A stretch of DNA of 64,000 nt from Halorubrum sp. CSM-61 (GTDB lineage Archaea > Halobacteriota > Halobacteria > Halobacteriales > Haloferacaceae). The first letter of the stretch is position 1, and the number at the start of each line of letters is the position of its first letter. Below the pieces are notes generated by a model. The model was not told the origin of the DNA and searched no databases. It was given only the letters and a program-made list of their open reading frames with translations. This document shows, piece after piece, positions 1 to 64,000 of the stretch. The DNA lies in the NCBI RefSeq assembly GCF_003781945.1, contig NZ_RJJW01000005.1, positions 178,102-242,101 of the forward strand, written 5' to 3'. Both the position numbers and the translations under genes were made by a program.

Positions 1-5
1 CTTTC

Positions 6-32
6 AGCCCACGGACGCAGCGTCCGTGGGCT
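6..32. terminator. Perfect 13-bp hairpin followed by T-run
   Basis: Two 13-base arms (6-18 and 20-32) are exact reverse complements around a single A, followed by TTTT at 34-37. This could be the terminator of a gene left of the window, or the end hairpin of an IS200/IS605-like element, which often carries a similar GC-rich palindrome. The window starts too close to decide. Confidence 0.5.
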
Positions 33-112
33 GTTTTCATGTGTAGCGAGCGGTAGCGCCCTCCACACGTTTCGATCGGTGAAGCTCTCAGTATTGAGAC
101 TTATCCCCGTAA

Positions 113-122
113 GTTTATGCAT
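113..122 (+). promoter_or_regulatory. TATA box of a leaderless promoter
   Basis: An AT-rich box (TTTATGCAT) is centred about 29 bases before the ATG at 147. This is the usual haloarchaeal spacing for a transcript that begins at the start codon, and it argues against the in-frame ATG at 117, which lies inside the box. Confidence 0.5.
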
Positions 123-146
123 ATTCTCCCTGAAGCGAACGTAACC

Positions 147-1019
147 ATGCCTGTTCCGAGCCAGCCCGGTCGCGAGTTCGCGGTGCGCGTGTCCGATCGG
201 GGGCAGCCGTCGGTTCGTGACGGATCGGATGGCGGACAGGTGATCTCGCTACTGTTCGGAACGGGGATCGAGGAGTGGCGACGCGGGTGGCGCCGAAGCG
301 TTGGCACGCTGCCGGACAGAGAAGCGATCGTTTCCGCGAGCGATCTCACTCGCGGTGCCGCGACGGGGACGCAGGTCGTTCCGGACCGCAGGCTCGCGTA
401 CACCGTGCTCGGTGCACCGGTCGACGTCGAGCGGATCCTCGAGGCGGTTTCGGACCACCTCACGGACGCTCGCGACCTCGAACTCACGGTGATCGTCGAC
501 GATATCGAACCGCTGTTGGCCGAGCAGGGCCCGGATGCGGCGAATGAACTTCTCGACGGGTTAGGTGCTCGACTCGACGACTGCGACAGTACCGTCGTGA
601 TCGGCTGTTCGTTCACGGAGCGGGCCGCGTCGTCGGTCGCGTCGGTGTTCGATCCGGTCGGCAACGTGGAACAACTCGATCACTCGGTCGGGCTGGCGCT
701 CGATACGCTCCGACAAGATGATCCGACGACGTTCGGGTACGTTCGGCAACACTGGGCCGAAACACGGGACGGAATCGAAGGGTGTGAGCGGAACTATCCA
801 CAGGCGAAGCAGATTCACGCGACGCTTTCCGAGCCGGAGACGACGCCGCGGACGCTCGGGACGGCTCTGTCGGGGTTGGTCTCGCTCGGCGTCGTGGACA
901 CGTGGAGCGAGACCGTCGGCCCGACGCGGTACGATCTCACCGCGTACAGACCGGCGCGCATGTGGGCGGTCGGGGCGACGCTCGCGACCGACGAAGGCGA
1001 CGGGTCGATCGACGGCTGA
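147..1019 (+). CDS. Haloarchaeal degenerate RecA/KaiC-like protein (DUF7504-like)
   Basis: The protein has about 290 residues. The N-terminal two thirds has alternating strands and helices, with a hydrophobic strand ending in acidic residues (LTVIVDDIEPLL) like a Walker B strand, but no clear Walker A loop. The last 80 residues look like a winged helix (LGTALSGLVSLGVVDTW). This layout is common in haloarchaeal proteins described as inactivated RecA-superfamily signalling proteins; the family call is from memory. The ATG at 147 is preferred because a TATA box overlaps the upstream ATG at 117. The actual function is unknown. Confidence 0.6.
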   Translation: MPVPSQPGREFAVRVSDRGQPSVRDGSDGGQVISLLFGTGIEEWRRGWRRSVGTLPDREAIVSASDLTRGAATGTQVVPDRRLAYTVLGAPVDVERILEAVSDHLTDARDLELTVIVDDIEPLLAEQGPDAANELLDGLGARLDDCDSTVVIGCSFTERAASSVASVFDPVGNVEQLDHSVGLALDTLRQDDPTTFGYVRQHWAETRDGIEGCERNYPQAKQIHATLSEPETTPRTLGTALSGLVSLGVVDTWSETVGPTRYDLTAYRPARMWAVGATLATDEGDGSIDG

Positions 1020-1035
1020 CGCGGCGTCGGCCTCC

Positions 1036-1344
1036 TCACTCGTCGGTGTCGCTTTCGCCGTCTCCCGAGGCGGGTTCGGGAATTTCGAGATCGTGTGAGA
1101 TCACGGTGCCGTCGGGCTCGAGGGTTACCGTTCCGAGCGTCGCCGTCTCACCGGCTCGGAAGCGGTCGGCGACTGACTCGAACACGGACTGGCGGTCGAG
1201 CCGTTCCCAGACCGTTTCGGCGACGAGCGACTGGAACTCCTCCGGATCGGTCCAGCCGGAGTCGACGTCGGACGGAACTCCGACGACGAACTCGAACTCC
1301 GCTTCGGTGAGGTAGATCCCGACCCCGAACGTGTCTGCGCACAT
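1036..1344 (-). CDS. Small acidic haloarchaeal protein, unknown function
   Basis: This 102-residue acidic protein has no signal peptide or membrane segment. It starts MCADTFGVGIYLTEAEFEF and has a predicted alpha/beta core followed by an acidic tail. A TTG 27 bases upstream would extend it, but an AT-rich box overlaps that codon at the right distance for leaderless transcription from the ATG at 1344, so the ATG was chosen. It is convergent with the upstream gene, with 16 bases between the stops. I do not recognise a named family. Confidence 0.6.
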   Translation of the reverse strand: MCADTFGVGIYLTEAEFEFVVGVPSDVDSGWTDPEEFQSLVAETVWERLDRQSVFESVADRFRAGETATLGTVTLEPDGTVISHDLEIPEPASGDGESDTDE

Positions 1345-1502
1345 GCGTCGACGTTCGGTCCCGGTTTTCAAAATCTCGTCGGACGCGTCGGGATCTCGTC
1401 GCCGGGCGCCGCGAATTCGAACCCGAACGAGCCGCGTCCGGGTCGCGCCCGGGCGTCCCGAAACCGGTAACCGGGTGCGACGGGAATCGGCGAGTCGAAC
1501 GG

Positions 1503-2390
1503 ATGTCGTCTGACCCGCGCGTTCCGCCGGTCGTCGGACTCGCGGTCGCGGTGGCCGCCGTGAGCGGCGGGGCGATTCTCGTCCGCCTCAGCGACGCCCC
1601 GAGCTCGGTCGCGGCGTTCTATCGGGTGCTGTTCACGACGCTGCCGCTGGTCCCGGTCGCACTCTGGCGCTACCGGTCGCAGCTCGCCGGCGTCACCCGC
1701 AGGGACCTCGGGTTCGCGACGCTCTCGGGGGTCGCGCTCGCGTTGCACTTCGCCGCGTGGTTCGAGAGCCTTGCGTGGACGAGCGTCGCCGCGAGCGTCA
1801 CGCTCGTTCAGGCGCAGCCGGTGTTCGTCGCGCTCGGGGCGTGGCTCCTGTTGCGCGAGCGCGTGACCCCTCGGATGGCCGCCGGTATCGCGGTCGCGGT
1901 CGGCGGGATGGCGGCGATGTCGCTCGGCGACCTTCTCGGGGGCGTGCTGGTCGGTCCCCAACCGCTCTACGGGAACGGCCTGGCGCTGTTCGGCGCCGTG
2001 ATGGCCGCCGGATACGTGCTCGCCGGGCGCTCGATCCGACAACGGGTCGCGCTGGTCCCGTACGTGGTGATCGTGTACGGTGTCTGTACGGTCTCGCTCC
2101 TCGCGATCGTCCTGGTCGAAGGCCACGGGCTAACGGGGTACCCGCCGAGCGAGTGGGCGATCTTCGTCGGCCTCGCCGTCGGTCCGGGGCTGCTGGGTCA
2201 CACCGTGGTCAACTGGGCGCTCGCGCACCTCGAGTCGAGCGTCGTCTCCGTGTCCCTGCTCGGCGAGCCGGTCGGAGCGACGGTCCTCGCGGTCGTGTTC
2301 CTCTCGGAGACACCGACGACGTTCACGCTGGTCGGGGGCGCCGTCGTTCTCGCGGGGATCTCGCTCACCGCGACCGAGAGCGAGGCGTGA
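1503..2390 (+). CDS. EamA/DMT-family transporter
   Basis: A 295-residue integral membrane protein with about ten hydrophobic segments arranged as two five-helix EamA halves, the standard drug/metabolite transporter layout. The second half has the typical SLLGEPVGATVLAVVFLSE signature before the last helices. The substrate cannot be told from sequence; family members export amino acids, sugars or metabolites. The stop codon is followed directly, in the same frame, by an open stretch encoding half a receiver domain and then a histidine kinase. Confidence 0.88.
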   Translation: MSSDPRVPPVVGLAVAVAAVSGGAILVRLSDAPSSVAAFYRVLFTTLPLVPVALWRYRSQLAGVTRRDLGFATLSGVALALHFAAWFESLAWTSVAASVTLVQAQPVFVALGAWLLLRERVTPRMAAGIAVAVGGMAAMSLGDLLGGVLVGPQPLYGNGLALFGAVMAAGYVLAGRSIRQRVALVPYVVIVYGVCTVSLLAIVLVEGHGLTGYPPSEWAIFVGLAVGPGLLGHTVVNWALAHLESSVVSVSLLGEPVGATVLAVVFLSETPTTFTLVGGAVVLAGISLTATESEA

Positions 2391-2585
2391 TCCCCCGCCG
2401 CGCGCCGCCTCGAGCGACGTTTCCTCGACCGGCTCGCGGCGACGCCGGACGAGGTTCCCGTCATCGTCGTCCTCGAGACGGGGACCGCCGAGGAGTTTCG
2501 CCTCGCGCTTCGGGCGGACGCCGCCGACGTCGTAACCGACTCGCAACCGAACGGATCGGACTCGAACCCCGAGACCGATCCCCTC
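2391..2585 (+). pseudogene. Remnant of the receiver domain of the downstream histidine kinase
   Basis: Reading on from the EamA stop in the same frame, 65 codons are open but contain no ATG, GTG or TTG. The translation has the pattern of the C-terminal half of a haloarchaeal receiver-like domain: a hydrophobic strand (VPVIVVLETG), a helix (AEEFRLALRADAADVV), then an acidic linker that merges into the kinase. The N-terminal half with the phospho-acceptor Asp is missing. This looks like a deletion that joined the transporter's end to the kinase. Confidence 0.5.
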
Positions 2586-3827
2586 GTGGAACGGTTGGTC
2601 GACGCGGTGGAACTGCGGCGGACTCGGTTCGGATCGGACGACGCGGATCGGCTCCGTGAGGTCCTGTTGGACTCGGGGTCGACGCTGATGAGCACGCGGT
2701 CCGACGAAGTCGACACGAAGATCAGTTGGACCATGGAGAACGTCGGCGAACACGCCGAGCTCGACCGAATCGTCTGTTACCTGCAGGGCGAGGAGGCGCT
2801 CGATCCCGCGCACGTCTGGTGTCCCGACGGACGCGACGTCGCGCCGCGTCCGCTCGACGAGTTCCCGGACGCCGAGCGGCTCTCGACCTTCGAGAACGTG
2901 GTCAGACCGTCGGTTCCACCGGAGTCGGCAGGGCCCTCAGCGGCGGAGGGAGACGTCTCCGCCGAGGCGGGGGACGACGTGCCGGCGACCGTTCACGTCC
3001 CGCTTGTGGTCGATTGGGAGCTCGTCGGCGTGTTGGCCTTCGAGACCGACGCGCCGCGGACGTGGACCGACGAGGAGGTGGACCTCTATCGGACGTTCGG
3101 CGATCTGATCGCGTACACCATCGCGCGCAACGACCGCCGGCTGGAGCTCCGTCGGCGGACGGAACAGCTCGAACAGTTCAGTTCGGTCGTCTCGCACGAC
3201 CTGAGGAACCCCCTCAACGTGCTGTCGGGGTACCTGGAGATGGTCGAGGGCGAGGTCTCGGAGTCGACGTACGAGCCGATGGATCGGGCGGTGACCCGGA
3301 TGGAGTCGCTCATCGACAACCTCCTCATGCTGGCGAAACGGGGGGAGACGATCGGGGAGATCGAGTCGATCTCGGTCACGAGCGTCGCCGAGGAGGCGTG
3401 GCAGACGGTCCGGGCGCCCGACGCGACGCTGACGATCGCCGACGAGATCGGGCGGGTACACGCGGACCCGAACCGGCTTCGGCAGGTGTTCGAGAACCTC
3501 TTCCGGAACAGCGTGGAACACGGTCGTTCGAGAGACGGCGCCGCCGTCGACCACGGCGGTCCGGGCGTCGCGATCGAAATCGGCCCCCGAACCGACGGCG
3601 CTGGTGACGAGGGAATCTACGTCGCCGACGACGGACCGGGAGTTTCCGCCGACGTCCGCGGCTCGCTTTTCGACTCTGGGGTTTCGACCGCGGACAGCTC
3701 CGGTATCGGGCTCGCCATCGTCGACCGCATCGTGGAGGCCCACGGCTGGAAGGTCGACGTCCACAACGACGGCGGCGCGGTGTTCGAGATATCCTTCGAG
3801 GCGGAGACCGCCGCGACTCCCGCGTGA
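2586..3827 (+). CDS. Sensor histidine kinase, GAF-HisKA-HATPase
   Basis: The order of parts is a short N-terminal helix, a GAF-like sensor (about residues 20-185), HisKA with the phospho-acceptor His in SSVVSHDLRNPLNVLSGYLE, then HATPase_c with an N box (FENLFRNSVEHG), G1 (VADDGPGV) and G2 (SSGIGLAIVDRI). All catalytic motifs are intact, so it is probably active as a cytoplasmic kinase; there are no membrane segments. The GTG start is the first start codon available because the upstream receiver half lacks one. The partner regulator is not in the window. Confidence 0.85.
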   Translation: MERLVDAVELRRTRFGSDDADRLREVLLDSGSTLMSTRSDEVDTKISWTMENVGEHAELDRIVCYLQGEEALDPAHVWCPDGRDVAPRPLDEFPDAERLSTFENVVRPSVPPESAGPSAAEGDVSAEAGDDVPATVHVPLVVDWELVGVLAFETDAPRTWTDEEVDLYRTFGDLIAYTIARNDRRLELRRRTEQLEQFSSVVSHDLRNPLNVLSGYLEMVEGEVSESTYEPMDRAVTRMESLIDNLLMLAKRGETIGEIESISVTSVAEEAWQTVRAPDATLTIADEIGRVHADPNRLRQVFENLFRNSVEHGRSRDGAAVDHGGPGVAIEIGPRTDGAGDEGIYVADDGPGVSADVRGSLFDSGVSTADSSGIGLAIVDRIVEAHGWKVDVHNDGGAVFEISFEAETAATPA

Positions 3828-3863
3828 CCGTCGAGAGTCATCGGCTCAAATTCCGACCGACGG

Positions 3864-4361
3864 CTACCGCTCGAACCGGGCGATCGTTCGTCGGTGTCGG
3901 TCACGGAACATCCCCTCGAACCCGACCTTCGCGAACGGTCCCGCCGCGTCTCCCAGCGGGCCGAACGGGAGCCGGTACGCGACGGTGTCCACGAGCAGGG
4001 TCTCCTCCCCGTCGGCGTAGAACGCGTGCGTGTGCTCCCACTTCCGGAAGGGACCGCCGGTCATCTCGTCGACGAAGCGGGCCCGGTCGCCCGGATCGTC
4101 TCCCTCGCCGGGTTCTCGCTCGGTGATCCGAGAGGTCCACCGCTGTCGCGGTCCGACGTCGAACGGTCGTATCGACATCCCTATCTCCGACCCCTCGGCG
4201 AGCACGTCGGGGTCCGGCTCCCCGTCCGGTCCCGTGACGCCCGTGACCCGGAGACGCATCCAGTCGGGCGTGAGCTCGCGGAGCCCGTCGATCGTGGAGT
4301 GAAACGTCCACACCTCGTCGATGGGGGCCGGAACGCGGGTCGTCCGCCGGTACGTGGGCAT
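3864..4361 (-). CDS. SRPBCC-family (START-like) protein
   Basis: A 165-residue protein with the Bet v1/START-like fold pattern: an N-terminal strand and helix (MPTYRRTTRVPAPIDEVWTF), several long strands, and a C-terminal helix with FEGMFRDRHRRTIARFE. Such proteins bind hydrophobic ligands or act as polyketide cyclase/dehydrase relatives; the ligand is unknown. It is convergent with the histidine kinase and stands alone. Confidence 0.8.
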   Translation of the reverse strand: MPTYRRTTRVPAPIDEVWTFHSTIDGLRELTPDWMRLRVTGVTGPDGEPDPDVLAEGSEIGMSIRPFDVGPRQRWTSRITEREPGEGDDPGDRARFVDEMTGGPFRKWEHTHAFYADGEETLLVDTVAYRLPFGPLGDAAGPFAKVGFEGMFRDRHRRTIARFER

Positions 4362-4497
4362 ACGTCTGTTAGGGAGCGAACGGGCAAAAACCCGTCCTCG
4401 GCGGCGGTCCGCGCGCTCGGCGGCGATTCGTGATCTCGGCGCACTCGCGCCCGCCCGACCGAAACCCGCATACGGTCGCGGCGCCGTCTGATCGGTA

Positions 4498-5424
4498 ATG
4501 GAGCGAGGCGCGATCGACGTCGCCGACCTGGCCGGCCCGTTCGATCTCCAAGCGACGGTCGAGAGCGGACAGAGCTACCTCTGGAACCGCGCCGACGGCG
4601 GGACCTACGAGGACCTCCACGCGTACGGCGGCGACGCGTGGTACGAGACGGTCGTCGACCCGATCCCGGGAGTGAGCGACGATCGGGTCCCCCTCCGAGT
4701 GCGACAGGAAGGGGGCGTCCGCGACGGAACCGTTCACTGGGAGTCGTCGGTCGACGCCACCCCCCTCTTGGAACACCTGTTCCGGCTCGACGACGACCTC
4801 GACGCCATCCTCGACGCGACGCCGGACCTCCCCCTCCTCGAACGGGCGTACGACGCCTATGAGGGGATGCGTCTCACGCGGGACCCGGTCTTTCCGTGTC
4901 TGATATCCTTTATTTGCTCGGCGCAGATGCGCGTCGCGCGGATCCACGGGATGCAGCGTCGCCTCCGAGAGACGTACGGCGACGCGGTCGCGCTCGACGG
5001 CGAGGAGTACCGCGCGTTTCCGACCCCGGACCGGCTCGCGTCGCGGACCGAGAAGGAGCTCCGGGATCTCTCCTTGGGGTACCGCGCCCCCTACGTGCAG
5101 CGGACCGCGGAGATGATCGCGACCGGTGAGGCGGATCCGCGGCAGGCGGCGGACCTCCCCTACGAGGAGGCGCGGGAGTCGCTGACGCGGTTCGTCGGCG
5201 TCGGGGACAAGGTCGCCGACTGCGTGCTGTTGTTCTCTCTCGGCTTCCTGGAGGCGGTCCCGCTCGACACGTGGATCCGGACGACGATCGAGGAGTACTA
5301 CCCGGACTGCGAGCGCGGCAACTACGCCGACACCTCGCGTGCGATCCGGGAGCGGTTCGGCGGCGAGTTCGCCGGCTACGCGCAGACGTACGTCTTCTAC
5401 CATCTCCGCGCGGGCGGTGAGTAG
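4498..5424 (+). CDS. ogg: 8-oxoguanine DNA glycosylase (OGG1-like, HhH-GPD)
   Basis: A 308-residue protein with an OGG N-terminal domain (FDLQATVESGQSYLW) followed by an HhH-GPD domain. The hairpin GVGDKVADC carries the expected catalytic Lys (about 238), and AVPLDTW supplies the catalytic Asp (about 257), matching the OGG1 family pattern more closely than AlkA. It would excise oxidised guanine with glycosylase and lyase activity. The ATG at 4498 follows the usual short haloarchaeal spacer. AlkA-type specificity remains a lesser alternative. Confidence 0.87.
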   Translation: MERGAIDVADLAGPFDLQATVESGQSYLWNRADGGTYEDLHAYGGDAWYETVVDPIPGVSDDRVPLRVRQEGGVRDGTVHWESSVDATPLLEHLFRLDDDLDAILDATPDLPLLERAYDAYEGMRLTRDPVFPCLISFICSAQMRVARIHGMQRRLRETYGDAVALDGEEYRAFPTPDRLASRTEKELRDLSLGYRAPYVQRTAEMIATGEADPRQAADLPYEEARESLTRFVGVGDKVADCVLLFSLGFLEAVPLDTWIRTTIEEYYPDCERGNYADTSRAIRERFGGEFAGYAQTYVFYHLRAGGE

Positions 5425-5548
5425 TCCACACCGGACCGACGCGGCTCGAGGCTGTCCGCCCCGGTTCGACGCAGCCCGCCGCGTCGTTTCGGCTCGGAGA
5501 CCTCTCAGCCGAACTTTCATGCTGATTCGCGTGGTACTGGGACTCGTG

Positions 5549-5950
5549 ATGGACTGCCGAGTCGTCGTCGAGGCCGCCGTCCCGGTGTACGACGTGGAGA
5601 CCGCCGACGAAGCGGTCCGGATCGCTATCTCGAAGACCGGCGAGATGCTAAACCCGGATCTCAACTACGTCGAGATCGAGACCGGGAGCCGCACGTCGCC
5701 CGGCGGGGAGGAGCTCCCGCCGGCGTTCGTCGCCGCCGACGAGGCCCTCGTCGCGCTCGAACTCCAAATGGACGTGTTCAACGTCGACCGCGAGGAGCAC
5801 GCGAGCCGAGTCGCCCGCAAGGAGATCGGACAGCGGCTCCGGAATATTCCGTTGAAAGTGCTCGGAGTCGAAGAGATCGGGGACGACTCCGCGGAGTCGT
5901 CGACGGACGACTCGGACGCCAGCGACGACGCGGCCGACGCTCGGGACTGA
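5549..5950 (+). CDS. UPF0212 / DUF555 family protein
   Basis: A 133-residue protein starting MDCRVVVEAAVPVYDVETA, which matches the archaeal UPF0212 (DUF555) family. The biochemical role is unknown. The core ends at about residue 110 and is followed by an acidic, Ser/Asp-rich tail. An in-frame ATG lies 30 bases upstream, but 5549 gives the family's usual N terminus. Confidence 0.87.
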   Translation: MDCRVVVEAAVPVYDVETADEAVRIAISKTGEMLNPDLNYVEIETGSRTSPGGEELPPAFVAADEALVALELQMDVFNVDREEHASRVARKEIGQRLRNIPLKVLGVEEIGDDSAESSTDDSDASDDAADARD

Positions 5951-6063
5951 ACGCTTCGGAACTGAACGATTCGAGAGGAGGGCACTCGGGAGTCTGTTTC
6001 ACACGCGAGCGGCGACGTGGCCACTAAGGACGTAGCGTTCGGTCGGCAAGCGGCGATAAAGAC

Positions 6064-6297
6064 TCAGTCTGCGGTCGGGGCCAGCGGCTCCGATTCAGAC
6101 TCGTCCATCGGCTCGGTGATTCCCTCGGTCAGCTTAAAAACGGCGGCTTTGTGGTCGGTCTTCGACTTGTGAATCGATGTCGGTTTGACGCCCAGTTCTT
6201 CGTAGGCCTCGAGGTCGATGTCCTCGTTCCAGAACTCGCACTGTTTTCGTACTTCGGCGAGGAGGCCGTGAAGGTGGATGAGTTCCTGCTTCTTCAT
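6064..6297 (-). CDS. UPF0058 family protein
   Basis: A 77-residue protein beginning MKKQELIHLHGLLAEVRKQC, the signature of archaeal UPF0058. It is mainly helical and cytoplasmic, of unknown function. The acidic C terminus is typical of halophiles. The 246 bases upstream hold no gene that I can support. Confidence 0.88.
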   Translation of the reverse strand: MKKQELIHLHGLLAEVRKQCEFWNEDIDLEAYEELGVKPTSIHKSKTDHKAAVFKLTEGITEPMDESESEPLAPTAD

Positions 6298-6543
6298 GAG
6301 TACCAGTCCTTTACTACCGGAGGTTTATATTATTATCCTGAGTCACGTTACCATGGGTACCCCAAATTTCCACGTTTCGAGCGCGGAGACGCGTCTTTTC
6401 GCGTTATCGATCGGGAGGGTTTCTCGAATTCGCCTCTCCGGATCGACCACCGAGCGTCGAGAAATCCGTTCGTCGGCGCGTTCCCGATCACCTCGCCGAC
6501 GCGCGTGCTCGCTCGAAGAGGCGAGACGCGGATCGACGACCGG

Positions 6544-6723
6544 TTACTGGAACTGTTTGACCGCCTCGAGATCGCGTTCGGTTCGCATGAACTCGGTCAG
6601 TCGTCGCGTCGCGTGACAGTCGGGACAGCTGAAGTTCGAACGGAGGCGCTGTAAGTCGGCGGGGTTGTCCTGCCACTCCTTGTTGCACTCCGGACAGACG
6701 AGTCTGACGAACGCATCCACCAT
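6544..6723 (-). CDS. 59-residue zinc-ribbon protein (DUF7836-like)
   Basis: A short reading frame encodes MVDAFVRLVCPECNKEW and, 20 residues later, FSCPDCHATRRLTEFM. The two CxxC pairs (CPEC and CPDC) should bind one zinc as a ribbon. The tail (MRTERDLEAVKQF) matches my memory of a small haloarchaeal zinc-binding family. The role is unknown; nucleic-acid or protein contact is plausible. It lies 116 bases downstream of tfb on the same strand. Confidence 0.75.
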   Translation of the reverse strand: MVDAFVRLVCPECNKEWQDNPADLQRLRSNFSCPDCHATRRLTEFMRTERDLEAVKQFQ

Positions 6724-6839
6724 GGAGCGACGTACACGGGGCCGGGTTAAAAACGTACGTGGCGGTTCAGATCGGCTCGTGGGCGCTCGAGAGGACCGAC
6801 GACTGACCGGGGCTGAGACGAGGGAAGATCGAGACCGAA

Positions 6840-7850
6840 TCAGGCGGTCAGCCCTTCACTCGCGTCGAGAAGCTCCTTGTACCGGTTCCGGATGGTGACC
6901 TCGGAGATGTCGGCGACCGCCGACACCTCGCTCTGTGTCACCTTCTCGTTCGAGAGGAGCGCGGCCGCGTACACCGCGGAGGCGGCGAGGCCGACCGGCG
7001 ACTTCCCGCTCGTGATCCCTGCCTCCTGCGCGCTGTCGAGCAGATCTTGGGCGAGCCGCTGGGTCTCCTCCGAGAGTTCGAGCCGCGAGACGAACCGGGG
7101 GACGTAGCTCCCGGGATCGGCGGGCTGGATCTCCAGTTTGAGCTCCCGGATCACGTACCGGTACGTCCGAGTGAGCTCCATCTTGTCGACCCGCGAGACC
7201 GCGGTGAACTCGTCGAGGCTCCGGGGGTTCCCGGCCTGTCGCGCCGCGGCGTACAGCGCCGCGGTCGCGACACCCTCGATGGAGCGTCCCGGCAACAAGT
7301 TCTCGCTCAGCGCGCGGCGGTAGATGACCGAGGCGGTCTCGCGGACGTTGTCGGGGAGCCCGAGGGCGCTGGCCATGCGGTCGATCTCGCCGAGCGCCTG
7401 CTTGAGGTTCCGGTCCTTCGAGTCGCGGGTGCGGAACCGCTCGTTCCAGGTGCGGAGCCGCTGCATCCGCTGCCGCTGGCGGCTGGACAGCGACTTGCCG
7501 TAGGCGTCTTTGTCCTGCCAGCCGATGTTCGTCGAGAGCCCCTTGTCGTGCATCATGTTCGTCGTCGGAGCTCCCACGCGGGACTTGCTGTCGCGCTCGT
7601 TGGAGTCGAACGCGCGCCACTCCGGCCCGCGGTCGACCGAGTCCTGCTCGACGACGAGCCCGCAGTCGGTACAGACGGTCTCGCCGTGCTCCGTGTCAGT
7701 TACGAGGTTCCCGTCGCACTCGGGACAGGTCGTGGTCTGCTCTCTCGTCGATTCCGTCTCCTCGGTCGTCGATTCGGTCGATCCCGTGGTACGGTCTCGC
7801 TCCGTTTCGCTGTCGTATTCGCGTATGTGTGTCTCAGTCGTGGTGTTCAT
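6840..7850 (-). CDS. tfb: Transcription initiation factor IIB (TFB)
   Basis: A 336-residue TFB. After a Thr/Glu-rich N-terminal extension of about 40 residues comes the zinc ribbon (Cys 42, 45, 60, 63), then the B-finger region (GPEWRAFDSNE), then two cyclin-like core repeats of about 90 residues each. It recruits RNA polymerase to TBP-bound promoters. Haloarchaea carry several TFBs; the long acidic N terminus suggests one of the expanded set rather than proving which one. A strong TATA box lies at 7930-7940 with a leader of about 55 bases. Confidence 0.95.
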   Translation of the reverse strand: MNTTTETHIREYDSETERDRTTGSTESTTEETESTREQTTTCPECDGNLVTDTEHGETVCTDCGLVVEQDSVDRGPEWRAFDSNERDSKSRVGAPTTNMMHDKGLSTNIGWQDKDAYGKSLSSRQRQRMQRLRTWNERFRTRDSKDRNLKQALGEIDRMASALGLPDNVRETASVIYRRALSENLLPGRSIEGVATAALYAAARQAGNPRSLDEFTAVSRVDKMELTRTYRYVIRELKLEIQPADPGSYVPRFVSRLELSEETQRLAQDLLDSAQEAGITSGKSPVGLAASAVYAAALLSNEKVTQSEVSAVADISEVTIRNRYKELLDASEGLTA

Positions 7851-7929
7851 GGTGTGTCACCGATCGAACTCCCGACAGAAATACTGGAGCCGGGTTCGCC
7901 GATTCGTTAACCAATAGTAAGTCTCCAAG

Positions 7930-7940
7930 GTATATAAATC
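7930..7940 (-). promoter_or_regulatory. TATA box upstream of tfb
   Basis: On the minus strand the box reads GATTTATATACC, preceded by purines that could be a BRE. It lies 80-90 bases before the tfb start, implying a leader of about 55 bases. The surrounding 280-base gap is AT-richer than its flanks and has no gene. A second, orphan TATA-like run lies at 8061-8071. Confidence 0.5.
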
Positions 7941-8129
7941 TTTGTGCAAATTTCACACTCGGTGATATTTAGAAACGTCCGCTACCGCTCGCGTGTGAGT
8001 GTATAACGGGTTTGTCGGAATCGCGCTATGTTATCGGATCGACTATCGGTATTATTAGAGATATATAAAAGAGGGTGATCGATCGTGGTCGACGAGCCGA
8101 CGACGTCGACCGTACTCGCGCGGCCGGTC

Positions 8130-10187
8130 TCAGGGCCGACGGCGCGCGACGAGCGCGACCGCGATCAACGCGATCAGGGCGACGACCGCGCCGAAGCCGG
8201 GCGTTTCGTCGCCGCTCCCGCCGCCGTCGCTCATCTGGTCGTCGTTCATCTCGTCGTTCTCGCCGTCGATCCCGTCGTCGTCATCGGCGTCTCCGTCGTT
8301 CTCCCCGTTCACCTCGTCCCCCGTCTCGGCGCCCTCGACCGTCAGATCGGCGGCGGACATCACCGGCGAGCCCGCGGCCGCGTACGGGCCGTCTTCGGCG
8401 CCGTCACTGCCGGGGAAGTCGTAGGCCTCGTTGCCGTTCGTGTCGCGGTGCGCCATCGCGAAGACCGTGTCGCCCTCGGTCAACGGGTCGTCGAGCGCGA
8501 TCTCGACGTCGGTGTGCGTTCCCGGTCCGAGGTACGCGCTGGTGCCGCGGATGGAGTCGAACACGGCGCCGTCCGCGAGCGAGGAGTCGTGAACCGTCAC
8601 GAATCCGCCGTCGTGGAGCGTCACCGAGCCGACGACGACGGTCTCGCCGTCGGTGTCTTGCGCGCTCGCGTCGACGAACGCGGTCACCTGAGCGCTTGCG
8701 CCGACCGTCGCCGGAGCGTCGTCGCCGGTCAGGAAGGGACCGTCGGCGTCTCCCTCGCTATCGACGAAGTCGTACGCCTCGTTGCCGTTCGTGTCGCGGT
8801 GTGGCATCGCGACGAGCTGTTCGGTGTCCGTCAGCGGCTCGTCGAGCTCGATCGCCACGTCCTCGTGAACGCCGGCCTCCAGGTACGCGCTGGTGCCGCG
8901 AACGGAGTCGAACACGGCGCCGCCCCCGATCGAGGCGTCGTGGATCGTCACGAACCCGCCTTGGCTCAGGTCGACGCGGTCGACCGTGACCGTCGCGCCG
9001 TCCGAATCGCTCGTCTCGAACGCGACGCCCGCGGAGACGGTGACGTTCCCGTCGTCCATCACGATGTCCGACGAGTCGGTCGTGTACGGGCCGTCCTCGC
9101 TGCCGTCGCTTTCGGGGAAGTCGTACGCCTCGTTGTCGTTCGTGTCCCGGTGCGCCATCGCGAACAGCGCGTCGTCCTCGGTCAGCGGGTCGTCGAGCCG
9201 AACGACGACGTCGCGGTGGATCCCCGGGTCGAGGTACGCGCTGGTGCCGCGGACGGAGTCGAAGGTCGCGCCGTCCGCGAGCGAGGAGTCGTGCATCGTC
9301 ACGAACCCGCCCTCCGGCAGGTAGACCTCGTCGACGACGACCGCGTTGCCGCCGGACGACTGCGCGGCGAAGCTCGCCCGCGCGTCGTCGTCGAGCTCGA
9401 CGCCGATCCCGGCCATCACGATCTCGTCGTTCGCGTCGAGGTACGGGCCGTCCTCGTTCCCGTCGCTTTCGGGGAAGTCGTAGGCCTCGTTGTCGTTCGT
9501 GTCCTGATGCGCCATCGCGAACACCGTGTCGTCGTTCTGTAGCGGCTCGTCGAGCCGGACGCGGACGTCCTCGTGGACGCCGGCCTCCAGGTACTCGGTG
9601 GTGCCGCGGATGGAGTCGAACACAGCGCCGTCCGCGAGCGAGGAGTCGTGAACCGTCACGAACCCGCCGTCGCTCAGCTCGACGCGGTCGACGATCACGT
9701 ACTCGCCCTCGCCGGGCTGGTCGGTCCCGGTCACGCTCGCGGAGACCGTCACGTTCGCGTCGTCCATCGCGACGTCGCCGTCGACCGTGTACGGACCGTC
9801 GGTCTCGCCGTTCGAGGAGACGAACGCGTACGCGCGGTCGCCGTCTGTGTCTCGGTGCGCCATCGCGTGGAACGTCCCCGTCTCCACCGCGTCGGTGAGC
9901 TCGACGGTCACGTTCTCGTGCGTCCCCGACTCGAGGTACGCGCTCGTGCCGACGACGCTCCCCAGGGTGTCGCCGTCGGTCAGCGATGAGTCGTGGATCG
10001 TCACGAACCCGCCATCGGGGAGGTGAACCTCGTCGACGACGACCGCGCTCCCGCCGGACGTGCCGTCGGCGAAGCTCACGCTCGCCGCGTCGGTACCGCT
10101 CTGTGCCGCGACCGCGCCAGCCGCGCCGGCGACCGCCGACACGACCACCACGACCGCCATCGCCAATGTCAATGCGCTGTTGCGCAT
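8130..10187 (-). CDS. Secreted surface protein, five DUF7282 repeats, PGF-CTERM anchor
   Basis: A 685-residue protein with a Sec signal peptide (MRNSALTLAMAVVVVVSAVA), five repeats of about 100 residues, an Asp/Glu-rich spacer, and a C-terminal PGF-CTERM tripartite signal (ETPGFGAVVALIALIAV then RRRP). Each repeat has GGFVT(I/V)HDSSL, GTSAYL, an MAHRDTN motif and EAYDF; the Asp/Asn-rich DTNGNEAYDF segment could bind divalent cations. Archaeosortase A should remove the tail and lipid-anchor the protein. The start at 10187 gives the signal peptide and sits 27 bases from a TATA box. The role on the surface is unknown. Confidence 0.88.
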   Translation of the reverse strand: MRNSALTLAMAVVVVVSAVAGAAGAVAAQSGTDAASVSFADGTSGGSAVVVDEVHLPDGGFVTIHDSSLTDGDTLGSVVGTSAYLESGTHENVTVELTDAVETGTFHAMAHRDTDGDRAYAFVSSNGETDGPYTVDGDVAMDDANVTVSASVTGTDQPGEGEYVIVDRVELSDGGFVTVHDSSLADGAVFDSIRGTTEYLEAGVHEDVRVRLDEPLQNDDTVFAMAHQDTNDNEAYDFPESDGNEDGPYLDANDEIVMAGIGVELDDDARASFAAQSSGGNAVVVDEVYLPEGGFVTMHDSSLADGATFDSVRGTSAYLDPGIHRDVVVRLDDPLTEDDALFAMAHRDTNDNEAYDFPESDGSEDGPYTTDSSDIVMDDGNVTVSAGVAFETSDSDGATVTVDRVDLSQGGFVTIHDASIGGGAVFDSVRGTSAYLEAGVHEDVAIELDEPLTDTEQLVAMPHRDTNGNEAYDFVDSEGDADGPFLTGDDAPATVGASAQVTAFVDASAQDTDGETVVVGSVTLHDGGFVTVHDSSLADGAVFDSIRGTSAYLGPGTHTDVEIALDDPLTEGDTVFAMAHRDTNGNEAYDFPGSDGAEDGPYAAAGSPVMSAADLTVEGAETGDEVNGENDGDADDDDGIDGENDEMNDDQMSDGGGSGDETPGFGAVVALIALIAVALVARRRP

Positions 10188-10204
10188 GAAAGAGTCGACC
10201 GGGG

Positions 10205-10216
10205 ATATATAAAAAG
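10205..10216 (-). promoter_or_regulatory. TATA box, leaderless promoter of the surface protein
   Basis: The minus strand reads TTTTTATATAT, centred 23-25 bases before the ATG at 10187. This is consistent with a leaderless transcript and fixes the start of the PGF-CTERM protein. Confidence 0.6.
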
Positions 10217-10314
10217 AGGTTTCCCGAACTCCCGCCGATTTCTCACCCAAATTCGTTCGGAAAGCGGCCCAAAACGAATTTTCAAGGGCTGGCGTGCCGG
10301 TTCTCGGAACAGCA

Positions 10315-10782
10315 GTGATGGACTGCGGGAGTGAGTATTGCAGATCGGTGGTGGCGACAGGATATTTAAAAGAACCGCGAGCGATAGCAACGCTCATTTA
10401 TAAAGAATTGTGCTGTGGCGCGCGCCTTCGAGTGGCCGCCAACGGCGGCCACGAGAAGCGCCGCGCGAGGGAGTCAGTCGCCCGGAGTAACGCGGAGGGC
10501 GACTGACGAGGCTGGGGAGGCGTGAGGCGCGGGGTGGTTGCGGTGTGGGTGGGACTTAAAGGGGCAGCCGCGAGGACGGCGCAGGCGACGTAAGCACCGC
10601 AGCAAAGGAGCGTCAGCGACTGAGCGAGGAGCGCAGCGAGCGTGCGCCGTCCTCGCGGCTGGGGCTTTGCAGTCTTCTCCGCAGCGTTGCCGATCGCTTA
10701 TAAACAGCCGCGAGCAACGTCACTCGCTCATTTATAAACAACCCAACTACCATCTCGATATACTCACTCCCGCCATCGATCA
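10315..10782 (+). repeat. Dispersed structured element, copy 1 (forward, with terminal inverted repeats)
   Basis: This noncoding element has terminal inverted repeats sharing GCGGGAGTGAGTAT (left 10315-10340, right 10757-10782). From left to right it has an AT box with TTTATAAA (10397-10404), a hairpin with stem GTGGCCGCC, an 11-bp hairpin (10473-10483 with 10497-10507), the constant block GAGGCTGGGGAGGCGTGAGG, then GTGGGACT, AAAGGGG and a perfect 19-bp stem (10565-10583 with 10643-10661, 59-nt loop) ending GGGGCTTT. TATAAA boxes recur at the right end. The short reading frames inside are not conserved between copies, so I treat it as noncoding. Confidence 0.85.
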
Positions 10783-10844
10783 AGCTGCACCCCGGCGCTC
10801 GCGGATAGTCGCGCGACGGTACGGTAAAAACAGTCCCGACCGAT

Positions 10845-11153
10845 TCAGTCCCAGGTGACCCAGACGAGAAAGACGAGGCCGACGGTCTGGAGGACGTGCA
10901 GCGCCATCATCCCGCGCCACGCGATCGGCGGCACGGCTTCGGAGGCGAACCAGGCGGACAGCGTCGGGTCGAGCAGGTAAATGTACAGTGCGAACGCGTT
11001 CTCCCCCAGCAGAAACACGCCGAACATCGCCAACCCGAGGGCGTGCTTCGAGCGGAACTGTACGTAGTTCCGCCCCCACACCCAGACGAGCGCGAGAAGC
11101 AGGGCCACGTTCAGCCCCGCCGAGACCCGCGCCACGTCGAACCAGAGACTCAT
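10845..11153 (-). CDS. Small haloarchaeal membrane protein (DUF7521-like)
   Basis: A 102-residue protein with three to four hydrophobic segments and an N terminus (MSLWFDVARVSAGLNVALLL) that inserts directly without a cleavable signal. It lies just downstream of a winged-helix gene on the same strand, a pairing I recall for a halobacterial small-membrane family; the DUF number is uncertain. A TATA box (GGTTATACC) about 27 bases before the ATG gives it its own leaderless promoter. Function unknown. Confidence 0.7.
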   Translation of the reverse strand: MSLWFDVARVSAGLNVALLLALVWVWGRNYVQFRSKHALGLAMFGVFLLGENAFALYIYLLDPTLSAWFASEAVPPIAWRGMMALHVLQTVGLVFLVWVTWD

Positions 11154-11176
11154 CGTACACCTGCTATCGGCGGGGT

Positions 11177-11187
11177 GGGTATAACCG
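11177..11187 (-). promoter_or_regulatory. TATA box upstream of the small membrane protein
   Basis: The minus strand reads GGTTATACCC about 27 bases before the ATG at 11153, preceded by the purine-rich GGGAAAG, a possible BRE. It implies independent, leaderless transcription despite the same-strand regulator upstream. Confidence 0.5.
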
Positions 11188-11252
11188 CTTTCCCAAATTC
11201 GTTCCGAATATGACCCGCAACGCGGCGGTCGCGGCTCCGACGCTTCGGTCCG

Positions 11253-11534
11253 TCAGTCGTCATCTGTCTGCTCCATGATCGTTTCGATAGTGTCCCAGTG
11301 CTGTCGCGCCCGCGGGGTCGGCAGGTAGACGGCACCGTACTCGTCGCCGCTGCGCTGGACGACGTCGTTGTCCATCAGTACGTCGAGGTGGTGTCGGACC
11401 GTTTTGTAGTCCAGATCAAGGTCCTCGGCGAGCTGGTTCGCGTTTCGCGGGCGGTCGTCGAGCGCCCGCAGTAGCCGGACGCGGTTCGCTCCGCCCCGCG
11501 TTCCGGTTAGCACGTACCAGAGTGCCGCTTCCAT
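11253..11534 (-). CDS. Winged-helix regulator, ArsR/HTH_20-like
   Basis: A 93-residue protein built almost entirely of one winged-helix domain: RPRNANQLAEDLDLDYKTV forms the helix-turn-helix, followed by a wing with GDEYGAVYLPT. It should bind DNA as a dimer. There is no ligand domain or Cys metal site. It sits 100 bases upstream of the small membrane gene and probably regulates it and/or itself. Confidence 0.78.
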   Translation of the reverse strand: MEAALWYVLTGTRGGANRVRLLRALDDRPRNANQLAEDLDLDYKTVRHHLDVLMDNDVVQRSGDEYGAVYLPTPRARQHWDTIETIMEQTDDD

Positions 11535-11596
11535 CGTATTCCGATCGTCGGCACGTCACCTAACTCCACCGCTCCCGGACGAGTTCTCCCGATCGC

Positions 11597-12553
11597 TTAG
11601 CGGTTCCGGCTCACCGGGAACGCCACTCTGTCGGGATGCTCGTTGAACCGCTCGAGGATCCGCTCGTACAGCCGGTTCTTGACGCGCTGTCCGCGACGCG
11701 GGTGCGTGAGGTACCGGACACGGAGCTCCACCCACGACTCGCCCTGCGTCACGTTCACCGTCGGCTTGTCGTACACCTCGAGCTCCACCGGCGTCTCGGC
11801 GAGGGCCTCGCGGTACGCCGCGATCCCCTCGGCCATCTCCTCGCCGAGGAGTTCGGCCGCCTCCTCGGCCATGACCTCGCGCGCGAAGTCGAGATCGGTC
11901 TCGTAGGCGACCTGCACGGCGACCTCGTTCCACACGTACGGGGAGCCGCCCCCGCCGAAGTTGACCACGTTCGAGGAGAGCACGACGCTGTTCGGCACCG
12001 TCACCACCCGCCCGGACGGCTGGTTCGTCGTCACCAGCTCGCCGTTGATCTCCCACAGCGTCGTCACGAGGAAGTCCACGCCGATCACGTCGCCCTTGGC
12101 GTCGTCGATCCGGACGCGGTCGCCGACGCCGTAGGGCTGTTTGACGGTGATGTACACCCACGCGATCAGCGACAGGAGGGGCTGCTGGAGCGCGAAGGTG
12201 ATCGCGAAGCCGATGACCCCGAGCGAGAAGAGGAGTCCGAGCCAGTTCTCGGTCAACACCGCGAGCGTCGCGACCGCCCCCACGAACCCGAACGCGAGGC
12301 GCAACACGTTGCGCGTGTTGTACGCGCGCCGCTTGTTCGCAGAGCGCATCAGCAGGCGAACGGTGAGGCGGTACGCGCCGTACAGCACGCCGAACACGGC
12401 GACGACGAGCAGCGCCCGCCCGACGACGAGACTCGCCGGGTAGCCGATCAGGTCGGGCCAGTTCCCGAGCGCGCCGGTCGTCGTCACGAGCCCGCCGGCC
12501 GCGCCGGCGACGACGCCGAGGAGGATAGCGCCGAGCCCCAGAGGTCGTCTCAC
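11597..12553 (-). CDS. mscS: MscS-family mechanosensitive ion channel
   Basis: A 318-residue protein with four hydrophobic segments in the first 150 residues, the pore helix LGVIGFAITFALQQPLLS, then the MscS beta domain (YGVGDRVRIDDAKGDVIGVD and VTVPNSVVLSSNVVNFG) and a C-terminal alpha/beta domain. It would open on membrane tension to release solutes in hypo-osmotic shock. The GTG at 12553 was chosen because upstream in-frame sequence overlaps the next gene in a shadow frame. Confidence 0.88.
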   Translation of the reverse strand: MRRPLGLGAILLGVVAGAAGGLVTTTGALGNWPDLIGYPASLVVGRALLVVAVFGVLYGAYRLTVRLLMRSANKRRAYNTRNVLRLAFGFVGAVATLAVLTENWLGLLFSLGVIGFAITFALQQPLLSLIAWVYITVKQPYGVGDRVRIDDAKGDVIGVDFLVTTLWEINGELVTTNQPSGRVVTVPNSVVLSSNVVNFGGGGSPYVWNEVAVQVAYETDLDFAREVMAEEAAELLGEEMAEGIAAYREALAETPVELEVYDKPTVNVTQGESWVELRVRYLTHPRRGQRVKNRLYERILERFNEHPDRVAFPVSRNR

Positions 12554-12660
12554 GGTGGCCGGTCGCGGCCGACCGCAAAAATCGTTGTGACGGCGGGCGG
12601 AGTCGGCACGGGCACGCCCGGTCGGCGGGCGCCCTGCCGACCGTCGAACCTCCGTCCCGA

Positions 12661-13923
12661 CTACTCGGCCGCGACTCGCGCCAGCGCGCCCGCCAGGACC
12701 TCGGTCGCCGCGGCGCAGTCGGCCCAGTCGGTCCACTCGCGCGGATTGTGCGATATCCCGTCCCGCGAGGGCGTAAAGAGGAGCGAGGCGTCGGTGACCG
12801 CCGCCACCCGCATCGCGTCGTGGGCGGCCCCGGAGTGGAGGTCGATCGCGGTCCGGCCCGCCGCCGCGGCCGCGTCGTGGGCCGCGTCGCGGAGCCGATC
12901 GCTCATCGGGGTCGGCGCCACGTCGAAGGGGCGCTCGAGGCTCGTCTCGACGCCGCGCTCGCGCTCCAGCCGGGCGAGCGAGTCGCGCGCGGCGGCGGCT
13001 ATCGCCTCCATCGATTCGGTCTCGACGTCCCGCACGTCCACCCCCGCCTCGACGCGACCGGGGACGACGTTGGTCGCGTTCGGTGAGACGGACAGCGACC
13101 CGACCGTTCCGACCGCGGAGTCGCTGTCGGTCTCGACCACCTCGTTCGCGGCGGCTTCCACGTCGAGCACGAACTCGCTCGCGGCCGCGAGCGCGTCGGT
13201 CCGCTCGCCCATCGCCGTCGCGCCCGCGTGGTTCGCCTCTCCCTCGATCGTCGCCTCGCAGTGAGTGATCCCCGTGATCGTCGTCACGACGCCGGCGTCC
13301 GCGCCCGCCTCCTCCAAGACCGTGTCCTGCTCGACGTGGAGCTCGTAGAACGCCGCCCACGACGCCGGGTCGATCGCGTCGTCGCCGCGGTAGCCGATCC
13401 GCTCGAGGGCCTCGCCGAGCGTCTCGCCCGCGTCGTTCTCGAACGAGAGCGCCTCCTCGACCGGAGTGACCCCGGTCGCGACGCTCGACCCGAGTAGCCC
13501 GTCCCCGAACGTCGCGCCCTCCTCCTCGGTGAAGCTCACGACGGCGACCGGCCGTGCCGGCTCGACGCCCGCGTCCCGCATCGCGCGCACCGCCTCCAGC
13601 GCCGCGTACACGCCGAGCGGGCCGTCGAAGATCCCGCCCTCGGGGACGCTGTCGAGGTGGCTCCCGCTCGCGACGGGCGCCGCGTCGGGGTCGGCGGCGT
13701 CGGGAGTCCACGTCCCCACGAGGTTGCCGACCGCGTCGACCGAGACGTCGAGCCCGGCGTCCTCGAACCGCTCGACCAGCCGATCTCGTGCCGCCCGGTT
13801 CGCCTCGGTCCCGGTGCGGTTCGTCCGCCCGCGCTTCTCGGGGTCGTCGGTCGCGATCCGCCCGAACGCCGCGTTCGCCTCCAGGTCCGCGCGGAGCCGA
13901 TCGGCGTCGGCTGAGAGGTCCAT
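12661..13923 (-). CDS. M20-family amidohydrolase (carbamoylase/allantoate amidohydrolase-like)
   Basis: A 420-residue M20 metallo-hydrolase. Metal ligands are visible in GSHLDSV, GGIFDGPLGV, EEEGATFGDG, the HVEQD motif, and a C-terminal His in HSGAAHDAM. The lid domain lies between about residues 210 and 325. The motif set fits the HyuC/AllC branch, which cleaves N-carbamoyl amino acids or allantoate, rather than a dipeptidase. The true substrate is unknown, and no purine-catabolism genes lie nearby. The ATG at 13923 is 62 bases from the right end of the TnpB element, so its original promoter may have been displaced. Confidence 0.83.
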   Translation of the reverse strand: MDLSADADRLRADLEANAAFGRIATDDPEKRGRTNRTGTEANRAARDRLVERFEDAGLDVSVDAVGNLVGTWTPDAADPDAAPVASGSHLDSVPEGGIFDGPLGVYAALEAVRAMRDAGVEPARPVAVVSFTEEEGATFGDGLLGSSVATGVTPVEEALSFENDAGETLGEALERIGYRGDDAIDPASWAAFYELHVEQDTVLEEAGADAGVVTTITGITHCEATIEGEANHAGATAMGERTDALAAASEFVLDVEAAANEVVETDSDSAVGTVGSLSVSPNATNVVPGRVEAGVDVRDVETESMEAIAAAARDSLARLERERGVETSLERPFDVAPTPMSDRLRDAAHDAAAAAGRTAIDLHSGAAHDAMRVAAVTDASLLFTPSRDGISHNPREWTDWADCAAATEVLAGALARVAAE

Positions 13924-13984
13924 GTCCGGATCGAGAGCCGGCGGGGCAAAACCGTTCGTGGTCCGGTCGCACGGTGTCTCCGGA

Positions 13985-14100
13985 TTGACATCCTCCCCGC
14001 GCTGAAGCGCGAGGATTCCCACGGCGCTGCACCGCTGGGTTGGGATATTGTGGTTTACGACGTGACCTGTTTTTGAGGCGCGAACGCGCCAGTTTCCGTG
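13985..14100 (-). ncRNA. Putative omega RNA (TnpB guide RNA) scaffold
   Basis: In characterised TnpB systems the guide RNA runs from the 3' end of tnpB through the right-end hairpins, and the guide is the sequence just past the element. Here that region carries a CCCA/TGGG hairpin, the CGCGCT/AGCGCG hairpin and a final GTCAA. The guide would be read from flanking bases 13984 down to about 13965. This position is inferred by analogy; no transcript evidence is available. Confidence 0.4.
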
Positions 14101-15335
14101 TCAAACAAGAACGTCGATGGCTGTGCCAACCAGCCGTTACTCCTATTCACCGAGAGATTCGGTGAACTCGGAGATACTTTCTGTCGAATGTTCTCAGCAC
14201 CGTTCACATCCGCGTTCGCCGTCGTCCCGCACTCATCACACACATACAGCCCGCGTTCAACACGGTTCGCGTCACGCTTTCGACCACAGCACGAGCACGA
14301 CTTCGAGGTATCCCGCTCAGACACGTGTTCAACCGTGATACCTTCCATCTCCGCCTTGTACTCGAGGAGATCGGTGAAGCGGTCGAACGCCCACGAGTGC
14401 AGGTCGAGATTCCCGTGTCTACCCCAATCCTTTGACTCGCCGTTCTCCTCATCCTCACGGATGCCGGAGAGATCACCCACCACGATCGTTCCAACTTCTT
14501 CGTCAACACACCGCTGGACGATGTGTTTTGAGAGCGTGTGGAAGTAGTGAGTACGGCGAGCTGACTTCTTCTGGTTTAGCCGCGTGGCCTGCTCGGAGTT
14601 CGAATCGTCACACCGAGCGATTCGCTTGCTGAAGTAGTAGTCGTCCTGTTTCAAGCAATTCAGCGGGTATAGCTCGCTGTGACCGTCTTCATAAGCGAGC
14701 GCAGCGAAGTTGTTGATACCGAGATCAACACCCACGGTTTTCTCACCCGGGGCTTCATCTACGTCGATTTCGACCTTACAGACAAATTGTAGTTCCCACT
14801 CGTCGCCCGTCCAGACAATCTTGACTTGTTGAACGTTCTCCACGGTGGAAAGGTCAACGTCGGGGCGGGTCTGGTACTTACACAGGACGAAGTCCGACCA
14901 GTACTCCTTGAGGTTCGAGCCTTTTGAGAGTCGGACTCGGTCGTACTGAGTGTCGAGTTTGAATCCAGCGGTTTTGAACGTCACCGTCGAACGCGGGTGT
15001 TCGTCGCCGTGTTTGCGGTAGCCGGGCGGGTTCGCTTTCGTGTCTCCGTTGCGTCGCTTGCCGTACCAGCCGTTGAACGCCTCAGCGAGTTCTTGAAGGA
15101 CTCGCTGACTTGACTGAGAATGGAGGTCATCGTAGCGTTCGTGTGACTTCAGGTACGTGGTGAGTTCGTTATGGTTCGGGATGTGGCCGATTTCATCCCA
15201 GATCCGACTACACGTCCACCGTCCAACGTTCCAGAGCTTACTGGCTGCGAACCCGAGCGAATCAAGGTCGTCCGACACCCGTGACTGATTCCGTATGGAA
15301 GCAGCGTAGGTGCGAGTAACGACCTGTTTCGCCAT
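14055..15335 (-). CDS. tnpB: TnpB RNA-guided nuclease of IS1341-type element
   Basis: A 426-residue TnpB: N-terminal OrfB helix-turn-helix region, RuvC-I Asp in VGVDLGINNF (about D204), a zinc finger CSCCG plus CDECG (about C347, C350, C366, C369), and RuvC-III Asp in NADVNGAENI (about D376). At the RuvC-II strand, where Glu is expected before DL, the sequence is TIVVGDLSGI with Gly; nearby Glu residues (294, 296, 297) might replace it. TnpB cleaves DNA guided by the RNA from the element's right end. Codon use is less GC-biased than in neighbours. Confidence 0.9.
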   Translation of the reverse strand: MAKQVVTRTYAASIRNQSRVSDDLDSLGFAASKLWNVGRWTCSRIWDEIGHIPNHNELTTYLKSHERYDDLHSQSSQRVLQELAEAFNGWYGKRRNGDTKANPPGYRKHGDEHPRSTVTFKTAGFKLDTQYDRVRLSKGSNLKEYWSDFVLCKYQTRPDVDLSTVENVQQVKIVWTGDEWELQFVCKVEIDVDEAPGEKTVGVDLGINNFAALAYEDGHSELYPLNCLKQDDYYFSKRIARCDDSNSEQATRLNQKKSARRTHYFHTLSKHIVQRCVDEEVGTIVVGDLSGIREDEENGESKDWGRHGNLDLHSWAFDRFTDLLEYKAEMEGITVEHVSERDTSKSCSCCGRKRDANRVERGLYVCDECGTTANADVNGAENIRQKVSPSSPNLSVNRSNGWLAQPSTFLFDTETGAFAPQKQVTS

Positions 15336-15486
15336 ACGTAACCTATGTAGACAAAATTATTTGAAAGTACGTATTGGCGCAGCGTGGAATATCCAGCCGT
15401 GCCATCGAACGGTGGACTGCGAAGGGTAGTGTCGGATTCATCCCCGCGCTAAAGCGCGAGGCTTTCTCCTCGATTCTCCGTAATCG

Positions 15487-15573
15487 TCAGGAACGACGCC
15501 ACGTCCCCCACAGCAGGCTCAGCCACCAGCCGACGAGGACGAAGTAGATCGCTCGGACGGCCAGCGAGTGTTG
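15487..15573 (-). pseudogene. Fragment resembling the start of a YccF-type membrane protein
   Basis: Just outside the TnpB element's left end, one frame reads SLAVRAIYFVLVGWWLSLLW and then stops within eight codons. This is the characteristic first membrane segment of YccF-domain proteins. There is no second half on the other side of the element, so it looks like a truncated gene. The similarity is from memory of the family motif and is short. Confidence 0.4.
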
Positions 15574-15645
15574 CCCGCCCGGACCCGGGCTCCGAAAGCG
15601 ACCGCGGCGTCCGCGACCGCGAACGCCGCTGGAGAAACGATACGC

Positions 15646-17025
15646 TCAGAGGTCGATCTGTTTCGTTTCCGACGTGCTGTTGCCGTTCGCGTCCGTGACG
15701 GTGAGCGTGACGTCGTACGTCTGCCCCTGTCCGTCGCGCTCTCGGTGTCGGTGGATCCCCGACGCGGACGACCCGCTGACGGAGGTGGTTTCGGACCCTT
15801 TCCGACTGCCGCCGAGTGCGAACGCCGTTTCGACCGCGTTGAGGTCGCCGCCCGCGTCGGAGACCGCCCAGTCGACTTCGACCCACGCCCACGTCGGGTT
15901 GCCGATATCGGTGAGTTCGATGCGGTCGATCTCGGGAACGGTCTGGCCGACGTCGGTCGCGAACGTCAGGATATCCCCGGTGTCGGTGCCGCCGTCGCTG
16001 GCCTCGGCGATCGCGCGGAACTCGTAGTCCGCGCCGCTGTCGAGCCCGGTGAGTTCCTCGCTGAAACGTCCGGTCGCGGACAGGGCCTGTGGCGTCGTCG
16101 CGTTCGAGAGGCCACCGCTCGGTCCCCACTCGAAAGAGACGTCCGCGCTGTCGGCCCCGCCCAGGTCGGTCAGCGATCCGTTCAGCGTCGCGCTCGTCTC
16201 GGCGACGTCAGTGGCACCGTCGGTCGTGACCGAGAGACTCCCCCCTCCGCCGCCACCGCGGTCGTCTACTTTCGTTAACCGGTCGAACCACCGTTCGGTC
16301 CCGGATCCCCCGTAGACGAGCCAGCCGATGCCGCCCGTGGAGAACTCCTGTCCGTCCGAAATCGACGCCTCGGCGTCGATGCCGGAGATCGAGTTGAGAA
16401 GCGTGTCCTCGCCGGAGGGGTTGTACTCGTGGAGCTCGTAGGTGAACGCGTGGGCCGTCCCCGTGTCTTCGGTCTCCAAGCGGTGGCGCAGCCATCGCTC
16501 GTCTCGCGTCGTCGTGAAATCCGTGTCCACGGCGAAGTACTCGGAGGTACCGTCGACGTAGAGTCCGAGCCGCATCCGGTCGTCGCGAAGCGAGTGATCG
16601 ATCGAGTAGTGATTGTCCCGGTCCGTCTCGCTCTGGGGAAGGAAGTGGAGCCGATCGCCCGCGTCCGCTCTCGACCACGTGTACCACTCGACCGTGTCGC
16701 CGATCGAGGGGTAGGTGTCTAACCCGCTCGTCGAGTTGATGAACAGGCCGGAGCTGTTCCCCGAGTACAGCGATTGGTTTCCCTCGAAGACGGTGTCGGT
16801 GACGACGTCGAACGCGCGGGTGCTAGACGAGTAGACGTCGTCGAGCGTCGTCGTCCCATCGTACCGTTCGAAGTCCTCGATGACAGTTGACGCCGCATCG
16901 ACGCCGGTGGCGGTTCCGAGCCCGCCGAGTATCGCGCTCAGTGCGACGTAACTCCGACGAGTGATGTTGATTCCGCGTCCCTCGTTCGTCTGTTGTTTTT
17001 CGTCGCTGTTTTTCTCATTCGTCAT
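15646..17025 (-). CDS. Tat-exported protein with fibronectin-III domain
   Basis: A 459-residue protein with a twin-arginine signal (NITRRSYVALSAILGGLG). Residues of about 45-255 look like a LamG-type beta sandwich (VIEDFERYDG at the start). A GGGGGGS linker joins it to a fibronectin-III domain (DVAETSATLNGSLTDLGGAD) and a final Ig-like domain ending YDVTLTVTDANGNS. It is probably an extracellular binding or adhesive protein, folded before export. There is no C-terminal anchor. A TATA-like run lies at about 17128-17145. The binding target is unknown. Confidence 0.8.
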   Translation of the reverse strand: MTNEKNSDEKQQTNEGRGINITRRSYVALSAILGGLGTATGVDAASTVIEDFERYDGTTTLDDVYSSSTRAFDVVTDTVFEGNQSLYSGNSSGLFINSTSGLDTYPSIGDTVEWYTWSRADAGDRLHFLPQSETDRDNHYSIDHSLRDDRMRLGLYVDGTSEYFAVDTDFTTTRDERWLRHRLETEDTGTAHAFTYELHEYNPSGEDTLLNSISGIDAEASISDGQEFSTGGIGWLVYGGSGTERWFDRLTKVDDRGGGGGGSLSVTTDGATDVAETSATLNGSLTDLGGADSADVSFEWGPSGGLSNATTPQALSATGRFSEELTGLDSGADYEFRAIAEASDGGTDTGDILTFATDVGQTVPEIDRIELTDIGNPTWAWVEVDWAVSDAGGDLNAVETAFALGGSRKGSETTSVSGSSASGIHRHRERDGQGQTYDVTLTVTDANGNSTSETKQIDL

Positions 17026-17255
17026 GTCGTGTGCGTGCCCGCCAGTTGGCGTTCAACGGCCCCGTTCGGACCCTCGTTCGGCGGCCGGGTTCCGCGGCTA
17101 GCCGAATACAGCGCACATGTTCAAAAGATAAGGTGATAAAGTGAGTTCAGGCGTTCGTGACAGTCACAACGAATTATGAGGAACGCAGTCGCAGGTCATC
17201 GAGCGGAGAGAGCAGGGACTGATCGACTCCCCGTCCGTGTCGTTCGCGCCGTCGC

Positions 17256-17906
17256 CTACCAGGCCGACCACGCCGTCAGGCTCTCGTCGCGGGCGTACAC
17301 CCGCTTGCAGTCCTTGGCGTACGCGAAGTCGCCCTCGTGGTCCAGCTTCTCGTGGCGGTACTCGGGGGCGTCCTCGCGGATCTGGACGCCCTCGACCGTG
17401 AACTCCTCCTCACCGAAGACCTCCGTCTCGCCGACGGTGAACTCGTAGTCGCCGGGGACGTTCACCCGCAGCGAGCGCGTCTGGTCGGCGTTCCCGTCCT
17501 TCGGGTGGAGCGTCACCGGGACGGTGACGTTGTCGACCGAGCGGGTCCACAGCGTCTCGACGGCCTCGATGTCGGCCTCCTCGACGCGCTGCTCGGGCCC
17601 GACCTCGATCCCAGTCACTCGGACCTGCATCAGGGCGTCGGGGGAGTCGACGACGAACTCCTCGCCCGTGGCCACGTAGGTGTCCGCGGGCACGTCCATC
17701 TCGGTCGAGAACGACTCGCCGTCCTGCGAGACGACGACGGTCAGCCGGACGGTCTCCTCCTCGGGGATCTCGGCTTTGTGCGTGTGATCGCAGTCGGTAC
17801 AGCGGACGGTCGCCTGCCCGCCGGGGCGCAACACTTCGTGGACGGTCTCCTCGCCCGGCGAACACGACGGGCAGGCGAGACCGACTCGGTCTCCTGTTTC
17901 GGTCAT
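17256..17906 (-). CDS. HVO_0476-family zinc-finger protein
   Basis: A 216-residue protein with an N-terminal zinc ribbon (CPSC and CTDC) followed by a beta-rich region with PADTYVATGEEFVVD. It matches the halobacterial HVO_0476 zinc-finger family as I remember it. The role is unknown. It is divergent from prs with a 160-base shared upstream region. Confidence 0.82.
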   Translation of the reverse strand: MTETGDRVGLACPSCSPGEETVHEVLRPGGQATVRCTDCDHTHKAEIPEEETVRLTVVVSQDGESFSTEMDVPADTYVATGEEFVVDSPDALMQVRVTGIEVGPEQRVEEADIEAVETLWTRSVDNVTVPVTLHPKDGNADQTRSLRVNVPGDYEFTVGETEVFGEEEFTVEGVQIREDAPEYRHEKLDHEGDFAYAKDCKRVYARDESLTAWSAW

Positions 17907-18066
17907 TACGCCGTCGTATCCGCCGCTCGCGTAAATATCCGCCCCTGTGGCCGCGGTGCGTCACACGCTCGCGTGGGGCTCGGTCGGGGTCGTTCCGCGC
18001 GGGAGTCGCCCCGCGAAGCGTGCGAGTAAGGAAACTGGTTTACCGGTGTCTGGGGTACGGACGCCC

Positions 18067-18921
18067 ATGATCGTACCCGGATCCAGCTCACAGCTGCTCG
18101 CGGCCGCGCTCGCCGAGGAGACGGGTCGGCCGCTGGCGACCCCGACCTACGACCGGTTCCCGGACGGCGAGGGGCTCGCGGCGGTCCCCGACTTCGCGGG
18201 CGAGGAGGCCACGTTCGTCGCCGCGACCGACTCCGACGAGGCGTGGGTCGAACTGCTCCAGCTCCAGGACGCCGTCCGCGAGGCCGGCGCCGAGCGCGTG
18301 ACGACGGTGGTCCCGTACATGGGGTACGCCCGACAGGACGAGTCGTTCGGCGACGGCCAGCCCGTCTCGGCGCGGGCGATGGCGCGGGCGATCTCCACGG
18401 GGACCGACCGCGTCGTCCTCGTCAACCCCCACGAGGCCGGCGTCGCCGACTTCTACGACGTGCCCGTCGAGACGGTCGACGCCGCGAGCGTGCTCGCGGA
18501 GCCCCTGCCGGCCGCCCTCGACGACCCCCTGTTCCTCGCGCCTGACGAGGGCGCGATCGGCATCGCGGAGACGGTCCGGGACGCGTACGGCGCGGGCGAG
18601 ACCGACTACTTCGAGAAGCACCGCGACCGCGACACGGGCGAGGTCGAGGTGTCGCCCTCGGACGCCCCCGTCGAGGGCCGAGACGTGGTCGTCGTCGACG
18701 ACATCGTCGCCACCGGGTCGACGATGAGCGAGTCGGTCGCCGTGCTGAACGACCGCGGCGCGGCGCGGGTGCTCGCGGCCTGCGTCCACCCCATGCTCGC
18801 GGCCAACGCCGTGACGAAGCTCCGCGGCGCCGGCGTCGACCGGATCGTCGGCAGCGACACCCTCGAGAGAGGGTGTAGCGTCGTCAGCGTCGCGCCCGTC
18901 CTCGCCGACGCGCTCGAATAG
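18067..18921 (+). CDS. prs: Ribose-phosphate diphosphokinase (PRPP synthetase)
   Basis: A 284-residue enzyme that makes PRPP from ribose 5-phosphate and ATP. Visible motifs are the flexible ATP loop (PYMGYARQDESF) and the PRPP-binding loop (VVVVDDIVATGSTMSE). It has the short archaeal form without the bacterial allosteric insert. The ATG at 18067 begins MIVPGSSSQLLAAALAEE, the family's usual start. Downstream lies a structured element instead of a simple terminator. Confidence 0.93.
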   Translation: MIVPGSSSQLLAAALAEETGRPLATPTYDRFPDGEGLAAVPDFAGEEATFVAATDSDEAWVELLQLQDAVREAGAERVTTVVPYMGYARQDESFGDGQPVSARAMARAISTGTDRVVLVNPHEAGVADFYDVPVETVDAASVLAEPLPAALDDPLFLAPDEGAIGIAETVRDAYGAGETDYFEKHRDRDTGEVEVSPSDAPVEGRDVVVVDDIVATGSTMSESVAVLNDRGAARVLAACVHPMLAANAVTKLRGAGVDRIVGSDTLERGCSVVSVAPVLADALE

Positions 18922-18927
18922 AACCGT

Positions 18928-19290
18928 TGGTGTTGCTGTCGGCTGTTTATCGTCGATCGACGGCTCTACGGTGAAGACCTGCAAAGCCCAGCCGCTCGGC
19001 GATACGCAGGTGCCATCGATCCGACTACGAAGACCTCCAAAGCCCCAGCCGTGAGGCGGGCGCACGCTCGCCGCGCTCCTCGGTCGTTCGCGGTGCTCAC
19101 TCCCTACGGTGCTCGCGTCGCCTGCGCCCGCCTCACGGCTGCCCCTTTGAGTCCCACCCGACCGCACAGCAACCGCGCCTCACGCCTCCCCAGCCTCGTC
19201 GGCCGGCGCTTATAAGCGCCGGCCGACTCCCTCGCGCGTGCTCCTCGCGCCCTGTGGGCGCTCGGAGGCACGCGCCACCGCACCATCCTT
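18928..19290 (-). repeat. Dispersed structured element, copy 2 (reverse orientation)
   Basis: Reverse complement of the copy-1 architecture. Its 19-bp stem is 19046-19064 with 19123-19141 (58-nt loop), flanked by AAAGCCC and CCCCTTT. The second hairpin slot holds a perfect 15-bp palindrome at 19198-19227 with TTATAA at its tip. The outer stem GCGCGTGC/GCACGCGC encloses a small GCGCCC hairpin. The right-end segment GAAGACCT..AAAGCCC occurs twice (18973-18994 and 19029-19051), suggesting a nested or duplicated end. Terminal inverted repeats are not evident, so this copy may be truncated. It lies between the convergent prs and acetyltransferase genes. Confidence 0.8.
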
Positions 19291-19341
19291 TGTGTCCATC
19301 GAGCCGCTTCTGCCCGTTCTGAGAGGTTTCGACGGGGAGAT

Positions 19342-19905
19342 CTACTCTATCTCCCGGATCACCCGCGCCGGATTCCCGCCGACGACGACGCGGTCCGGCA
19401 CGTCCCCCGTGACGACCGCGCCCGAGGCGATCACCGCGCCGTCGCCGACCGTCACGCCCGGGTTGAGCACGGCGCGGCCCCCGATCCACACGTCGTCGCC
19501 GACGGTCACCGGCTCGGCGCGCTCGCGGCCCGTCGCCCGCTCTTCCGGGTCGATCGGGTGCGTCGGCGTGTAGACGTGGACGCCCGGGCCGAGCAGACAG
19601 CGGTCGCCGAAGGTTATCGGGTTGGTATCGAGGAAGACGCAGCCGTAGTTCGCGAAGAAGCCGTCGCCGACCGCGACGTTGTACCCGTAGTCGCACCGGA
19701 ACGGCGGCTGGACGACGGGGTCGTCGCCGACCGCGTCGAACAGCTCCCGCAGGAGCGTCTCACGGCGTTCCGACTCGGCCTCGGTCGTCGCGCTGAACCG
19801 CCGGGCGAGGTCGCGGGCGCGCTCCCGGTCGGCGACCAGTTCGGGCGCGCTCGGGTCGTAGAGGTCCCCGGCGAGCATCCGCTCCGTCTCGGTAGGCATA
19901 CTCAT
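19342..19905 (-). CDS. maa: Sugar O-acetyltransferase (maltose acetyltransferase type)
   Basis: A 187-residue acetyltransferase with an N-terminal Mac domain (TETERMLAGDLYDPSAPEL) and a left-handed beta-helix of hexapeptide repeats (VTVGDDVWIGGRAVLNPGVT). The catalytic His lies in VYTPTHPIDPEER. It transfers acetyl from acetyl-CoA to a sugar or related acceptor; the natural acceptor is unknown. Ten bases separate it from the upstream gene on the same strand, suggesting co-transcription. Confidence 0.87.
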   Translation of the reverse strand: MSMPTETERMLAGDLYDPSAPELVADRERARDLARRFSATTEAESERRETLLRELFDAVGDDPVVQPPFRCDYGYNVAVGDGFFANYGCVFLDTNPITFGDRCLLGPGVHVYTPTHPIDPEERATGRERAEPVTVGDDVWIGGRAVLNPGVTVGDGAVIASGAVVTGDVPDRVVVGGNPARVIREIE

Positions 19906-19914
19906 ACTCCCGTC

Positions 19915-20313
19915 TTAAACCGCCGTCACCCACGCCCGGTAGTCGTCGTCGAGCCCGTACACCTCGCGGAACGCGCGCTCGACGAACCCCGCCACGCGAT
20001 TCGCGTCCGAGCGGGCGGTGATCACGGCGTTCGTCCCCTCGGCCTCTTCCGGGCTCACCAGTTCGTCGATCCGGAACTCCGGGAACTCGCCGAGCAGCTC
20101 TTTCAGCCGGTCCAGCTCGTCGTCGGTGCAGTCCAAGATGAGCTCCGTGCCCGCGAGCTGGATCCACGGCGGCACCTCACCGCCCTCGGTGGCGTCGCTG
20201 TCGGGGTCGACGTCGACGGTCATCACGTCGCTCGACCGGGCGCGGTGGGCGGTCGCCGCGTCCGCGAACAGCTTCAGCCGCTCGTCCTCCGTCGCGGCGT
20301 CGAATCTTGTCAT
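19915..20313 (-). CDS. Conserved haloarchaeal protein, unknown function
   Basis: A 132-residue acidic cytoplasmic protein beginning MTRFDAATEDERLKLFADA. No membrane segments or catalytic motifs were recognised. The pattern of helices and strands with a conserved-looking WIQLAGTELILDC centre suggests one compact domain. It probably shares a transcript with the downstream acetyltransferase. The ATG at 20313 was preferred over one 39 bases upstream that would add an Arg-rich tail. Confidence 0.65.
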   Translation of the reverse strand: MTRFDAATEDERLKLFADAATAHRARSSDVMTVDVDPDSDATEGGEVPPWIQLAGTELILDCTDDELDRLKELLGEFPEFRIDELVSPEEAEGTNAVITARSDANRVAGFVERAFREVYGLDDDYRAWVTAV

Positions 20314-20409
20314 GCCCGCACGTCCGCGCCGCCGGCTCTTAAAAAGCCGCACCGCGCGCCGGATCGCCGCCGGCGAACGGCTCGGCCGTCGGGATCGGCC
20401 GGGCTGCCG

Positions 20410-21591
20410 TCAGCGGTCTCGGAGGACGGTCTCGCCCGGGTCGACGGTCGCCCCGGGCGACAGCGTCACCCCGGCGTTGAGGGTGCTGTTGATCCCCGTC
20501 TTTACGTCGTCGCCGCAGACGACCCCGAACTTGCGCCGCTCGGTGTTCACGCGCTCCCCCTTGACGGTCACCCGCACCGGCTCGTCGTCGTGGCGGAGGT
20601 TCGCGACCGTCGTTCCCGCGCCGAGGTTGACGCCGCGACCGAGGACGCTGTCCCCGAGGTAGGTGAGGTGGGGGACGTGCGAGTCCGCCATCACGACGCT
20701 GTTTTTCACCTCGACGGCGTGCCCGACCTTCGCGTCCGGGCCGAGGTACGTCGCCCCCCGAACGTACGCGTTCGGGCCGACGCGGGCGCCCGAGCTCACG
20801 TAGACGGGGCCCTCGACGACGGCTCCCGGTTCGATCACGGCCCCCCGCTCGACGGTGACGTGTCCGCGGAGCTCGGCGTCTGGCGAGACGTCGCCCGCGC
20901 GTCGCCCGTCCGTCTCCGGGAGCTTCCACTCGTTCGCCGCGAGCAGCTCCCACGGGCGGCCGACGTCGAGCCAGCGCTCGAACGGCACCGACGTCACGTC
21001 GAACGACTCGCAGGTCCGCTGGAGCACGTCGGTCAGCTCCATCTCCCCGCGGTCGCTCTCCTCCACGTCGAGCCACCGGAGGGCGGCCTCGGGGAAGACG
21101 TAGGCCCCGGCGTTCACGAGCTCGGACGGCGGGTCGTCGGGCTTCTCGACGACGCCGCGAACACGGTCGCCCTCGGTCTCCAACACCCCGTACGAGCTCG
21201 GGTCGTCGACGCGGAAGGAGCCGACCGCCGGCCCCGACTCGAATAGGTCCCCCAGCGAGTCGTCGTAGAGCACGTCGCCGTTTAACACCGCGAACGGCCC
21301 GTCCCGGAGGGCGTCTCGGGCGGCGCGGACCGCGTCGGCGGTCCCGCGCTGTTCGGGCTGCTCCACGAACTCGACGGGGACGGGCCACTCCCGGCCCGAG
21401 AGCGCCTCGCGGACCGCCTCGCCCTCGTACCCGACGACGACGACGACTCGCGAGGCGCCGGCGGCTATCGCCCCCTCGATGCAGTGCCCGACGAGCGGCT
21501 CCCCGGCGACGGGAAGCATCGGTTTCGGGAGGCTGTCCGTCAGCGGGCGCATCCGCGTCCCCTGTCCGGCCGCGAGTACGACGGTTTGCAC
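20410..21591 (-). CDS. glmU: GlmU-like sugar-1-phosphate nucleotidylyltransferase/acetyltransferase
   Basis: A 393-residue two-domain enzyme. The N-terminal nucleotidyltransferase has AAGQGTRMRPLTDSLPKPML and VLNGDVLYDD. The C-terminal half is a left-handed beta-helix with hexapeptide repeats and a GINSTLNAGVTLSPGA end. It would make UDP-GlcNAc or a related nucleotide sugar for surface glycans. Archaeal enzymes of this class can also be dTDP-glucose pyrophosphorylases with varied substrates, so specificity is not certain. Confidence 0.85.
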   Translation of the reverse strand: MQTVVLAAGQGTRMRPLTDSLPKPMLPVAGEPLVGHCIEGAIAAGASRVVVVVGYEGEAVREALSGREWPVPVEFVEQPEQRGTADAVRAARDALRDGPFAVLNGDVLYDDSLGDLFESGPAVGSFRVDDPSSYGVLETEGDRVRGVVEKPDDPPSELVNAGAYVFPEAALRWLDVEESDRGEMELTDVLQRTCESFDVTSVPFERWLDVGRPWELLAANEWKLPETDGRRAGDVSPDAELRGHVTVERGAVIEPGAVVEGPVYVSSGARVGPNAYVRGATYLGPDAKVGHAVEVKNSVVMADSHVPHLTYLGDSVLGRGVNLGAGTTVANLRHDDEPVRVTVKGERVNTERRKFGVVCGDDVKTGINSTLNAGVTLSPGATVDPGETVLRDR

Positions 21592-21804
21592 AGCCGGACC
21601 ACTCCGGAGAGCGACAAAGGTATTCTCCGACTATACCCGCGTTCACGGATCTCGGGCTCGCGTCGACGGAGACCCGACGCCGCCCGTTTTCGCGGGGGCG
21701 CCCGTCGATAACCGGCGAGTAACGCGACGATATTCGGACGATCTCACCGTCGAGACGGTTAGTCTGCGTATAGTAAGGCGTCGCGGGGCGGTCTCTTCGA
21801 CGAG

Positions 21805-23058
21805 ATGCGATTCGACCATCAGACGATCGACGACTCTCCTCCGTGCGGGCGCCTCTTCGTGTGCGAGCCCGTCGACCTCGTCGGCGACGGCCTCCCGGAC
21901 CTCGTCGTCGGGGGGATGGGCGCCGAGGACCTCCCGGTGTTGGGAGACCGAACGATCCCGCTCGTGGGGCGCCTGTTCCGGCGGCTCGAAAACGACCTCT
22001 TCTGGTACCAGAACCCCGGCCGGGGTAACCACGACGGCGACGCGGCGTGGACTCGTCACACCATCTCGTCGGAGTCGGACCTCCACGCCCTCGGCGCGAC
22101 GCTCGGCGACGTGAACGGGAACGGCCGGCTCGACCTCCTCGTGGGTCAGGGGTTCGGCGGGAGCGACGTGTACTGGTTCGAACAGCCCGTCGATCCCCGA
22201 GAGGAGTGGACGAAACACCTGATCGCGGACGACTTCTCGAAGTACCACGACCTCGCGTTCGGCGACGTGGACAACGACGGGGAGCCCGAGGTCGTCGGCG
22301 CGTCACAGGAGAGCGAGACGGTCTTCTACTACGACGTCCCCGACGACCCGACGCGCTCGCCGTGGCCCAGCGACTGTCTCACGGTGATCAGCCGGAACAC
22401 CAACGTCGAGGGGCTCGCGATCGCCGACCTCGACGGCGACGGCGACAACGAGCTCGTCGCCGGAACGGCGGTCTATCGGCAGACCGGCGGCACCGCGACC
22501 GACGGGGGCGCGTCCGGAGAGGCGGCCGCAGCCGACGCGACCGCCTCGTCCCCGGACGACGCCTCCGACGAGTCCGAGAGCGACGTGTCGGCCGGGTGGG
22601 AGCGGGAGCACGTCGTCACCGGCTGGGATTGGACGCGGGTCGCCGTCGGCGACGTGGACGACGACGGCGAGCCGGAGCTGGTGTTTGCGGAGGGCGACTC
22701 GCCGCTGCTCGGCGAGCACATGGGACGCGTCGCGTGGTTCGATCCGCCCGACTGGGAGGCGCACATCCTCCACGACGACCTGTACTGCCCGCACACGGTC
22801 CAGATCGCCGACTTCGACGGCAACGGCTCGCTCGACATCTACGTCGCGGAGATGGGACTCGACGAGAACGAGGAGACCGCCCAGCACGTCTTGTTCCGGA
22901 ATCAGGGCGGCGGGGAGTTCAGGGAGACCGTCGTCGAGAGCGGAGTGCCGACTCACGAGGGGAAGGCGGTCGACGTCGACGGGGACGGTCGGCCCGACCT
23001 CCTCGGGAAGTCGTTCGAACCGCACACGCACGTGGACGCCTGGTACAACCGCCCGTAA
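21805..23058 (+). CDS. FG-GAP/VCBS repeat protein
   Basis: A 417-residue protein made of FG-GAP-type repeats with calcium-site motifs: LGDVNGNGRLDLLVGQGFGG, FGDVDNDGEPEVVGAS, IADLDGDGDNELVAG, VGDVDDDGEPELVFAEG, IADFDGNGSLDIYVAEMG and VDVDGDGRPDLLGKS. It should form a beta-propeller. No signal peptide or membrane anchor is visible, which is unusual because most such proteins are extracellular. The stop and the next ATG (GT2) are one base apart, so the two are almost certainly co-transcribed. Confidence 0.85.
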   Translation: MRFDHQTIDDSPPCGRLFVCEPVDLVGDGLPDLVVGGMGAEDLPVLGDRTIPLVGRLFRRLENDLFWYQNPGRGNHDGDAAWTRHTISSESDLHALGATLGDVNGNGRLDLLVGQGFGGSDVYWFEQPVDPREEWTKHLIADDFSKYHDLAFGDVDNDGEPEVVGASQESETVFYYDVPDDPTRSPWPSDCLTVISRNTNVEGLAIADLDGDGDNELVAGTAVYRQTGGTATDGGASGEAAAADATASSPDDASDESESDVSAGWEREHVVTGWDWTRVAVGDVDDDGEPELVFAEGDSPLLGEHMGRVAWFDPPDWEAHILHDDLYCPHTVQIADFDGNGSLDIYVAEMGLDENEETAQHVLFRNQGGGEFRETVVESGVPTHEGKAVDVDGDGRPDLLGKSFEPHTHVDAWYNRP

Positions 23059-23059
23059 C

Positions 23060-24145
23060 ATGCTCGGGAACACGACCCTCCGCGACCGACTGCCGGGATT
23101 TTTAGGCGGAGCGACCGACGCCAGCGGAAACACCGACACCGGTCGAGACGCCGATCCCGACAACGATCCGGACGCCGATCCCGACAACGATCCGGACGCC
23201 GACCCCGACGACGATCCGGACGTCGATCCGCTCGTCACGGTGGTCGTCACGACGTACGACCGGCCCTCGTACCTGCGCGACTGCGTCGAGAGCGTGCTCG
23301 AACAGACGTACGAACCGATCGAGCTGGTCGTCGTCGACGACTGCTCCGACACCCCCGCGAGCGAGACGCTCGCGGAGGTCGCCACCGAGTCGCTGGCCGG
23401 GTATCGGTGCGTCCGACACCGGACGAACCGCGGCGTCAACGCGGCGCGGAACACGGGCGTCGAGGCCGGAACGGGGGACTACGTCGCCTTCCTCGACGAC
23501 GACGACCGGTGGGTCCCGGAGAAGGTCGAGCGGCAGGTGAAGGCGTTCGAGGCGGCCGGCGAGGACGTCGGCGTCGTCTACTGCGGGCTGCAGGCGATCC
23601 ACGAGGACTGCGTCCGCGAGGAGCTGCCGCCGCGGATCGACGGCGATCTGACGAAGGCGCTGCTGTGTCGGAACGTGGTCGGGTCGATGTCCGTCGTGAT
23701 GGTCCGGACGGACGTCGCGGAGGCGGTCCCGTTCGACGAGGAGTTCGAGGCGTGGGCCGATCTGGAGTGGTTCGTCCGCGTCTCCCAGCGGGCCGCGTTC
23801 GCCCGGCTTCCCGAGCCGCTCGTCGTCTACGAGTACACGTCGCACGGGCGGCTGAGCGACGACTTCGAGAAGAAGCGCCGCGGCTACGACAGCTTCCTCG
23901 AGCGGTTCGACGACGTCGCGGCGGCGTACGGTCGGCCCTTCCGTCGGAAGATGCGGGCGTGGGCCGCGTACCGAGCCGGGTCGTCGGCGCTGTACACCGG
24001 CAACTACGGCGAGGCCCGCCGGCTCCTGTTCACCGCGGTCGCGCGGTACCCGCTGGAGCCGCGGTTCCTCACGTACCTGCTCGCGTCGCTGGGGGGTCGG
24101 TCTACGCACCGCCTGGCGCGCGGGCTCTCGCGGTCGCTCGGGTGA
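23060..24145 (+). CDS. Family 2 glycosyltransferase with repeat-rich N terminus
   Basis: A 361-residue GT2 (GT-A fold). After an unusual Asp/Pro-rich N-terminal tract of about 30 residues encoded by a 24-bp tandem repeat, the catalytic domain begins VTVVVTTYDRPSYL and has VVDDCSD and the DXD-like FLDDDDRW. A C-terminal helical region of about 100 residues follows. It transfers a sugar from a nucleotide donor, probably in surface-polysaccharide or N-glycan synthesis. It follows the FG-GAP gene without a gap. Confidence 0.87.
   Translation: MLGNTTLRDRLPGFLGGATDASGNTDTGRDADPDNDPDADPDNDPDADPDDDPDVDPLVTVVVTTYDRPSYLRDCVESVLEQTYEPIELVVVDDCSDTPASETLAEVATESLAGYRCVRHRTNRGVNAARNTGVEAGTGDYVAFLDDDDRWVPEKVERQVKAFEAAGEDVGVVYCGLQAIHEDCVREELPPRIDGDLTKALLCRNVVGSMSVVMVRTDVAEAVPFDEEFEAWADLEWFVRVSQRAAFARLPEPLVVYEYTSHGRLSDDFEKKRRGYDSFLERFDDVAAAYGRPFRRKMRAWAAYRAGSSALYTGNYGEARRLLFTAVARYPLEPRFLTYLLASLGGRSTHRLARGLSRSLG
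23147..23218 (+). repeat. 24-bp tandem repeat, three units, within GT2 coding sequence
   Basis: Three in-frame units encode (D/A)DPDNDP-type repeats. The first two units are identical and the third differs at two bases. Being a multiple of three, the copy number can change without frameshift. Confidence 0.85.
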
Positions 24146-24205
24146 CCGGCGGTTCGGGGCGTTACCCGACGCCTACCTTTGGCTCCCTGCGCGAAAGGGG
24201 CTCGC

Positions 24206-25252
24206 ATGTCGTTCGATGACCGGGGGACCACGTCGCTCGCCGGCCGGCTTCCCCTGGACCTTCTGGTCGTCTCGCTCGTCTCGATCGGGGTCGTCGTACT
24301 TGCCGCGGGAGACGGCGGCGGAATCGTTCGGATGGCGCTCGGCGGCGCGTTCGTGGCCTTCTGTCCGGGGTACGCGCTGATCTCTGCGCTGTTCCCGCAA
24401 CGGACGTCTCGCATCCCGGAGCGCCTCTCCACGCTCGGGTTCCGCCGGGAGGAGCCGGCCGCGTTCTCCGCGCTGGAACGGGTCGTGTCGGCGATCGCGG
24501 TCAGCGTCGTCTTCGTTCCCTTCGTCGGGTTCCTCCTGCACTACACCCAGTGGGGCATCCGGCCGGCGACGATGGTCCCCGGCATCGCCGTCGCGACGGT
24601 CGGGCTCGCCGCGCTCGCGGCGATCCGTCGGCTTCGTGTCCCGCCGGACCAGCGGTTCGCGGTCGCCTCGCTCGCTGTCCCTCGACGGCTGAACGCCTGG
24701 GTGCGCGAACCGGACCGGCCCGTCTACACCGCGCTCAACGTCTTCCTCGTCGTCGGGCTCGTCGTCGCCGTCGCCGGGATCGGGATCGCGGCGGCGACGT
24801 CGACGAACGGCGAGCGGTACACCGAGCTGTCCGTCCTCGGCACCGACCCGGACGGCGGGGCGGCGGTCGCCGACGAGTACCCGCGGGAGCTCGCGCCCGG
24901 CGAGGAGGCGACGGTCCGCGTCGGGATCGCGAACCGGGAGGCGGGCGCGCGGTCGTACGCGGTGGTGGCGCAGCTACAGCGATTGGACGACGGAGACGGG
25001 GAGACGCGCGTCGTCGAGCGGTCGGAGCTCGATCGGTTCGACGCGCGGCTGCAACGGGGCGAATCGACGGAGCTGTCGCGGACGGTCGAGCCGGGGATGG
25101 AGGGCGAGGGGCTCCGGATCGCCTTCCTGTTGTACGTCGACGAACCGCCGACGTACCCGACCGTCGAGAACGCGTACCGCTCGGTACACATCTGGGTCGA
25201 CGTGGGAGACGCGAGCGCGACGGGAGCGAACGAGACGGGACCGAACGCGTAG
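24206..25252 (+). CDS. DUF1616 membrane protein
   Basis: A 348-residue protein with five or so membrane segments in its first 215 residues (LDLLVVSLVSIGVVVLAA is the first; PGYALISALFP follows the second) and a C-terminal beta-rich extracytoplasmic domain (LAPGEEATVRVGIANREAG). This is the DUF1616 layout, found in archaeal surface-glycan loci. Function unknown. The ATG at 24206 is preferred to a TTG nine codons upstream. Copy 3 of the structured element begins six bases after its stop. Confidence 0.83.
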   Translation: MSFDDRGTTSLAGRLPLDLLVVSLVSIGVVVLAAGDGGGIVRMALGGAFVAFCPGYALISALFPQRTSRIPERLSTLGFRREEPAAFSALERVVSAIAVSVVFVPFVGFLLHYTQWGIRPATMVPGIAVATVGLAALAAIRRLRVPPDQRFAVASLAVPRRLNAWVREPDRPVYTALNVFLVVGLVVAVAGIGIAAATSTNGERYTELSVLGTDPDGGAAVADEYPRELAPGEEATVRVGIANREAGARSYAVVAQLQRLDDGDGETRVVERSELDRFDARLQRGESTELSRTVEPGMEGEGLRIAFLLYVDEPPTYPTVENAYRSVHIWVDVGDASATGANETGPNA

Positions 25253-25257
25253 CTGAC

Positions 25258-25743
25258 GGATCGCGGGAGTGGGTATAGCACATTGGTTGATCGGTTGTTT
25301 ATAAGCGATCGAGTGGTGTTGCTGGCGGCTGTTTATAAGTGATCGAGTGGTGTTGCTGGCGGCTGTTTATAAGTGATCGACGGTATTGCGGTGAAGACCT
25401 GCAAAGCCCCAGCCGTGAGGGCGGCGCACGCTCGCTGCGCGCCTCACTCGGTCGCGTTGCTCCCTCGTTGCGGTGCTCGCGTCGCCTGCGCCGCCCTCAC
25501 GGCTGCCCCTTTGAATCCCACCCGACCGCTCAGCACCGCAGCCTCACGCCTCCCCAGCCTCGCGGTTCGCGCTCTGCGAGCGCTCACCGCGTCCCTCGCA
25601 CCGTCGGTTCGCGGCCCTGCGGGCCGCTCACCGGGGCGCGCCACCGCATCGTATTTATAAGCAAACGTCGCCGTCGCTCACGGCTATTTAAATACTCACT
25701 CGCCACCACCGATCTGCGATACCCACTCCCGCTATCGATCACA
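25258..25743 (-). repeat. Dispersed structured element, copy 3 (reverse orientation, intact ends)
   Basis: The ends are inverted repeats sharing GCGGGAGTGGGTAT (left 25258-25279, right 25716-25743). The 19-bp stem is 25410-25428 with 25487-25505 (58-nt loop). Constant blocks are in reverse: CCCCTTTGA, CCTCACGCCTCCCCAGCCTC. The hairpin slots hold GCGGCCC/GGGCCGC and CGCGGT-GCGCT stems. TATAA boxes lie at both ends, including three in a 34-bp tandem array at 25296-25373. The right end abuts the stop of the DUF1616 gene. Confidence 0.85.
25296..25373. repeat. 34-bp tandem repeat with TATA-like boxes
   Basis: Units at 25296-25329 and 25330-25363 differ by one base; a third unit starts at 25364 and diverges after GATCGA. 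Each contains TGTTTATAAG and GATCGA. Related single units occur at the same position of copies 1 and 2. Confidence 0.85.
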
Positions 25744-25875
25744 GCCGTGTCTGTGGTAGTTGCGTCAGAGTGCGCCACCGACGGAGGATATCACTACCCT
25801 TGCCCCGTGAGTCCTCGACGACGACTCCGATCCCTCGGCACCCACTGTTTAGGCCCATACGCCCTTACGACTCGT

Positions 25876-26322
25876 ATGGATATAACCGGCCCGTGGGACC
25901 GCGAGCGCGTCGACCAGTTCCTCGAGGGGGCGCGGATACCGGTCCGCGTCGGATGCCGTACCCCGAGCGACGCTCCGTGGATCGTCTCACTGTGGTTCTC
26001 GTGGGACGGCGCGGTCAACTGCGCGACGAGCGCGAGCGCCGACCTCGCCGACTTCCTCGCGCACGACGACCGCGTCTCATTCGAGGTGTCGACGAACGAC
26101 CCGCCGTACAAGGGCGTCAGGGGACGGGGGCGCGCGACGGTGACGCCGGACGCCGACAAGGAGCTGCTCCGCGCGCTGTTGGAGCGCTATCTCGGCGGCG
26201 TCGACAACCCGACCGGCGAGCGGCTCCTGAGCCCGGAGCGCGAGGAGGTCCGGGTGCGGATCGAGCCGGAGCGGCTGCACTCGTGGGACTACACGAAGCG
26301 GATGGGACCGGAGGAACGCTGA
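25876..26322 (+). CDS. Pyridoxamine 5'-phosphate oxidase-like (FMN-binding split barrel) protein
   Basis: A 148-residue split-barrel protein: IPVRVGCRTPSDAPWIVSLW begins the barrel, VSFEVSTNDPPYKGVRGRG is the typical central strand pair, and the end has EEVRVRIEPERLHSWDYT. It probably binds a flavin or F420-like cofactor; activity is unknown. The downstream gene is convergent, 16 bases away. Upstream lies copy 3 of the structured element. Confidence 0.8.
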   Translation: MDITGPWDRERVDQFLEGARIPVRVGCRTPSDAPWIVSLWFSWDGAVNCATSASADLADFLAHDDRVSFEVSTNDPPYKGVRGRGRATVTPDADKELLRALLERYLGGVDNPTGERLLSPEREEVRVRIEPERLHSWDYTKRMGPEER

Positions 26323-26338
26323 CTGCGACGCCGCGCGC

Positions 26339-27844
26339 TCAGCGACCGAGGTGCCGCAGGTTCTCCGTTTCGACGCGGTCCGGCACGGCGTCGAGCGCCC
26401 GCGGCACCCAGTCGTCGTGGCCGAGGGTGATCGCGGCCTCGGGGTTGGCGTCGGCGAGGCTGGCGACCCCTTCGGCGGCCGCGACCTGCGCCGCGCCGTC
26501 GACGCGCTCGGGAACCTCCGCGGTGAGCGGGTACGTCTCGGAGAGCGCGCGCGGGAAGGGGCCGAAGGGCGGTTTCACGCGCCACACCGCGTCGTAGTCG
26601 TGCTCGGAGGGCGCGTCCGACTCGGTGAGGAGGAGCCGGTCGGGGACCGCGAGCCGCGAGAGCCGGTCGCGGTGTCGCCGGACCTCGGGGCGGCGGGCCG
26701 ACTCGTGGGAGGTGTAGAAGAACGCGTCCTTCGAGACCGGGTCGGTCTCTTCCAGCTCGTCGGCGTGGTCGAGGAGGGTCCGGAGCCCGTCGAGCATCGC
26801 GGGGTGGCCGCGGGCGCGACGGTCGACGAGCTGGAGGAGGTTCCCCGAGCGGATCGCGGCCTTCACGCGTCGCAGCTCCTCGAACGTGACGTGGAGGTTG
26901 TGCTCGGCGAGAAGCTCCTCCGCGGTTCGGTCGTCGTCGCCGTCCCCAGTGCCCCCGTCCAGATCCCGGAGCTCCGCGGGCGTGTGCTCGGCGCAGACCG
27001 GACACGAGCAGGGGAAGTACTCCATGTCCTCGAGGTGTTCGGTGCCCGAGACGGTCAGGTACCGGCCGTCGCGCGCCATCAGCGCGTAGGCCGCCGAGTC
27101 GAACAGGTCGCAGCCGGCCGCGACCGCCAGCGCGAGCATCATCGGGTGGCCCGCGCCGAACAGGTGGACCGGGGCGTCGGGGTCGAGCCCGCGCTTCGCG
27201 GCGCGGACCGCCTCGACGACCTCGGCGTAGCGGTAGGAGTTGAGGAGGGGGACCATCGCGCCGACGGGGAACACGTCCAGGTCGGTCGCACTCGCGTGTC
27301 TCCCCGCCTCCTCGCGGAGATCGGGGAACGTCGACCCCTGGACGGGGGCGTTGACGAGCATCTCGCCCGTCTCCGCGGCCTCCGCGTCGGCGAGGGCCTT
27401 CCGGGTCGTCTCTAGCTCGCGCTCGGCGCGCTCGCGGTCGACGTCGGGCGGCGTCGGCACGTCGACCGGGGTGGCCACGTCGCTCCCGATCTCGCGCTGG
27501 AACTCGATGATCTCTTCGGTGGTCACGTCGATGTCGCCGTACTCGGCGAGCTGGAAGGAGCCGGAGTCGGTCATGATCGCGCCGTCGAACCCCAAAAAGT
27601 CGTGGAGCCCCTCCGCCAGCACGCGGTCGCGGATCCGGTCGGTGCTCCGGATGATGTAGGAGTTGGTGATCAGCATCTCCGCGCCGAACTCCTCGGCGAG
27701 CCGCCGCGGCTCTATCGTGAGGACGTTGGGGTTGACGACCGGAAGGAGCGCCGGCGTCTCGACGGTCACCCCGGCGCGGGGGACCTCCAGCCGCCCGATC
27801 CGCCCGGCGGCGTCGTGGTCCCGGATCTCGAAGTGATCGCGCAT
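26339..27844 (-). CDS. tgtA: tRNA-guanine(15) transglycosylase
   Basis: A 501-residue archaeal TGT that exchanges guanine 15 in the D-loop of tRNA for preQ0, the first step of archaeosine formation. It has the conserved [14 protein letters not shown] segment, the nucleophile region near [15 protein letters not shown], and the zinc site [16 protein letters not shown]. An acidic insert with Gly/Asp runs follows the zinc site. It begins a same-strand run with Nif3 and the sugar kinase upstream. Confidence 0.93.
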
Positions 27845-27938
27845 ACCCGGAGTGCGGGGACGCGGGCGGTAAGGGTTGCGTTCGGGGGCGACGGGGCGAG
27901 CGGTCCCGGCGTCGCCCCCGGCCGCGAGCGCCCCCGAT

Positions 27939-28733
27939 TCAGAGCCCCGTCGGATGGCTCACGTACGTCGTTTCCACCCCCCACTCCTCGGTCAGCGCCT
28001 GCAGCGACCGCACGCCGAACGTCTCGGTCGCGTAGTGACCCGCGAGGAAAACGGTGAGTCCGGCCTCTCGCGCGTCGTGGTACACCCGTCCCTTCCCCTC
28101 GCCCGTGACCAGGGCGTCGGCCCCCGCGTCGACCGCCTCGTCGAGCCAGTCGCTGCCGGACCCGGTGACGACCGCGACGCGCTCGATCTCGTCGGGGCCG
28201 AAGTCGACGACCTGCGTCGGAGACGCCTCGATCTCGCCCCCGCCCTCCCCGTCCGGCTGCCCCTCGAACCCGTCGAGCGCCTCGCGGATCGACGCGGCCG
28301 ACCGCGGCGCGTCCGTCTCGCCGATCGTCCCGATCGTGACCGGGCCGATCTCGCCGAACGGTTCCCGGTCGCCGAGGCCGAGCTCCGCCGCGACGCCGGC
28401 GGCGTTGCCGAGGTCGGGGTGGCCGTCGAGCGGGAGATGGGAGACGTACAGGGCGATGTCGTGTTCGGCGAGCGCCGCGATCCGGTCGTAGGTCCGACCC
28501 GTGACGCGGTCGATCCCGCCCCACGAGATTCCGTGGTGGACGACGAGGACGTCGGCGCCCGCGTCGGCCGCGGCCTCGATCGTCGCGTCCGCGGCGTCGA
28601 CCGCGAAGGCGACGCGATCGATCTCCCCCCGGTCCGACCCCACCTGTAACCCGTTCGCGCTGGCGTCGACGTCGGCGTACGCCGCCGTGTCGAGCCGGTC
28701 GTCGAGCCGCCGCACGTACTCGGAGCGTTCCAT
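27939..28733 (-). CDS. Nif3-like dinuclear metal-centre protein
   Basis: A 264-residue Nif3/YbgI-family protein. Metal-binding motifs are [10 protein letters not shown] near the start, [12 protein letters not shown], and the C-terminal [11 protein letters not shown]. The family forms toroidal hexamers with two metals per subunit. Activity is uncertain; some are annotated as GTP cyclohydrolase I type 2, with weak support. It is on the same strand as tgtA and the sugar kinase with short gaps. Confidence 0.9.
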
Positions 28734-28787
28734 ACCGAGGCGTGCGCCGGGCGGGAGATAAAGCGCGCGGCTCCCGGCGGTCGGGGG

Positions 28788-29780
28788 TTACGACTCGTCG
28801 GCGACGAACGCCTCGACGGCCTCGCGGTCGGGGAGCGCCGTCATCCCGCCGCGGTCCTGCACCGAGAGCGCGGCCGTCGCGTTGGCGAACGCGAGCGCGT
28901 CCTCGAGGTCGGCCTCGGCCGCCGCGGGCGAAGTGGCGCCGTCCGCCCGCGCGGCCAGCCGGCGTATCAGTCCCGCGGTGAACGCGTCGCCCGCGCCGGT
29001 GGCGTCGACCGCCGCGACCGAGAACCCGCCGTGGCGCGCGGTCGTCTCGCCCCACGGCGCCGCGGCCGAGCTCGCCGCGACCGCGCCCGCGGAGCCGAGG
29101 GTGACGACCGCCGTGTGCGGCCCGAACTCCAAGAGGTCTCGGGCCAGGTCTTCGCCCTCGTGCGAGGAGATACCCGTCGCCGCCACGTCCTCGTCGCTGG
29201 CGAACGCCACGTCGGTGTCCCCGAGCACGTCGCGGATCGCCTCGACCACCGCGTCCCGATCCCCCTCCGGAACCAGGTCCGGACGGTAGTTCACGTCGAA
29301 CGAGACGGTGCAGCCGCGCTCGTCGGCCACGGCGGCCGCCCTGCGCATCGCGGTCCGGCCCGCGGGGTGCGTCAGGGCGACGCCGCCGATGTGGACCCAC
29401 GAGACCGACGCCAGCACGTCGGCCGGGACCGCCTCGGGCTCGAACCCGAACGTCACGTCCCGCGAGCCGTAAAAGCGGAAGCGTCGACCGTCGACGCCCG
29501 GCGGCGAGACCACCGCGAGGGTGGTGTTGCCGGCGACGCGTCGAGAGAGCGCGTCCGGGACCCCCTCCTCGTCGAGCGTCTCCCGAAGGAAGTCGCCGAA
29601 CGGGTCGTCGCCGAGTCGGGTCCAGAACGCCGGCGGCGCACCGAGCCGCGAGAGCCCGACCGCGACGTTGGCCGGGGCGCCGCCCGGGCGATGCGTGAAG
29701 CCGTCAACGTCCCGCAGCGTCTCGCCGGGCCCGGGAAGCATGTCGACGAGCGTCTCTCCGACCACGAGGATGTCCGTCAT
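28788..29780 (-). CDS. PfkB-family carbohydrate kinase (fructokinase-like)
   Basis: A 330-residue ribokinase-fold kinase: N-terminal VVGETLVDMLPGPG, substrate motif HRPGGAPANVAVGLSRLG, and the C-terminal anion hole with catalytic base in DATGAGDAFTAGLIRRL. The first motif resembles fructokinases. It phosphorylates a sugar with ATP; exact substrate unproven. A short spacer of 54 bases separates it from the Nif3 gene, so the two may form a transcript. Confidence 0.88.
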   Translation of the reverse strand: MTDILVVGETLVDMLPGPGETLRDVDGFTHRPGGAPANVAVGLSRLGAPPAFWTRLGDDPFGDFLRETLDEEGVPDALSRRVAGNTTLAVVSPPGVDGRRFRFYGSRDVTFGFEPEAVPADVLASVSWVHIGGVALTHPAGRTAMRRAAAVADERGCTVSFDVNYRPDLVPEGDRDAVVEAIRDVLGDTDVAFASDEDVAATGISSHEGEDLARDLLEFGPHTAVVTLGSAGAVAASSAAAPWGETTARHGGFSVAAVDATGAGDAFTAGLIRRLAARADGATSPAAAEADLEDALAFANATAALSVQDRGGMTALPDREAVEAFVADES

Positions 29781-29860
29781 GAGTGAAAGGAGCGTCGCCG
29801 GCCGGTATGAAAGTTCGCGGTTCGCCGGCGGGGTCGGCGGCTCACCGACCGACTCCGTAC

Positions 29861-31123
29861 TTACTCCTCGTCGCCTTCGTCGTCCTCGGCTTCGCCCTCC
29901 GCCGCCGCGACCTCCTCAGCGACCGCCTCGAACGCCGCGAGGATGACCCGCTTGCAGGCCTGCCCCTCGGTCGTCCAGTGCTGCGCGTAGTCGAGCATGT
30001 CGTCGTAGATGTCGGGCTTGCAGCCGGCTGCCTGCGGGTGGCCGCCCCCGTTCACCTTCCCGGCGACCTCGTGGGCGTGCTGAAAGTCCTCGGAGCCGCG
30101 GATCGACGCGGAGCCGGCGGGCTTGACGATCACCGCGGCGTCGGCGCCCCCCTCTCGGAGCGTCTCCGCGACCTCGTTCTGCGAGCACCGCCCGTACGTC
30201 ACCGCGACGCTCCACTCGCCGACCTCGTGGGTGACCGCGCGGTCGACGGCGGCGTCGATCCGGGCCTCCTTCTCGACGCGTCGATCCGCGACGAACTCCC
30301 GGACCGTCTCGGGGAGGTCGGCGCCGTACGCGCCCACGATCGTCGCGTACTCCTCGCTACCGGCCCAGTAGGAGTAGTCGGCCAGGTCGTCCGAGCGCGG
30401 GTCCTCCTTGATCCAGAGGTCGTGGTCGCGGGTCACGGCCGTCAGCTCGGCCCACCGCTCGTCGAAGTCGTGGTCGAGCGAGCGGAGCGCCACGTCGGCG
30501 GTACACTCCTCGTCGGACTCGCCGACCACGAGGTCGACGCCGAGGTCGCGGACCGCCGCGGCGGTCGCCTCGTCCCACTGGTGGTGGTCGAACCACCGGA
30601 TCGAGGCGGTCGACTCCGCGAGCGCCTCCAGCGGCTCGGCGATCCACTCGTAGTCGTCGGGACAGAGGTCACAGACGAACAGATCCACGTCGTCGTCGGC
30701 GTACGCGAGCACGCGTTCGAGCGACGTGTCGATGGAGTACGGCCCGGCGGCGACCAGCCCGACCGGCGACTGCGCGTGGGCGTCCTCGGTGGGGTCGTCT
30801 CCGTCCGGATCGTCGGACCCCTCGTCGGCTTCGCCGTCCGCCGACTCGGACTCCTCCCCCTCACCGAGCCGCGCCGCGATGGCCGCCTCGAAGTCCGCGG
30901 CGTCGAGCGCGGCGTCGTACGCCTCCCGGACCATCGCCGCGCAGGCGAGCCCGTCGGCGTCGCCGTCGGCGACGACGACCGCCTCGCTGCCCTCGATCGC
31001 CTCCTTCGCGCGCCGCTCGGCGCGCTCCTCGTCCAGCGAGTCCGGGTAGAAGAAGCCCTTGCCGGGCAGCCGCGTGTACCGCGAGCGGGGGATGTCCGTC
31101 TCGTCGATGAGTTCGTCGTCCAT
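29861..31123 (-). CDS. DHH-family phosphoesterase (RecJ-like)
   Basis: A 420-residue protein with the DHH motif I (VVVADGDADGLACAA), the DHH box (IRWFDHHQWDE), and a DHHA1 domain with VNGGGHPQAAG. These residues bind two metals for phosphodiester hydrolysis. Haloarchaea encode several RecJ-like proteins, some associated with the replisome; which paralogue this is cannot be decided here. An Asp/Glu/Ser-rich insertion sits at about residues 90-115. Confidence 0.87.
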   Translation of the reverse strand: MDDELIDETDIPRSRYTRLPGKGFFYPDSLDEERAERRAKEAIEGSEAVVVADGDADGLACAAMVREAYDAALDAADFEAAIAARLGEGEESESADGEADEGSDDPDGDDPTEDAHAQSPVGLVAAGPYSIDTSLERVLAYADDDVDLFVCDLCPDDYEWIAEPLEALAESTASIRWFDHHQWDEATAAAVRDLGVDLVVGESDEECTADVALRSLDHDFDERWAELTAVTRDHDLWIKEDPRSDDLADYSYWAGSEEYATIVGAYGADLPETVREFVADRRVEKEARIDAAVDRAVTHEVGEWSVAVTYGRCSQNEVAETLREGGADAAVIVKPAGSASIRGSEDFQHAHEVAGKVNGGGHPQAAGCKPDIYDDMLDYAQHWTTEGQACKRVILAAFEAVAEEVAAAEGEAEDDEGDEE

Positions 31124-31239
31124 ACCGTCGCGCCGGGCGGGAGGGGGAAAACTCCGCCGTTCTCTGGCGGTCGAACGGCCCGGATTGCGGGTCGTGACTC
31201 CCGGATCGTCGTCTTAGATCGCCGTCTTACACGACCGCC

Positions 31240-31704
31240 TTAGATCGTTGTCCGCCGCGGGTCCTCGTCGGTGAGCTGTCGGACGGTGAGCACGGGGACC
31301 GGGCACGTCCGGACGACGCGCTCGGCGACCGAGCCGATGAGGAACCGGTTCTCGCCGTGTCGCCCGCGCGTCCCCATCGCCACCACGTCTGCGTCGACCT
31401 CGCGGGCGTACCCGGCGATCTCGGGCGCGGGGCGGCCCTCTCGCACCTCGGTCGTGATGTCGAGGCTCGGGTCGCGCTCGGTCGCGGCGTCGGTCACCTC
31501 GCCGAGCGCGTCCTCGCCGCGGTCGTCGAGCGCCTCGCGGAGGTCGTCTCGGACCTCGTCCGGCGTGGACTCGACCTCGCCGCTGTCGACGATGTAGACG
31601 GCGTGGACCTCGGCGTCGAACCGCGCGGCGACGTCGACCGCGACGGCGACGGCCCGGCGGACGCTGTCTGAGCCGTCGGTCGCGACCACGATCGTGTCGA
31701 ACAT
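31240..31704 (-). CDS. Universal stress protein (UspA family)
   Basis: A 154-residue single-domain USP with VVATDGSDSVRRAV at the start and the ATP-binding motif GTRGRHGENRFLIGSVAERV near the end, so it is probably the nucleotide-binding type. The ATG at 31704 is 27 bases from an AT-rich box on the minus strand, suggesting leaderless transcription. It is 116 bases downstream of the DHH gene's start region and transcribed separately. Confidence 0.92.
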   Translation of the reverse strand: MFDTIVVATDGSDSVRRAVAVAVDVAARFDAEVHAVYIVDSGEVESTPDEVRDDLREALDDRGEDALGEVTDAATERDPSLDITTEVREGRPAPEIAGYAREVDADVVAMGTRGRHGENRFLIGSVAERVVRTCPVPVLTVRQLTDEDPRRTTI

Positions 31705-31724
31705 ACCACCCCGTTCGGCGAGCC

Positions 31725-31736
31725 GGTAGTTAAAAA
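31725..31736 (-). promoter_or_regulatory. TATA box of the universal stress protein gene
   Basis: On the minus strand GTTTTTAACTA is centred about 26 bases before the ATG at 31704, the leaderless spacing seen at other genes in the window. Confidence 0.45.
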
Positions 31737-31762
31737 CACGCGGTCGGATCTGGAGGCCCGGC

Positions 31763-32210
31763 GATCGACGGCGGGAAGTACGGTAGCAACGAGAGCAACC
31801 ACGGATCGAGGCGGTGCGGTGGCGCGTGCCTCCGAGTGGCCGCCGAAGGCGGCCGCGAGGAGCACGCGCGAGGTCGCCGGCGCTACGCGCCGGCTGCCAG
31901 AGGGACCTTCGGTCCCTCGCTGGACGCGGTGAGCGCTCGAAGAGCGCGAACCGCGAGGCTGGGGAGGTGTGAGGCTGCGGTCCCGCGAGCGGAGCGAGCG
32001 GGAGCACGGAAGTCGCAGCCCGCGCAGCGAACGGAGTGAGCGAGCAGGACCGTCTTCCGGCGGTGCTGTGCGGGCGGGTGGGACTCAAAGGGGCAGCCGC
32101 GAGGCGGGCGCAGGCGATGTAAGCACTGGAAGGAGCGAGCAGCGCGAGTGACTGAAGCGCGCAGCGAGCGTGCGCCCGCCTCGCGGCTGGGGCTTTGGAG
32201 GTGTCCGTCT
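31763..32210 (+). repeat. Dispersed structured element, copy 4 (forward)
   Basis: Forward orientation like copy 1. The left end (GATCGACGGCGGGAAGTA) is a weak match to the terminal repeat; no clear right repeat was found, so the right boundary is approximate. Hairpin slots: GGCCGCC/GGCGGCC (about 31837-31854) inside GCGCGTGC/GCACGCGC, a GCCGGCG palindrome, AGGGACC/GGTCCCT, and CGCGGT-GCGCT/AGCGC-ACCGCG. The constant block is at 31956-31975. The 19-bp stem is 32094-32112 with 32171-32189 (58-nt loop). It contains an extra segment of about 60 bases with GAGCGGAGCGAGCG repeats. Confidence 0.8.
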
Positions 32211-32298
32211 CGTCACTCGCGGGATCCGTGATAGGCGCGTATAACCGATCAACCACCCCGAAAACCACTTATAAACCCCGATCCGCGTACCGCCTCGC

Positions 32299-33897
32299 CT
32301 ACGCCAGGAAGACGTGCCGCGGGCGATCCGCTAACACCTCGCGGCCCCACTGGACCGTCTCGCGGAACTCGTCGGAGCCGAAGAAGGCCATCGCGTCCTC
32401 CTTCGCGTGCCACTGGCTGGCGATGAACATGTCGTTCTCGTCTTCGACGTTCAGCATCAGGTCGGTCTCGACGTGGCCGTCCATCTCCGCGAGGATCTCC
32501 CCCACGTCGTCGAACGTGTCGGTGAAGTCCCCCTGGTGCTCCGGTTTGACGGTGTAGAACATCCCCATCGTGCCGAAGCCGGACTCCTCGCCGGCGCGGG
32601 CGACGACCTCCGGCAGCTCCGAGAGGAAGCCGGCCGCGGTCTCGGCGGCGGAGGCCGTGTCCCAGATGGAGACGACCGCGGCGCGGTCGGTGACGCGGCC
32701 CTCGTACACCGCCGTCTTCACGTGGGTGCCGTAGTGGTCGAAGTTGCCGCGGAGCCCCTCGACCTCGTCGAACAGCTCGTCGACGTCGGCCTCGCTGTAG
32801 AGCACGGTCGCGTACACGTCCTCGCCGCTCGGCTTGCCGGCGTAGATGTCGAGGTCCGCGAGCTCGCCGCGGATGTCGGCGTCGGAGGGGTCGTCTCCCC
32901 CCTCGCCGCCAGCGCCCTCCTCGCCCCCGTGCGGGTGATCGCCCTCCCCGCTCGCCTCTCCCTCGCCGTGGGGGTGGTCGCCGTGTGCGGAGCCGCCGCC
33001 GGAGCCGGCGTGGTCGCGGCCCTCGCCGTGGCCGTGCCCGTCGCCACCCTGCCCGTGGTGGCTGCCCTCGCCGTGAGCGTGACCGTGGCCGCCTTCCGCG
33101 TCGACGGCGTCGCCGTCGCCCGTCGGCACCGTCTCGCCCGCGAGGTACGCGCCCAGGTCCGCGGGCGGGAACCGGCGGCCGATGTAAAAGTCGCCGAACT
33201 CGCCGTACCGCGAGGAGGCGGGGTCGAAGCGCATCTCGTAGACGATGTCCTTGATGTCCGTCGGGTCCGAGCCGAACAGGGTGACGCCCCACTCGTGGTC
33301 GTCGAGGCCGACGGAGGAGGCGATCACCTGCTTGATCTTGCCGGCGTACTCCTTGCCGACCTCGCCGTGGTCGGCCATGAGGTCGGCGCGGTCCTCGAAG
33401 GAGAGGTCGTACCAGTTGTACTCCTCGCCGCGGCGCTTGCTCATCGGGTAGAAGCAGACGTACTCGTCGTCGGGGATCTCCGGCGTCAGCTTCCCCTCGA
33501 TGTAGCGTTTGAGGCCCGCGTCGACCGATTCGGGGTCCTCGAAGTACTCGTCGGAGACGTAGCCGGAGACCTCGGTGACGGAGACGTAGGAGGTGGTCTG
33601 TTCGGTGAACTTCGCGAGCGCCGTGTTCTCGAACCGGCGCTCGATCGACGACAAGTCGTCGAGCGCGGGGCGGAAGTGGACGAACAGGAGGTCCGCCTTG
33701 TGCCCGAGCACGGAGAACAGCCCGGAGTCGCCCTCCCCGGCGTCGGCGACCAGCTCGCGGTGTTTCAGGAAGTCCTTCCCCTCCTCGATCGCCCGTTTCC
33801 GCTCTCGCTCGGGGGCGTCGCGCCACGCGTCCCAGTCAATGGACCGGAAGTCGTGCAGCGCGAACCACCCCTCTTCGGTCTGTGGTGCCTCGACCAT
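32299..33897 (-). CDS. pitA: PitA-type fusion: chlorite-dismutase/HemQ-like haem protein plus ABM domain
   Basis: A 532-residue fusion. Residues 1-255 match the HemQ/chlorite-dismutase family (FYPMSKRRGEEYNWY with the expected Tyr at about 150, the proximal His at about 177 in ADHGEVGKEYAG, and GLDDHEWGVTLFG). A linker of about 75 residues is extremely His/Gly-rich. The C-terminal part has antibiotic-biosynthesis-monooxygenase-type ferredoxin-like domains. This matches the haloarchaeal PitA described from Haloferax. It probably binds coproheme or haem and may complete haem synthesis. The His linker could bind metal. Confidence 0.88.
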   Translation of the reverse strand: MVEAPQTEEGWFALHDFRSIDWDAWRDAPERERKRAIEEGKDFLKHRELVADAGEGDSGLFSVLGHKADLLFVHFRPALDDLSSIERRFENTALAKFTEQTTSYVSVTEVSGYVSDEYFEDPESVDAGLKRYIEGKLTPEIPDDEYVCFYPMSKRRGEEYNWYDLSFEDRADLMADHGEVGKEYAGKIKQVIASSVGLDDHEWGVTLFGSDPTDIKDIVYEMRFDPASSRYGEFGDFYIGRRFPPADLGAYLAGETVPTGDGDAVDAEGGHGHAHGEGSHHGQGGDGHGHGEGRDHAGSGGGSAHGDHPHGEGEASGEGDHPHGGEEGAGGEGGDDPSDADIRGELADLDIYAGKPSGEDVYATVLYSEADVDELFDEVEGLRGNFDHYGTHVKTAVYEGRVTDRAAVVSIWDTASAAETAAGFLSELPEVVARAGEESGFGTMGMFYTVKPEHQGDFTDTFDDVGEILAEMDGHVETDLMLNVEDENDMFIASQWHAKEDAMAFFGSDEFRETVQWGREVLADRPRHVFLA

Positions 33898-34033
33898 ACG
33901 GCGGCTTGGGCCGCCGGGACTTAGGGGTTTGCGAGTCGGCGGCGCGATCGGACCGGCATCCCCTCGGGGAATTGCGCGATTACACCGGTGAAGCTCCCAA
34001 TAACATTAATCGTGCTTAGCGCATTGGTGACAC

Positions 34034-35254
34034 ATGGCAATCGCCCGGCACGAGCGCGGACTGGGAGCCGACCTCCGAGCGCTGCTCTCGCAGGTCCACC
34101 CGGTGTTCATGTTGCCGCCGCTCGCGGCCTCGTGGTTCGGGGCCGCCGTCGCCGGCGAGTTCGCGCTCTCGGCCGGCGCGATCCACATGTGCGCGATCTT
34201 CTTCGCGGTGTACACGGCGCACGTGAAGGACGGCTACGTCGACTTCCACCGGCGCGGCGAGGACGACGACCACCCGATGACCGTCCGCGGCTGTCGGCTC
34301 TCGCTGGTCGCCGCTGGCGTCGGGTTCGCCGCCTGTACGCTCGCGCTCGGCGCCCTCGTCGGCCCGGGCGCCGCGCTCGTCACCCTGCCGACCTGGTTCG
34401 TCGGGTACCTCCACGCGCCGCAGCTCGACACGAACCCGGTCACCACGACGCTGGGGTACCCGACCGGCATCGCGCTCGCGCTGCTCGGCGGGTTCTACGT
34501 CCAGACGACCGAGTTGACCGCGACGATACTCGGGTTCGCGCTCGTCTTCCTCGCGACGCTCGCCGGAGTGAAGATCATCGACGACGAGCAGGACTACGCG
34601 TACGACAGGTCGATCGACAAGCGGACCGTCTCGGTGCTGCTCGGTCGATCGCGAGCCCGGACGCTGGCCTTTTCCCTGCTAACGGCCGGGCTCGTCGGCG
34701 TGCTCTGGGGAACGATCGCCGGGCTGTTCCCCCCGTCGGCGCCGGCCGCGGCGCTCGCGTTCGGCTCGATCGCGCTGGTGGCCAGCCGGGCCGGCCCGAC
34801 GATCGCGACGATGCTTTTGATCCGCGGCGCCTACGTCTTCCTGGCCCTGCTGCTCGTGGCCGTCTGGTTCCGACCGCTGTCCGGCGCGGCGCTTCCGGAC
34901 ATCACGGTGCTCGGGCCGTACACGTACCTCGCCACCGAGGTCGTCTTCGGGGCGCTCGCCGTCGGTCTGCTCCGCTACGCCGGCGCGCTCCGTCAGGCGG
35001 CCCGGACGATCGCGGCTCTGTACCCGATCGCGTACCTCTGGGACTGGTACACGCTGGAGGTGGGCGTCTTCGAGATCGCGATGCGCACCGGGTACGACCT
35101 GTTCGGGATCCCGATCGAAGAGCACATTTTCATGGTCGTCGTGCCGGCTCTCGTCCTCGGCGTTCACGAGACCATCCGAACGCTCTCTGCGGAGTCAGAC
35201 GCGGCGGCTCGGAGCGCATCGGACGAGGCGGCTCGGAGCGAGCCGCACCCGTGA
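34034..35254 (+). CDS. UbiA prenyltransferase fused to lycopene-cyclase-type domain
   Basis: A 406-residue membrane protein with about ten hydrophobic segments. The first 285 residues are UbiA-like with two acidic motifs (VKDGYVDFHRRGEDDD and IIDDEQDYAYDRSIDKRT). The last 120 residues carry the lycopene-cyclase/CarR signature (AYLWDWYTLEVGVFE, then GIPIEEHIFM). It may act in carotenoid (C50) or isoprenoid-lipid synthesis. Which activity remains is unknown. The ATG at 34034 lies 27 bases after an AT box (CATTAATC). Confidence 0.75.
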   Translation: MAIARHERGLGADLRALLSQVHPVFMLPPLAASWFGAAVAGEFALSAGAIHMCAIFFAVYTAHVKDGYVDFHRRGEDDDHPMTVRGCRLSLVAAGVGFAACTLALGALVGPGAALVTLPTWFVGYLHAPQLDTNPVTTTLGYPTGIALALLGGFYVQTTELTATILGFALVFLATLAGVKIIDDEQDYAYDRSIDKRTVSVLLGRSRARTLAFSLLTAGLVGVLWGTIAGLFPPSAPAAALAFGSIALVASRAGPTIATMLLIRGAYVFLALLLVAVWFRPLSGAALPDITVLGPYTYLATEVVFGALAVGLLRYAGALRQAARTIAALYPIAYLWDWYTLEVGVFEIAMRTGYDLFGIPIEEHIFMVVVPALVLGVHETIRTLSAESDAAARSASDEAARSEPHP

Positions 35255-35345
35255 ACGCCCTCTCGGTTCCGTCCCCCCGCCCTGCGGTGAGGCGTCGATC
35301 GCCACGACCGAAACGCTTTCACGACGACTCGGATACGTAGGGACG

Positions 35346-35906
35346 ATGCGGAAAAGCGGGCCGCCGAAAGGACTGATCTCGTATCTCGTGTTAGAGCTGC
35401 TCGACGAGCGGCCCCGGTACGGGTACGAGCTGTTGGGCGAGATCACCTCGATTAGCGGCGGCCACTGGGAGCCGTCGTACGGCTCCGTCTACCCGATCCT
35501 CTACAAGTTCGAGGAGGAAGGCGTCGCCGAGCGCGTCGAGCGCGACGACGAGCCCGACCGCAAGTACTTCGCGCTCACCGACGCGGGCCGCGAGGAGCTC
35601 GCCGAGAAGCGCCGCGAGATCGGCGCCGAGGCGAAGGAGTTCGGCGACGTGGTGCTCGGCTTCTATCACCTCTACTCGGCGCTCGCGACCGACGACCGGT
35701 TCGAGGTCGACGACGCCGAGGGCGACTGGGAGTACTCCGAGCGCTACAGCGCGTGGATCGTCGAGCAGACGATCCGCCACCACGAGCGCGACTTCGGCGA
35801 GTTCGAGCGGATCGACGCCACGCCGGAGGAGTTCTACGCGGCGGCCGACGGCGGCGGCGACGAGACGGTCGACGCCGCGGACGGCGAGGGGTCGGACGCG
35901 GACTGA
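35346..35906 (+). CDS. PadR-family transcriptional regulator
   Basis: A 186-residue regulator. The N-terminal winged helix has the PadR pattern LISYLVLELLDERPRYGYEL and YGSVYPILYKFEEEGV, followed by a helical C-terminal dimerisation part and an acidic tail (about residues 165-186). It probably represses a nearby gene; the UbiA/cyclase gene ends 91 bases upstream on the same strand. The ligand is unknown. Confidence 0.88.
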   Translation: MRKSGPPKGLISYLVLELLDERPRYGYELLGEITSISGGHWEPSYGSVYPILYKFEEEGVAERVERDDEPDRKYFALTDAGREELAEKRREIGAEAKEFGDVVLGFYHLYSALATDDRFEVDDAEGDWEYSERYSAWIVEQTIRHHERDFGEFERIDATPEEFYAAADGGGDETVDAADGEGSDAD

Positions 35907-35987
35907 CGGAGGGGGCCGCCCGAAACGAGACCCCGAAATCGGTCCCGTCCCGAAGGCCTATACGGGTCACCCGCGACTACTCGGACA

Positions 35988-36194
35988 ATGTCCACCGACG
36001 AACCGTCCGTCCCGATCGTGTGCACCGAGTGCGAGACGGAGACCAGCGTCCCGCTCGCGGACGTGGCGGACGCGCTCGAGAAGCACAACGACGGGAAACA
36101 CGACGGGGAGGAGATCGCGGAGGTCGACCCCGCGCTGAAAGACCGGCTGGCGGACCTCGTCGCCGAGGACCTCGGGCTCTTCGACGAGGCCTGA
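35988..36194 (+). CDS. Small acidic protein with one CxxC knuckle
   Basis: A 68-residue protein: VCTECETETSVPLADVADAL then a His pair (KHNDGKHDGEE) and a helical acidic end. One CxxC plus two His could bind a single zinc. I recognise it as a conserved-looking haloarchaeal type but no named family. It stands between PadR and a convergent small gene. Confidence 0.7.
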   Translation: MSTDEPSVPIVCTECETETSVPLADVADALEKHNDGKHDGEEIAEVDPALKDRLADLVAEDLGLFDEA

Positions 36195-36298
36195 GAGGAG
36201 GACGTCGTCAGTCGTCGCGGGGCCGCGAGACGCCGATCGCCGGGAGTCGGTCCCAGCCGCGAACGCGGGTCCCGCGGGCGGTCCGGTCGCGAACTCGG

Positions 36299-36529
36299 TC
36301 AGTCGTCCTGCGCGAGCGCACCCTTGGGGTGACCCTTGTGCTGTAAGTTCCGGTTGTCGCGCTTCCGCGTCGCCGTCGCGGGAATGACCTCGGCGACCTC
36401 GTCGCGCGGTCGCCCCGTGTACCCGTGGTCCGGGTGGTCGGCGCAGTGCGCCATCGCGTCGTGGGACCCTTCCCACGGCCCCTCGTCACAGCCGTCCGCC
36501 GTGCAGACGAACACTATGTCATCGGACAT
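36299..36529 (-). CDS. Small protein with possible CCHH zinc site
   Basis: A 76-residue protein beginning MSDDIVFVCTADGCDEGPWE, followed by HDAMAHCADHPDHGYTG and a basic C terminus (RKRDNRNLQHKGHPK). The Cys and His spacing suggests a small zinc finger. The basic tail is unusual among the acidic proteins here and could contact nucleic acid. Function unknown. Confidence 0.68.
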   Translation of the reverse strand: MSDDIVFVCTADGCDEGPWEGSHDAMAHCADHPDHGYTGRPRDEVAEVIPATATRKRDNRNLQHKGHPKGALAQDD

Positions 36530-36667
36530 GTTACCCGAGCGTTGCGAACGACCCTATAAAAACGTCACAGCCAAATTTTCACTCTCGATAACCGACGGGT
36601 CAGCGCGAGAGCGGGAATCGGGAGGCGGGCAGGGAAGTGGAAACGGCGAGCGGCGCGGGCGCGGCGA

Positions 36668-37441
36668 TCAGTCGCCGAGAACCGGCGCGCCGGAGAGCTC
36701 CACGCTCGTCCCGCCGTCGCGGCACGCCTCGAGCGCGTGTTTGGCCGCGAAGCCGGCCTCGTGGGCGGAGGCGCCGCGGCCGACGCCGACCTGCAGTTCG
36801 ATGCCGGCGTCGTCGGCCACGTGCGCGACGGCATCGGCGAACGCCCGCTCGGGGAGGTCCGGGCAGACGGCGACGACGTTGTCGCCGCCGACGAAGAAGG
36901 AGAGGGCGCCGTGGGTCTCGCGGAGGTACCGCGTCAGCGACCCGTAGGCGCGCTCGACGTTCAGGAAGGTGTCGAACTCGTTGAGGCGGTCGGTGTACTT
37001 CCCGGTCACGTTCACCACGTCGAAGTGAGCGATCTGGAGGTCAGACGGGTTCGTCTCGGTGAGGTAGTCGCCGGCGAGCACCTCGGTCCGACCCTCGTCC
37101 TGCGCGCTCCCCTCGGTCTGCAGCAGGCGGTTGGCGGCTTCCAAGGCGTCGATGGGACGCTCGGCGACCCCGGTCCCGAGGCTGACGCTCACCGGGTAGC
37201 GGTTCCCGATCGACTCCTGGAGCGCCGCGTGGGCCGCGCCGTCGACGCCGTTCGTCACGGCGATCATGTTGTCGTAACGGGTGGAGAAGACGTAGGCGTC
37301 CCGCGGACCCATGAACTGGGCGATGTCGGCGAAGAGCCGCGACTGGAGCGCCTGGAGGTCCATCTCCCGGCGAGGCTCCGGCGTCACCGTCCACGGCCCG
37401 TAGTTGTCGATCTGGACCAGCGTCACCTGAGTCGTCGTCAC
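36668..37441 (-). CDS. gch3: GTP cyclohydrolase III
   Basis: A 257-residue protein starting (GTG) with VTTTQVTLVQIDNYGPWTVT, the family's hallmark N terminus. The two halves each resemble a nucleotide-cyclase palm; the second has SFFVGGDNVVAVCPDL and GVGRGASAHEAGF. GTP cyclohydrolase III (ArfA) converts GTP to the formamidopyrimidine FAPy, the first step of archaeal riboflavin and deazaflavin synthesis. The length fits the family. Confidence 0.92.
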   Translation of the reverse strand: MTTTQVTLVQIDNYGPWTVTPEPRREMDLQALQSRLFADIAQFMGPRDAYVFSTRYDNMIAVTNGVDGAAHAALQESIGNRYPVSVSLGTGVAERPIDALEAANRLLQTEGSAQDEGRTEVLAGDYLTETNPSDLQIAHFDVVNVTGKYTDRLNEFDTFLNVERAYGSLTRYLRETHGALSFFVGGDNVVAVCPDLPERAFADAVAHVADDAGIELQVGVGRGASAHEAGFAAKHALEACRDGGTSVELSGAPVLGD

Positions 37442-37603
37442 AGTGACCGACGGTTGGGAACGCCCCCGCTTTACGCTTCCGTTATCCCGAAGGTGGAACC
37501 GGTATCGGATCTGAAACGCGAGGGACGAATCGCGAGATCGGATCGCCGGATGCGAGTACCGGAGCGCCGCAATCCCTACGTCGGTGGCTCCCGGACACCT
37601 CTC

Positions 37604-38383
37604 ATGGAGTTCAGCGGCGCCGTCCTGGACGTGGACGGCACGGCGGTGCGGGGCGACGAGCCGATCCCGGGCGCGCCGGCGGGCTACCGCCGGCTCCGCG
37701 AGGCCGGTATCGAGACGCTGTTCGTCTCGAACAACCCGACGAAGGCCCCGCCGGCGTACGTCGACCGGCTGGGCAACGCGGGCTACGAGATCGACGCGGA
37801 TCAGGTGTTCACGGCCGGAACAGTGACGACGCGCTACCTGCGCGAGCGCCACGCGGACGACGAGCTGCTGTGTATCGGCGCCCCGGGGCTGATCGACCAG
37901 TTCGAGGCGGCCGGGCTCGCGACGACCGACGACATAGAGGCCGCGGACGCGCTCGTCGCCTCGATCGACCGGGAGTTCGACTACGACGACCTCTGTACCG
38001 CCCTGTGGGCGCTGGAGCGCGACATCCCCTTCATCGGCACCGACCCCGACGTGGTGATCCCGGCCCCCGAGCGCGACGTGCCGGGGTCCGGCGCCGTGAT
38101 CAACGCGATCGCGGGCGTCGCCGAGCGCGAGCCGGACGCGGTCCTCGGGAAGCCCTCGGACACCGCGATCGAGATGGTCCGCGAGCGGCTCCCGTACCCG
38201 TCCGAGGAGTGTCTCGTCGTCGGCGACCGGCTGAACACCGACATCGCGCTCGGCGAGCGCGCCGGGATGACCACCGCGCTCGTGCTGTCCGGCGTCACCG
38301 ACGAGGCCGCACTCGCGGACGCGAGCGTCTCGCCGGACCACGTGCTCGACGATCTCGGCGACGTCGACCGCCTCCTCTGCTGA
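37604..38383 (+). CDS. HAD-IIA family phosphatase (NagD-like)
   Basis: A 259-residue HAD hydrolase. Motif I is GAVLDVDGTAVRGDEPIPGA, motif II LFVSNNPTKAP, motif III the Lys in VLGKPS, and motif IV VVGDRLNTDIALG. The cap is of type IIA as in NagD and phosphoglycolate/4-nitrophenyl phosphatases. The substrate is unknown. It is divergent from gch3, sharing about 160 bases upstream. Confidence 0.88.
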   Translation: MEFSGAVLDVDGTAVRGDEPIPGAPAGYRRLREAGIETLFVSNNPTKAPPAYVDRLGNAGYEIDADQVFTAGTVTTRYLRERHADDELLCIGAPGLIDQFEAAGLATTDDIEAADALVASIDREFDYDDLCTALWALERDIPFIGTDPDVVIPAPERDVPGSGAVINAIAGVAEREPDAVLGKPSDTAIEMVRERLPYPSEECLVVGDRLNTDIALGERAGMTTALVLSGVTDEAALADASVSPDHVLDDLGDVDRLLC

Positions 38384-38451
38384 GGGACTCGCCGGTGCGA
38401 TCGGGCTTTCGAGCGGCTGTCGCGGCGTCTATCACTTCCGCTGCGTGGGTA

Positions 38452-38461
38452 ACGTTTATCA
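38452..38461 (+). promoter_or_regulatory. TATA box of the 36-residue gene
   Basis: ACGTTTATCA is centred about 28 bases before the ATG at 38485, the spacing of a leaderless transcript. It supports the short downstream reading frame as a real gene. Confidence 0.5.
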
Positions 38462-38484
38462 GTAGAAGTCGTTTCAGTAGACGT

Positions 38485-38595
38485 ATGAGAGACGTTGCCT
38501 CACACGAGAACGGAACGGCCGACGAGGAGGACCCGGAACAGGCCGTCCGCGTGATCGAGGGGCACGCGGTACAGTTCAACGAGTACCGCTACTGA
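38485..38595 (+). CDS. 36-residue acidic microprotein
   Basis: The frame encodes MRDVASHENGTADEEDPEQA followed by VRVIEGHAVQFNEYRY. It has a well-placed TATA box for leaderless expression and halophile-like acidic composition. The C-terminal 18 residues look like a compact conserved motif. Function unknown. It is too short for standard gene callers, so it may be missed in annotations. Confidence 0.6.
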   Translation: MRDVASHENGTADEEDPEQAVRVIEGHAVQFNEYRY

Positions 38596-38706
38596 GAGGC
38601 CGGAGACTGCGCGACCGAGTAACCGCGTGACCGCGCGGTGAGCGTCCCCCGACGGCGACGGGGCGTTGTCGGGACCGTTAAGTGCGCGTCCCGGGTACCC
38701 GAGAAC

Positions 38707-40038
38707 GTGACACGGAGGCTTCGACGGGCGAGTGTCTTCGCCGCGGTGGCCGCTGTCGCCGTCCTCGCGCCCGCGCTCGGCGACGCCGCCGCCGTGCCGT
38801 TCCTCGCCGCCGCCGGCCTCGCCTTCTTCGGGGTCCGCGACGGCGAGTGGTTCGAGACGCTCGCGTTACCCGGCGACCGCGAGGAGGAGCGCCTCTACGG
38901 CTTCGTCGCGTTCGCGCTCGCGGCCGCCGGCCTCGCGCTGTTCGCCTCCCTCCCCCGCGCCCCGCTCCCGTACGAGGCGTTCGCCGCGGCGACGCTCGCG
39001 GTCGGCTGCGGCCGCCTCGGTCGCGCGGTCGCCGTCGAGCGCGACGCCGCCGAGTTCTCCCTCGTGGCGGGGTACGTCGCCGGCGGCACGCTCGGCGCCC
39101 TCGCCGGACAGGTCGGCGTCCTGCTCCAGACCGACGGCGCGGGGCTCGTCGACGCCCTCCCGGAAGTCGTCTTCCTCGCGGCCGTGGCCGCGCTGGCGGC
39201 GGCGCTGGTCAGGTCGCTCGTGTTCGACCGAGACGCGCACATCACGGTCATCGTCGTCGCGTTCGCCGTCTGGGGGTTCGTCGCGGTGGACCCGACGGTC
39301 ACGGTCCCCACCGTCGCCTTCGGGCTGGCGGTGACCGGCGCGCTCGGCTACGTCTCGTTCGCGCTCGGCACGGCCTCCGTCCCGGGGATGTTGACGGGCG
39401 TGCTGTCCGCGCTGTTGGCCGTCGTCCTCGGCGGCGTCGGCTGGTTCGCCACGCTCATCTCGTTTTACGCGATCGGCGGGCTGGCGTCGAAGTACCGCTT
39501 CGACGAGAAGGCGGACCGGGGCGTCGCACAGGAGAACGAGGGGGCCCGCGGCACCGGGAACGTGCTGGCGAACTCCGCGGTCGCGCTCGTCGCCGTCGTC
39601 GGCTACGCGGCGACCGCCCGCGTCGGCGTGCCGGGCCCGGTCTTCGGCTTCGCGTTCGCCGGCGCGACCGCGACCGCGATGGCCGACACGCTCTCCTCGG
39701 AGATCGGCGGGCTGTTCGACGGCCCCCGACTGGTGACGACCCTGCGGCGCGTCGAGCCGGGAACGGACGGCGCGGTGACGTGGCAGGGCGAGCTGGCCGG
39801 GCTCGCGGGGGCGCTCCTCGTCGCCGGCCTCGCCGCGGTCGGGATGCCGGTCGGCGACGCGGTCGTCGGCGGGGGGATCGTCGCCCTCGCGGGCGTCGCC
39901 GGGATGACCGTCGACAGCCTCCTCGGCGCGCTGATCGAGGGCGAGCGGATCGGGAACCAGGCGGTGAACTTCCTCGCGACGCTGTCGGGGGCGACCGTCG
40001 CCGTCGCCGCCGCCGTCGCGCTCGGGGTGGGGCTGTGA
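38707..40038 (+). CDS. DUF92/TIGR00297 integral membrane protein (VTE6-like)
   Basis: A 443-residue polytopic membrane protein. The C-terminal half is the DUF92 domain, with GGLASKYRFDEKADRGVAQE, ATATAMADTLSSEIGGLFD and a GMTVDSLLGALIEG end. Plant VTE6 in this family acts on phytyl phosphate; a polyprenyl-phosphate role in archaea is inference. The N-terminal half adds several helices. The GTG at 38707 was chosen because an AT box (CCGTTAAGT) lies about 27 bases upstream. The GNAT gene starts one base after its stop. Confidence 0.82.
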   Translation: MTRRLRRASVFAAVAAVAVLAPALGDAAAVPFLAAAGLAFFGVRDGEWFETLALPGDREEERLYGFVAFALAAAGLALFASLPRAPLPYEAFAAATLAVGCGRLGRAVAVERDAAEFSLVAGYVAGGTLGALAGQVGVLLQTDGAGLVDALPEVVFLAAVAALAAALVRSLVFDRDAHITVIVVAFAVWGFVAVDPTVTVPTVAFGLAVTGALGYVSFALGTASVPGMLTGVLSALLAVVLGGVGWFATLISFYAIGGLASKYRFDEKADRGVAQENEGARGTGNVLANSAVALVAVVGYAATARVGVPGPVFGFAFAGATATAMADTLSSEIGGLFDGPRLVTTLRRVEPGTDGAVTWQGELAGLAGALLVAGLAAVGMPVGDAVVGGGIVALAGVAGMTVDSLLGALIEGERIGNQAVNFLATLSGATVAVAAAVALGVGL

Positions 40039-40039
40039 G

Positions 40040-40504
40040 ATGACGGGGGGATCGTCGGAGGAACGCCGCGACGACGCCGCCCTCCCCGCCCCCGACCCCA
40101 GGGTCCGCGCCGCTCGTCCGGCCGACGCCGTCCGGATCCGGGAGCTTCAGGACCACCTCCGACAGCCGAACCCGGACTTACTGGAGTACGGGCTCGCGGT
40201 CGGGTCGGCGCTCGTCAGCGCCGCCGACGGGCGGGCGGTCGGCTACCTGCTGCCGGTCGACGCGCCGAACCGCCCCGGCGTCCATCTCGCCGAGCTCGCG
40301 GTCGACCCCGACCACCGACGGGAGGGACGCGCTCGCGGGCTGCTCGCGGCCGTGATCGACGACGCGGCCGGCCCCGTGACGCTACAGGCGCACCCCGACA
40401 ACGACGCCGCGCTGGCGCTGTACGAGGGGCTGGGGTTCGAGGTCGTCGACCGGCGCGCCGACGCGTACGCCGACGGCGACGCGCTGGTGTTGCGTCGGGA
40501 GTAG
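40040..40504 (+). CDS. GNAT-family N-acetyltransferase
   Basis: A 154-residue acetyltransferase of the GNAT fold: VRAARPADAVRIRELQDHL begins the fold, LAELAVDPDHRREGRARGLL is motif A for acetyl-CoA binding, and NDAALALYEGLGFEVVDRR is motif B. The acceptor is unknown; the RimI-like motif A hints at a protein or small-amine substrate. It is translationally adjacent to the DUF92 gene. Confidence 0.85.
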   Translation: MTGGSSEERRDDAALPAPDPRVRAARPADAVRIRELQDHLRQPNPDLLEYGLAVGSALVSAADGRAVGYLLPVDAPNRPGVHLAELAVDPDHRREGRARGLLAAVIDDAAGPVTLQAHPDNDAALALYEGLGFEVVDRRADAYADGDALVLRRE

Positions 40505-40549
40505 AGAACAGACAAAAGGACTATTCGAGCCCCGCGCGTCCGGCGAGAC

Positions 40550-40933
40550 ATGACCGACGCCGACGCGAGAGCGGAGGATATCGAGGTCGACTTCGGCGAC
40601 GACGGGCTCGTCCCGGCGGTCGCGCAGGACGCCGACTCGGGCGAGGTGCTGATGCTCGCGTACGTCTCGCCGGCGGCGCTCGAACGGACCCGCGAGACGG
40701 GCGAGGCGCACTACTACTCGCGGTCTCGCGACGAGCTGTGGCACAAGGGCGGCTCCTCCGGCCACACCCAAGAGGTCCGCGAGGTGCGGGTCGACTGCGA
40801 CGCCGACACCCTGCTGTACCTCGTCGACCAGAACGTGGGAGCGTGTCACACGGGACACCGATCGTGTTTCCACCGGACGATCGAGGGCGAGAACGTCGGC
40901 GAGCGCGTCTTCGACCCGGACGAGGTGTACTGA
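40550..40933 (+). CDS. hisI: Phosphoribosyl-AMP cyclohydrolase
   Basis: A 127-residue monofunctional HisI that opens the purine ring of phosphoribosyl-AMP in histidine synthesis. It has [20 protein letters not shown], the Asp cluster VDCDADT (metal site) and the zinc Cys residues in [13 protein letters not shown]. It overlaps tightly with the next gene (TGAATGA), so the two are co-transcribed. No other his genes are in the window, as is usual for scattered archaeal his genes. Confidence 0.95.
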
Positions 40934-42100
40934 ATGAGCGGCGCGGAAGCGACGACCGGCGCGACCGAGGCCGACCCCGTCCGCGAGGCGGGCGAGGCGG
41001 CCGCGGTCCTGCGCGAGCGCTACGACGAGCTCGCGCGGATCGAGGCCCGGATCGCGGATCTCGGCCGGGACCGAGTCGAGACCGCCGCCGACGCGTACCG
41101 CCGGGCGCACCGCGTGCTCGACGGGTACGAGGAGGACGCGGTCGGCACCGGCGACTTCGGCTCGTACGTCCAGTTCCGCGGGGAGTTCGGGGAGGCGGTC
41201 GACGCCGACGACGACGCGCTCGCGGCCGACGCGTTCGCCGCCGCGGACGAGGCGGTCGACAAGCGCCGGCTCTCCGAGTCCGACTTCGACGCCGCCCGCG
41301 ACGCGCTGGAGCCGGCGGGCGAGTTCGTCGAGCTGCTCGACGCCCGCGACGACGCCCTCGACGAGTACCGGGCCGCGCGCAAGGCCGCGAGGGAGGCGCG
41401 GAAGGCGCTCGACGCCCGACTGGAGGAACTCCGCGAGGTCGCCGAGATGGCCGACGCCGACCTCGACGCCGACGTGGACCGGATCCGCGACCCGATCGAG
41501 TCGTACAACGACGCGGTCCGCGAGGCGTTCGACGAGTTCTATACGTCGGCGTCGGCCCGAGAGGCCTTCTCGTTCCTCGACCGCGCCGACGGGACCCCGT
41601 TCGTCGACGCCGACGTGCCCCCGACCGACCTCCGCGAGTACGTCGACGAGTACGACGCGGGCGAGGAGCCCCTTCCGACCCTGCTGGAGTACGCGGACTA
41701 CTCGAACTCGAAGCTGGAGCACTACGTCGACGACCCCGGCGCGCTCCGGACCGCGGTGGCGGTCCACCGCACCTACGTCGAGCGGCTCGACGCCGAGCCG
41801 CTGACGGTCGACTGGCCGCCAGCGCGCGGCGACGAGCTGGCCTACGAGATCGACGAGCTGATCCCCCTCGTCGCGCGGGTCGCCGACGACGAGACGGTGG
41901 CGGCGCTCCGGTCGGTCCGCGACCTCGCGCGCGGCGAGGAGTACGAGCGGCTCCGCCGCGCGGCCGCGGTGCGCGACGCGCTCGACGAGCCGGAGCTGGA
42001 GCTGTTGGCGGACGGGACGATCGACGACCGCATCCGAGCGGCGGAGCGGACCCTGTCGATCGCCGAGGACGTGCTGGCGGAGACGGAGCAGAACGGGTAG
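40934..42100 (+). CDS. Coiled-coil haloarchaeal protein (DUF7118-like)
   Basis: A 388-residue, highly acidic, Ala/Glu/Arg-rich helical protein with long heptad-like stretches (for example AAREARKALDARLEELREVA), indicating coiled coils. No membrane segment or catalytic motif. Its start codon touches the hisI stop. I recall this gene beside hisI in other haloarchaea, but its function is unknown. A structural or DNA/cell-division role would be speculation. Confidence 0.78.
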   Translation: MSGAEATTGATEADPVREAGEAAAVLRERYDELARIEARIADLGRDRVETAADAYRRAHRVLDGYEEDAVGTGDFGSYVQFRGEFGEAVDADDDALAADAFAAADEAVDKRRLSESDFDAARDALEPAGEFVELLDARDDALDEYRAARKAAREARKALDARLEELREVAEMADADLDADVDRIRDPIESYNDAVREAFDEFYTSASAREAFSFLDRADGTPFVDADVPPTDLREYVDEYDAGEEPLPTLLEYADYSNSKLEHYVDDPGALRTAVAVHRTYVERLDAEPLTVDWPPARGDELAYEIDELIPLVARVADDETVAALRSVRDLARGEEYERLRRAAAVRDALDEPELELLADGTIDDRIRAAERTLSIAEDVLAETEQNG

Positions 42101-42122
42101 CGAAATCGGGACGGAGACCGCG

Positions 42123-43625
42123 TCAGCCCCGGAGTCCGTCGCTTATCATCCGCAGGTTGCGCTCGATCCCCCAGTCGAACCGCCGCTCGAGCAGGAGGGC
42201 GGTCGCGAAGTAGACGACCGCACCCGCCGGCACCAACACGATGAACTCGACGAGCGGAGTCAGGTCGGTCGCGGACGCGACGTACGACAGGATTCCGAAC
42301 ATGGAGAGGGCGGCGACGAACGGGTAGAGGTACTCCGCGTACAGCTGTCTCTGCCGGGCCTCGACCATCCGCGCGGAGAGGTAGACGTCGATCGGGAGCA
42401 TCGGGAAGACGTACACCCCGACGACGACCAGCGCGGTCCCCTCGATCCCCCACCTCGCCGTCGCTGGCCAGATGAGCGCGGCGATACACGCCACGCGGAG
42501 CATCCCCGTCTTGACGATGAAGTCCGGGCGGTCGAGCGCCTTCCAGACGGCGCCGAAGTTCCGCGTGATAGCGTGTAAGAGCCCGTACATCGCGAGGATC
42601 TGCATCGCCGTGATCATCGGACGCCACTCGTCGCCGAGGATCGCGGGGACGAAGCTCGGCGCCACGGCGGCGATACCGAACGACAGCGGAAACGCGATGA
42701 ACGCGGTGAGGCGCGTCGTCTGGAGCAGCGCGCCGCGGAGTTCGTCTAAGTCGCCCTGCAGTCGGGAGTACGCCGGGAACGTGATCTCGGAGATGATCCC
42801 GGACGCCTCCGACGCGGGCAGGTCCGCGATCCGGTACGCGTACTGGTAGAACCCGAGGGCGGTCGCGGAGAGGAACCAGCCGACGAACGCGTCGTCGCCC
42901 TCGCTGTAGACGAACCCGACGATCGACGCGCCGGTGATCCACTTGCCGTAGTCGATGAGTCGTCTCGCGACGGCCAGGTCGAAGGACGGCCACGGGCGGT
43001 AGTCGTGGAGGACGTACGAGAGGACGAACTTGAAGAAGGACTTGCTCACGGTCGCGAACACGAGCGCCCACACGGTCGGGGAGTAGAGCGCGTAGCCGAC
43101 GCCGACCACGAACTGCACGACCGACCCGCTCGACTTGAAGACGAAGTCCTTGTGGAAGGAGAGGTCCTTCTGGAAGTAGACGATAGCGGGGTTCCGAAGC
43201 CCGTACAGCAGGGGGCTCAGGCCGAGCACCCGGATGAGGTTCGTCGCGCTCGGCTCGTCGAAGACCCCGGCGATGAACGGCGCCGCGACGGCGAGGACAC
43301 CGAAGATGAGGAAGCCCCGCGCGGCCTCAAGACACCACGTCGTGTTGAGGTACTCGTCGACGTTCTCCTTCTTGTCCTGGATGAGGGCGGCGTTGATCCC
43401 GATGTCGGTGAACCGCCTGATCCCGGAGAGGACGAGCAGGGCGATCCCCATCAGCCCGAAGGCGCGCGGGTCGAGCAGCCGCGCGAGGACGATCAGCATC
43501 AGGACCTGAGACAGTCGGACCGCCATCTTCGTCGCCGTCACCCAGATCCCGCTTTTGACGGTTCGCTGGACGACGGAGCCCGACGGAACGGCACGCTCGA
43601 CGAGCTCTCGGAGGCGGTCCTTCAT
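42123..43625 (-). CDS. Polysaccharide flippase (Wzx/PST family)
   Basis: A 500-residue protein with about 13-14 membrane segments and the Wzx/MOP pattern: amphipathic N terminus then VKSGIWVTATKMAVRLSQVL, repeated pairs of helices, and IGVAQ-like polar positions within helices. It should flip lipid-linked oligosaccharides across the membrane for surface-glycan or N-glycan assembly. It is divergent from the GT4 gene, with a 300-base region between them holding a TATA box (about 43779-43788) and a GGAACC/GGTTCC hairpin. Confidence 0.9.
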   Translation of the reverse strand: MKDRLRELVERAVPSGSVVQRTVKSGIWVTATKMAVRLSQVLMLIVLARLLDPRAFGLMGIALLVLSGIRRFTDIGINAALIQDKKENVDEYLNTTWCLEAARGFLIFGVLAVAAPFIAGVFDEPSATNLIRVLGLSPLLYGLRNPAIVYFQKDLSFHKDFVFKSSGSVVQFVVGVGYALYSPTVWALVFATVSKSFFKFVLSYVLHDYRPWPSFDLAVARRLIDYGKWITGASIVGFVYSEGDDAFVGWFLSATALGFYQYAYRIADLPASEASGIISEITFPAYSRLQGDLDELRGALLQTTRLTAFIAFPLSFGIAAVAPSFVPAILGDEWRPMITAMQILAMYGLLHAITRNFGAVWKALDRPDFIVKTGMLRVACIAALIWPATARWGIEGTALVVVGVYVFPMLPIDVYLSARMVEARQRQLYAEYLYPFVAALSMFGILSYVASATDLTPLVEFIVLVPAGAVVYFATALLLERRFDWGIERNLRMISDGLRG

Positions 43626-43925
43626 GGACTGCCGTGCCCGGTCGTCCCGAGGCGCACGGCGGGGTTGCTGGAACGGTTCATACCCTCGTTCCGACTGTCG
43701 CGGGCATTGTTATGCCGCATCTAACATCCGGACGCAAGCGGATCGGAACCCTCGGTTCCGGCCGGAGTCGAATATTCCGCGTATACTTATTCGGATAGGT
43801 TTCCTGCGCCGATACGTCGTGACACACCGACGGATCGCGCCACACCGACGGGCCGACCCTCCCGCGTCGCCGTTCACTACCGACGGGCCCGCCGTCGGAG
43901 AACCGCCCGACCGATCCGGAGGCCG

Positions 43926-45068
43926 ATGACCGACGACGACCTCACGCTGCTGTTGATGAGCGGGAGCTGGTACCCGGAGAACGCGTACATGACGCTTCTG
44001 GCGGACGCGCTCCGCGAGGCCGGCGTCGACGTCCGGATGCCGTCGCTCCCGCTGTTCTTCCCGCTCACGCGCGCGGCCCTCGCCAACCCGGACGCCGACG
44101 CGATGCAGATCGACTGGATCTACGACTACTACGTGACGACCGGCACGGGGTTCGGCCCCGCGAACGCGCTGGTCTCGTTCCTGCGGGCGGCCGCGTTCCT
44201 GATCGACGTCGCGCTCGTCTCGCTGCTCGGCGTCGGCGTCGTCCGGACGGTCCACAACGAGCGGCACCACGAGGGATTGTACCCCCACACGGAGCGGATC
44301 GTCAACGAGTGCGTGTTCGCCGTCGCCGACGCGATCACGGTCAAGTGCGGCGCCGCGGCCGACGCGATCGCCGCGGCGTACCGCGTCCCGGAGGCCGACG
44401 AGATTGCGGTGGTTCCCGACGGGAGCTTCGTCGCGGCCTACGAGAACGACGTGTCCCGTGAGGCGGCCAGACGAGATCTGGGGATCGACGACGACGCCTT
44501 CGTGGTCCTCTTCTTCGGGCTGATCCGCGAGTACAAGGGCGTCCCGGACCTCGTCGAGGCGTTCGCCGCCCTCGACGCGCCGGACGCGGAGCTGTGGCTG
44601 GTCGGAAACCCGCACGACGACCGGACCGAGGCGCAGGTCGCGGCGCTCGCCCGGAGCGACCCGCGGATCGAGACCCGCCTCGAGTTCGTCCCGGACGAGC
44701 GGATCCAGTACTACCTGAACGCCGCCGACGTCCTCGCGTTGCCGTACCGCAGGATACTCAACTCGGGGACCGCGCATCTCGGGCTCTCGTACGGCCGCCC
44801 CGTGATCGCGCCCGCGATCGGCTGCCTCCCGGAGACCGTCCCGCCGGAAAACGAGTTCCTCTACGACCCGAGCGACGACGACGGCCTCGCGGAGGCCCTT
44901 CGGCGGGCGTCCGACCACCCGGACCTCGAGTCGATCGGACGCGCGAACCGCCGACACGCGCGGTCACAGAGCTGGGCGCGAGCGGCCGAGGCGCTGACCG
45001 AGGTCTACCGGGAGGCGGCCGGCGACGACCGCCGCCTCGACCGGTCGATCCGCGCGGCCGAGTCGTAG
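43926..45068 (+). CDS. Family 4 (GT-B) glycosyltransferase
   Basis: A 380-residue GT-B protein: N-terminal half with ADALREAGVDVRMPSLPLFF and IDWIYDYY; C-terminal GT4 core with VVLFFGLIREYKGVPDLVEA, LWLVGNPHDD and the donor-binding LPYRRILNSGTAHLGLSYGR. The usual GxxE loop appears as a variant. It adds a sugar during surface-glycan assembly. A frameshifted pseudogene follows its stop directly. Confidence 0.88.
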   Translation: MTDDDLTLLLMSGSWYPENAYMTLLADALREAGVDVRMPSLPLFFPLTRAALANPDADAMQIDWIYDYYVTTGTGFGPANALVSFLRAAAFLIDVALVSLLGVGVVRTVHNERHHEGLYPHTERIVNECVFAVADAITVKCGAAADAIAAAYRVPEADEIAVVPDGSFVAAYENDVSREAARRDLGIDDDAFVVLFFGLIREYKGVPDLVEAFAALDAPDAELWLVGNPHDDRTEAQVAALARSDPRIETRLEFVPDERIQYYLNAADVLALPYRRILNSGTAHLGLSYGRPVIAPAIGCLPETVPPENEFLYDPSDDDGLAEALRRASDHPDLESIGRANRRHARSQSWARAAEALTEVYREAAGDDRRLDRSIRAAES

Positions 45069-45442
45069 GCGACTGGCACGCGCACCCGGAGAACCCGGTG
45101 ATTGCGGACCGACCGCCGCGCGTCCCGCCGGTCGACCGCTGGTGACCGACGACGGGGTCGTCCTGTTCTACCGGGACTGCGCGAACGCGCACGGCGAGCG
45201 GGTCCGCGTCTACGAAGTTACGTCGCTCGACACGGAGACTTCGCCGACCGCGAACTACCCGCACCGTCGATACTCGAAGGGGCCGGCGCACGGTTCGGCT
45301 GGAACTCCGGCCGGATGCACACCTCGACCCGTGGTACGTCGACGGGCGCTGGATCTGTGCCGTCGACGGCAACGTGAGCCACCCGGAGCCGTTCACGAAC
45401 GACCATCGGTCGATCGGCGTGCTGATCGCCGACCCGGACTGA
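45069..45442 (+). pseudogene. Truncated, frameshifted GH43-like/glycan-enzyme gene
   Basis: Directly after the GT4 stop, one frame reads DWHAHPENPVIADRPP. The protein then continues in another frame (RPAGRPLVTDDGVVLFYRD and NAHGERVRVYEVTSLD), then another (FADRELPAPSILEGAG, FGWNSGRMH), and ends in a fourth step (HLDPWYVDGRWICAVDGNV). The pieces line up as the C-terminal part of a five-bladed-propeller protein fused to sugar-modifying enzymes. At least three frameshifts and a missing N terminus mark it as dead. Confidence 0.6.
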
Positions 45443-45581
45443 CCACCTCAGTTCGGATGGGGCGGAGCGTCCGATCGGGGAAGGGGGCCGGCCGCGGTCC
45501 CCCCGGGGACGGGGCGAGTTCCGATCGCCGCCCGCGGATAAGCGGCCCATTACTTCCAACCGACAGGTCGGATACCGGATA

Positions 45582-46478
45582 ATGAGTCAGTCAGAATCCG
45601 TGGAACGGGCGGCGGAGGCCCGCCCTCGCTCGGCGATACAGCTGCACACCCTCCGGAACATCGACGAATCCCTCCCGGAGACGATCCGGCGGGTGGCCAA
45701 CGCCGGGTACGAGGGGGTGGAGTTCGCCGGCGCGTTCCTCGAATCGGACACCTACGCGGTCCGAGAGGCCCTCGACGAGACGGGCGTCGAGCCCGTGGCC
45801 GCGCACGCCGACCTGAGCGCGCTGGAGACGGACCTCGAATCGATCGCCGACCGCTGTCGCCGCGTCGGCTGCGACCACCTCGTCATCCCTCACCTCGGCG
45901 CCGGCTACTTCCGGACCACGGGGCACGTCGACGCGCTTGCGAGTCGGCTCGACGAGCTCGCGGACCGGGTGGCGAGCCGCGGGCTCCGTCTCTCGTATCA
46001 CACCTCCAAGGACCCGTTCCTCCCGCTTCTCGACCGGTTCGGACTCGGCGTCCCCGCGAACCTTCCCTCGCCGAGCTTCGTCTGGGAGGGGGTGGCCGAA
46101 GCGGTCGACCTGACGGTCCGCGGGGCGGGTCGAACCGTGGAGGAGACCGGGCTCGGTCGGCTCGCGTTCCGCACCGACGACCTCACCTTCGAGGTCGACG
46201 TCGGCTGGGTCACCGCGGGCGGGTACGACCCGGTCGACGTGTTCGAGCTGCTCGGGGACCGACTGTCGCTGATCCACATCGCCGACGTGGAGCGAACGCG
46301 TCGCTTCCCGCCGGCGTTCCGGTCGGTCCCGCCCGGCGAGGGGATCGTAGACCTCGATCGCGTCCTCCGGGCCTCCCGGGAGACCGGCGTCGACTGGCTC
46401 GTGTTCGAGGACGATCACCCGTCGGACCCCGAAGCGGCGGTCTACCGCGGTCGGGCGACGCTCGATCGGTTGGACTGA
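45582..46478 (+). CDS. Sugar phosphate isomerase/epimerase (TIM barrel, AP-endonuclease-2 family)
   Basis: A 298-residue TIM-barrel protein of the xylose-isomerase-like family: IQLHTLRNIDESLPETIRRV, GYEGVEFAG, VAAHADLSALE, HLVIPHLGAGYF, and near the end SLIHIADVERTRR and WLVFEDDHPSDP. The Glu and His at strand ends fit the metal site, though some ligands differ. It probably interconverts a sugar used by the neighbouring glycan enzymes or the Gfo/Idh/MocA dehydrogenase. Confidence 0.83.
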   Translation: MSQSESVERAAEARPRSAIQLHTLRNIDESLPETIRRVANAGYEGVEFAGAFLESDTYAVREALDETGVEPVAAHADLSALETDLESIADRCRRVGCDHLVIPHLGAGYFRTTGHVDALASRLDELADRVASRGLRLSYHTSKDPFLPLLDRFGLGVPANLPSPSFVWEGVAEAVDLTVRGAGRTVEETGLGRLAFRTDDLTFEVDVGWVTAGGYDPVDVFELLGDRLSLIHIADVERTRRFPPAFRSVPPGEGIVDLDRVLRASRETGVDWLVFEDDHPSDPEAAVYRGRATLDRLD

Positions 46479-46480
46479 GT

Positions 46481-47071
46481 TCAGGCCCGGACCCGCCTGA
46501 TCGCCCGCCGAACGGGCCCCGTGACGAGCGAGAGGCCGGGGCACCCGTCGGCGATCCACAGCCCGACGCCGAACACGACCGATCCGAGCTGGAGCGCGAT
46601 GACCGGAGAGAGCTCGAAGGTGAGGAGTCGCGCGACGTACTCCGTCAACAGCCCGTAGGTGCCGTCGATGAAGGACCCGCGATCGGGCGACGGCAGGCGG
46701 TCGGCGATCGGCCACAGGACCGGAGAGAGCTCGACGTACCCGCGCGACAGGGACGCGGGAAGCACGTCGCCGACGAGGTGGAGCACGTACCCGATCAGGA
46801 AGGCGCCGCCGACCGCTCCCTCGCGCCGACGCTCGGCGAGCGCGTAGACGGCGAACGCCGCCGGGACGCCGAAGAAAACCGAGTGGGCCGCCGCGTATCC
46901 GGTCCCGAACACGCCGAACTCCCACGCGAGCGGCTTATCTATCAGGTCCGGAAGCACGGCGCCGAACGCCAGCGCGACCGCGGGGACGTCCCGCGGTCGG
47001 GATCGATACCTTCCGTGAACGTACGTCGAGTAACACACGTATGCGAACAGCGCGTGCTCCCATGGCCACAT
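46481..47071 (-). CDS. YdjM-type membrane-bound metal-dependent hydrolase
   Basis: A 196-residue membrane protein with about four to five hydrophobic segments and the family motifs MWPWEHALFAYVCYSTYVHG, AVLPDLIDKPLAW and VLHLVGDVLP, whose His and Asp residues could bind metal at the membrane. Function is unknown, although members are often annotated as hydrolases. It is convergent with the sugar isomerase, with two bases between the stops. Confidence 0.85.
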   Translation of the reverse strand: MWPWEHALFAYVCYSTYVHGRYRSRPRDVPAVALAFGAVLPDLIDKPLAWEFGVFGTGYAAAHSVFFGVPAAFAVYALAERRREGAVGGAFLIGYVLHLVGDVLPASLSRGYVELSPVLWPIADRLPSPDRGSFIDGTYGLLTEYVARLLTFELSPVIALQLGSVVFGVGLWIADGCPGLSLVTGPVRRAIRRVRA

Positions 47072-47207
47072 GCGATAACGGACCCATCGGTCGCGGGTAG
47101 TTATAGATGGAGTATCGGGGATGCGCTCCCTTACGACGCGCGGTCGTGTCGACGTCGAGGTCGGGACCGATCGGCGCGCCTGACTGCGGTTCGACGGCAG
47201 AGCTCGG

Positions 47208-47642
47208 TTACGGCTCGAACGCCTCTCCGTCGAGCGAGACCTCGGCGTCGCCGTCGACGGTGACGTCGCGGAGCTCGCCGCGGAACCGGTACCCGCGGTC
47301 GTCGCTCGTGACCGCGCCCTCCGCGGTGGACCCGGAGACGTGACCGGCGGTCCGACGCGTCGACTCGTCCGGGAAGAGCTCTCCTCCGACCGTCACCTCG
47401 TAGGTGGACGGGGTGCCGGACCCGCGGATGCGGATCCGGTGTTCGGCGTCGTCCGCGTCGGCCGCCGACGCCGGGAGGACCGCGTTCGTCCGACCGGTGA
47501 GCGCCGCGAACGTCGCGAGCGCCGTCCCGCCGAGCCGAGCGTATCCCCGACGCGTGACGCCGGCGGATCCGGACTCGTCGCGACCGGAATCGGGAGGTTC
47601 GTTGCCTGTCGACTGCAACCTGTGTGCCAGCTTGTGTGCCAT
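47208..47642 (-). CDS. Tat-exported small protein with glycan-locus beta domain
   Basis: A 144-residue protein with a Tat signal (VTRRGYARLGGTALATFA) and one beta-rich domain (HRIRIRGSGTPSTYEVTVGG, ending DGDAEVSLDGEAFEP). The same domain is familiar as a C-terminal module of larger haloarchaeal extracellular proteins. The ATG at 47642 gives the twin-arginine signal a sensible position. A TATA box (ATATATAAC) at about 47690-47698 could start the transcript. Function unknown. Confidence 0.75.
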   Translation of the reverse strand: MAHKLAHRLQSTGNEPPDSGRDESGSAGVTRRGYARLGGTALATFAALTGRTNAVLPASAADADDAEHRIRIRGSGTPSTYEVTVGGELFPDESTRRTAGHVSGSTAEGAVTSDDRGYRFRGELRDVTVDGDAEVSLDGEAFEP

Positions 47643-47772
47643 TGCGGCCGTTAATCTCCCATTACCGGCAATAAGTGTTTGGTTTGTTATATATTCGGCG
47701 TGTGATGAATATCCGGAGAAGTTACACATCTGACGATGAGATCGAACCGAACGGAATCGGCCGATTTGACGG

Positions 47773-48921
47773 CTACGCGTCGTTTGGCCAGTCGCGCATT
47801 CCACCCAGTTGTTCGGCCTCGTACATTTCTTCGAGGGGATTCCCTTCGATGTTCAACGGGAGGTGGACGCGGCCGCGCTGCCGCGCGGACTCCCAGCTCG
47901 CGAACACCAGCTCGGTGCCGCGGAGGGCGCGCCGACCGGAGAAAACCGGTTCCGTTCCGCTCGACAGCGCGTCGACGAGGTGTTCGATCGCCTTCTCGTA
48001 ATGGGTCGGCGGGTCCGCGGGCCACGTCACGCCCGGCAGCGCGCCGGTTACCTTGCCGAGGGCCGCGCGGGCGAGTCCGAGCGACGGCCCGTACACGCTC
48101 TCGTCGGTGTCGATCGCCCGCCACTTCCCGCCGGTCCGGACCCGGAGCGGCGTCCCGTCGTCGGTCTGGATCTCGATGACCCCGTCCTCGCCGACCAGCC
48201 GGAGGTAGGCGTCGACGCTCGTCACCCCGTCCTCCGCCGTCGACGCGACCCCGAGCGTGCCGTCGGCGTACCGCCACTGGGCGATCGACCGCGTCTCGTT
48301 GAGCGCGCCGAACCACCGGTTCTCGTGCGAGCAGTCGATGGCGGCGAGCGTCCACTCCGCGCGCGCGCCCTCCACGAAGAGGTCACAGAGGTCGAAGAGG
48401 TGAGAGCCGGCGTCGAAGAGGTTCACCTCGGACCACTCGAGGCGTTCGAGCTCGCCGATCTCTCCGTCGTCGAGCATCTCCTTCGCCCGCAGGACCGGCT
48501 CGGCCAGCCGGCGCTGGTGGTCGATCGTCAGCTGGACCCCCTCCCGGTCGCAGACGTCCACCATGCGTTTACAGTCCTCCCACGCCGTCGCCATGGGCTT
48601 CTCGCAGTGGACCGCGTCGACCGACGGCGCGTTGGCGCTGTCGACGACGAGGTCGGCGTGGATCGACGGGGGCACGCAGACGCTCACGATGTCGGGCTCG
48701 GCCTCCTCGAGCATGACCTCGTGGTCCTCGTAGACCGCGTCGAGCCCGTGGTGTTCGGCGAACGCCTCGGCGTTCTCGGGGACGATGTCCGCGCAGGCGA
48801 CGAGCGAGCACGAATCGAGGCGCTGGTACCCGGACGCGTGACGATACGCCATCGCGTACCCGTCTCGATCACGCGTTTCGGGGTCCTCGCCGGTACCGAT
48901 TATCGCGACACGGTATGTCAT
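47773..48921 (-). CDS. Gfo/Idh/MocA-family oxidoreductase
   Basis: A 382-residue dehydrogenase. The Rossmann part begins YRVAIIGTGEDPETRD and continues VSVCVPPSIHADLV; VDAVHCEKPMAT contains the EKP motif, and a C-terminal alpha/beta domain has FDAGSHLFDLCDLF with the family His. It oxidises or reduces a sugar with NAD(P), probably a nucleotide sugar or inositol-like substrate of the glycan region. The ATG at 48921 starts MTYRVAI. Confidence 0.88.
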   Translation of the reverse strand: MTYRVAIIGTGEDPETRDRDGYAMAYRHASGYQRLDSCSLVACADIVPENAEAFAEHHGLDAVYEDHEVMLEEAEPDIVSVCVPPSIHADLVVDSANAPSVDAVHCEKPMATAWEDCKRMVDVCDREGVQLTIDHQRRLAEPVLRAKEMLDDGEIGELERLEWSEVNLFDAGSHLFDLCDLFVEGARAEWTLAAIDCSHENRWFGALNETRSIAQWRYADGTLGVASTAEDGVTSVDAYLRLVGEDGVIEIQTDDGTPLRVRTGGKWRAIDTDESVYGPSLGLARAALGKVTGALPGVTWPADPPTHYEKAIEHLVDALSSGTEPVFSGRRALRGTELVFASWESARQRGRVHLPLNIEGNPLEEMYEAEQLGGMRDWPNDA

Positions 48922-49163
48922 TGTAGTCCGCACGCGAGGACGGCGGAAGAGTATACGTCTGCTAACGGAGTCGGACGACCCTAAAACTACGAGAGCACAG
49001 ACCGGACGGCCGAACCGGAGGTTAACGTTTGAAAAACGGTAGGGTATACCAACCTGCCGCTGGTCGTCGAAGGGTCATCCTGTAGGTTAATTCACGCGTT
49101 ACTGAATTATTAGAAGACGTTAGTTTCCTTATACCTAAGGGGGTGTAACGTATGGGTCGCTCC

Positions 49164-49781
49164 ATGAGTGCGGGAAATTCGGGGTCACTTAGCGGAGAAC
49201 AGCTCGGGACGGATCCCGAAGCATCGACCGACGACGTAGCCAACCTGGAGGAGATCGGGAAGGCGTCCCGATCGAACGGGTCTACCCTAGAGAAGGGCGA
49301 GATCTTCGATCTCCTGAAGAACAGTCGGCGGCGGAGCATCATTCAGTACCTCCGCGCTCACGACGGCTACGCGGAGCTCAACGAGGTCGCCGAACACATC
49401 GCGGCCGACGAGAACGACATCACGGTCCGGGAACTCTCGTCCGACCAGCGGAAGCGGGTGTACATCGGCCTCTACCAGTGTCACCTCCCGAAGATGGACA
49501 ACATGGGAGTCGTCGAGTACGACAAGAACCGCGGGACGATCGAACTGCAGGACTCGGTGTCCCAGCTGTTGGCTTACATGGACCCTATCGACGAGGACGA
49601 CAGCGAGGAACCGAACGGCGAACGGACGTGGCTCGTCCCCGCGATCGCCGCGAGCGTCGTCGCCGTCGTCGGGCTCGGGACGCTCGGTGTCGGCGCCCTC
49701 TCGGCCGTGCCGGCGGCCGCTTGGACGCTGCTATGCGTCGTCGGCATCGCCGCCATCCTCGGCGTCCAGTACCTCGACTGA
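49164..49781 (+). CDS. DUF7344 winged-helix protein with two membrane segments (A)
   Basis: A 205-residue protein: disordered N terminus, winged helix of the DUF7344 type (FDLLKNSRRRSIIQYLRAHD, VYIGLYQCHLPKMDNMGVVE), then two C-terminal membrane helices (LVPAIAASVVAVVGLGTLG and the final 20 residues). It looks like a membrane-tethered transcription regulator. The ATG at 49164 is preferred to one 12 bases upstream because a TATA box (CTTATACC, 49129-49136) places the transcript start near 49158. It is convergent with a paralogue. Confidence 0.8.
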   Translation: MSAGNSGSLSGEQLGTDPEASTDDVANLEEIGKASRSNGSTLEKGEIFDLLKNSRRRSIIQYLRAHDGYAELNEVAEHIAADENDITVRELSSDQRKRVYIGLYQCHLPKMDNMGVVEYDKNRGTIELQDSVSQLLAYMDPIDEDDSEEPNGERTWLVPAIAASVVAVVGLGTLGVGALSAVPAAAWTLLCVVGIAAILGVQYLD

Positions 49782-49837
49782 TCGCGGTCTCGCGGTCTCC
49801 GTCCGTTGCGTTCCGTTCTCCCCCGCCAGCGAGCCGC

Positions 49838-50368
49838 TCAGTCCGCTACTAACCGTTCAAGGAACGTGTACTCCCCGCGTTTGACCGCCGTCTCGTAGTA
49901 CTGAAACGCCGCCAGCGACATGACGGCCACGGCGAACACCAGGCTCGGGAGCGCCGAGACCGCACTCAGCAGCTGCGCGACGCCGATCGCGACGCCGGCC
50001 ACCGCGAGCGCGCCGTAGTAGACCGCCCACTGCCGGTCGGGCTCGACGTCCTCGTTCAGAACGCGGGCGACGTCCTCGACCCGATCGGTGAGCGTGACCG
50101 TCTTTTCGTCGCCGTCGTACTCCACCAGCCCGACCTGTTCCAGCTTCGGGACGTGCGTCTGGTACAGCGAGATGTAGAACCGTTTCACGACGTCGTTGTC
50201 GACCGGCTCGTCCGTCTCGTTCGTCTCGTCGGTCGCGGTGTCACGAGCCAGGGCGCGCAGGTCCGCGCGACCGCCCCGTCGGTGCAGATGATACAGGATC
50301 TGCCGACGCCGTGAACTGCTCAATACCTCGAACACCTCGTCTTTCGTAAGTTCCTCCGTCGAGTTCAT
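49838..50368 (-). CDS. DUF7344 winged-helix protein with two membrane segments (B)
   Basis: A 176-residue paralogue of the gene on the other side: FEVLSSSRRRQILYHLHRRG, FYISLYQTHVPKLEQVGLVE, then two membrane segments (YGALAVAGVAIGVAQLLSA and VFAVAVMSLAAFQYY). The ATG at 50368 begins MNSTEELTKDEVFEVL. The tail-to-tail arrangement with 56 bases between stops suggests an inverted duplication or a regulatory pair. Confidence 0.82.
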   Translation of the reverse strand: MNSTEELTKDEVFEVLSSSRRRQILYHLHRRGGRADLRALARDTATDETNETDEPVDNDVVKRFYISLYQTHVPKLEQVGLVEYDGDEKTVTLTDRVEDVARVLNEDVEPDRQWAVYYGALAVAGVAIGVAQLLSAVSALPSLVFAVAVMSLAAFQYYETAVKRGEYTFLERLVAD

Positions 50369-50574
50369 GGGATGGTATCGTAATCGGTCGGCGACTTTCG
50401 CCCCCTCTCCCGACGGGGACGGTCGGATAACACACACGTGACGCCTCATTCAATTTGTTATCACGTCCATATCGGGGGGCACGCGAACAGGTATCCGAGG
50501 CAAAACGATCTGATTTCCTCGGTACTCCCGTTTCTCCGTACATAACGAAACTCTAGGGGGTCCACTGTCCCGAC

Positions 50575-50859
50575 ATGACCGACCCCCTTTTCGAACTGAC
50601 GAGCTTTCAGCGAGACCTCCTCTACGTGGTCGTCGGCGAGACGGACCCGTCGGGCCAAGAGATCAAGACCGAGCTCGAGACGGTGATGGACGAGATCACC
50701 CACGGTCGGCTGTACCCGAACCTCGACACGCTGGTGAAGAAGGGCTACCTCGAGAAGGGAGAGATCGATCGCCGAACCAACTACTATCAGGTGACTGAGA
50801 AGGGGCTCGAGGCGCTGCAGGCGCGGCGGAACTGGGAGGACCGGTACGTGGACCTATGA
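50575..50859 (+). CDS. PadR-like winged-helix regulator
   Basis: A 94-residue single-domain regulator: LTSFQRDLLYVVVGETDPSG, ITHGRLYPNLDTLVKKGYLE, and a basic-free wing (EIDRRTNYYQVTEKGLEAL). This is the minimal haloarchaeal PadR form. It lies 224 bases upstream of the GT2-wecB-wecC genes on the same strand and could regulate them. A TATA-like box (ACATAACG) lies at 50539-50546. The following 223-base gap has no supported gene. Confidence 0.83.
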   Translation: MTDPLFELTSFQRDLLYVVVGETDPSGQEIKTELETVMDEITHGRLYPNLDTLVKKGYLEKGEIDRRTNYYQVTEKGLEALQARRNWEDRYVDL

Positions 50860-51082
50860 GCGCGGAACCAGCCGTGCGACCGAGTGATGCGGTGTATAAC
50901 GAAGCCCGCTTGCGTCGGGTGTTCAGTCAGTCACCTCGCGTCGCGTCTGGCCTCGCACGCGGGGGCACCCACACTCAACTCATGATCATATCCAACGCCA
51001 GAGACGCTCACGGCCGCCGACGGCAGCTCCGGACCCGACGGACCGGGCCGACCGCGACCCGAGGCGGGGGGAGGGCCTGACC

Positions 51083-52207
51083 ATGTACGACGGACGGAGC
51101 GTCGGAGTCGTCGTCCCCGCGTACAACGAAGAGGGACACGTCGGCGACGTGATCGAGACGATGCCCGACTACGTCGACCGGATATACGCGGTCGACGACG
51201 CGTCGACCGACGGGACCTGGGAAGAGATCCGGGAGTCCGCCCGCCGAATCAACGATCGGGCCTCCCAATCAGTGCCCGAGCGCGGCGCGGGCGCGTCGCG
51301 CGTCATCACGATCCAACACGAGCGGAACCGCGGCGCCGGGGCGGCGGTAAAGACCGGCTACTCGCGCGGGCTCGACGACGGGGTCGACGTCGTCGCCGTG
51401 ATGGACGGCGACGGGCAGATGGATCCGGCCCACTTAGAGCGGATCGTCGCGCCCGTCGCCGCGGGCGAGGTGACCTACGCGAAGGGGAACCGGCTCAGCT
51501 CCCGGCGCGACTACGAGCGGATGTCCCGGTGGCGGCTGTTCGGAAACGTCCTCTTGACGCTCCTGACACGTATCTCCAGCGGGTACTGGGAGGTCTCCGA
51601 CCCCCAGAACGGCTTCACCGCGATCTCGAACGAGGGGCTCCGGCGGGTCCGGTTCGATCGGCTCTACGACGAGTACGGGTTCCTCAACCACCTCCTGTTC
51701 GCGCTGAACCTCGACCGGGAGGAGATCGCCGACATCGCCCACCCGTCGGTGTACGGCGACGAGACGAGCACCATCCGGTACTCGACGTTCGTCCCGCGGC
51801 TCTCGGCGCTTCTGGCGCAGAACTTCGTCGAGCGAATCGGGCGGTCGTACGTCCTCCGGCAGTTCCATCCGTTGGTCATCTGTTACGCGCTGGGAGCGAC
51901 GGTCACGCTCACCGGGATCTTCGGGGGCGCCTACACCCTCGCGTCGGCGGGCGTCGACGCGTTCCTCGGTGGCATGCTGTCGGTCTCCGTCGGGGCCCTC
52001 GGCGGGCTGCTGTTGACCCTCGGCATGTGGTTCGACGTGTCGGAAAACGACGACCTCGTCCGATCCGTCCCCGAGTCTCCGGAGCCGAGTCCGGGGCCGA
52101 AACCGCAGGTCGACGCCGACCGCGAGGTCGGGAGAGACCAGCGGTTCCCGGTGTTCCAGGACGGCGGCGAAGTGACCCGGCCGGCGGAGGGTGAGTCCGA
52201 TGACTGA
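51083..52207 (+). CDS. Family 2 glycosyltransferase with C-terminal membrane segments
   Basis: A 374-residue GT2: VGVVVPAYNEEGHVGDVIET, YAVDDASTDGTWEEI, the DXD region VVAVMDGDGQMDP, then NRL..RRDYERMSRWRLFGN. Two C-terminal membrane helices (about residues 255-315) would hold it at the membrane, as in polyprenyl-phosphate sugar transferases of the DPM/AglD type. The acidic tail (about 50 residues) extends past the helices. It overlaps wecB by eight bases, so the three genes form an operon. Confidence 0.88.
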   Translation: MYDGRSVGVVVPAYNEEGHVGDVIETMPDYVDRIYAVDDASTDGTWEEIRESARRINDRASQSVPERGAGASRVITIQHERNRGAGAAVKTGYSRGLDDGVDVVAVMDGDGQMDPAHLERIVAPVAAGEVTYAKGNRLSSRRDYERMSRWRLFGNVLLTLLTRISSGYWEVSDPQNGFTAISNEGLRRVRFDRLYDEYGFLNHLLFALNLDREEIADIAHPSVYGDETSTIRYSTFVPRLSALLAQNFVERIGRSYVLRQFHPLVICYALGATVTLTGIFGGAYTLASAGVDAFLGGMLSVSVGALGGLLLTLGMWFDVSENDDLVRSVPESPEPSPGPKPQVDADREVGRDQRFPVFQDGGEVTRPAEGESDD

Positions 52208-53300
52208 GATCGCCTTCGTCCTCGGAACGCGGCCCGAGATCATCAAGCTCGCTCCCCTCGTTCAGGCGTGCGATCGGCAGGGGATCGAGTACGTGATCGT
52301 CCACACCGGACAGCACTACTCCGACAGCCTCGATACGGTGTTCTTCGACCAGCTCGAGCTTCCGGACCCGGACTACGACCTGGCCGTCGGCTCCGGGTCC
52401 CACGGGAAACAGACCGCGGAGATGCTCGTCGGCGTCGAGCGCGCCATAGAGGAGACCGAGCCCGAGGTCGTGTTGGTCCAAGGGGACACGAACAGCGTGC
52501 TCGCCGGGGCGCTCGCCGCCAGCAAGATGGACACCGAGCTGGGCCACGTCGAGGCGGGGCTCCGGAGCTTCGACCGAGAGATGCCCGAGGAGACGAACCG
52601 GGTGATAGCCGACCACGCCGCGGACTACCACTTTCCGCCGACCGAGTGTAGCAAGAAGTACCTCCTCCGGGAGGGGATCTCGTCGTTCCGGATCACGATC
52701 ACGGGCAACACCGTGGTCGACGCGATCCAACGGAACCTCGACATCGCCCGCGAGAAGAGCACGGTCCTCGCGGACCTGGGACTCAAGGGTTCGCGGTACT
52801 TCCTGATGACGGCCCACAGGGCGGAGAACGTCGACGACGAGGACCGCTTCGAGGGGCTGCTCGCGGGCGCCCAGCGCGCCGGCGAGGCCCACGACGCCGA
52901 GGTGATCTACCCGATACACCCGCGCGCGAGAGAGCGGCTCGAGTCGTTCGACATCGACCTCCCGCCGCGCGTCCGGACGGTCGAACCGCTGGAGTACCTC
53001 GACTTCCTGCGGGCGACGGCGTCGGCCGACCTCGTCTTGACCGACTCCGGCGGGGTCCAGGAGGAGGCCTGCATCCTCGGCGTTCCCTGCGTGACGATGC
53101 GGGACAGCACCGAGCGCCCCGAGACCGTCGACGTGGGAGCGAACCGGCTCAGCTCCTGTGAGCCGGAGCGGATCGAGCGGAGCGTCGCGGAGATGCTCGA
53201 CGCGGGCGAGTGGGAGAACCCGTTCGGCGACGGCGACGCCGCCGAGCGCATCCTCGAGGCGCTGCCGGTCGCGGCCCGGTCGAAGGAGGTGCCGCAGTGA
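52200..53300 (+). CDS. wecB: UDP-N-acetylglucosamine 2-epimerase (non-hydrolysing)
   Basis: A 366-residue GT-B-fold epimerase that makes UDP-ManNAc from UDP-GlcNAc. Motifs: FVLGTRPEIIKLAPLVQ, IVHTGQHYSD, VLVQGDTNSVLAGALAA, LGHVEAGLRSFDREMPEETN and VLTDSGGVQEEACILGVP. Its start overlaps the GT2 stop and its stop overlaps the wecC start (GTGA), so translation is probably coupled. The product is the substrate of WecC. Confidence 0.93.
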   Translation: MTEIAFVLGTRPEIIKLAPLVQACDRQGIEYVIVHTGQHYSDSLDTVFFDQLELPDPDYDLAVGSGSHGKQTAEMLVGVERAIEETEPEVVLVQGDTNSVLAGALAASKMDTELGHVEAGLRSFDREMPEETNRVIADHAADYHFPPTECSKKYLLREGISSFRITITGNTVVDAIQRNLDIAREKSTVLADLGLKGSRYFLMTAHRAENVDDEDRFEGLLAGAQRAGEAHDAEVIYPIHPRARERLESFDIDLPPRVRTVEPLEYLDFLRATASADLVLTDSGGVQEEACILGVPCVTMRDSTERPETVDVGANRLSSCEPERIERSVAEMLDAGEWENPFGDGDAAERILEALPVAARSKEVPQ

Positions 53301-54586
53301 GCACCGTCTGCGTCCACGGGCTGGGGTACATCGGGCTGCCGACCGCGGCGATGCTCGCCAACTCGGGACATGACGTGCGCGGCTTCGACGTCGACGACGA
53401 CCTCGTCGCGACCCTCCGCGACGGCGACGTCGACCTGAACGAGCCGGGCCTCTCCGAGTTCGTCGGAAGCGCGCTCGACGATGGGAACCTGCGGATCGTC
53501 GACGAGGTGCGGCCCGCGGAGTACCACCTCGTCTGCGTCCCGACGCCGTTCGACGAGGGCAACCGGCGGGCGGATCTGGAGTACGTCCGGGCCGCGTCGC
53601 GGGCCGTCCGCCCCGTCCTCCGCGAGGGGGACACGGTCATCCTCGAGTCGACGGTGCCGCCGGGGGCGACCGTCTCGCAGATGCGGCCGATCTTAGAGGA
53701 GTCCGGACTGAGCGCGGACGACGAGTTCGGGCTGGCCCACTGTCCGGAAACGGTCCTCCCCGGCAACATCATCGCGGAGCTCCGGGCGAACGACCGGATC
53801 GTCGGCGGGGTGACCCCCGAGGCCACGGCGTCGTCGGTGGCGCTGTACGAGTCGTTCGTCGACGGCGAGATCCGAGCGACCGACGGGCCGACGACCGCCG
53901 AGTTCGTCAAGCTCATCCAGAACACGGCCCGGGACGTGAACATCGGGCTGGCGAACGAGATCGCTCGGCTCGCCCACGATTACGGGATCGACTCCCGGGA
54001 GGCGATCGAGATGGCGAACGGCCACCCACGGGTGGACATCCTCCGGCCCGGACCGGGCGTCGGGGGCCACTGCCTCCCGATCGACCCGTGGTTCCTCGGC
54101 GACGGTTCCGACGAACTCGACCTGATCGAGGCCGCGCGGCGGGTGAACGACGGGATGGTCGGGTTCGTCGTCGAGCTCCTCCGGGAGCTCGTGGCCGACC
54201 TGCGCGGAACGCGGATCGCGGTCCTCGGCGCGGCGTACAAGGGGAACGTCGACGACACCCGGAAGAGCCCGGGGCTCGCGCTCGCGCGCGAGCTCCAGCA
54301 CGGGCCGGAGGCGGTGGCGCCCGCCACCGACGGCGGCGTGAGCGACGCGACGAGCGTCGCCGTCCACGACCCGCACGTCGCGGACGCGACGCTCGACCTG
54401 CAGTCCCTCGGCGAGGCGACGCGGGACGCCGACGCGATCGTCGTCGTCACCGACCACGACGAGTTCGCCGACCTCGACCCCGCCGAACTGGCGGGGCGGA
54501 TGGCGGAGCCGAACCTGGTGGACGCGACGGGGATGTTGGATCTCGATCGGTGGCGGGAGGTCGGCTTCTCCGTGCGACGCGTCTGA
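53297..54586 (+). CDS. wecC: UDP-N-acetylmannosamine dehydrogenase
   Basis: A 429-residue nucleotide-sugar dehydrogenase. The N-terminal Rossmann domain begins VCVHGLGYIGLPTAAMLANSG; VKLIQNTARDVNIGLANE carries the catalytic Lys (about 205), and GPGVGGHCLPIDPWFL the catalytic Cys (about 259). It oxidises UDP-ManNAc twice to UDP-ManNAcA with NAD. It starts with GTG inside the wecB stop. The pair should supply ManNAcA for a surface or N-linked glycan. Confidence 0.92.
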   Translation: MSTVCVHGLGYIGLPTAAMLANSGHDVRGFDVDDDLVATLRDGDVDLNEPGLSEFVGSALDDGNLRIVDEVRPAEYHLVCVPTPFDEGNRRADLEYVRAASRAVRPVLREGDTVILESTVPPGATVSQMRPILEESGLSADDEFGLAHCPETVLPGNIIAELRANDRIVGGVTPEATASSVALYESFVDGEIRATDGPTTAEFVKLIQNTARDVNIGLANEIARLAHDYGIDSREAIEMANGHPRVDILRPGPGVGGHCLPIDPWFLGDGSDELDLIEAARRVNDGMVGFVVELLRELVADLRGTRIAVLGAAYKGNVDDTRKSPGLALARELQHGPEAVAPATDGGVSDATSVAVHDPHVADATLDLQSLGEATRDADAIVVVTDHDEFADLDPAELAGRMAEPNLVDATGMLDLDRWREVGFSVRRV

Positions 54587-54622
54587 GTCGGTTCGGGCGT
54601 TCGTTTTTTCGGAACGAGTAGG

Positions 54623-55093
54623 TCAGTCGTCCCGGCTCTCGACGGTTTCGTCCCGGCTCTCAGCGGCGTCGTATCGCCGGACCAGCGCGCCGACGTACCA
54701 GAACTTCAGTGCCATCGAAACCGCCCCCGCAACGCCGGCCCGAACGGGTCGCCGGCGATACGCGGCGAGAAACGCGTAGATCGACACGGGGACGTTGAGC
54801 AGATTGAGACCGTTCGGATAGGAGCGATCGAGCAGGCCCGCCTTCCGCTCGCGCGTCCACCACCGCTCGGCCAACACCACGCGCGTCATCCAGGCGTCGT
54901 CGTCCGCAGGCGGCGGGAACAGGACCGGATTGACGAGGGCGAAGAGCACGGCGGCGCCCGCGAGCCGCCACTTTCGGTGATAGACGGCGTACAGGAGAAC
55001 CGGCGTCAACGCCGTCCGACTCCACCCGCTCTTGGGGTTCGAGTGTCGCTTCCAGAACCGCTCTTCGAGTCGGTCCGGCACGAGGGTCGCCAT
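54623..55093 (-). CDS. DUF6653 family membrane protein
   Basis: A 156-residue protein with the start RLEERFWKRHSNPKSGWSRT, the DUF6653 signature, and about three membrane segments (LTPVLLYAVYHRKWRLAGAA, LNVPVSIYAFLAAY, GVAGAVSMALKFWYVGAL). Function unknown. It is convergent with wecC and about 70 bases downstream of the epimerase's stop region. Confidence 0.83.
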   Translation of the reverse strand: MATLVPDRLEERFWKRHSNPKSGWSRTALTPVLLYAVYHRKWRLAGAAVLFALVNPVLFPPPADDDAWMTRVVLAERWWTRERKAGLLDRSYPNGLNLLNVPVSIYAFLAAYRRRPVRAGVAGAVSMALKFWYVGALVRRYDAAESRDETVESRDD

Positions 55094-55163
55094 ACGTGGG
55101 GGTCGGTCCGAGCGATCAAATAACTTGGTCTATCTCACCGTCGAAATGGGTATTGACAGGCAC

Positions 55164-56087
55164 TCAGGCGGCCAGATACGGTTCGCACACCCGTTCGATC
55201 CCCCTCTCGAAGTCGATGTCGGCCTCCCAGCCCGTCGCCTCGCGCAGCTTGGAGGCGTCCGCGCAGGTGTCAGAGACGTACACGCTCTCGGGGATCGGGT
55301 TCTCGACGTACTCCGGGTCGACGTCGGCGTCGAGCGCGCGGTTCAACAGGTCGACGACGGTGTTAAAGGAGTACGCGTCTCCGGTTCCGACGTTGTAGAC
55401 GCCGTCGAGCTCGTGGTCGGCCGCGGCGACGAGGGCGTCGACCACGTCGTCGACGTGCGTGAAGTCCCGGGTCTGCGTGCCGTCGCCGTACAGCTTCGGG
55501 GCGCGCCCGTGGGCCACGTCGTCGGCGAACTGGGCGATCACGTTGGCGTACTCGCCCTTGTGCTCTTCCGCGCCGCCGTACCCCTGATACACCGAGAAAA
55601 AGCGCATCCCGGCCGTCGTCACGTCGTAGTGGTTCGAGAAGTACTCCGCGTAGCGCTCCCGCGAGAGCTTGGAGGCCTCGTAGCCGGTGTTCACCGTGAC
55701 CGGCATGTCCTCGGGGCACGGCTCCGTCTGGCTCCCGTAGATCGAGGAGGTCGACGCGTAGACGACGGTGTCACACCCCTGCTCGCGCGCCTGTTCGACG
55801 GTGTTCACGAACCCGTCGACGTTGACGCGCGCGCCCTCCACCGGGTTCTCCTCGTGCATCGCGTACGAGGAGCGCGCGGCGAGGTGGAACACGACGTCGA
55901 CGTCGGTCGGGAGGTCGTCCTCCAACACGTCGCGCTGACGGTAGCGGACGCCGGAGTCGAGGTTCTCCTCGGTGCCGAGGTAGCCGTTGTCGATCACCGT
56001 CACCTCGTTGTCCGCCGCGAGCCGGTTCGCGAGGTTGGAGCCGATGAATCCGGTGCCGCCAGTCACGAGGACGCGTTCGTTCTCCAT
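55164..56087 (-). CDS. NAD-dependent nucleotide-sugar epimerase/dehydratase (GalE-like)
   Basis: A 307-residue extended SDR: VLVTGGTGFIGSNLANRLA, VFHLAARSSYAMHEENP, the catalytic YxxxK as GYEASKLSRERYAEYF, and FTHVDDVVDALVAA. It probably epimerises UDP-glucose or UDP-GlcNAc (GalE type) or acts as a related dehydratase for glycan synthesis. The exact substrate is not determined. Confidence 0.88.
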   Translation of the reverse strand: MENERVLVTGGTGFIGSNLANRLAADNEVTVIDNGYLGTEENLDSGVRYRQRDVLEDDLPTDVDVVFHLAARSSYAMHEENPVEGARVNVDGFVNTVEQAREQGCDTVVYASTSSIYGSQTEPCPEDMPVTVNTGYEASKLSRERYAEYFSNHYDVTTAGMRFFSVYQGYGGAEEHKGEYANVIAQFADDVAHGRAPKLYGDGTQTRDFTHVDDVVDALVAAADHELDGVYNVGTGDAYSFNTVVDLLNRALDADVDPEYVENPIPESVYVSDTCADASKLREATGWEADIDFERGIERVCEPYLAA

Positions 56088-56256
56088 GCCTCGCGGTTCT
56101 CCGGTCGGCCACTATGCTATACGGCGCTTAACGTCGGCCCACCGAACGCTGCGATCACGCCGCAGTCGGCGAAATCGCCCAAAAAGTTGTGGCCCTGACA
56201 GGAGTGCAATATACGCGCATCCGGAAGGCGGCGCGACCGGATACGCTGGAAGCGCT

Positions 56257-57051
56257 TCAGTCGTCGCGCCCCTCGTAGGCGTCGAGCCAGTCGGTGACGG
56301 CCCCCTTGAGCGCCCCGGTCGTGCTCCCGAGGTTCAGCATCTGGTAGCCGTTGTCCGCCTTCTCGTTGACGTCGTCCATCCCGAATCCGAGCCCCGCGAC
56401 GGGGACGCCCGCGTCGACCGCCTTCGATCGGGTCGTCTCGACGGCCTCCTGTACGTCCGGATGGTCGATCTCGCCGGGGTGGCCGAGCGACACGGAGAGG
56501 TCGAGCGGACCGACGAAGACGAATCCCAGCTCCGGGACGGCCAGGATGTCGTCGAGGTTCTCGAGGGACGCCTCGGTCTCGACGGTCGCGCCGACGAGCG
56601 TCTCCCGGTCTTCGGTGGCGACGTAGTCCTCGGCGAGCCCCCAGCGGCGGGCCCGCGGCGACGCCAGCCCCCGGTCTCCGGGCTCGCCGTCGTAGCGGAA
56701 CCGAGCGGATCGGACCGCCTCGCGGACCTCCTCGGCGGTCTCCACGCGGGGGAGGAAGACGTTCCTCGCGCCGAGGTCCAGCGCCTTTCGGACGAGCGTC
56801 GGATCGGTGTCGGGGAGCCGGACGAGCAGTTCCACGCCCGTTCGTTCGCCCGCACGGAGCAGGTCTTCGATCTGTCCCCCGTCCCACGGGTCCGGGCCGC
56901 CGTGTTCGAAGTCCAGCCAGACGAAATCGACGCCGAGCTCGCCGTAGAACTCCACGAGCGTCGGGCTGTACGTGTTGTCGAGGACGCCGAGCGCGACGTC
57001 CCCGTCGTCTAGGGTCGCGGCGAGGTCGTTCGGGGGTTGAGAGGCGGTCAT
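56257..57051 (-). CDS. HpcH/HpaI-family aldolase
   Basis: A 264-residue class II aldolase-type TIM barrel: VDFVWLDFEHGGPDPWDG, LLVRLPDTDPTLVRKALDLG, VFLPRVETAEEVREAV and VGPLDLSVSLGHPGEIDHP. The Glu and Asp at strand ends fit the divalent-metal site of 2-keto-3-deoxy-sugar aldolases. Its partner pathway is unclear; a sugar-acid product linked to the nearby glycan genes is possible. It starts at the left of element copy 5. Confidence 0.85.
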   Translation of the reverse strand: MTASQPPNDLAATLDDGDVALGVLDNTYSPTLVEFYGELGVDFVWLDFEHGGPDPWDGGQIEDLLRAGERTGVELLVRLPDTDPTLVRKALDLGARNVFLPRVETAEEVREAVRSARFRYDGEPGDRGLASPRARRWGLAEDYVATEDRETLVGATVETEASLENLDDILAVPELGFVFVGPLDLSVSLGHPGEIDHPDVQEAVETTRSKAVDAGVPVAGLGFGMDDVNEKADNGYQMLNLGSTTGALKGAVTDWLDAYEGRDD

Positions 57052-57175
57052 GATCTGTTGGATCGCTCCATCGGGTAGTCTCGACGGGAGCCGAGCGAAT
57101 TGTTATTGATATCGTATCCGGCATACGACCGATCGCGATCGTTTCCCGCGGTGTGAAGACGAACGCAGCGGCGAA

Positions 57176-57370
57176 CGATCGCGGGGATGGGTGTCGCAGA
57201 GGTGACACCAGTGCGTATTTAAATAGACCCGAGCGACGGCGACGATAGCTTATAAAGAACAACGCGGTGGCGACAGCACGCGCGAGGGAGTCAGTCGCCA
57301 GCGACACCACCGCCCGACTTATAAACAACCAGTCGACCGACGTACGACACGTACTCCCGTGATCGATCGA
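57176..57370 (+). repeat. Dispersed structured element, copy 5 (internal-deletion derivative)
   Basis: It keeps both terminal inverted repeats (57176-57197 and 57345-57370, degenerate matches), the left AT-box region (GTATTTAAATAG, then CTTATAAAG), the block GCGGTGGCG, GCACGCGCGAGGGAGTCAGT and the right ACTTATAAACAACC, but lacks the constant block and the 19-bp stem. The sequence jumps from the second hairpin slot to the right end. At 195 bases it is under half the length of copies 1 and 3. Confidence 0.78.
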
Positions 57371-57645
57371 GAACTGCGATCTGTCGGCTGAATTCTCCGC
57401 AAAATACTGTTGGAAATTTGATTAGAACGGGGTTCGTTCACCGAAACTCCACCGAGTCTTGCGATTCACCGAGAGGCCCGGTTCGGCTGAGAGCGGGCTG
57501 AAATCTCGTGAATAGCCGTGCCCCTTGCGGAAATCTCAGACGGATTTCGCCAGAGCTATTTTTTATCATAACCAACTACAATTACTGTGGACAGGTATAC
57601 GAGACGAGTTCCCCTCCGCTCCGATCGGACTGAGCTTTCGTCATC
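57371..57645. other. Gap between element copy 5 and the HalOD1 gene
   Basis: No supported gene. This stretch is less GC-rich than its surroundings and has repeated short motifs (TTCACCGA twice) plus a GCGGAAATC/GATTTCGC palindrome at about 57526-57549. A TATA-like run (TTTTTTATCATA, about 57558-57570) may start the HalOD1 transcript. A 46-codon minus-strand frame is present but looks like chance or a transposon remnant. Confidence 0.4.
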
Positions 57646-57924
57646 ATGAGTAACGACTTCTCCGTCAGAAACCGATACGACTGGGACGACGTTCCCCCCC
57701 TCGTGGGCGTCGTCGAGACGCTGAGCGACGCCGCCGACGTCGAGCCGGACGCGATTCCGACGCTGGCCGACACGATCGACCCCGAGTCGCTCAACGGTCT
57801 CTGTACGAACACGCCGGACTCGAACGTGGTGACGATCTCGTTCGTCCACGCGGGCTACGACGTGACCGTTCGCAGCGACGGGTTCGTCAGCGTCGACGGA
57901 ACGGGAGCGTCCGTCGGCCCGTGA
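57646..57924 (+). CDS. Stand-alone HalOD1 output-domain protein (A)
   Basis: A 92-residue protein that is nearly one HalOD1 domain: PPLVGVVETLSDAADVEPDA, IPTLADTIDPESLNGL, then VVTISFVHAGYDVTVRSDGF. HalOD1 was defined as an output domain in haloarchaeal signalling, but here it stands alone. Function unknown. A related gene lies at 62239. Confidence 0.82.
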   Translation: MSNDFSVRNRYDWDDVPPLVGVVETLSDAADVEPDAIPTLADTIDPESLNGLCTNTPDSNVVTISFVHAGYDVTVRSDGFVSVDGTGASVGP

Positions 57925-58043
57925 TCCGAGCGATCGGCGGGAGGTCGCCCGAGACGACGGCGCGTCCGACCGGCTCACCCGCGCGGCCCCGACTACGTCC
58001 TGCCTAACGATATCCGTCGCACGCCTCCGTCCACTCGTCCACC

Positions 58044-58868
58044 GTGCGACGCGACGCAACACCCGTCGTCGAGGCCGTCCGCTCGATCGCCGCGGTCGCC
58101 CGCTCGACCGTCGCGGTCGTCCGCTCGATCGCCGTGCTCGGTCGGGAGAGCGAGCTGTCGTTTCTGGCCGCCAGCATCGCCTTCTTCGCGTTCCTCTCCG
58201 TCGTGCCCGCCCTCGTCTTGGCCGTCGCGGTCGGCTCGGCGGTCGGGGGCGAGCGGTTCGCGGCGGGCGTGGTCGCGCTGTTCGAGTCCTACCTCTCCGC
58301 GGAGGGGACCGCGGTGGTCAACGCGGCGCTCACCGACCAGTCGGGGATGGTGGGCGCCACGGCGATCGGGACCCTCGCGCTCCTGTGGACCGGTCTCAAG
58401 GTGTTCCGCGCGATCGACCTCGCGTTCGATCGGATATACGCCTCGGAGACGGTAACCCCCATACGGAGGCAGTTCCTCAACGCGACGGCGGTGATGACGA
58501 CGATCGCGGTCGGGCTGACCCTGCTCGTCAGCGCGCAGGTGCTCCTCGGGCTCCCGGCCGTGGAGCGGGTCGTTCCCTCGAGGGCGGTCGGCGTCGCGCT
58601 GCTTTTCGTCGGCCTGCTGATCGCGCTGCTGCCGGTGTACTACGTCTTACCGCCCCGCCCCGTCTCGCTCCGGGAGATCCTGCCCGGGACCGTCGCGGCC
58701 GTCGTCGGACTGGTCGTCTTAGAGACGCTGTTCCACCTGTACTCGACGGTCGCCGGGCAGTACCGAGCGTACGGCTTCCTCGGGATCGTGCTGCTGTTCC
58801 TGCTGTGGCTCTACTTCGGCGCGCTCGTCGTCCTGTTCGGTGCGGTCGTCAACGTCGTCGCCGAGTGA
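58044..58868 (+). CDS. YihY/BrkB-family membrane protein
   Basis: A 274-residue protein with six or so membrane segments: SFLAASIAFFAFLSVVPALV is the conserved first helix, followed by LLWTGLKVFRAIDLAFDRIY and the C-terminal GFLGIVLLFLLWLYFGALVV. These are the YihY/virulence-factor-BrkB hallmarks. Transport activity is suspected but unproven. The start is GTG at 58044. Confidence 0.88.
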   Translation: MRRDATPVVEAVRSIAAVARSTVAVVRSIAVLGRESELSFLAASIAFFAFLSVVPALVLAVAVGSAVGGERFAAGVVALFESYLSAEGTAVVNAALTDQSGMVGATAIGTLALLWTGLKVFRAIDLAFDRIYASETVTPIRRQFLNATAVMTTIAVGLTLLVSAQVLLGLPAVERVVPSRAVGVALLFVGLLIALLPVYYVLPPRPVSLREILPGTVAAVVGLVVLETLFHLYSTVAGQYRAYGFLGIVLLFLLWLYFGALVVLFGAVVNVVAE

Positions 58869-58965
58869 GTCGCCCCGCCGAGCGCCCCGGCGACCGCGAA
58901 GACGCGAGACGCCGTCAGGCGCGGAACAGGTTCAACGGGTCAGAAACGAGAGGCGTCCGCCGCCG

Positions 58966-59145
58966 TCAGCGGCAGGACGCGATCGCGAAGTAGTACCCGG
59001 ACTCGGCCGTGATCCACTCCGTCAGCTTCCGGTCCTCGTCCGGGTCCTCCGGGTGGAGGGTACACTCGTCGGGGTGATCGTCGTACCGAACGATCGTCGC
59101 GCGGATCGACGGTTCGTGATGTTCGGGTTCCCCAGTCGGCATCAT
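58966..59145 (-). CDS. 59-residue DUF7511-like protein
   Basis: A short frame encodes MMPTGEPEHHEPSIRATIVR followed by YDDHPDECTLHPED and a WITAESGYYFAIASC end. The D(D/E)xPDECTL..P and WITA motifs match a small haloarchaeal domain (DUF7511) as I remember it. Function unknown. It lies between the YihY gene and the aglF-type gene. Confidence 0.7.
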   Translation of the reverse strand: MMPTGEPEHHEPSIRATIVRYDDHPDECTLHPEDPDEDRKLTEWITAESGYYFAIASCR

Positions 59146-59232
59146 GTGTGTCCTCAGATGCGACAGGGACGGTCATCGTAATGCGACTCGTAACGAGCGT
59201 TAGACGGCCATCAACCGGGAATTACTGACGTT

Positions 59233-60009
59233 TTAGCTATCCGCCGGCTCCTCAGTGTCGTCGACCGCGTCCTCGGCGTCGGACGCGCCGACGGTGACTC
59301 CCTCGTCGAGTCGCTCCTCGGCGCGGTCGCGGTCCTCGGGGTAGCCCACGTCGATCCGCCAGCCGTCGAGCTGGACGGCGTCGATGGTGCGGCCGGACTG
59401 AATGAGCAGATCGATCGCGTCGGGGAGCTCGTACTCGCCGCGGTCGGAGGGCTGGACGAGGTGACACGCGTGGAAGATCGCTGGCGTGAACGTGTAGAAG
59501 CCCGTCATCACGAGGTTGCTCGGCGGGTCGTCGGGCTTCTCGACGACCTCGACGACCTCGCCGTACTCGTTCGTGTCGAGGACGCCGTAGCGCGAGGCCT
59601 CATCGTAGGGCACCTCTTCGACGAGGAACGCGGCGTCCGCGCGGTCCTCTCGCTGGCGGCTGGCCACGTCGCCGAGGTTGCCGCGGAACACGTTGTCGCC
59701 GAGCATCAGCATGAAGTCGCCGTCGACGTGCGGCTCGGCCTGGAGGATGGCGTGTGCGAGCCCCAACTGCTCGCGCTGGTGCGCGTACGTGATCGGGGCC
59801 CCCTCGTACTCGTCGCCGTACCGGTCGATGATCTGCTCGGCCTTGTAGCCGACGACGACGACGAGTTCGGTCGCGCCCGCGTCTATCAGGTTGTCGAACA
59901 CGTCCTCGAGGAGGGGCGTCCCGTTCACCTCCACGAGCACCTTCGGCTTGTCGTCCGTCAGCGGTCGGAGCCGCGTCCCCTTTCCCGCCGCGAGTACCAC
60001 TGCTTGCAT
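59233..60009 (-). CDS. aglF: Sugar-1-phosphate nucleotidyltransferase (AglF-like)
   Basis: A 258-residue single-domain nucleotidyltransferase: MQAVVLAAGKGTRLRPLTDD, KPKVLVEVNGTPLLEDV, GDFMLMLGDNVFRGN and VVEKPDDPPSN, with the substrate motif WRIDVGYPEDRDRAEE. It lacks the acetyltransferase half of the GlmU-like protein at 20410. In Haloferax the similar AglF makes UDP-glucose for N-glycosylation; the same role is likely but not proven here. Confidence 0.87.
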   Translation of the reverse strand: MQAVVLAAGKGTRLRPLTDDKPKVLVEVNGTPLLEDVFDNLIDAGATELVVVVGYKAEQIIDRYGDEYEGAPITYAHQREQLGLAHAILQAEPHVDGDFMLMLGDNVFRGNLGDVASRQREDRADAAFLVEEVPYDEASRYGVLDTNEYGEVVEVVEKPDDPPSNLVMTGFYTFTPAIFHACHLVQPSDRGEYELPDAIDLLIQSGRTIDAVQLDGWRIDVGYPEDRDRAEERLDEGVTVGASDAEDAVDDTEEPADS

Positions 60010-60107
60010 GGGTCTCCGGTCGGATCCCCGAGATAAGGATATACGCTGCCTAACACGGGTTTAGGACGGTCACGGCCCGTATCGGCGGGTCTCGTCGCGA
60101 GTCCGCG

Positions 60108-60923
60108 TCACGCCTCGACGTTCGAGAGGAGCCCGGTGTACATCAGTCGGCGGACGATCGCGACCAGCCCGTTGTCGAACCCGCGTCCGAACACCGCCTG
60201 CTCGTGCTCGTGACCCTCGCCCAAGTCCTCGTGGAACGAACTCACCAAGATCGTGTTTCGGTCGACGAGGAGGAGCCGCCGGATCACCGTCTCGTCGCCG
60301 GTCTCGGCCGAACTGTGCAGCCACTCCAGCCCGGAGACGAACACCCTCGCGTCGGGGAGATCGCGTTCGACGCGCTCCCGCAGCGACCCCTCCGTGATCC
60401 CGATCACGACGCTGACGCCTCGGTCCCCGGCCGCCTGCAAGCGCTCCCGTAGCTCCGAGGTGTACGCCGACTCGTCGCCGATCACGAGGACGACCTCGTC
60501 GTCGGACTCGTCGACGAGCTGTCGGGTCCGGCTGGTGATCGCCGTGCCCCCGGACAGCGACCACACCTCGTGGGTGACCTCCGTCTCCTCGTCCGGGGCC
60601 GCCGGTTCGATCGCCCGGAGCGTCGCCCGCAGGGAATCGGTGCGGTCCTCGTACTCGCGTCTGAGCGTGTCTGCCGCCTCGTCGATGGCGACGGCGCGGA
60701 ACCGCTGCGGGTTCGCGTGCTGGATCTCGACTAACCCCTTCGTTTCCAAGACCCGAACCGCGTCGTAGACGCGCGTGCGGGGGACCTCGGAGATCTCGCT
60801 GATCTCCTTTGCGGTCCCCTCCGGAAGCCGAGTGAGCGCGACGAACGCCTTCGCCTCGTACTCTTTGAGTCCGAGCTCCTGAAGCAACTCGATCGCCTGT
60901 TCGTGATGTGACAGATCATTCAT
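60108..60923 (-). CDS. TrmB-family transcription regulator (A)
   Basis: A 271-residue protein: a TrmB winged helix (IELLQELGLKEYEAKAFVAL and VPRTRVYDAVRVLETKGLVE), a short coiled segment, and a C-terminal domain with a PLD-like layout (VVLVIGDESAYTSELRERLQ, HSSAETGDETVIRRLLLVDR). Sugar-responsive TrmB proteins control sugar uptake and glycan genes. The ATG at 60923 begins MNDLSHHEQAIEL; a GGGTCCCAACCA site overlaps the region just before it. Confidence 0.88.
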   Translation of the reverse strand: MNDLSHHEQAIELLQELGLKEYEAKAFVALTRLPEGTAKEISEISEVPRTRVYDAVRVLETKGLVEIQHANPQRFRAVAIDEAADTLRREYEDRTDSLRATLRAIEPAAPDEETEVTHEVWSLSGGTAITSRTRQLVDESDDEVVLVIGDESAYTSELRERLQAAGDRGVSVVIGITEGSLRERVERDLPDARVFVSGLEWLHSSAETGDETVIRRLLLVDRNTILVSSFHEDLGEGHEHEQAVFGRGFDNGLVAIVRRLMYTGLLSNVEA

Positions 60924-61311
60924 GGGTCCCAACCATTCCGCTACTGACAATTCGGTAGCTACTGCGCTTTTGAGTCCCCACGTGAAAATCGCTTCCCCTT
61001 CAGATCCCCCCCCGTCGAGGGCGATCCGCAAACGATCTAAAACGCTTAGGTGTCGGTTGCCGCGGTTCCGAACCCTGAAGCGGCGTTGCGTCGAGTGCCG
61101 GAAAAGTGGTCCGCGAACGACGTCCGCGATCGGCTCGGTTCGCTCACCCGCGTCCGGACGCTGGGTTCACTCACATAATCACAATAAGAATATATCCCGG
61201 GGTCACGAAGCGATCGACGGCGCGCGGGATCAGGTAGGGTCCCAACCACTCTGTGCCCGCGCGCCGAACTACCCCTTCGGGTAGTTCCCGACCGAGACGA
61301 CACGTCCGCAG
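60924..61311. other. Region between two TrmB genes with direct repeat and hairpin
   Basis: This 388-base gap has no gene. A 15-base sequence GGGTCCCAACCA(T/C)TC occurs at 60924-60938 and again at 61237-61251, one mismatch apart, near the starts of both regulators. A 9-bp hairpin (GAACTACCC/GGGTAGTTC, 61266-61287) sits 25 bases before the second TrmB ATG. A TATA-like box (AGAATATATCC) lies at about 61187-61197. The shared site may be an operator. Confidence 0.5.
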
Positions 61312-62097
61312 ATGAGCTTCAACGATTCGGACGACCCGGAGTCCACCGCCGTCGACCAGCTCGAAGCGTTCGGTCTGAGTGCCTACGCGGCCAGGACGTT
61401 CGTCGCGCTGACCTGCCTCGGCGAGGCGACGGCGAAGGACGTGAGCGCGCTGGCGGAGGTCCCCCGCACGCGGGTCTACGACGCGACCGCCGAGCTCCGC
61501 GAGCACGGCCTCGTCGACGTCCAGCAGTCCACGCCCAAGCGGTTCACCGCGGTGTCGGCCGAGACGGCCGGACGACGCTTCCGCCGAGAGTACACCGGCC
61601 GAGCGGAGGCGCTGACGAGTGCGCTCGGCGCGATCGAGCCGGTGTCGCCGAGCGCGGAACAGCGCGGCGTCTGGACGGTCTCGGGGCGGGAGATGGTGTC
61701 GGACCGCGCCGTGGAGTTCGTCGACGACGCGAGCGAGGAGGTCGTCCTCGTGACCCTCGACGGGCTCCTGACCGAGGGCGTCGCGGACGCCCTCCGGGAC
61801 GCGGCCGACCGCGGCGTCGCCGTCCGGGTGTCCGGGATGGACTTCTCGGCGACCGACGAGGGCCGCCTCCCGGACGGGTGCGGGTTCGAGTCCTCACGCG
61901 CGTGGAGCGGGGTCCCCGCCGGGCGGCTCCTGATGGTCGATCGCCGTCGAACGCTCGCGAGCGTACTGGTGGAGGGGAACGGCGATCAACCCTCGGGCGA
62001 GCGCAACGAGACCGCCATCTGGGGCGCCGGCGAGACCAACAGCCTCGTGGTCGTGCTGAAGACGATGTTCTCGTGGCTCAACGGCGATCTCAGATGA
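61312..62097 (+). CDS. TrmB-family transcription regulator (B)
   Basis: A 261-residue paralogue of the regulator at 60108, with the same winged helix (FGLSAYAARTFVALTCLGEA, VPRTRVYDATAELREHGLVD) and C-terminal sensor layout (VVLVTLDGLLTEGVADALRD, VPAGRLLMVDRRRTLA). The pair is divergently transcribed, which is typical of duplicated regulators that control each other. It is shorter than its paralogue at the end. Confidence 0.87.
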   Translation: MSFNDSDDPESTAVDQLEAFGLSAYAARTFVALTCLGEATAKDVSALAEVPRTRVYDATAELREHGLVDVQQSTPKRFTAVSAETAGRRFRREYTGRAEALTSALGAIEPVSPSAEQRGVWTVSGREMVSDRAVEFVDDASEEVVLVTLDGLLTEGVADALRDAADRGVAVRVSGMDFSATDEGRLPDGCGFESSRAWSGVPAGRLLMVDRRRTLASVLVEGNGDQPSGERNETAIWGAGETNSLVVVLKTMFSWLNGDLR

Positions 62098-62238
62098 CGG
62101 ACGACGATCTGTCACCCAGATGCTCAAAACATACTTCCCTTCAGCGGCGCAACGCGTGATACGGAGAATCACACGGGCCGAGGAGACCCGAGCCGAACGG
62201 TGAGAGAGACCGGCTCGGACTCGACTCTGAGACTTTGG

Positions 62239-62559
62239 ATGACAGTCAATAACACAGATCAGACGGAAGCGGCGGGAGAGGGAAAGACGTCGGAGAGCGT
62301 TCGAGTCGCGTGGGACAAGGCGAAATCCGTGAGCACCGCCGTCGTGGAGGCGGTCGCGACCGCGAACGACCGGGACCCGTTGGAGATGCCCCCGCTGTAC
62401 GACGCGCTCGACGTGGAGTCCCTGGAGCACATCATGGCCTCCGATCGCACCGCGGTACAACGGGACATCTCCGTCTCGTTCACGTACGACGGGGCGTTCG
62501 TCTGGGTCACCAGCGGCGGTGCGATCGAAGTCGATCCGGGGGGAGCGCGGTCCGGGTGA
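62239..62559 (+). CDS. Stand-alone HalOD1 output-domain protein (B)
   Basis: A 106-residue protein: a 25-residue acidic lead, then SVSTAVVEAVATANDRDPLE, MPPLYDALDVESLEHIM and VSFTYDGAFVWVTSGGAIEV. This is the HalOD1 pattern and parallels the gene at 57646. It is downstream of TrmB-B on the same strand with 141 bases between. The ATG at 62239 is preferred over a GTG 13 codons upstream. Confidence 0.8.
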   Translation: MTVNNTDQTEAAGEGKTSESVRVAWDKAKSVSTAVVEAVATANDRDPLEMPPLYDALDVESLEHIMASDRTAVQRDISVSFTYDGAFVWVTSGGAIEVDPGGARSG

Positions 62560-62592
62560 GGAGGGCGCCCGCGCGAGTCCGGAGCGGCGGTC

Positions 62593-62853
62593 TCAAAAGA
62601 CGTCCGTGACTCGAACGTAGACTACGTATCCGAACACGACGAAGCAGACGGCGACGAGCGCTCGGAGCGGGAGCGGCCAGTGTTCGCCGGGCTCCGGCGG
62701 CGCGTACAGCTGCATGACCGACAGCAGGCCGACGAAGGAGACGACGAAGAAGTTCTGCGGGGTGAACGCGTCGAGCGCGACCAACGCGCCGAGCGACGCG
62801 AGCAGCCACGCGATCAGCGTCACGAGGAACGGGTCGCGGAGTTCGGAGGCCAT
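62593..62853 (-). CDS. Small haloarchaeal membrane protein
   Basis: An 86-residue protein with three hydrophobic segments (VTLIAWLLASLGALVALDAF, FFVVSFVGLLSVMQLYA and LRALVAVCFVVFGYVVYV). No catalytic motif. A TATA-like box (TGATATAAC) lies about 30 bases before the ATG, so it has its own promoter. Function unknown. Confidence 0.72.
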   Translation of the reverse strand: MASELRDPFLVTLIAWLLASLGALVALDAFTPQNFFVVSFVGLLSVMQLYAPPEPGEHWPLPLRALVAVCFVVFGYVVYVRVTDVF

Positions 62854-63186
62854 TGGGCGGGGTACCGCCTCGACACGCGTTGTTATATCAGCGCTAACCG
62901 ACGGGTCATGACGGTCGGTTCGGAATCCGCACCGTTCGCGTTCGACCTCGCCTCGCTCGGAGCCGGAAACCGCCTCGCTCGGAGCCGGAAACCACCTCGC
63001 TCGGCGACAGAACCGGCGATCGCGGCGGCGACGCGGTGCGCGGCTCGGCCGCGATCGCCGGCCTGCGTCGAGAGGCCACGCGTTATCGCGGGTATTACTA
63101 CACGGAGTAGGCCACTGTGTCGGAACAGGTACCGCCCGCGGGGCACGCCGACCGTGACCCCGCGGGCCGCCGGATTTCGATACGAC
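62854..63186. other. Intergenic region with a 22-bp tandem repeat
   Basis: No gene is supported in this 333-base stretch. It holds the promoter of the minus-strand small membrane gene at about 62883-62892 and a 22-bp tandem repeat (62949-62970 and 62971-62992, with a third partial unit to about 63004). The remaining bases to 63186 are GC-rich upstream sequence of the last gene. Confidence 0.6.
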
Positions 63187-64000
63187 ATGTACGACGACAC
63201 CGGGACGACGTGGACGAAGTGGCTGGCCGCCGTCGGGACCGCGTGCCTGTTGGGGGCGGTCTGGTTTCTCTACCGGATCCCGCCCGCGGCCGGCTACGAG
63301 GTCTCGATCTACCGCGCGTACCCGACGCCGTTCTGGGTGTTCCTGATAGCGGCGATGTTCGTCGGGGGGCTCGTCGTGCTGCTGGCCGGGGCCGCCGACG
63401 GGCGCGACGGGGCGGACGTGCTCCCCGGGGCGGCGCTCGTCGTCGTGCCCGGCTTCCTTCTGGTGTTGCTCCCGTACGTCCGCGGGTATCCCGTGTACGG
63501 TCGCGGCGACGTGTTGACCCACGTCGGGCTCTTGCGAGACCTCCCCGATCTGGGGATCACCCTGAACATCTACCCGCCGACTCACATCCTCACGCAGGCG
63601 CTGTCGGCCGCGACCGGCCTCCCCGAGATCGGCACGATCAACCTCCTGCCGGCGGTGTTCCTCGCCATCTATCTCGGCTCGATGGCGCTTCTGGTCGACC
63701 ACCTGTTCGACGACCCCCGGCGGCGGGCGTTCTCCCTCCCCCTCGTGTTGGTGCCGATCGGCGGCTCGGCTCACGTGACCGCCGTCCCGTTCATCCTGAG
63801 CGTCCTCCTCGTCCCGTTCCTCCTCTACCTCCTCGTCAAGGAGCGCGGGTCGCACGCGGTCCCCGTCCGCGCGCTGGTGTTGATAGCGATGGTCGGCGTC
63901 GTGGTGTATCACCCGCTGACGGCCGTTTTCGGACTGATCACACTCACCACCTACAGCGCCTTCAACCGACTGCCGCCGATACGGTCGCAGTGGAGCGGCC
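63187..64000 (+). CDS. Partial multi-pass membrane protein, GT-C-like, running off the window
   Basis: The frame starts MYDDTGTTWTKWLAAVGTAC and stays open through base 64000 (271 codons). At least seven hydrophobic segments are visible. Between the third and fourth lies YGRGDVLTHVGLLRDLPDLG, then NIYPPTHILTQALSA, a GD..H..LLRDL motif typical of extracytoplasmic loops in GT-C-type membrane glycosyltransferases. A role in transferring a lipid-linked sugar is inferred from this motif and the glycan context. The C terminus is outside the window. Confidence 0.7.
   Translation, partial: MYDDTGTTWTKWLAAVGTACLLGAVWFLYRIPPAAGYEVSIYRAYPTPFWVFLIAAMFVGGLVVLLAGAADGRDGADVLPGAALVVVPGFLLVLLPYVRGYPVYGRGDVLTHVGLLRDLPDLGITLNIYPPTHILTQALSAATGLPEIGTINLLPAVFLAIYLGSMALLVDHLFDDPRRRAFSLPLVLVPIGGSAHVTAVPFILSVLLVPFLLYLLVKERGSHAVPVRALVLIAMVGVVVYHPLTAVFGLITLTTYSAFNRLPPIRSQWSG

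Follow-up and report, generated by a model that had tools for sequence, protein, structure and literature searches.

The window, a 64,000-nt stretch of the Halorubrum sp. CSM-61 genome, carries five copies of an intergenic, structured repeat family with ~183 cores in this genome. Next to copy 1, one minus-strand gene (8130-10160) contains five ~351-bp tandem repeats (8373-10092) of ~117 residues each, and on the minus strand at 13994-14179 there is a 166.9-bit match to Rfam sot0042 (sense overlapping transcript, IS1341-type transposase genes). The parts of copy 1, including its terminal repeats (TIRs), and the positions of the other copies are as follows.

10316..10782, plus strand: copy 1, full-length (arms and core), TIRs at 10316-10338 and 10760-10782 (blast, TIR pattern)
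10316..10338, plus strand: left TIR TGATGGACTGCGGGAGTGAGTAT of copy 1 (alignment of own copies)
10365..10370, unstranded: left outer AT box TTTAAA of copy 1, ~33 nt upstream of the inner box and conserved in full-length copies
10397..10404, unstranded: left inner TATA-like box TTTATAAA of copy 1
10412..10422, plus strand: conserved block GCTGTGGCGCG of copy 1 (family consensus GCGGTGGCGCG)
10418..10467, plus strand: hairpin 1 of copy 1 (fold and covariation)
10473..10507, plus strand: hairpin 2 of copy 1, its sequence swapped wholesale among copies with pairing always kept
10508..10527, plus strand: invariant linker GAGGCTGGGGAGGCGTGAGG of copy 1, with 183 occurrences in the own genome
10557..10669, plus strand: hairpin 3 of copy 1 (AAAGGGGCAGCCG...CGGCTGGGGCTTT), with a variable apical part (fold and covariation)
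10698..10704, unstranded: first right-end TATA-like box of copy 1
10732..10738, unstranded: second right-end TATA-like box of copy 1, 34 nt further
10760..10782, minus strand: right TIR of copy 1 (alignment of own copies)
19029..19291, minus strand: copy 2, an armless core that has no left box
25254..25741, minus strand: copy 3, full-length; left box CTTATAAA at 25654-25660, right boxes at 25366-25372, 25332-25338, and 25298-25304
31814..32275, plus strand: copy 4, core lacking left arm and left box, into which double-hairpin modules are inserted; box in the tail at 32269-32275
57177..57368, plus strand: copy 5, arms present and core mostly deleted; left box CTTATAAA at 57250-57256, right box at 57319-57325

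Distribution and structure of the repeat family

Copies fall into two types. Full-length copies consist of a TIR, an AT box, a TATA box, the core, usually two further TATA boxes, and a second TIR, and they span 427 to 530 nt between the TIR cores; copies 1, 3, and 5 are of this type, the intact ones with 23-bp TIRs. The second type is the armless core, to which copies 2 and 4 and most copies in relatives belong. The core is ~265 nt long, and about a third of copies sit in TIR-bearing arms. A blast search with copy 1 (best 40 candidates scored) recovered at least 46 stretches in the own genome, where the core linker GAGGCTGGGGAGGYGTGAGG matched 183 times (control, 0; up to two mismatches) and the left terminal repeat CGGGAGTRNGTNTNGCAGATCGG 47 times (reversed control, 0). 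With up to one mismatch, all 35 genomes of the genus carry the linker (177 matches in the own genome and 13 to 193 in each of the other 34), and the same scan, which took in 292 genomes of the class, found it patchily outside the genus. Exact linker matches among named genomes were mostly in Halorubrum, with Haloparvum, Halorussus, Halosimplex, and Halobellus also represented.

The copy-1 site is occupied in six species including our own, and a seventh has a degenerate remnant; at this site in L088 the core is lost and the boxes are still kept. Copies have been gained and lost between close relatives. Several element-free relatives had rearranged flanks, and no exact insertion junction could be obtained from these empty sites. 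Core deletions were found in L084, L088, and window positions 57177-57368; the L084 junction lies between two GGCTGGGG direct repeats, which suggests that cores may be lost by a repeat-mediated route that leaves box-bearing arms. Flanks outside the TIRs (e.g., L003, L008, L025, L029, L010, L023, L024) often hold another repeat starting GGCTCTGTTGAAATCC, which looks like an IS or MITE end; its left and right halves differ, as if the element may have inserted in the middle of a second mobile repeat.

The core comprises three hairpins; an alignment of 44 cores revealed compensatory double changes at 30 of the 48 pairs predicted. The copy-1 core fold reached a z score of -6.35 against shuffles, and the conserved unpaired parts of the core include the linker and a GGG/GGG internal loop of hairpin 3. 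Because an energy-only strand test was weakly informative (-1.6 ± 0.65 kcal/mol), we counted wobble pairs instead: G-U outnumbered A-C by 86 to 20, by 62 to 11 without two doubtful pairs, and by 14 to 6 in pair positions, figures that are indicative and not a probability, since the aligned rows are related. From this excess of G-U over A-C, the strand under selection appears to be the plus strand, read as RNA. We conclude that the core probably acts as a folded plus-strand RNA. A closing stem around the whole core (GCGGTG/CACCGC) was plausible in the consensus and was rejected, as deviating copies do not compensate when inspected by eye. Over positions 10300-10800, Rfam gave no match near any family cutoff.

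The stems vary in several ways among copies. Four own cores (L029, L057, L072, L075) and window positions 31872-31925 carry inserted double-hairpin modules of ~46 to 55 nt, each composed of two unrelated palindromes with a short GCAA/GCCAA-like linker and ending in TGAC or CTGC; the layout is constant, and the stem sequences are wholly different between modules. At the copy-1 site, the apical segment of hairpin 3 is inverted in one relative (L082, compared with L081 and L086), as expected from recombination between stem arms. Identical hairpin-2 cassettes were found at unrelated sites within and between genomes (L277 and L285 in G068; L270 in G031), which suggests that copies may undergo gene conversion, i.e., concerted evolution.

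TATA-like boxes of the element

The left-end boxes that the first-pass annotation had pointed out in copies 1, 3, and 5 are present, each ~8 nt before the (G)GTGGCG block. It had also described the right-end boxes as lying in the opposite orientation, which did not hold up. TTATAA is palindromic, so its orientation has to be read from the flanks; the flanking letters (left, CGATCGCTTATAAA; right, CGATCACTTATAAACA) give the same direction at both ends, making the right boxes direct repeats of the left box. The window also contains right boxes beyond those named at first pass, which had likewise lacked the outer left box. The 64-kb window has 12 occurrences of TTATAAA versus 0.07 expected from dinucleotide shuffles, and all 12 lie within an element or its tail or directly beside one.

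Among full-length copies of the own genome, TTATAA lies within 30 nt of the block in 43 of 49, and 44 of 49 intervals between right boxes measure exactly 34 nt; within the arms of full-length copies, both left boxes and the right boxes rank among the best-conserved positions. In armless copies the right tail is often built of 57-nt units, and the left box, positioned 14 nt before GCGGTGGCG, is the sole conserved, information-bearing feature upstream of that sequence. Exact TTATAA was present in 47 of 125 armless copies (own, 16/33; others, 31/92) compared with 20 of 1,310 stretches after ordinary stop codons (1.5%), and a looser TATA-like definition was matched by 61 of 125 compared with 103 of 3,930 background windows (2.6%; p ~1e-55). 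About half of the armless copies have lost the left box; even without TTATAA, its position is AT rich (0.47 to 0.63 versus ~0.33). At sites shared with two close relatives, hairpins are replaced wholesale, and the letters of the box vary and are TATA-like at most sites; at one orthologous site the box reads TTTATAAATA, TTTATAAAC, and GATATAAAC, all TATA-like. The boxes are a conserved, intrinsic part of the element. A separate idea, that TTATAA might be a target-site duplication, was discarded: the left box of a copy resembles the right boxes of that copy no more closely than shuffled boxes do, and the boxes are therefore not target duplications.

The left box was found in 0 of 21 cores of two other genera (two genomes outside the genus, ~90 copies each). 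It is a feature of the Halorubrum lineage and not a universal part of the core. It follows that the core structure does not need the box, and a promoter reading is lowered by this result without being removed.

Promoter potential and competing explanations

A haloarchaeal promoter consists of a BRE (CGAAA), a TATA element (TTWT), and a -10 WW element (PMC4983044), and in halovirus HF2 the TATA element lies at -26 (PMC8707807). A matrix learnt from 659 upstream regions of genes called in this lineage reproduced the published pattern, with CGRAA followed by TTWW ~29 nt before leaderless starts. Scored with this matrix, the TATA part of the element boxes is at the motif maximum (median, 7.59 bits), and the BRE part is negative in every orientation (medians, -0.9 to -4.4). 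Of the four readings in full-length copies, the inward one of the left box scored best (median, 5.99) and exceeded the native median in 43% of cases, and the inward one of the right boxes scored worst (median, 3.09) and exceeded it in 0 of 89; in armless copies the boxes showed no strand preference. The -10 WW element is absent, a GC block occupying that stretch. At native spacing, the predicted start from the copy-1 left box falls at ~10424 to 10427, within the 5' side of the hairpin 1 stem; the lower pairs of that stem also covary, and an RNA driven by the box would lose them. An earlier proposal that the elements may be transcribed inward as a structured RNA is supported as to the structure, with its covariation and plus-strand wobble bias, and is half right at most as to inward transcription from both ends: the left box read inward resembles a promoter in its TATA part only, and the right boxes score worst inward.

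All copies lie outside called genes (0 of 226 inside), the calls being those of our own codon-usage caller and not a standard annotation. Among 213 placed copies, 104 were between convergent, 79 between co-directed, and 30 between divergent genes, compared with 24, 222, and 129 among 375 gaps that contain no element and measure 100 nt or more, a contrast that is inflated because the element itself lengthens gaps; 95 of the 183 own cores were taken into these statistics. Between co-directed genes, the two orientations were about equally common for armless copies (30 versus 28) and unequal for full-length copies (17 versus 4; p = 0.007). The left box often lies tens of bases after a stop codon, and in armless copies the presence of a TATA box is independent of a co-directed gene upstream.

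We tentatively favor the reading that the left box is a weak, lineage-specific inward promoter of a structured RNA. That this RNA would be made, that the left box would make it, and what the RNA would do are points that we infer. The elements are noncoding extragenic repeats whose three-hairpin core would work as a plus-strand RNA. In the Halorubrum lineage this core has a TATA-like box at a fixed place closely upstream, and its right tail holds boxes of a similar kind. The left box would serve as a weak, BRE-less TBP site from which the core is transcribed rightward. The right boxes, which repeat the left motif directly in the tail or right arm, would, if active, start transcription outward and against the convergent neighbor. 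The role of the RNA would probably be a 3'-end or insulating one, by analogy with REP-type repeats between convergent genes. As a mutant of copy 1, we propose replacing the left box TTTATAAA with GCGCGCGC.

A different function for the boxes, which we consider somewhat unlikely, would be to serve as DNA signals marking the ends of an element that moves or recombines (subterminal AT-rich sites bound by a transposase or recombinase, or easily melting ends) and not as promoters. Boxes at both boundaries of armless copies, their regular spacing in full-length copies (34 nt on the right, ~33 nt on the left), the missing BRE, the lack of strand preference in armless copies, and the absence of boxes where the family differs, in two other genera, would all suit such signals, as would the 23-bp TIRs and the turnover of copies between close relatives. 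Nevertheless, the boxes degenerate in a TATA-like fashion and not as an exact site would, and the left box persists after the rest of the arm has been lost. Nor was a target duplication seen at the boxes or outside the TIRs, where no direct repeat rose above shuffled pairs in 29 copies, or an autonomous partner with these ends, as all 47 left-TIR matches in the own genome belong to the element itself (divergent transposon partners would escape this search). Hitchhiking, by which AT-rich boxes that once belonged to an ancestral insertion site or arm were carried along in copying and now lack a role, would agree with their lineage specificity and with the half of armless copies that lack a box; we regard it as quite improbable, because upstream it is the box alone, and not its surroundings, that is kept in armless copies and orthologues.

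The convergent placement (104 of 213 copies versus 24 of 375 gaps) instead invites the view that the element is a two-sided 3'-end module whose hairpins and AT-rich borders stop or process the transcripts of convergent neighbors, the borders acting at termination. The stop codons that in many copies precede the left box by tens of bases, the palindromic nature of the boxes at either end, and the indifferent orientation of armless copies between co-directed genes are in line with it, but the wobble bias indicates that one strand matters, the hairpins are not followed by a T-run, full-length copies are biased in orientation, and the convergent bias could be mere promoter avoidance; we judge it clearly unlikely. 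The other suggestion made at first pass, that the elements supply promoters to neighboring genes found no support and is highly improbable. It could draw on the near-perfect TATA part and on halovirus HF2, whose intergenic repeats provide a precedent for carrying promoters (PMC8707807), but copies are underrepresented between divergent genes and sit at 3' ends, only ~10 of 64 full-length copies have a right neighbor that points away from them, and a right-end box lies at a usable distance for a following leaderless gene in only ~2 of ~66 copies with a gene pointing away, so that promoter supply is not the rule.

Returning to the inward-promoter reading, its broadest form would be a genus-wide family of ~100 to 200 structured RNA genes per genome, each a three-hairpin RNA initiated at its own TATA-like box, kept mainly between convergent genes, with constant linkers and interchangeable stems and with no described counterpart; taken as a whole, this is rather unlikely. 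Should the core RNA be made, the haloarchaea of this genus would carry a copy of the same folded RNA about every 20 kb; its freely exchangeable stems and invariant linkers would then suggest a binding protein or processing step shared by the copies. The family is also relevant to how archaea keep convergent genes apart, and even if the boxes were mere end signals, each genome would offer ~180 natural variants for studying TBP-site function without a BRE.

Comparison with known repeats

REP/BIME sequences are bacterial extragenic palindromic repeats at gene 3' ends, and the criteria for them include a guide tetranucleotide and a RAYT transposase. The present element resembles them in its many extragenic copies, their concentration at 3' ends, its modular hairpins with constant linkers, and its concerted variation; it differs in being longer (~265-nt core) and archaeal, in its TATA-like borders, and in the TIR-bearing arms of about a third of copies. 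Compared with MITEs, full-length copies have the 23-bp TIRs, whereas the armless majority has none, and the target-site duplication expected of a MITE was not seen in the 29 copies compared.

Among haloarchaeal repeats, the SMRs of Haloquadratum are transposase-free sequences of ~80 to 110 bp with inverted terminal repeats and no target duplication, and PATEs lack inverted terminal repeats and derive from IS605 ends (PMC3119063). By these descriptions, full-length copies are like SMRs in their inverted terminal repeats, in the lack of target duplication, in that no gene is called across a copy, and in flanks that often hold another repeat, but at 427 to 530 nt they are longer; as to the PATE description, full-length copies have TIRs and armless cores have none. 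The 489-bp PATE of HRTV-DL1, found in Halorubrum and its virus, is noncoding and strongly transcribed in infected cells (PMC10544981). It is likewise a noncoding repeat of similar length in Halorubrum; comparison of the two sequences for identity gave one marginal 35-nt match (E = 0.05), which we took as chance, and the two were judged unrelated. The class I and II intergenic repeats of halovirus HF2 (29 to 58 bp) have proven promoter activity (PMC8707807) and share with our element an AT-rich motif within an intergenic repeat of a Halorubrum system, but they lack the hairpin core. No sequence match to the element was found in a phage collection, and no description of the repeat was found in open-access full texts. 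In our best view, the element is REP/MITE-like and best filed among REP/SMR-like extragenic repeats, with membership claimed in none of these classes.
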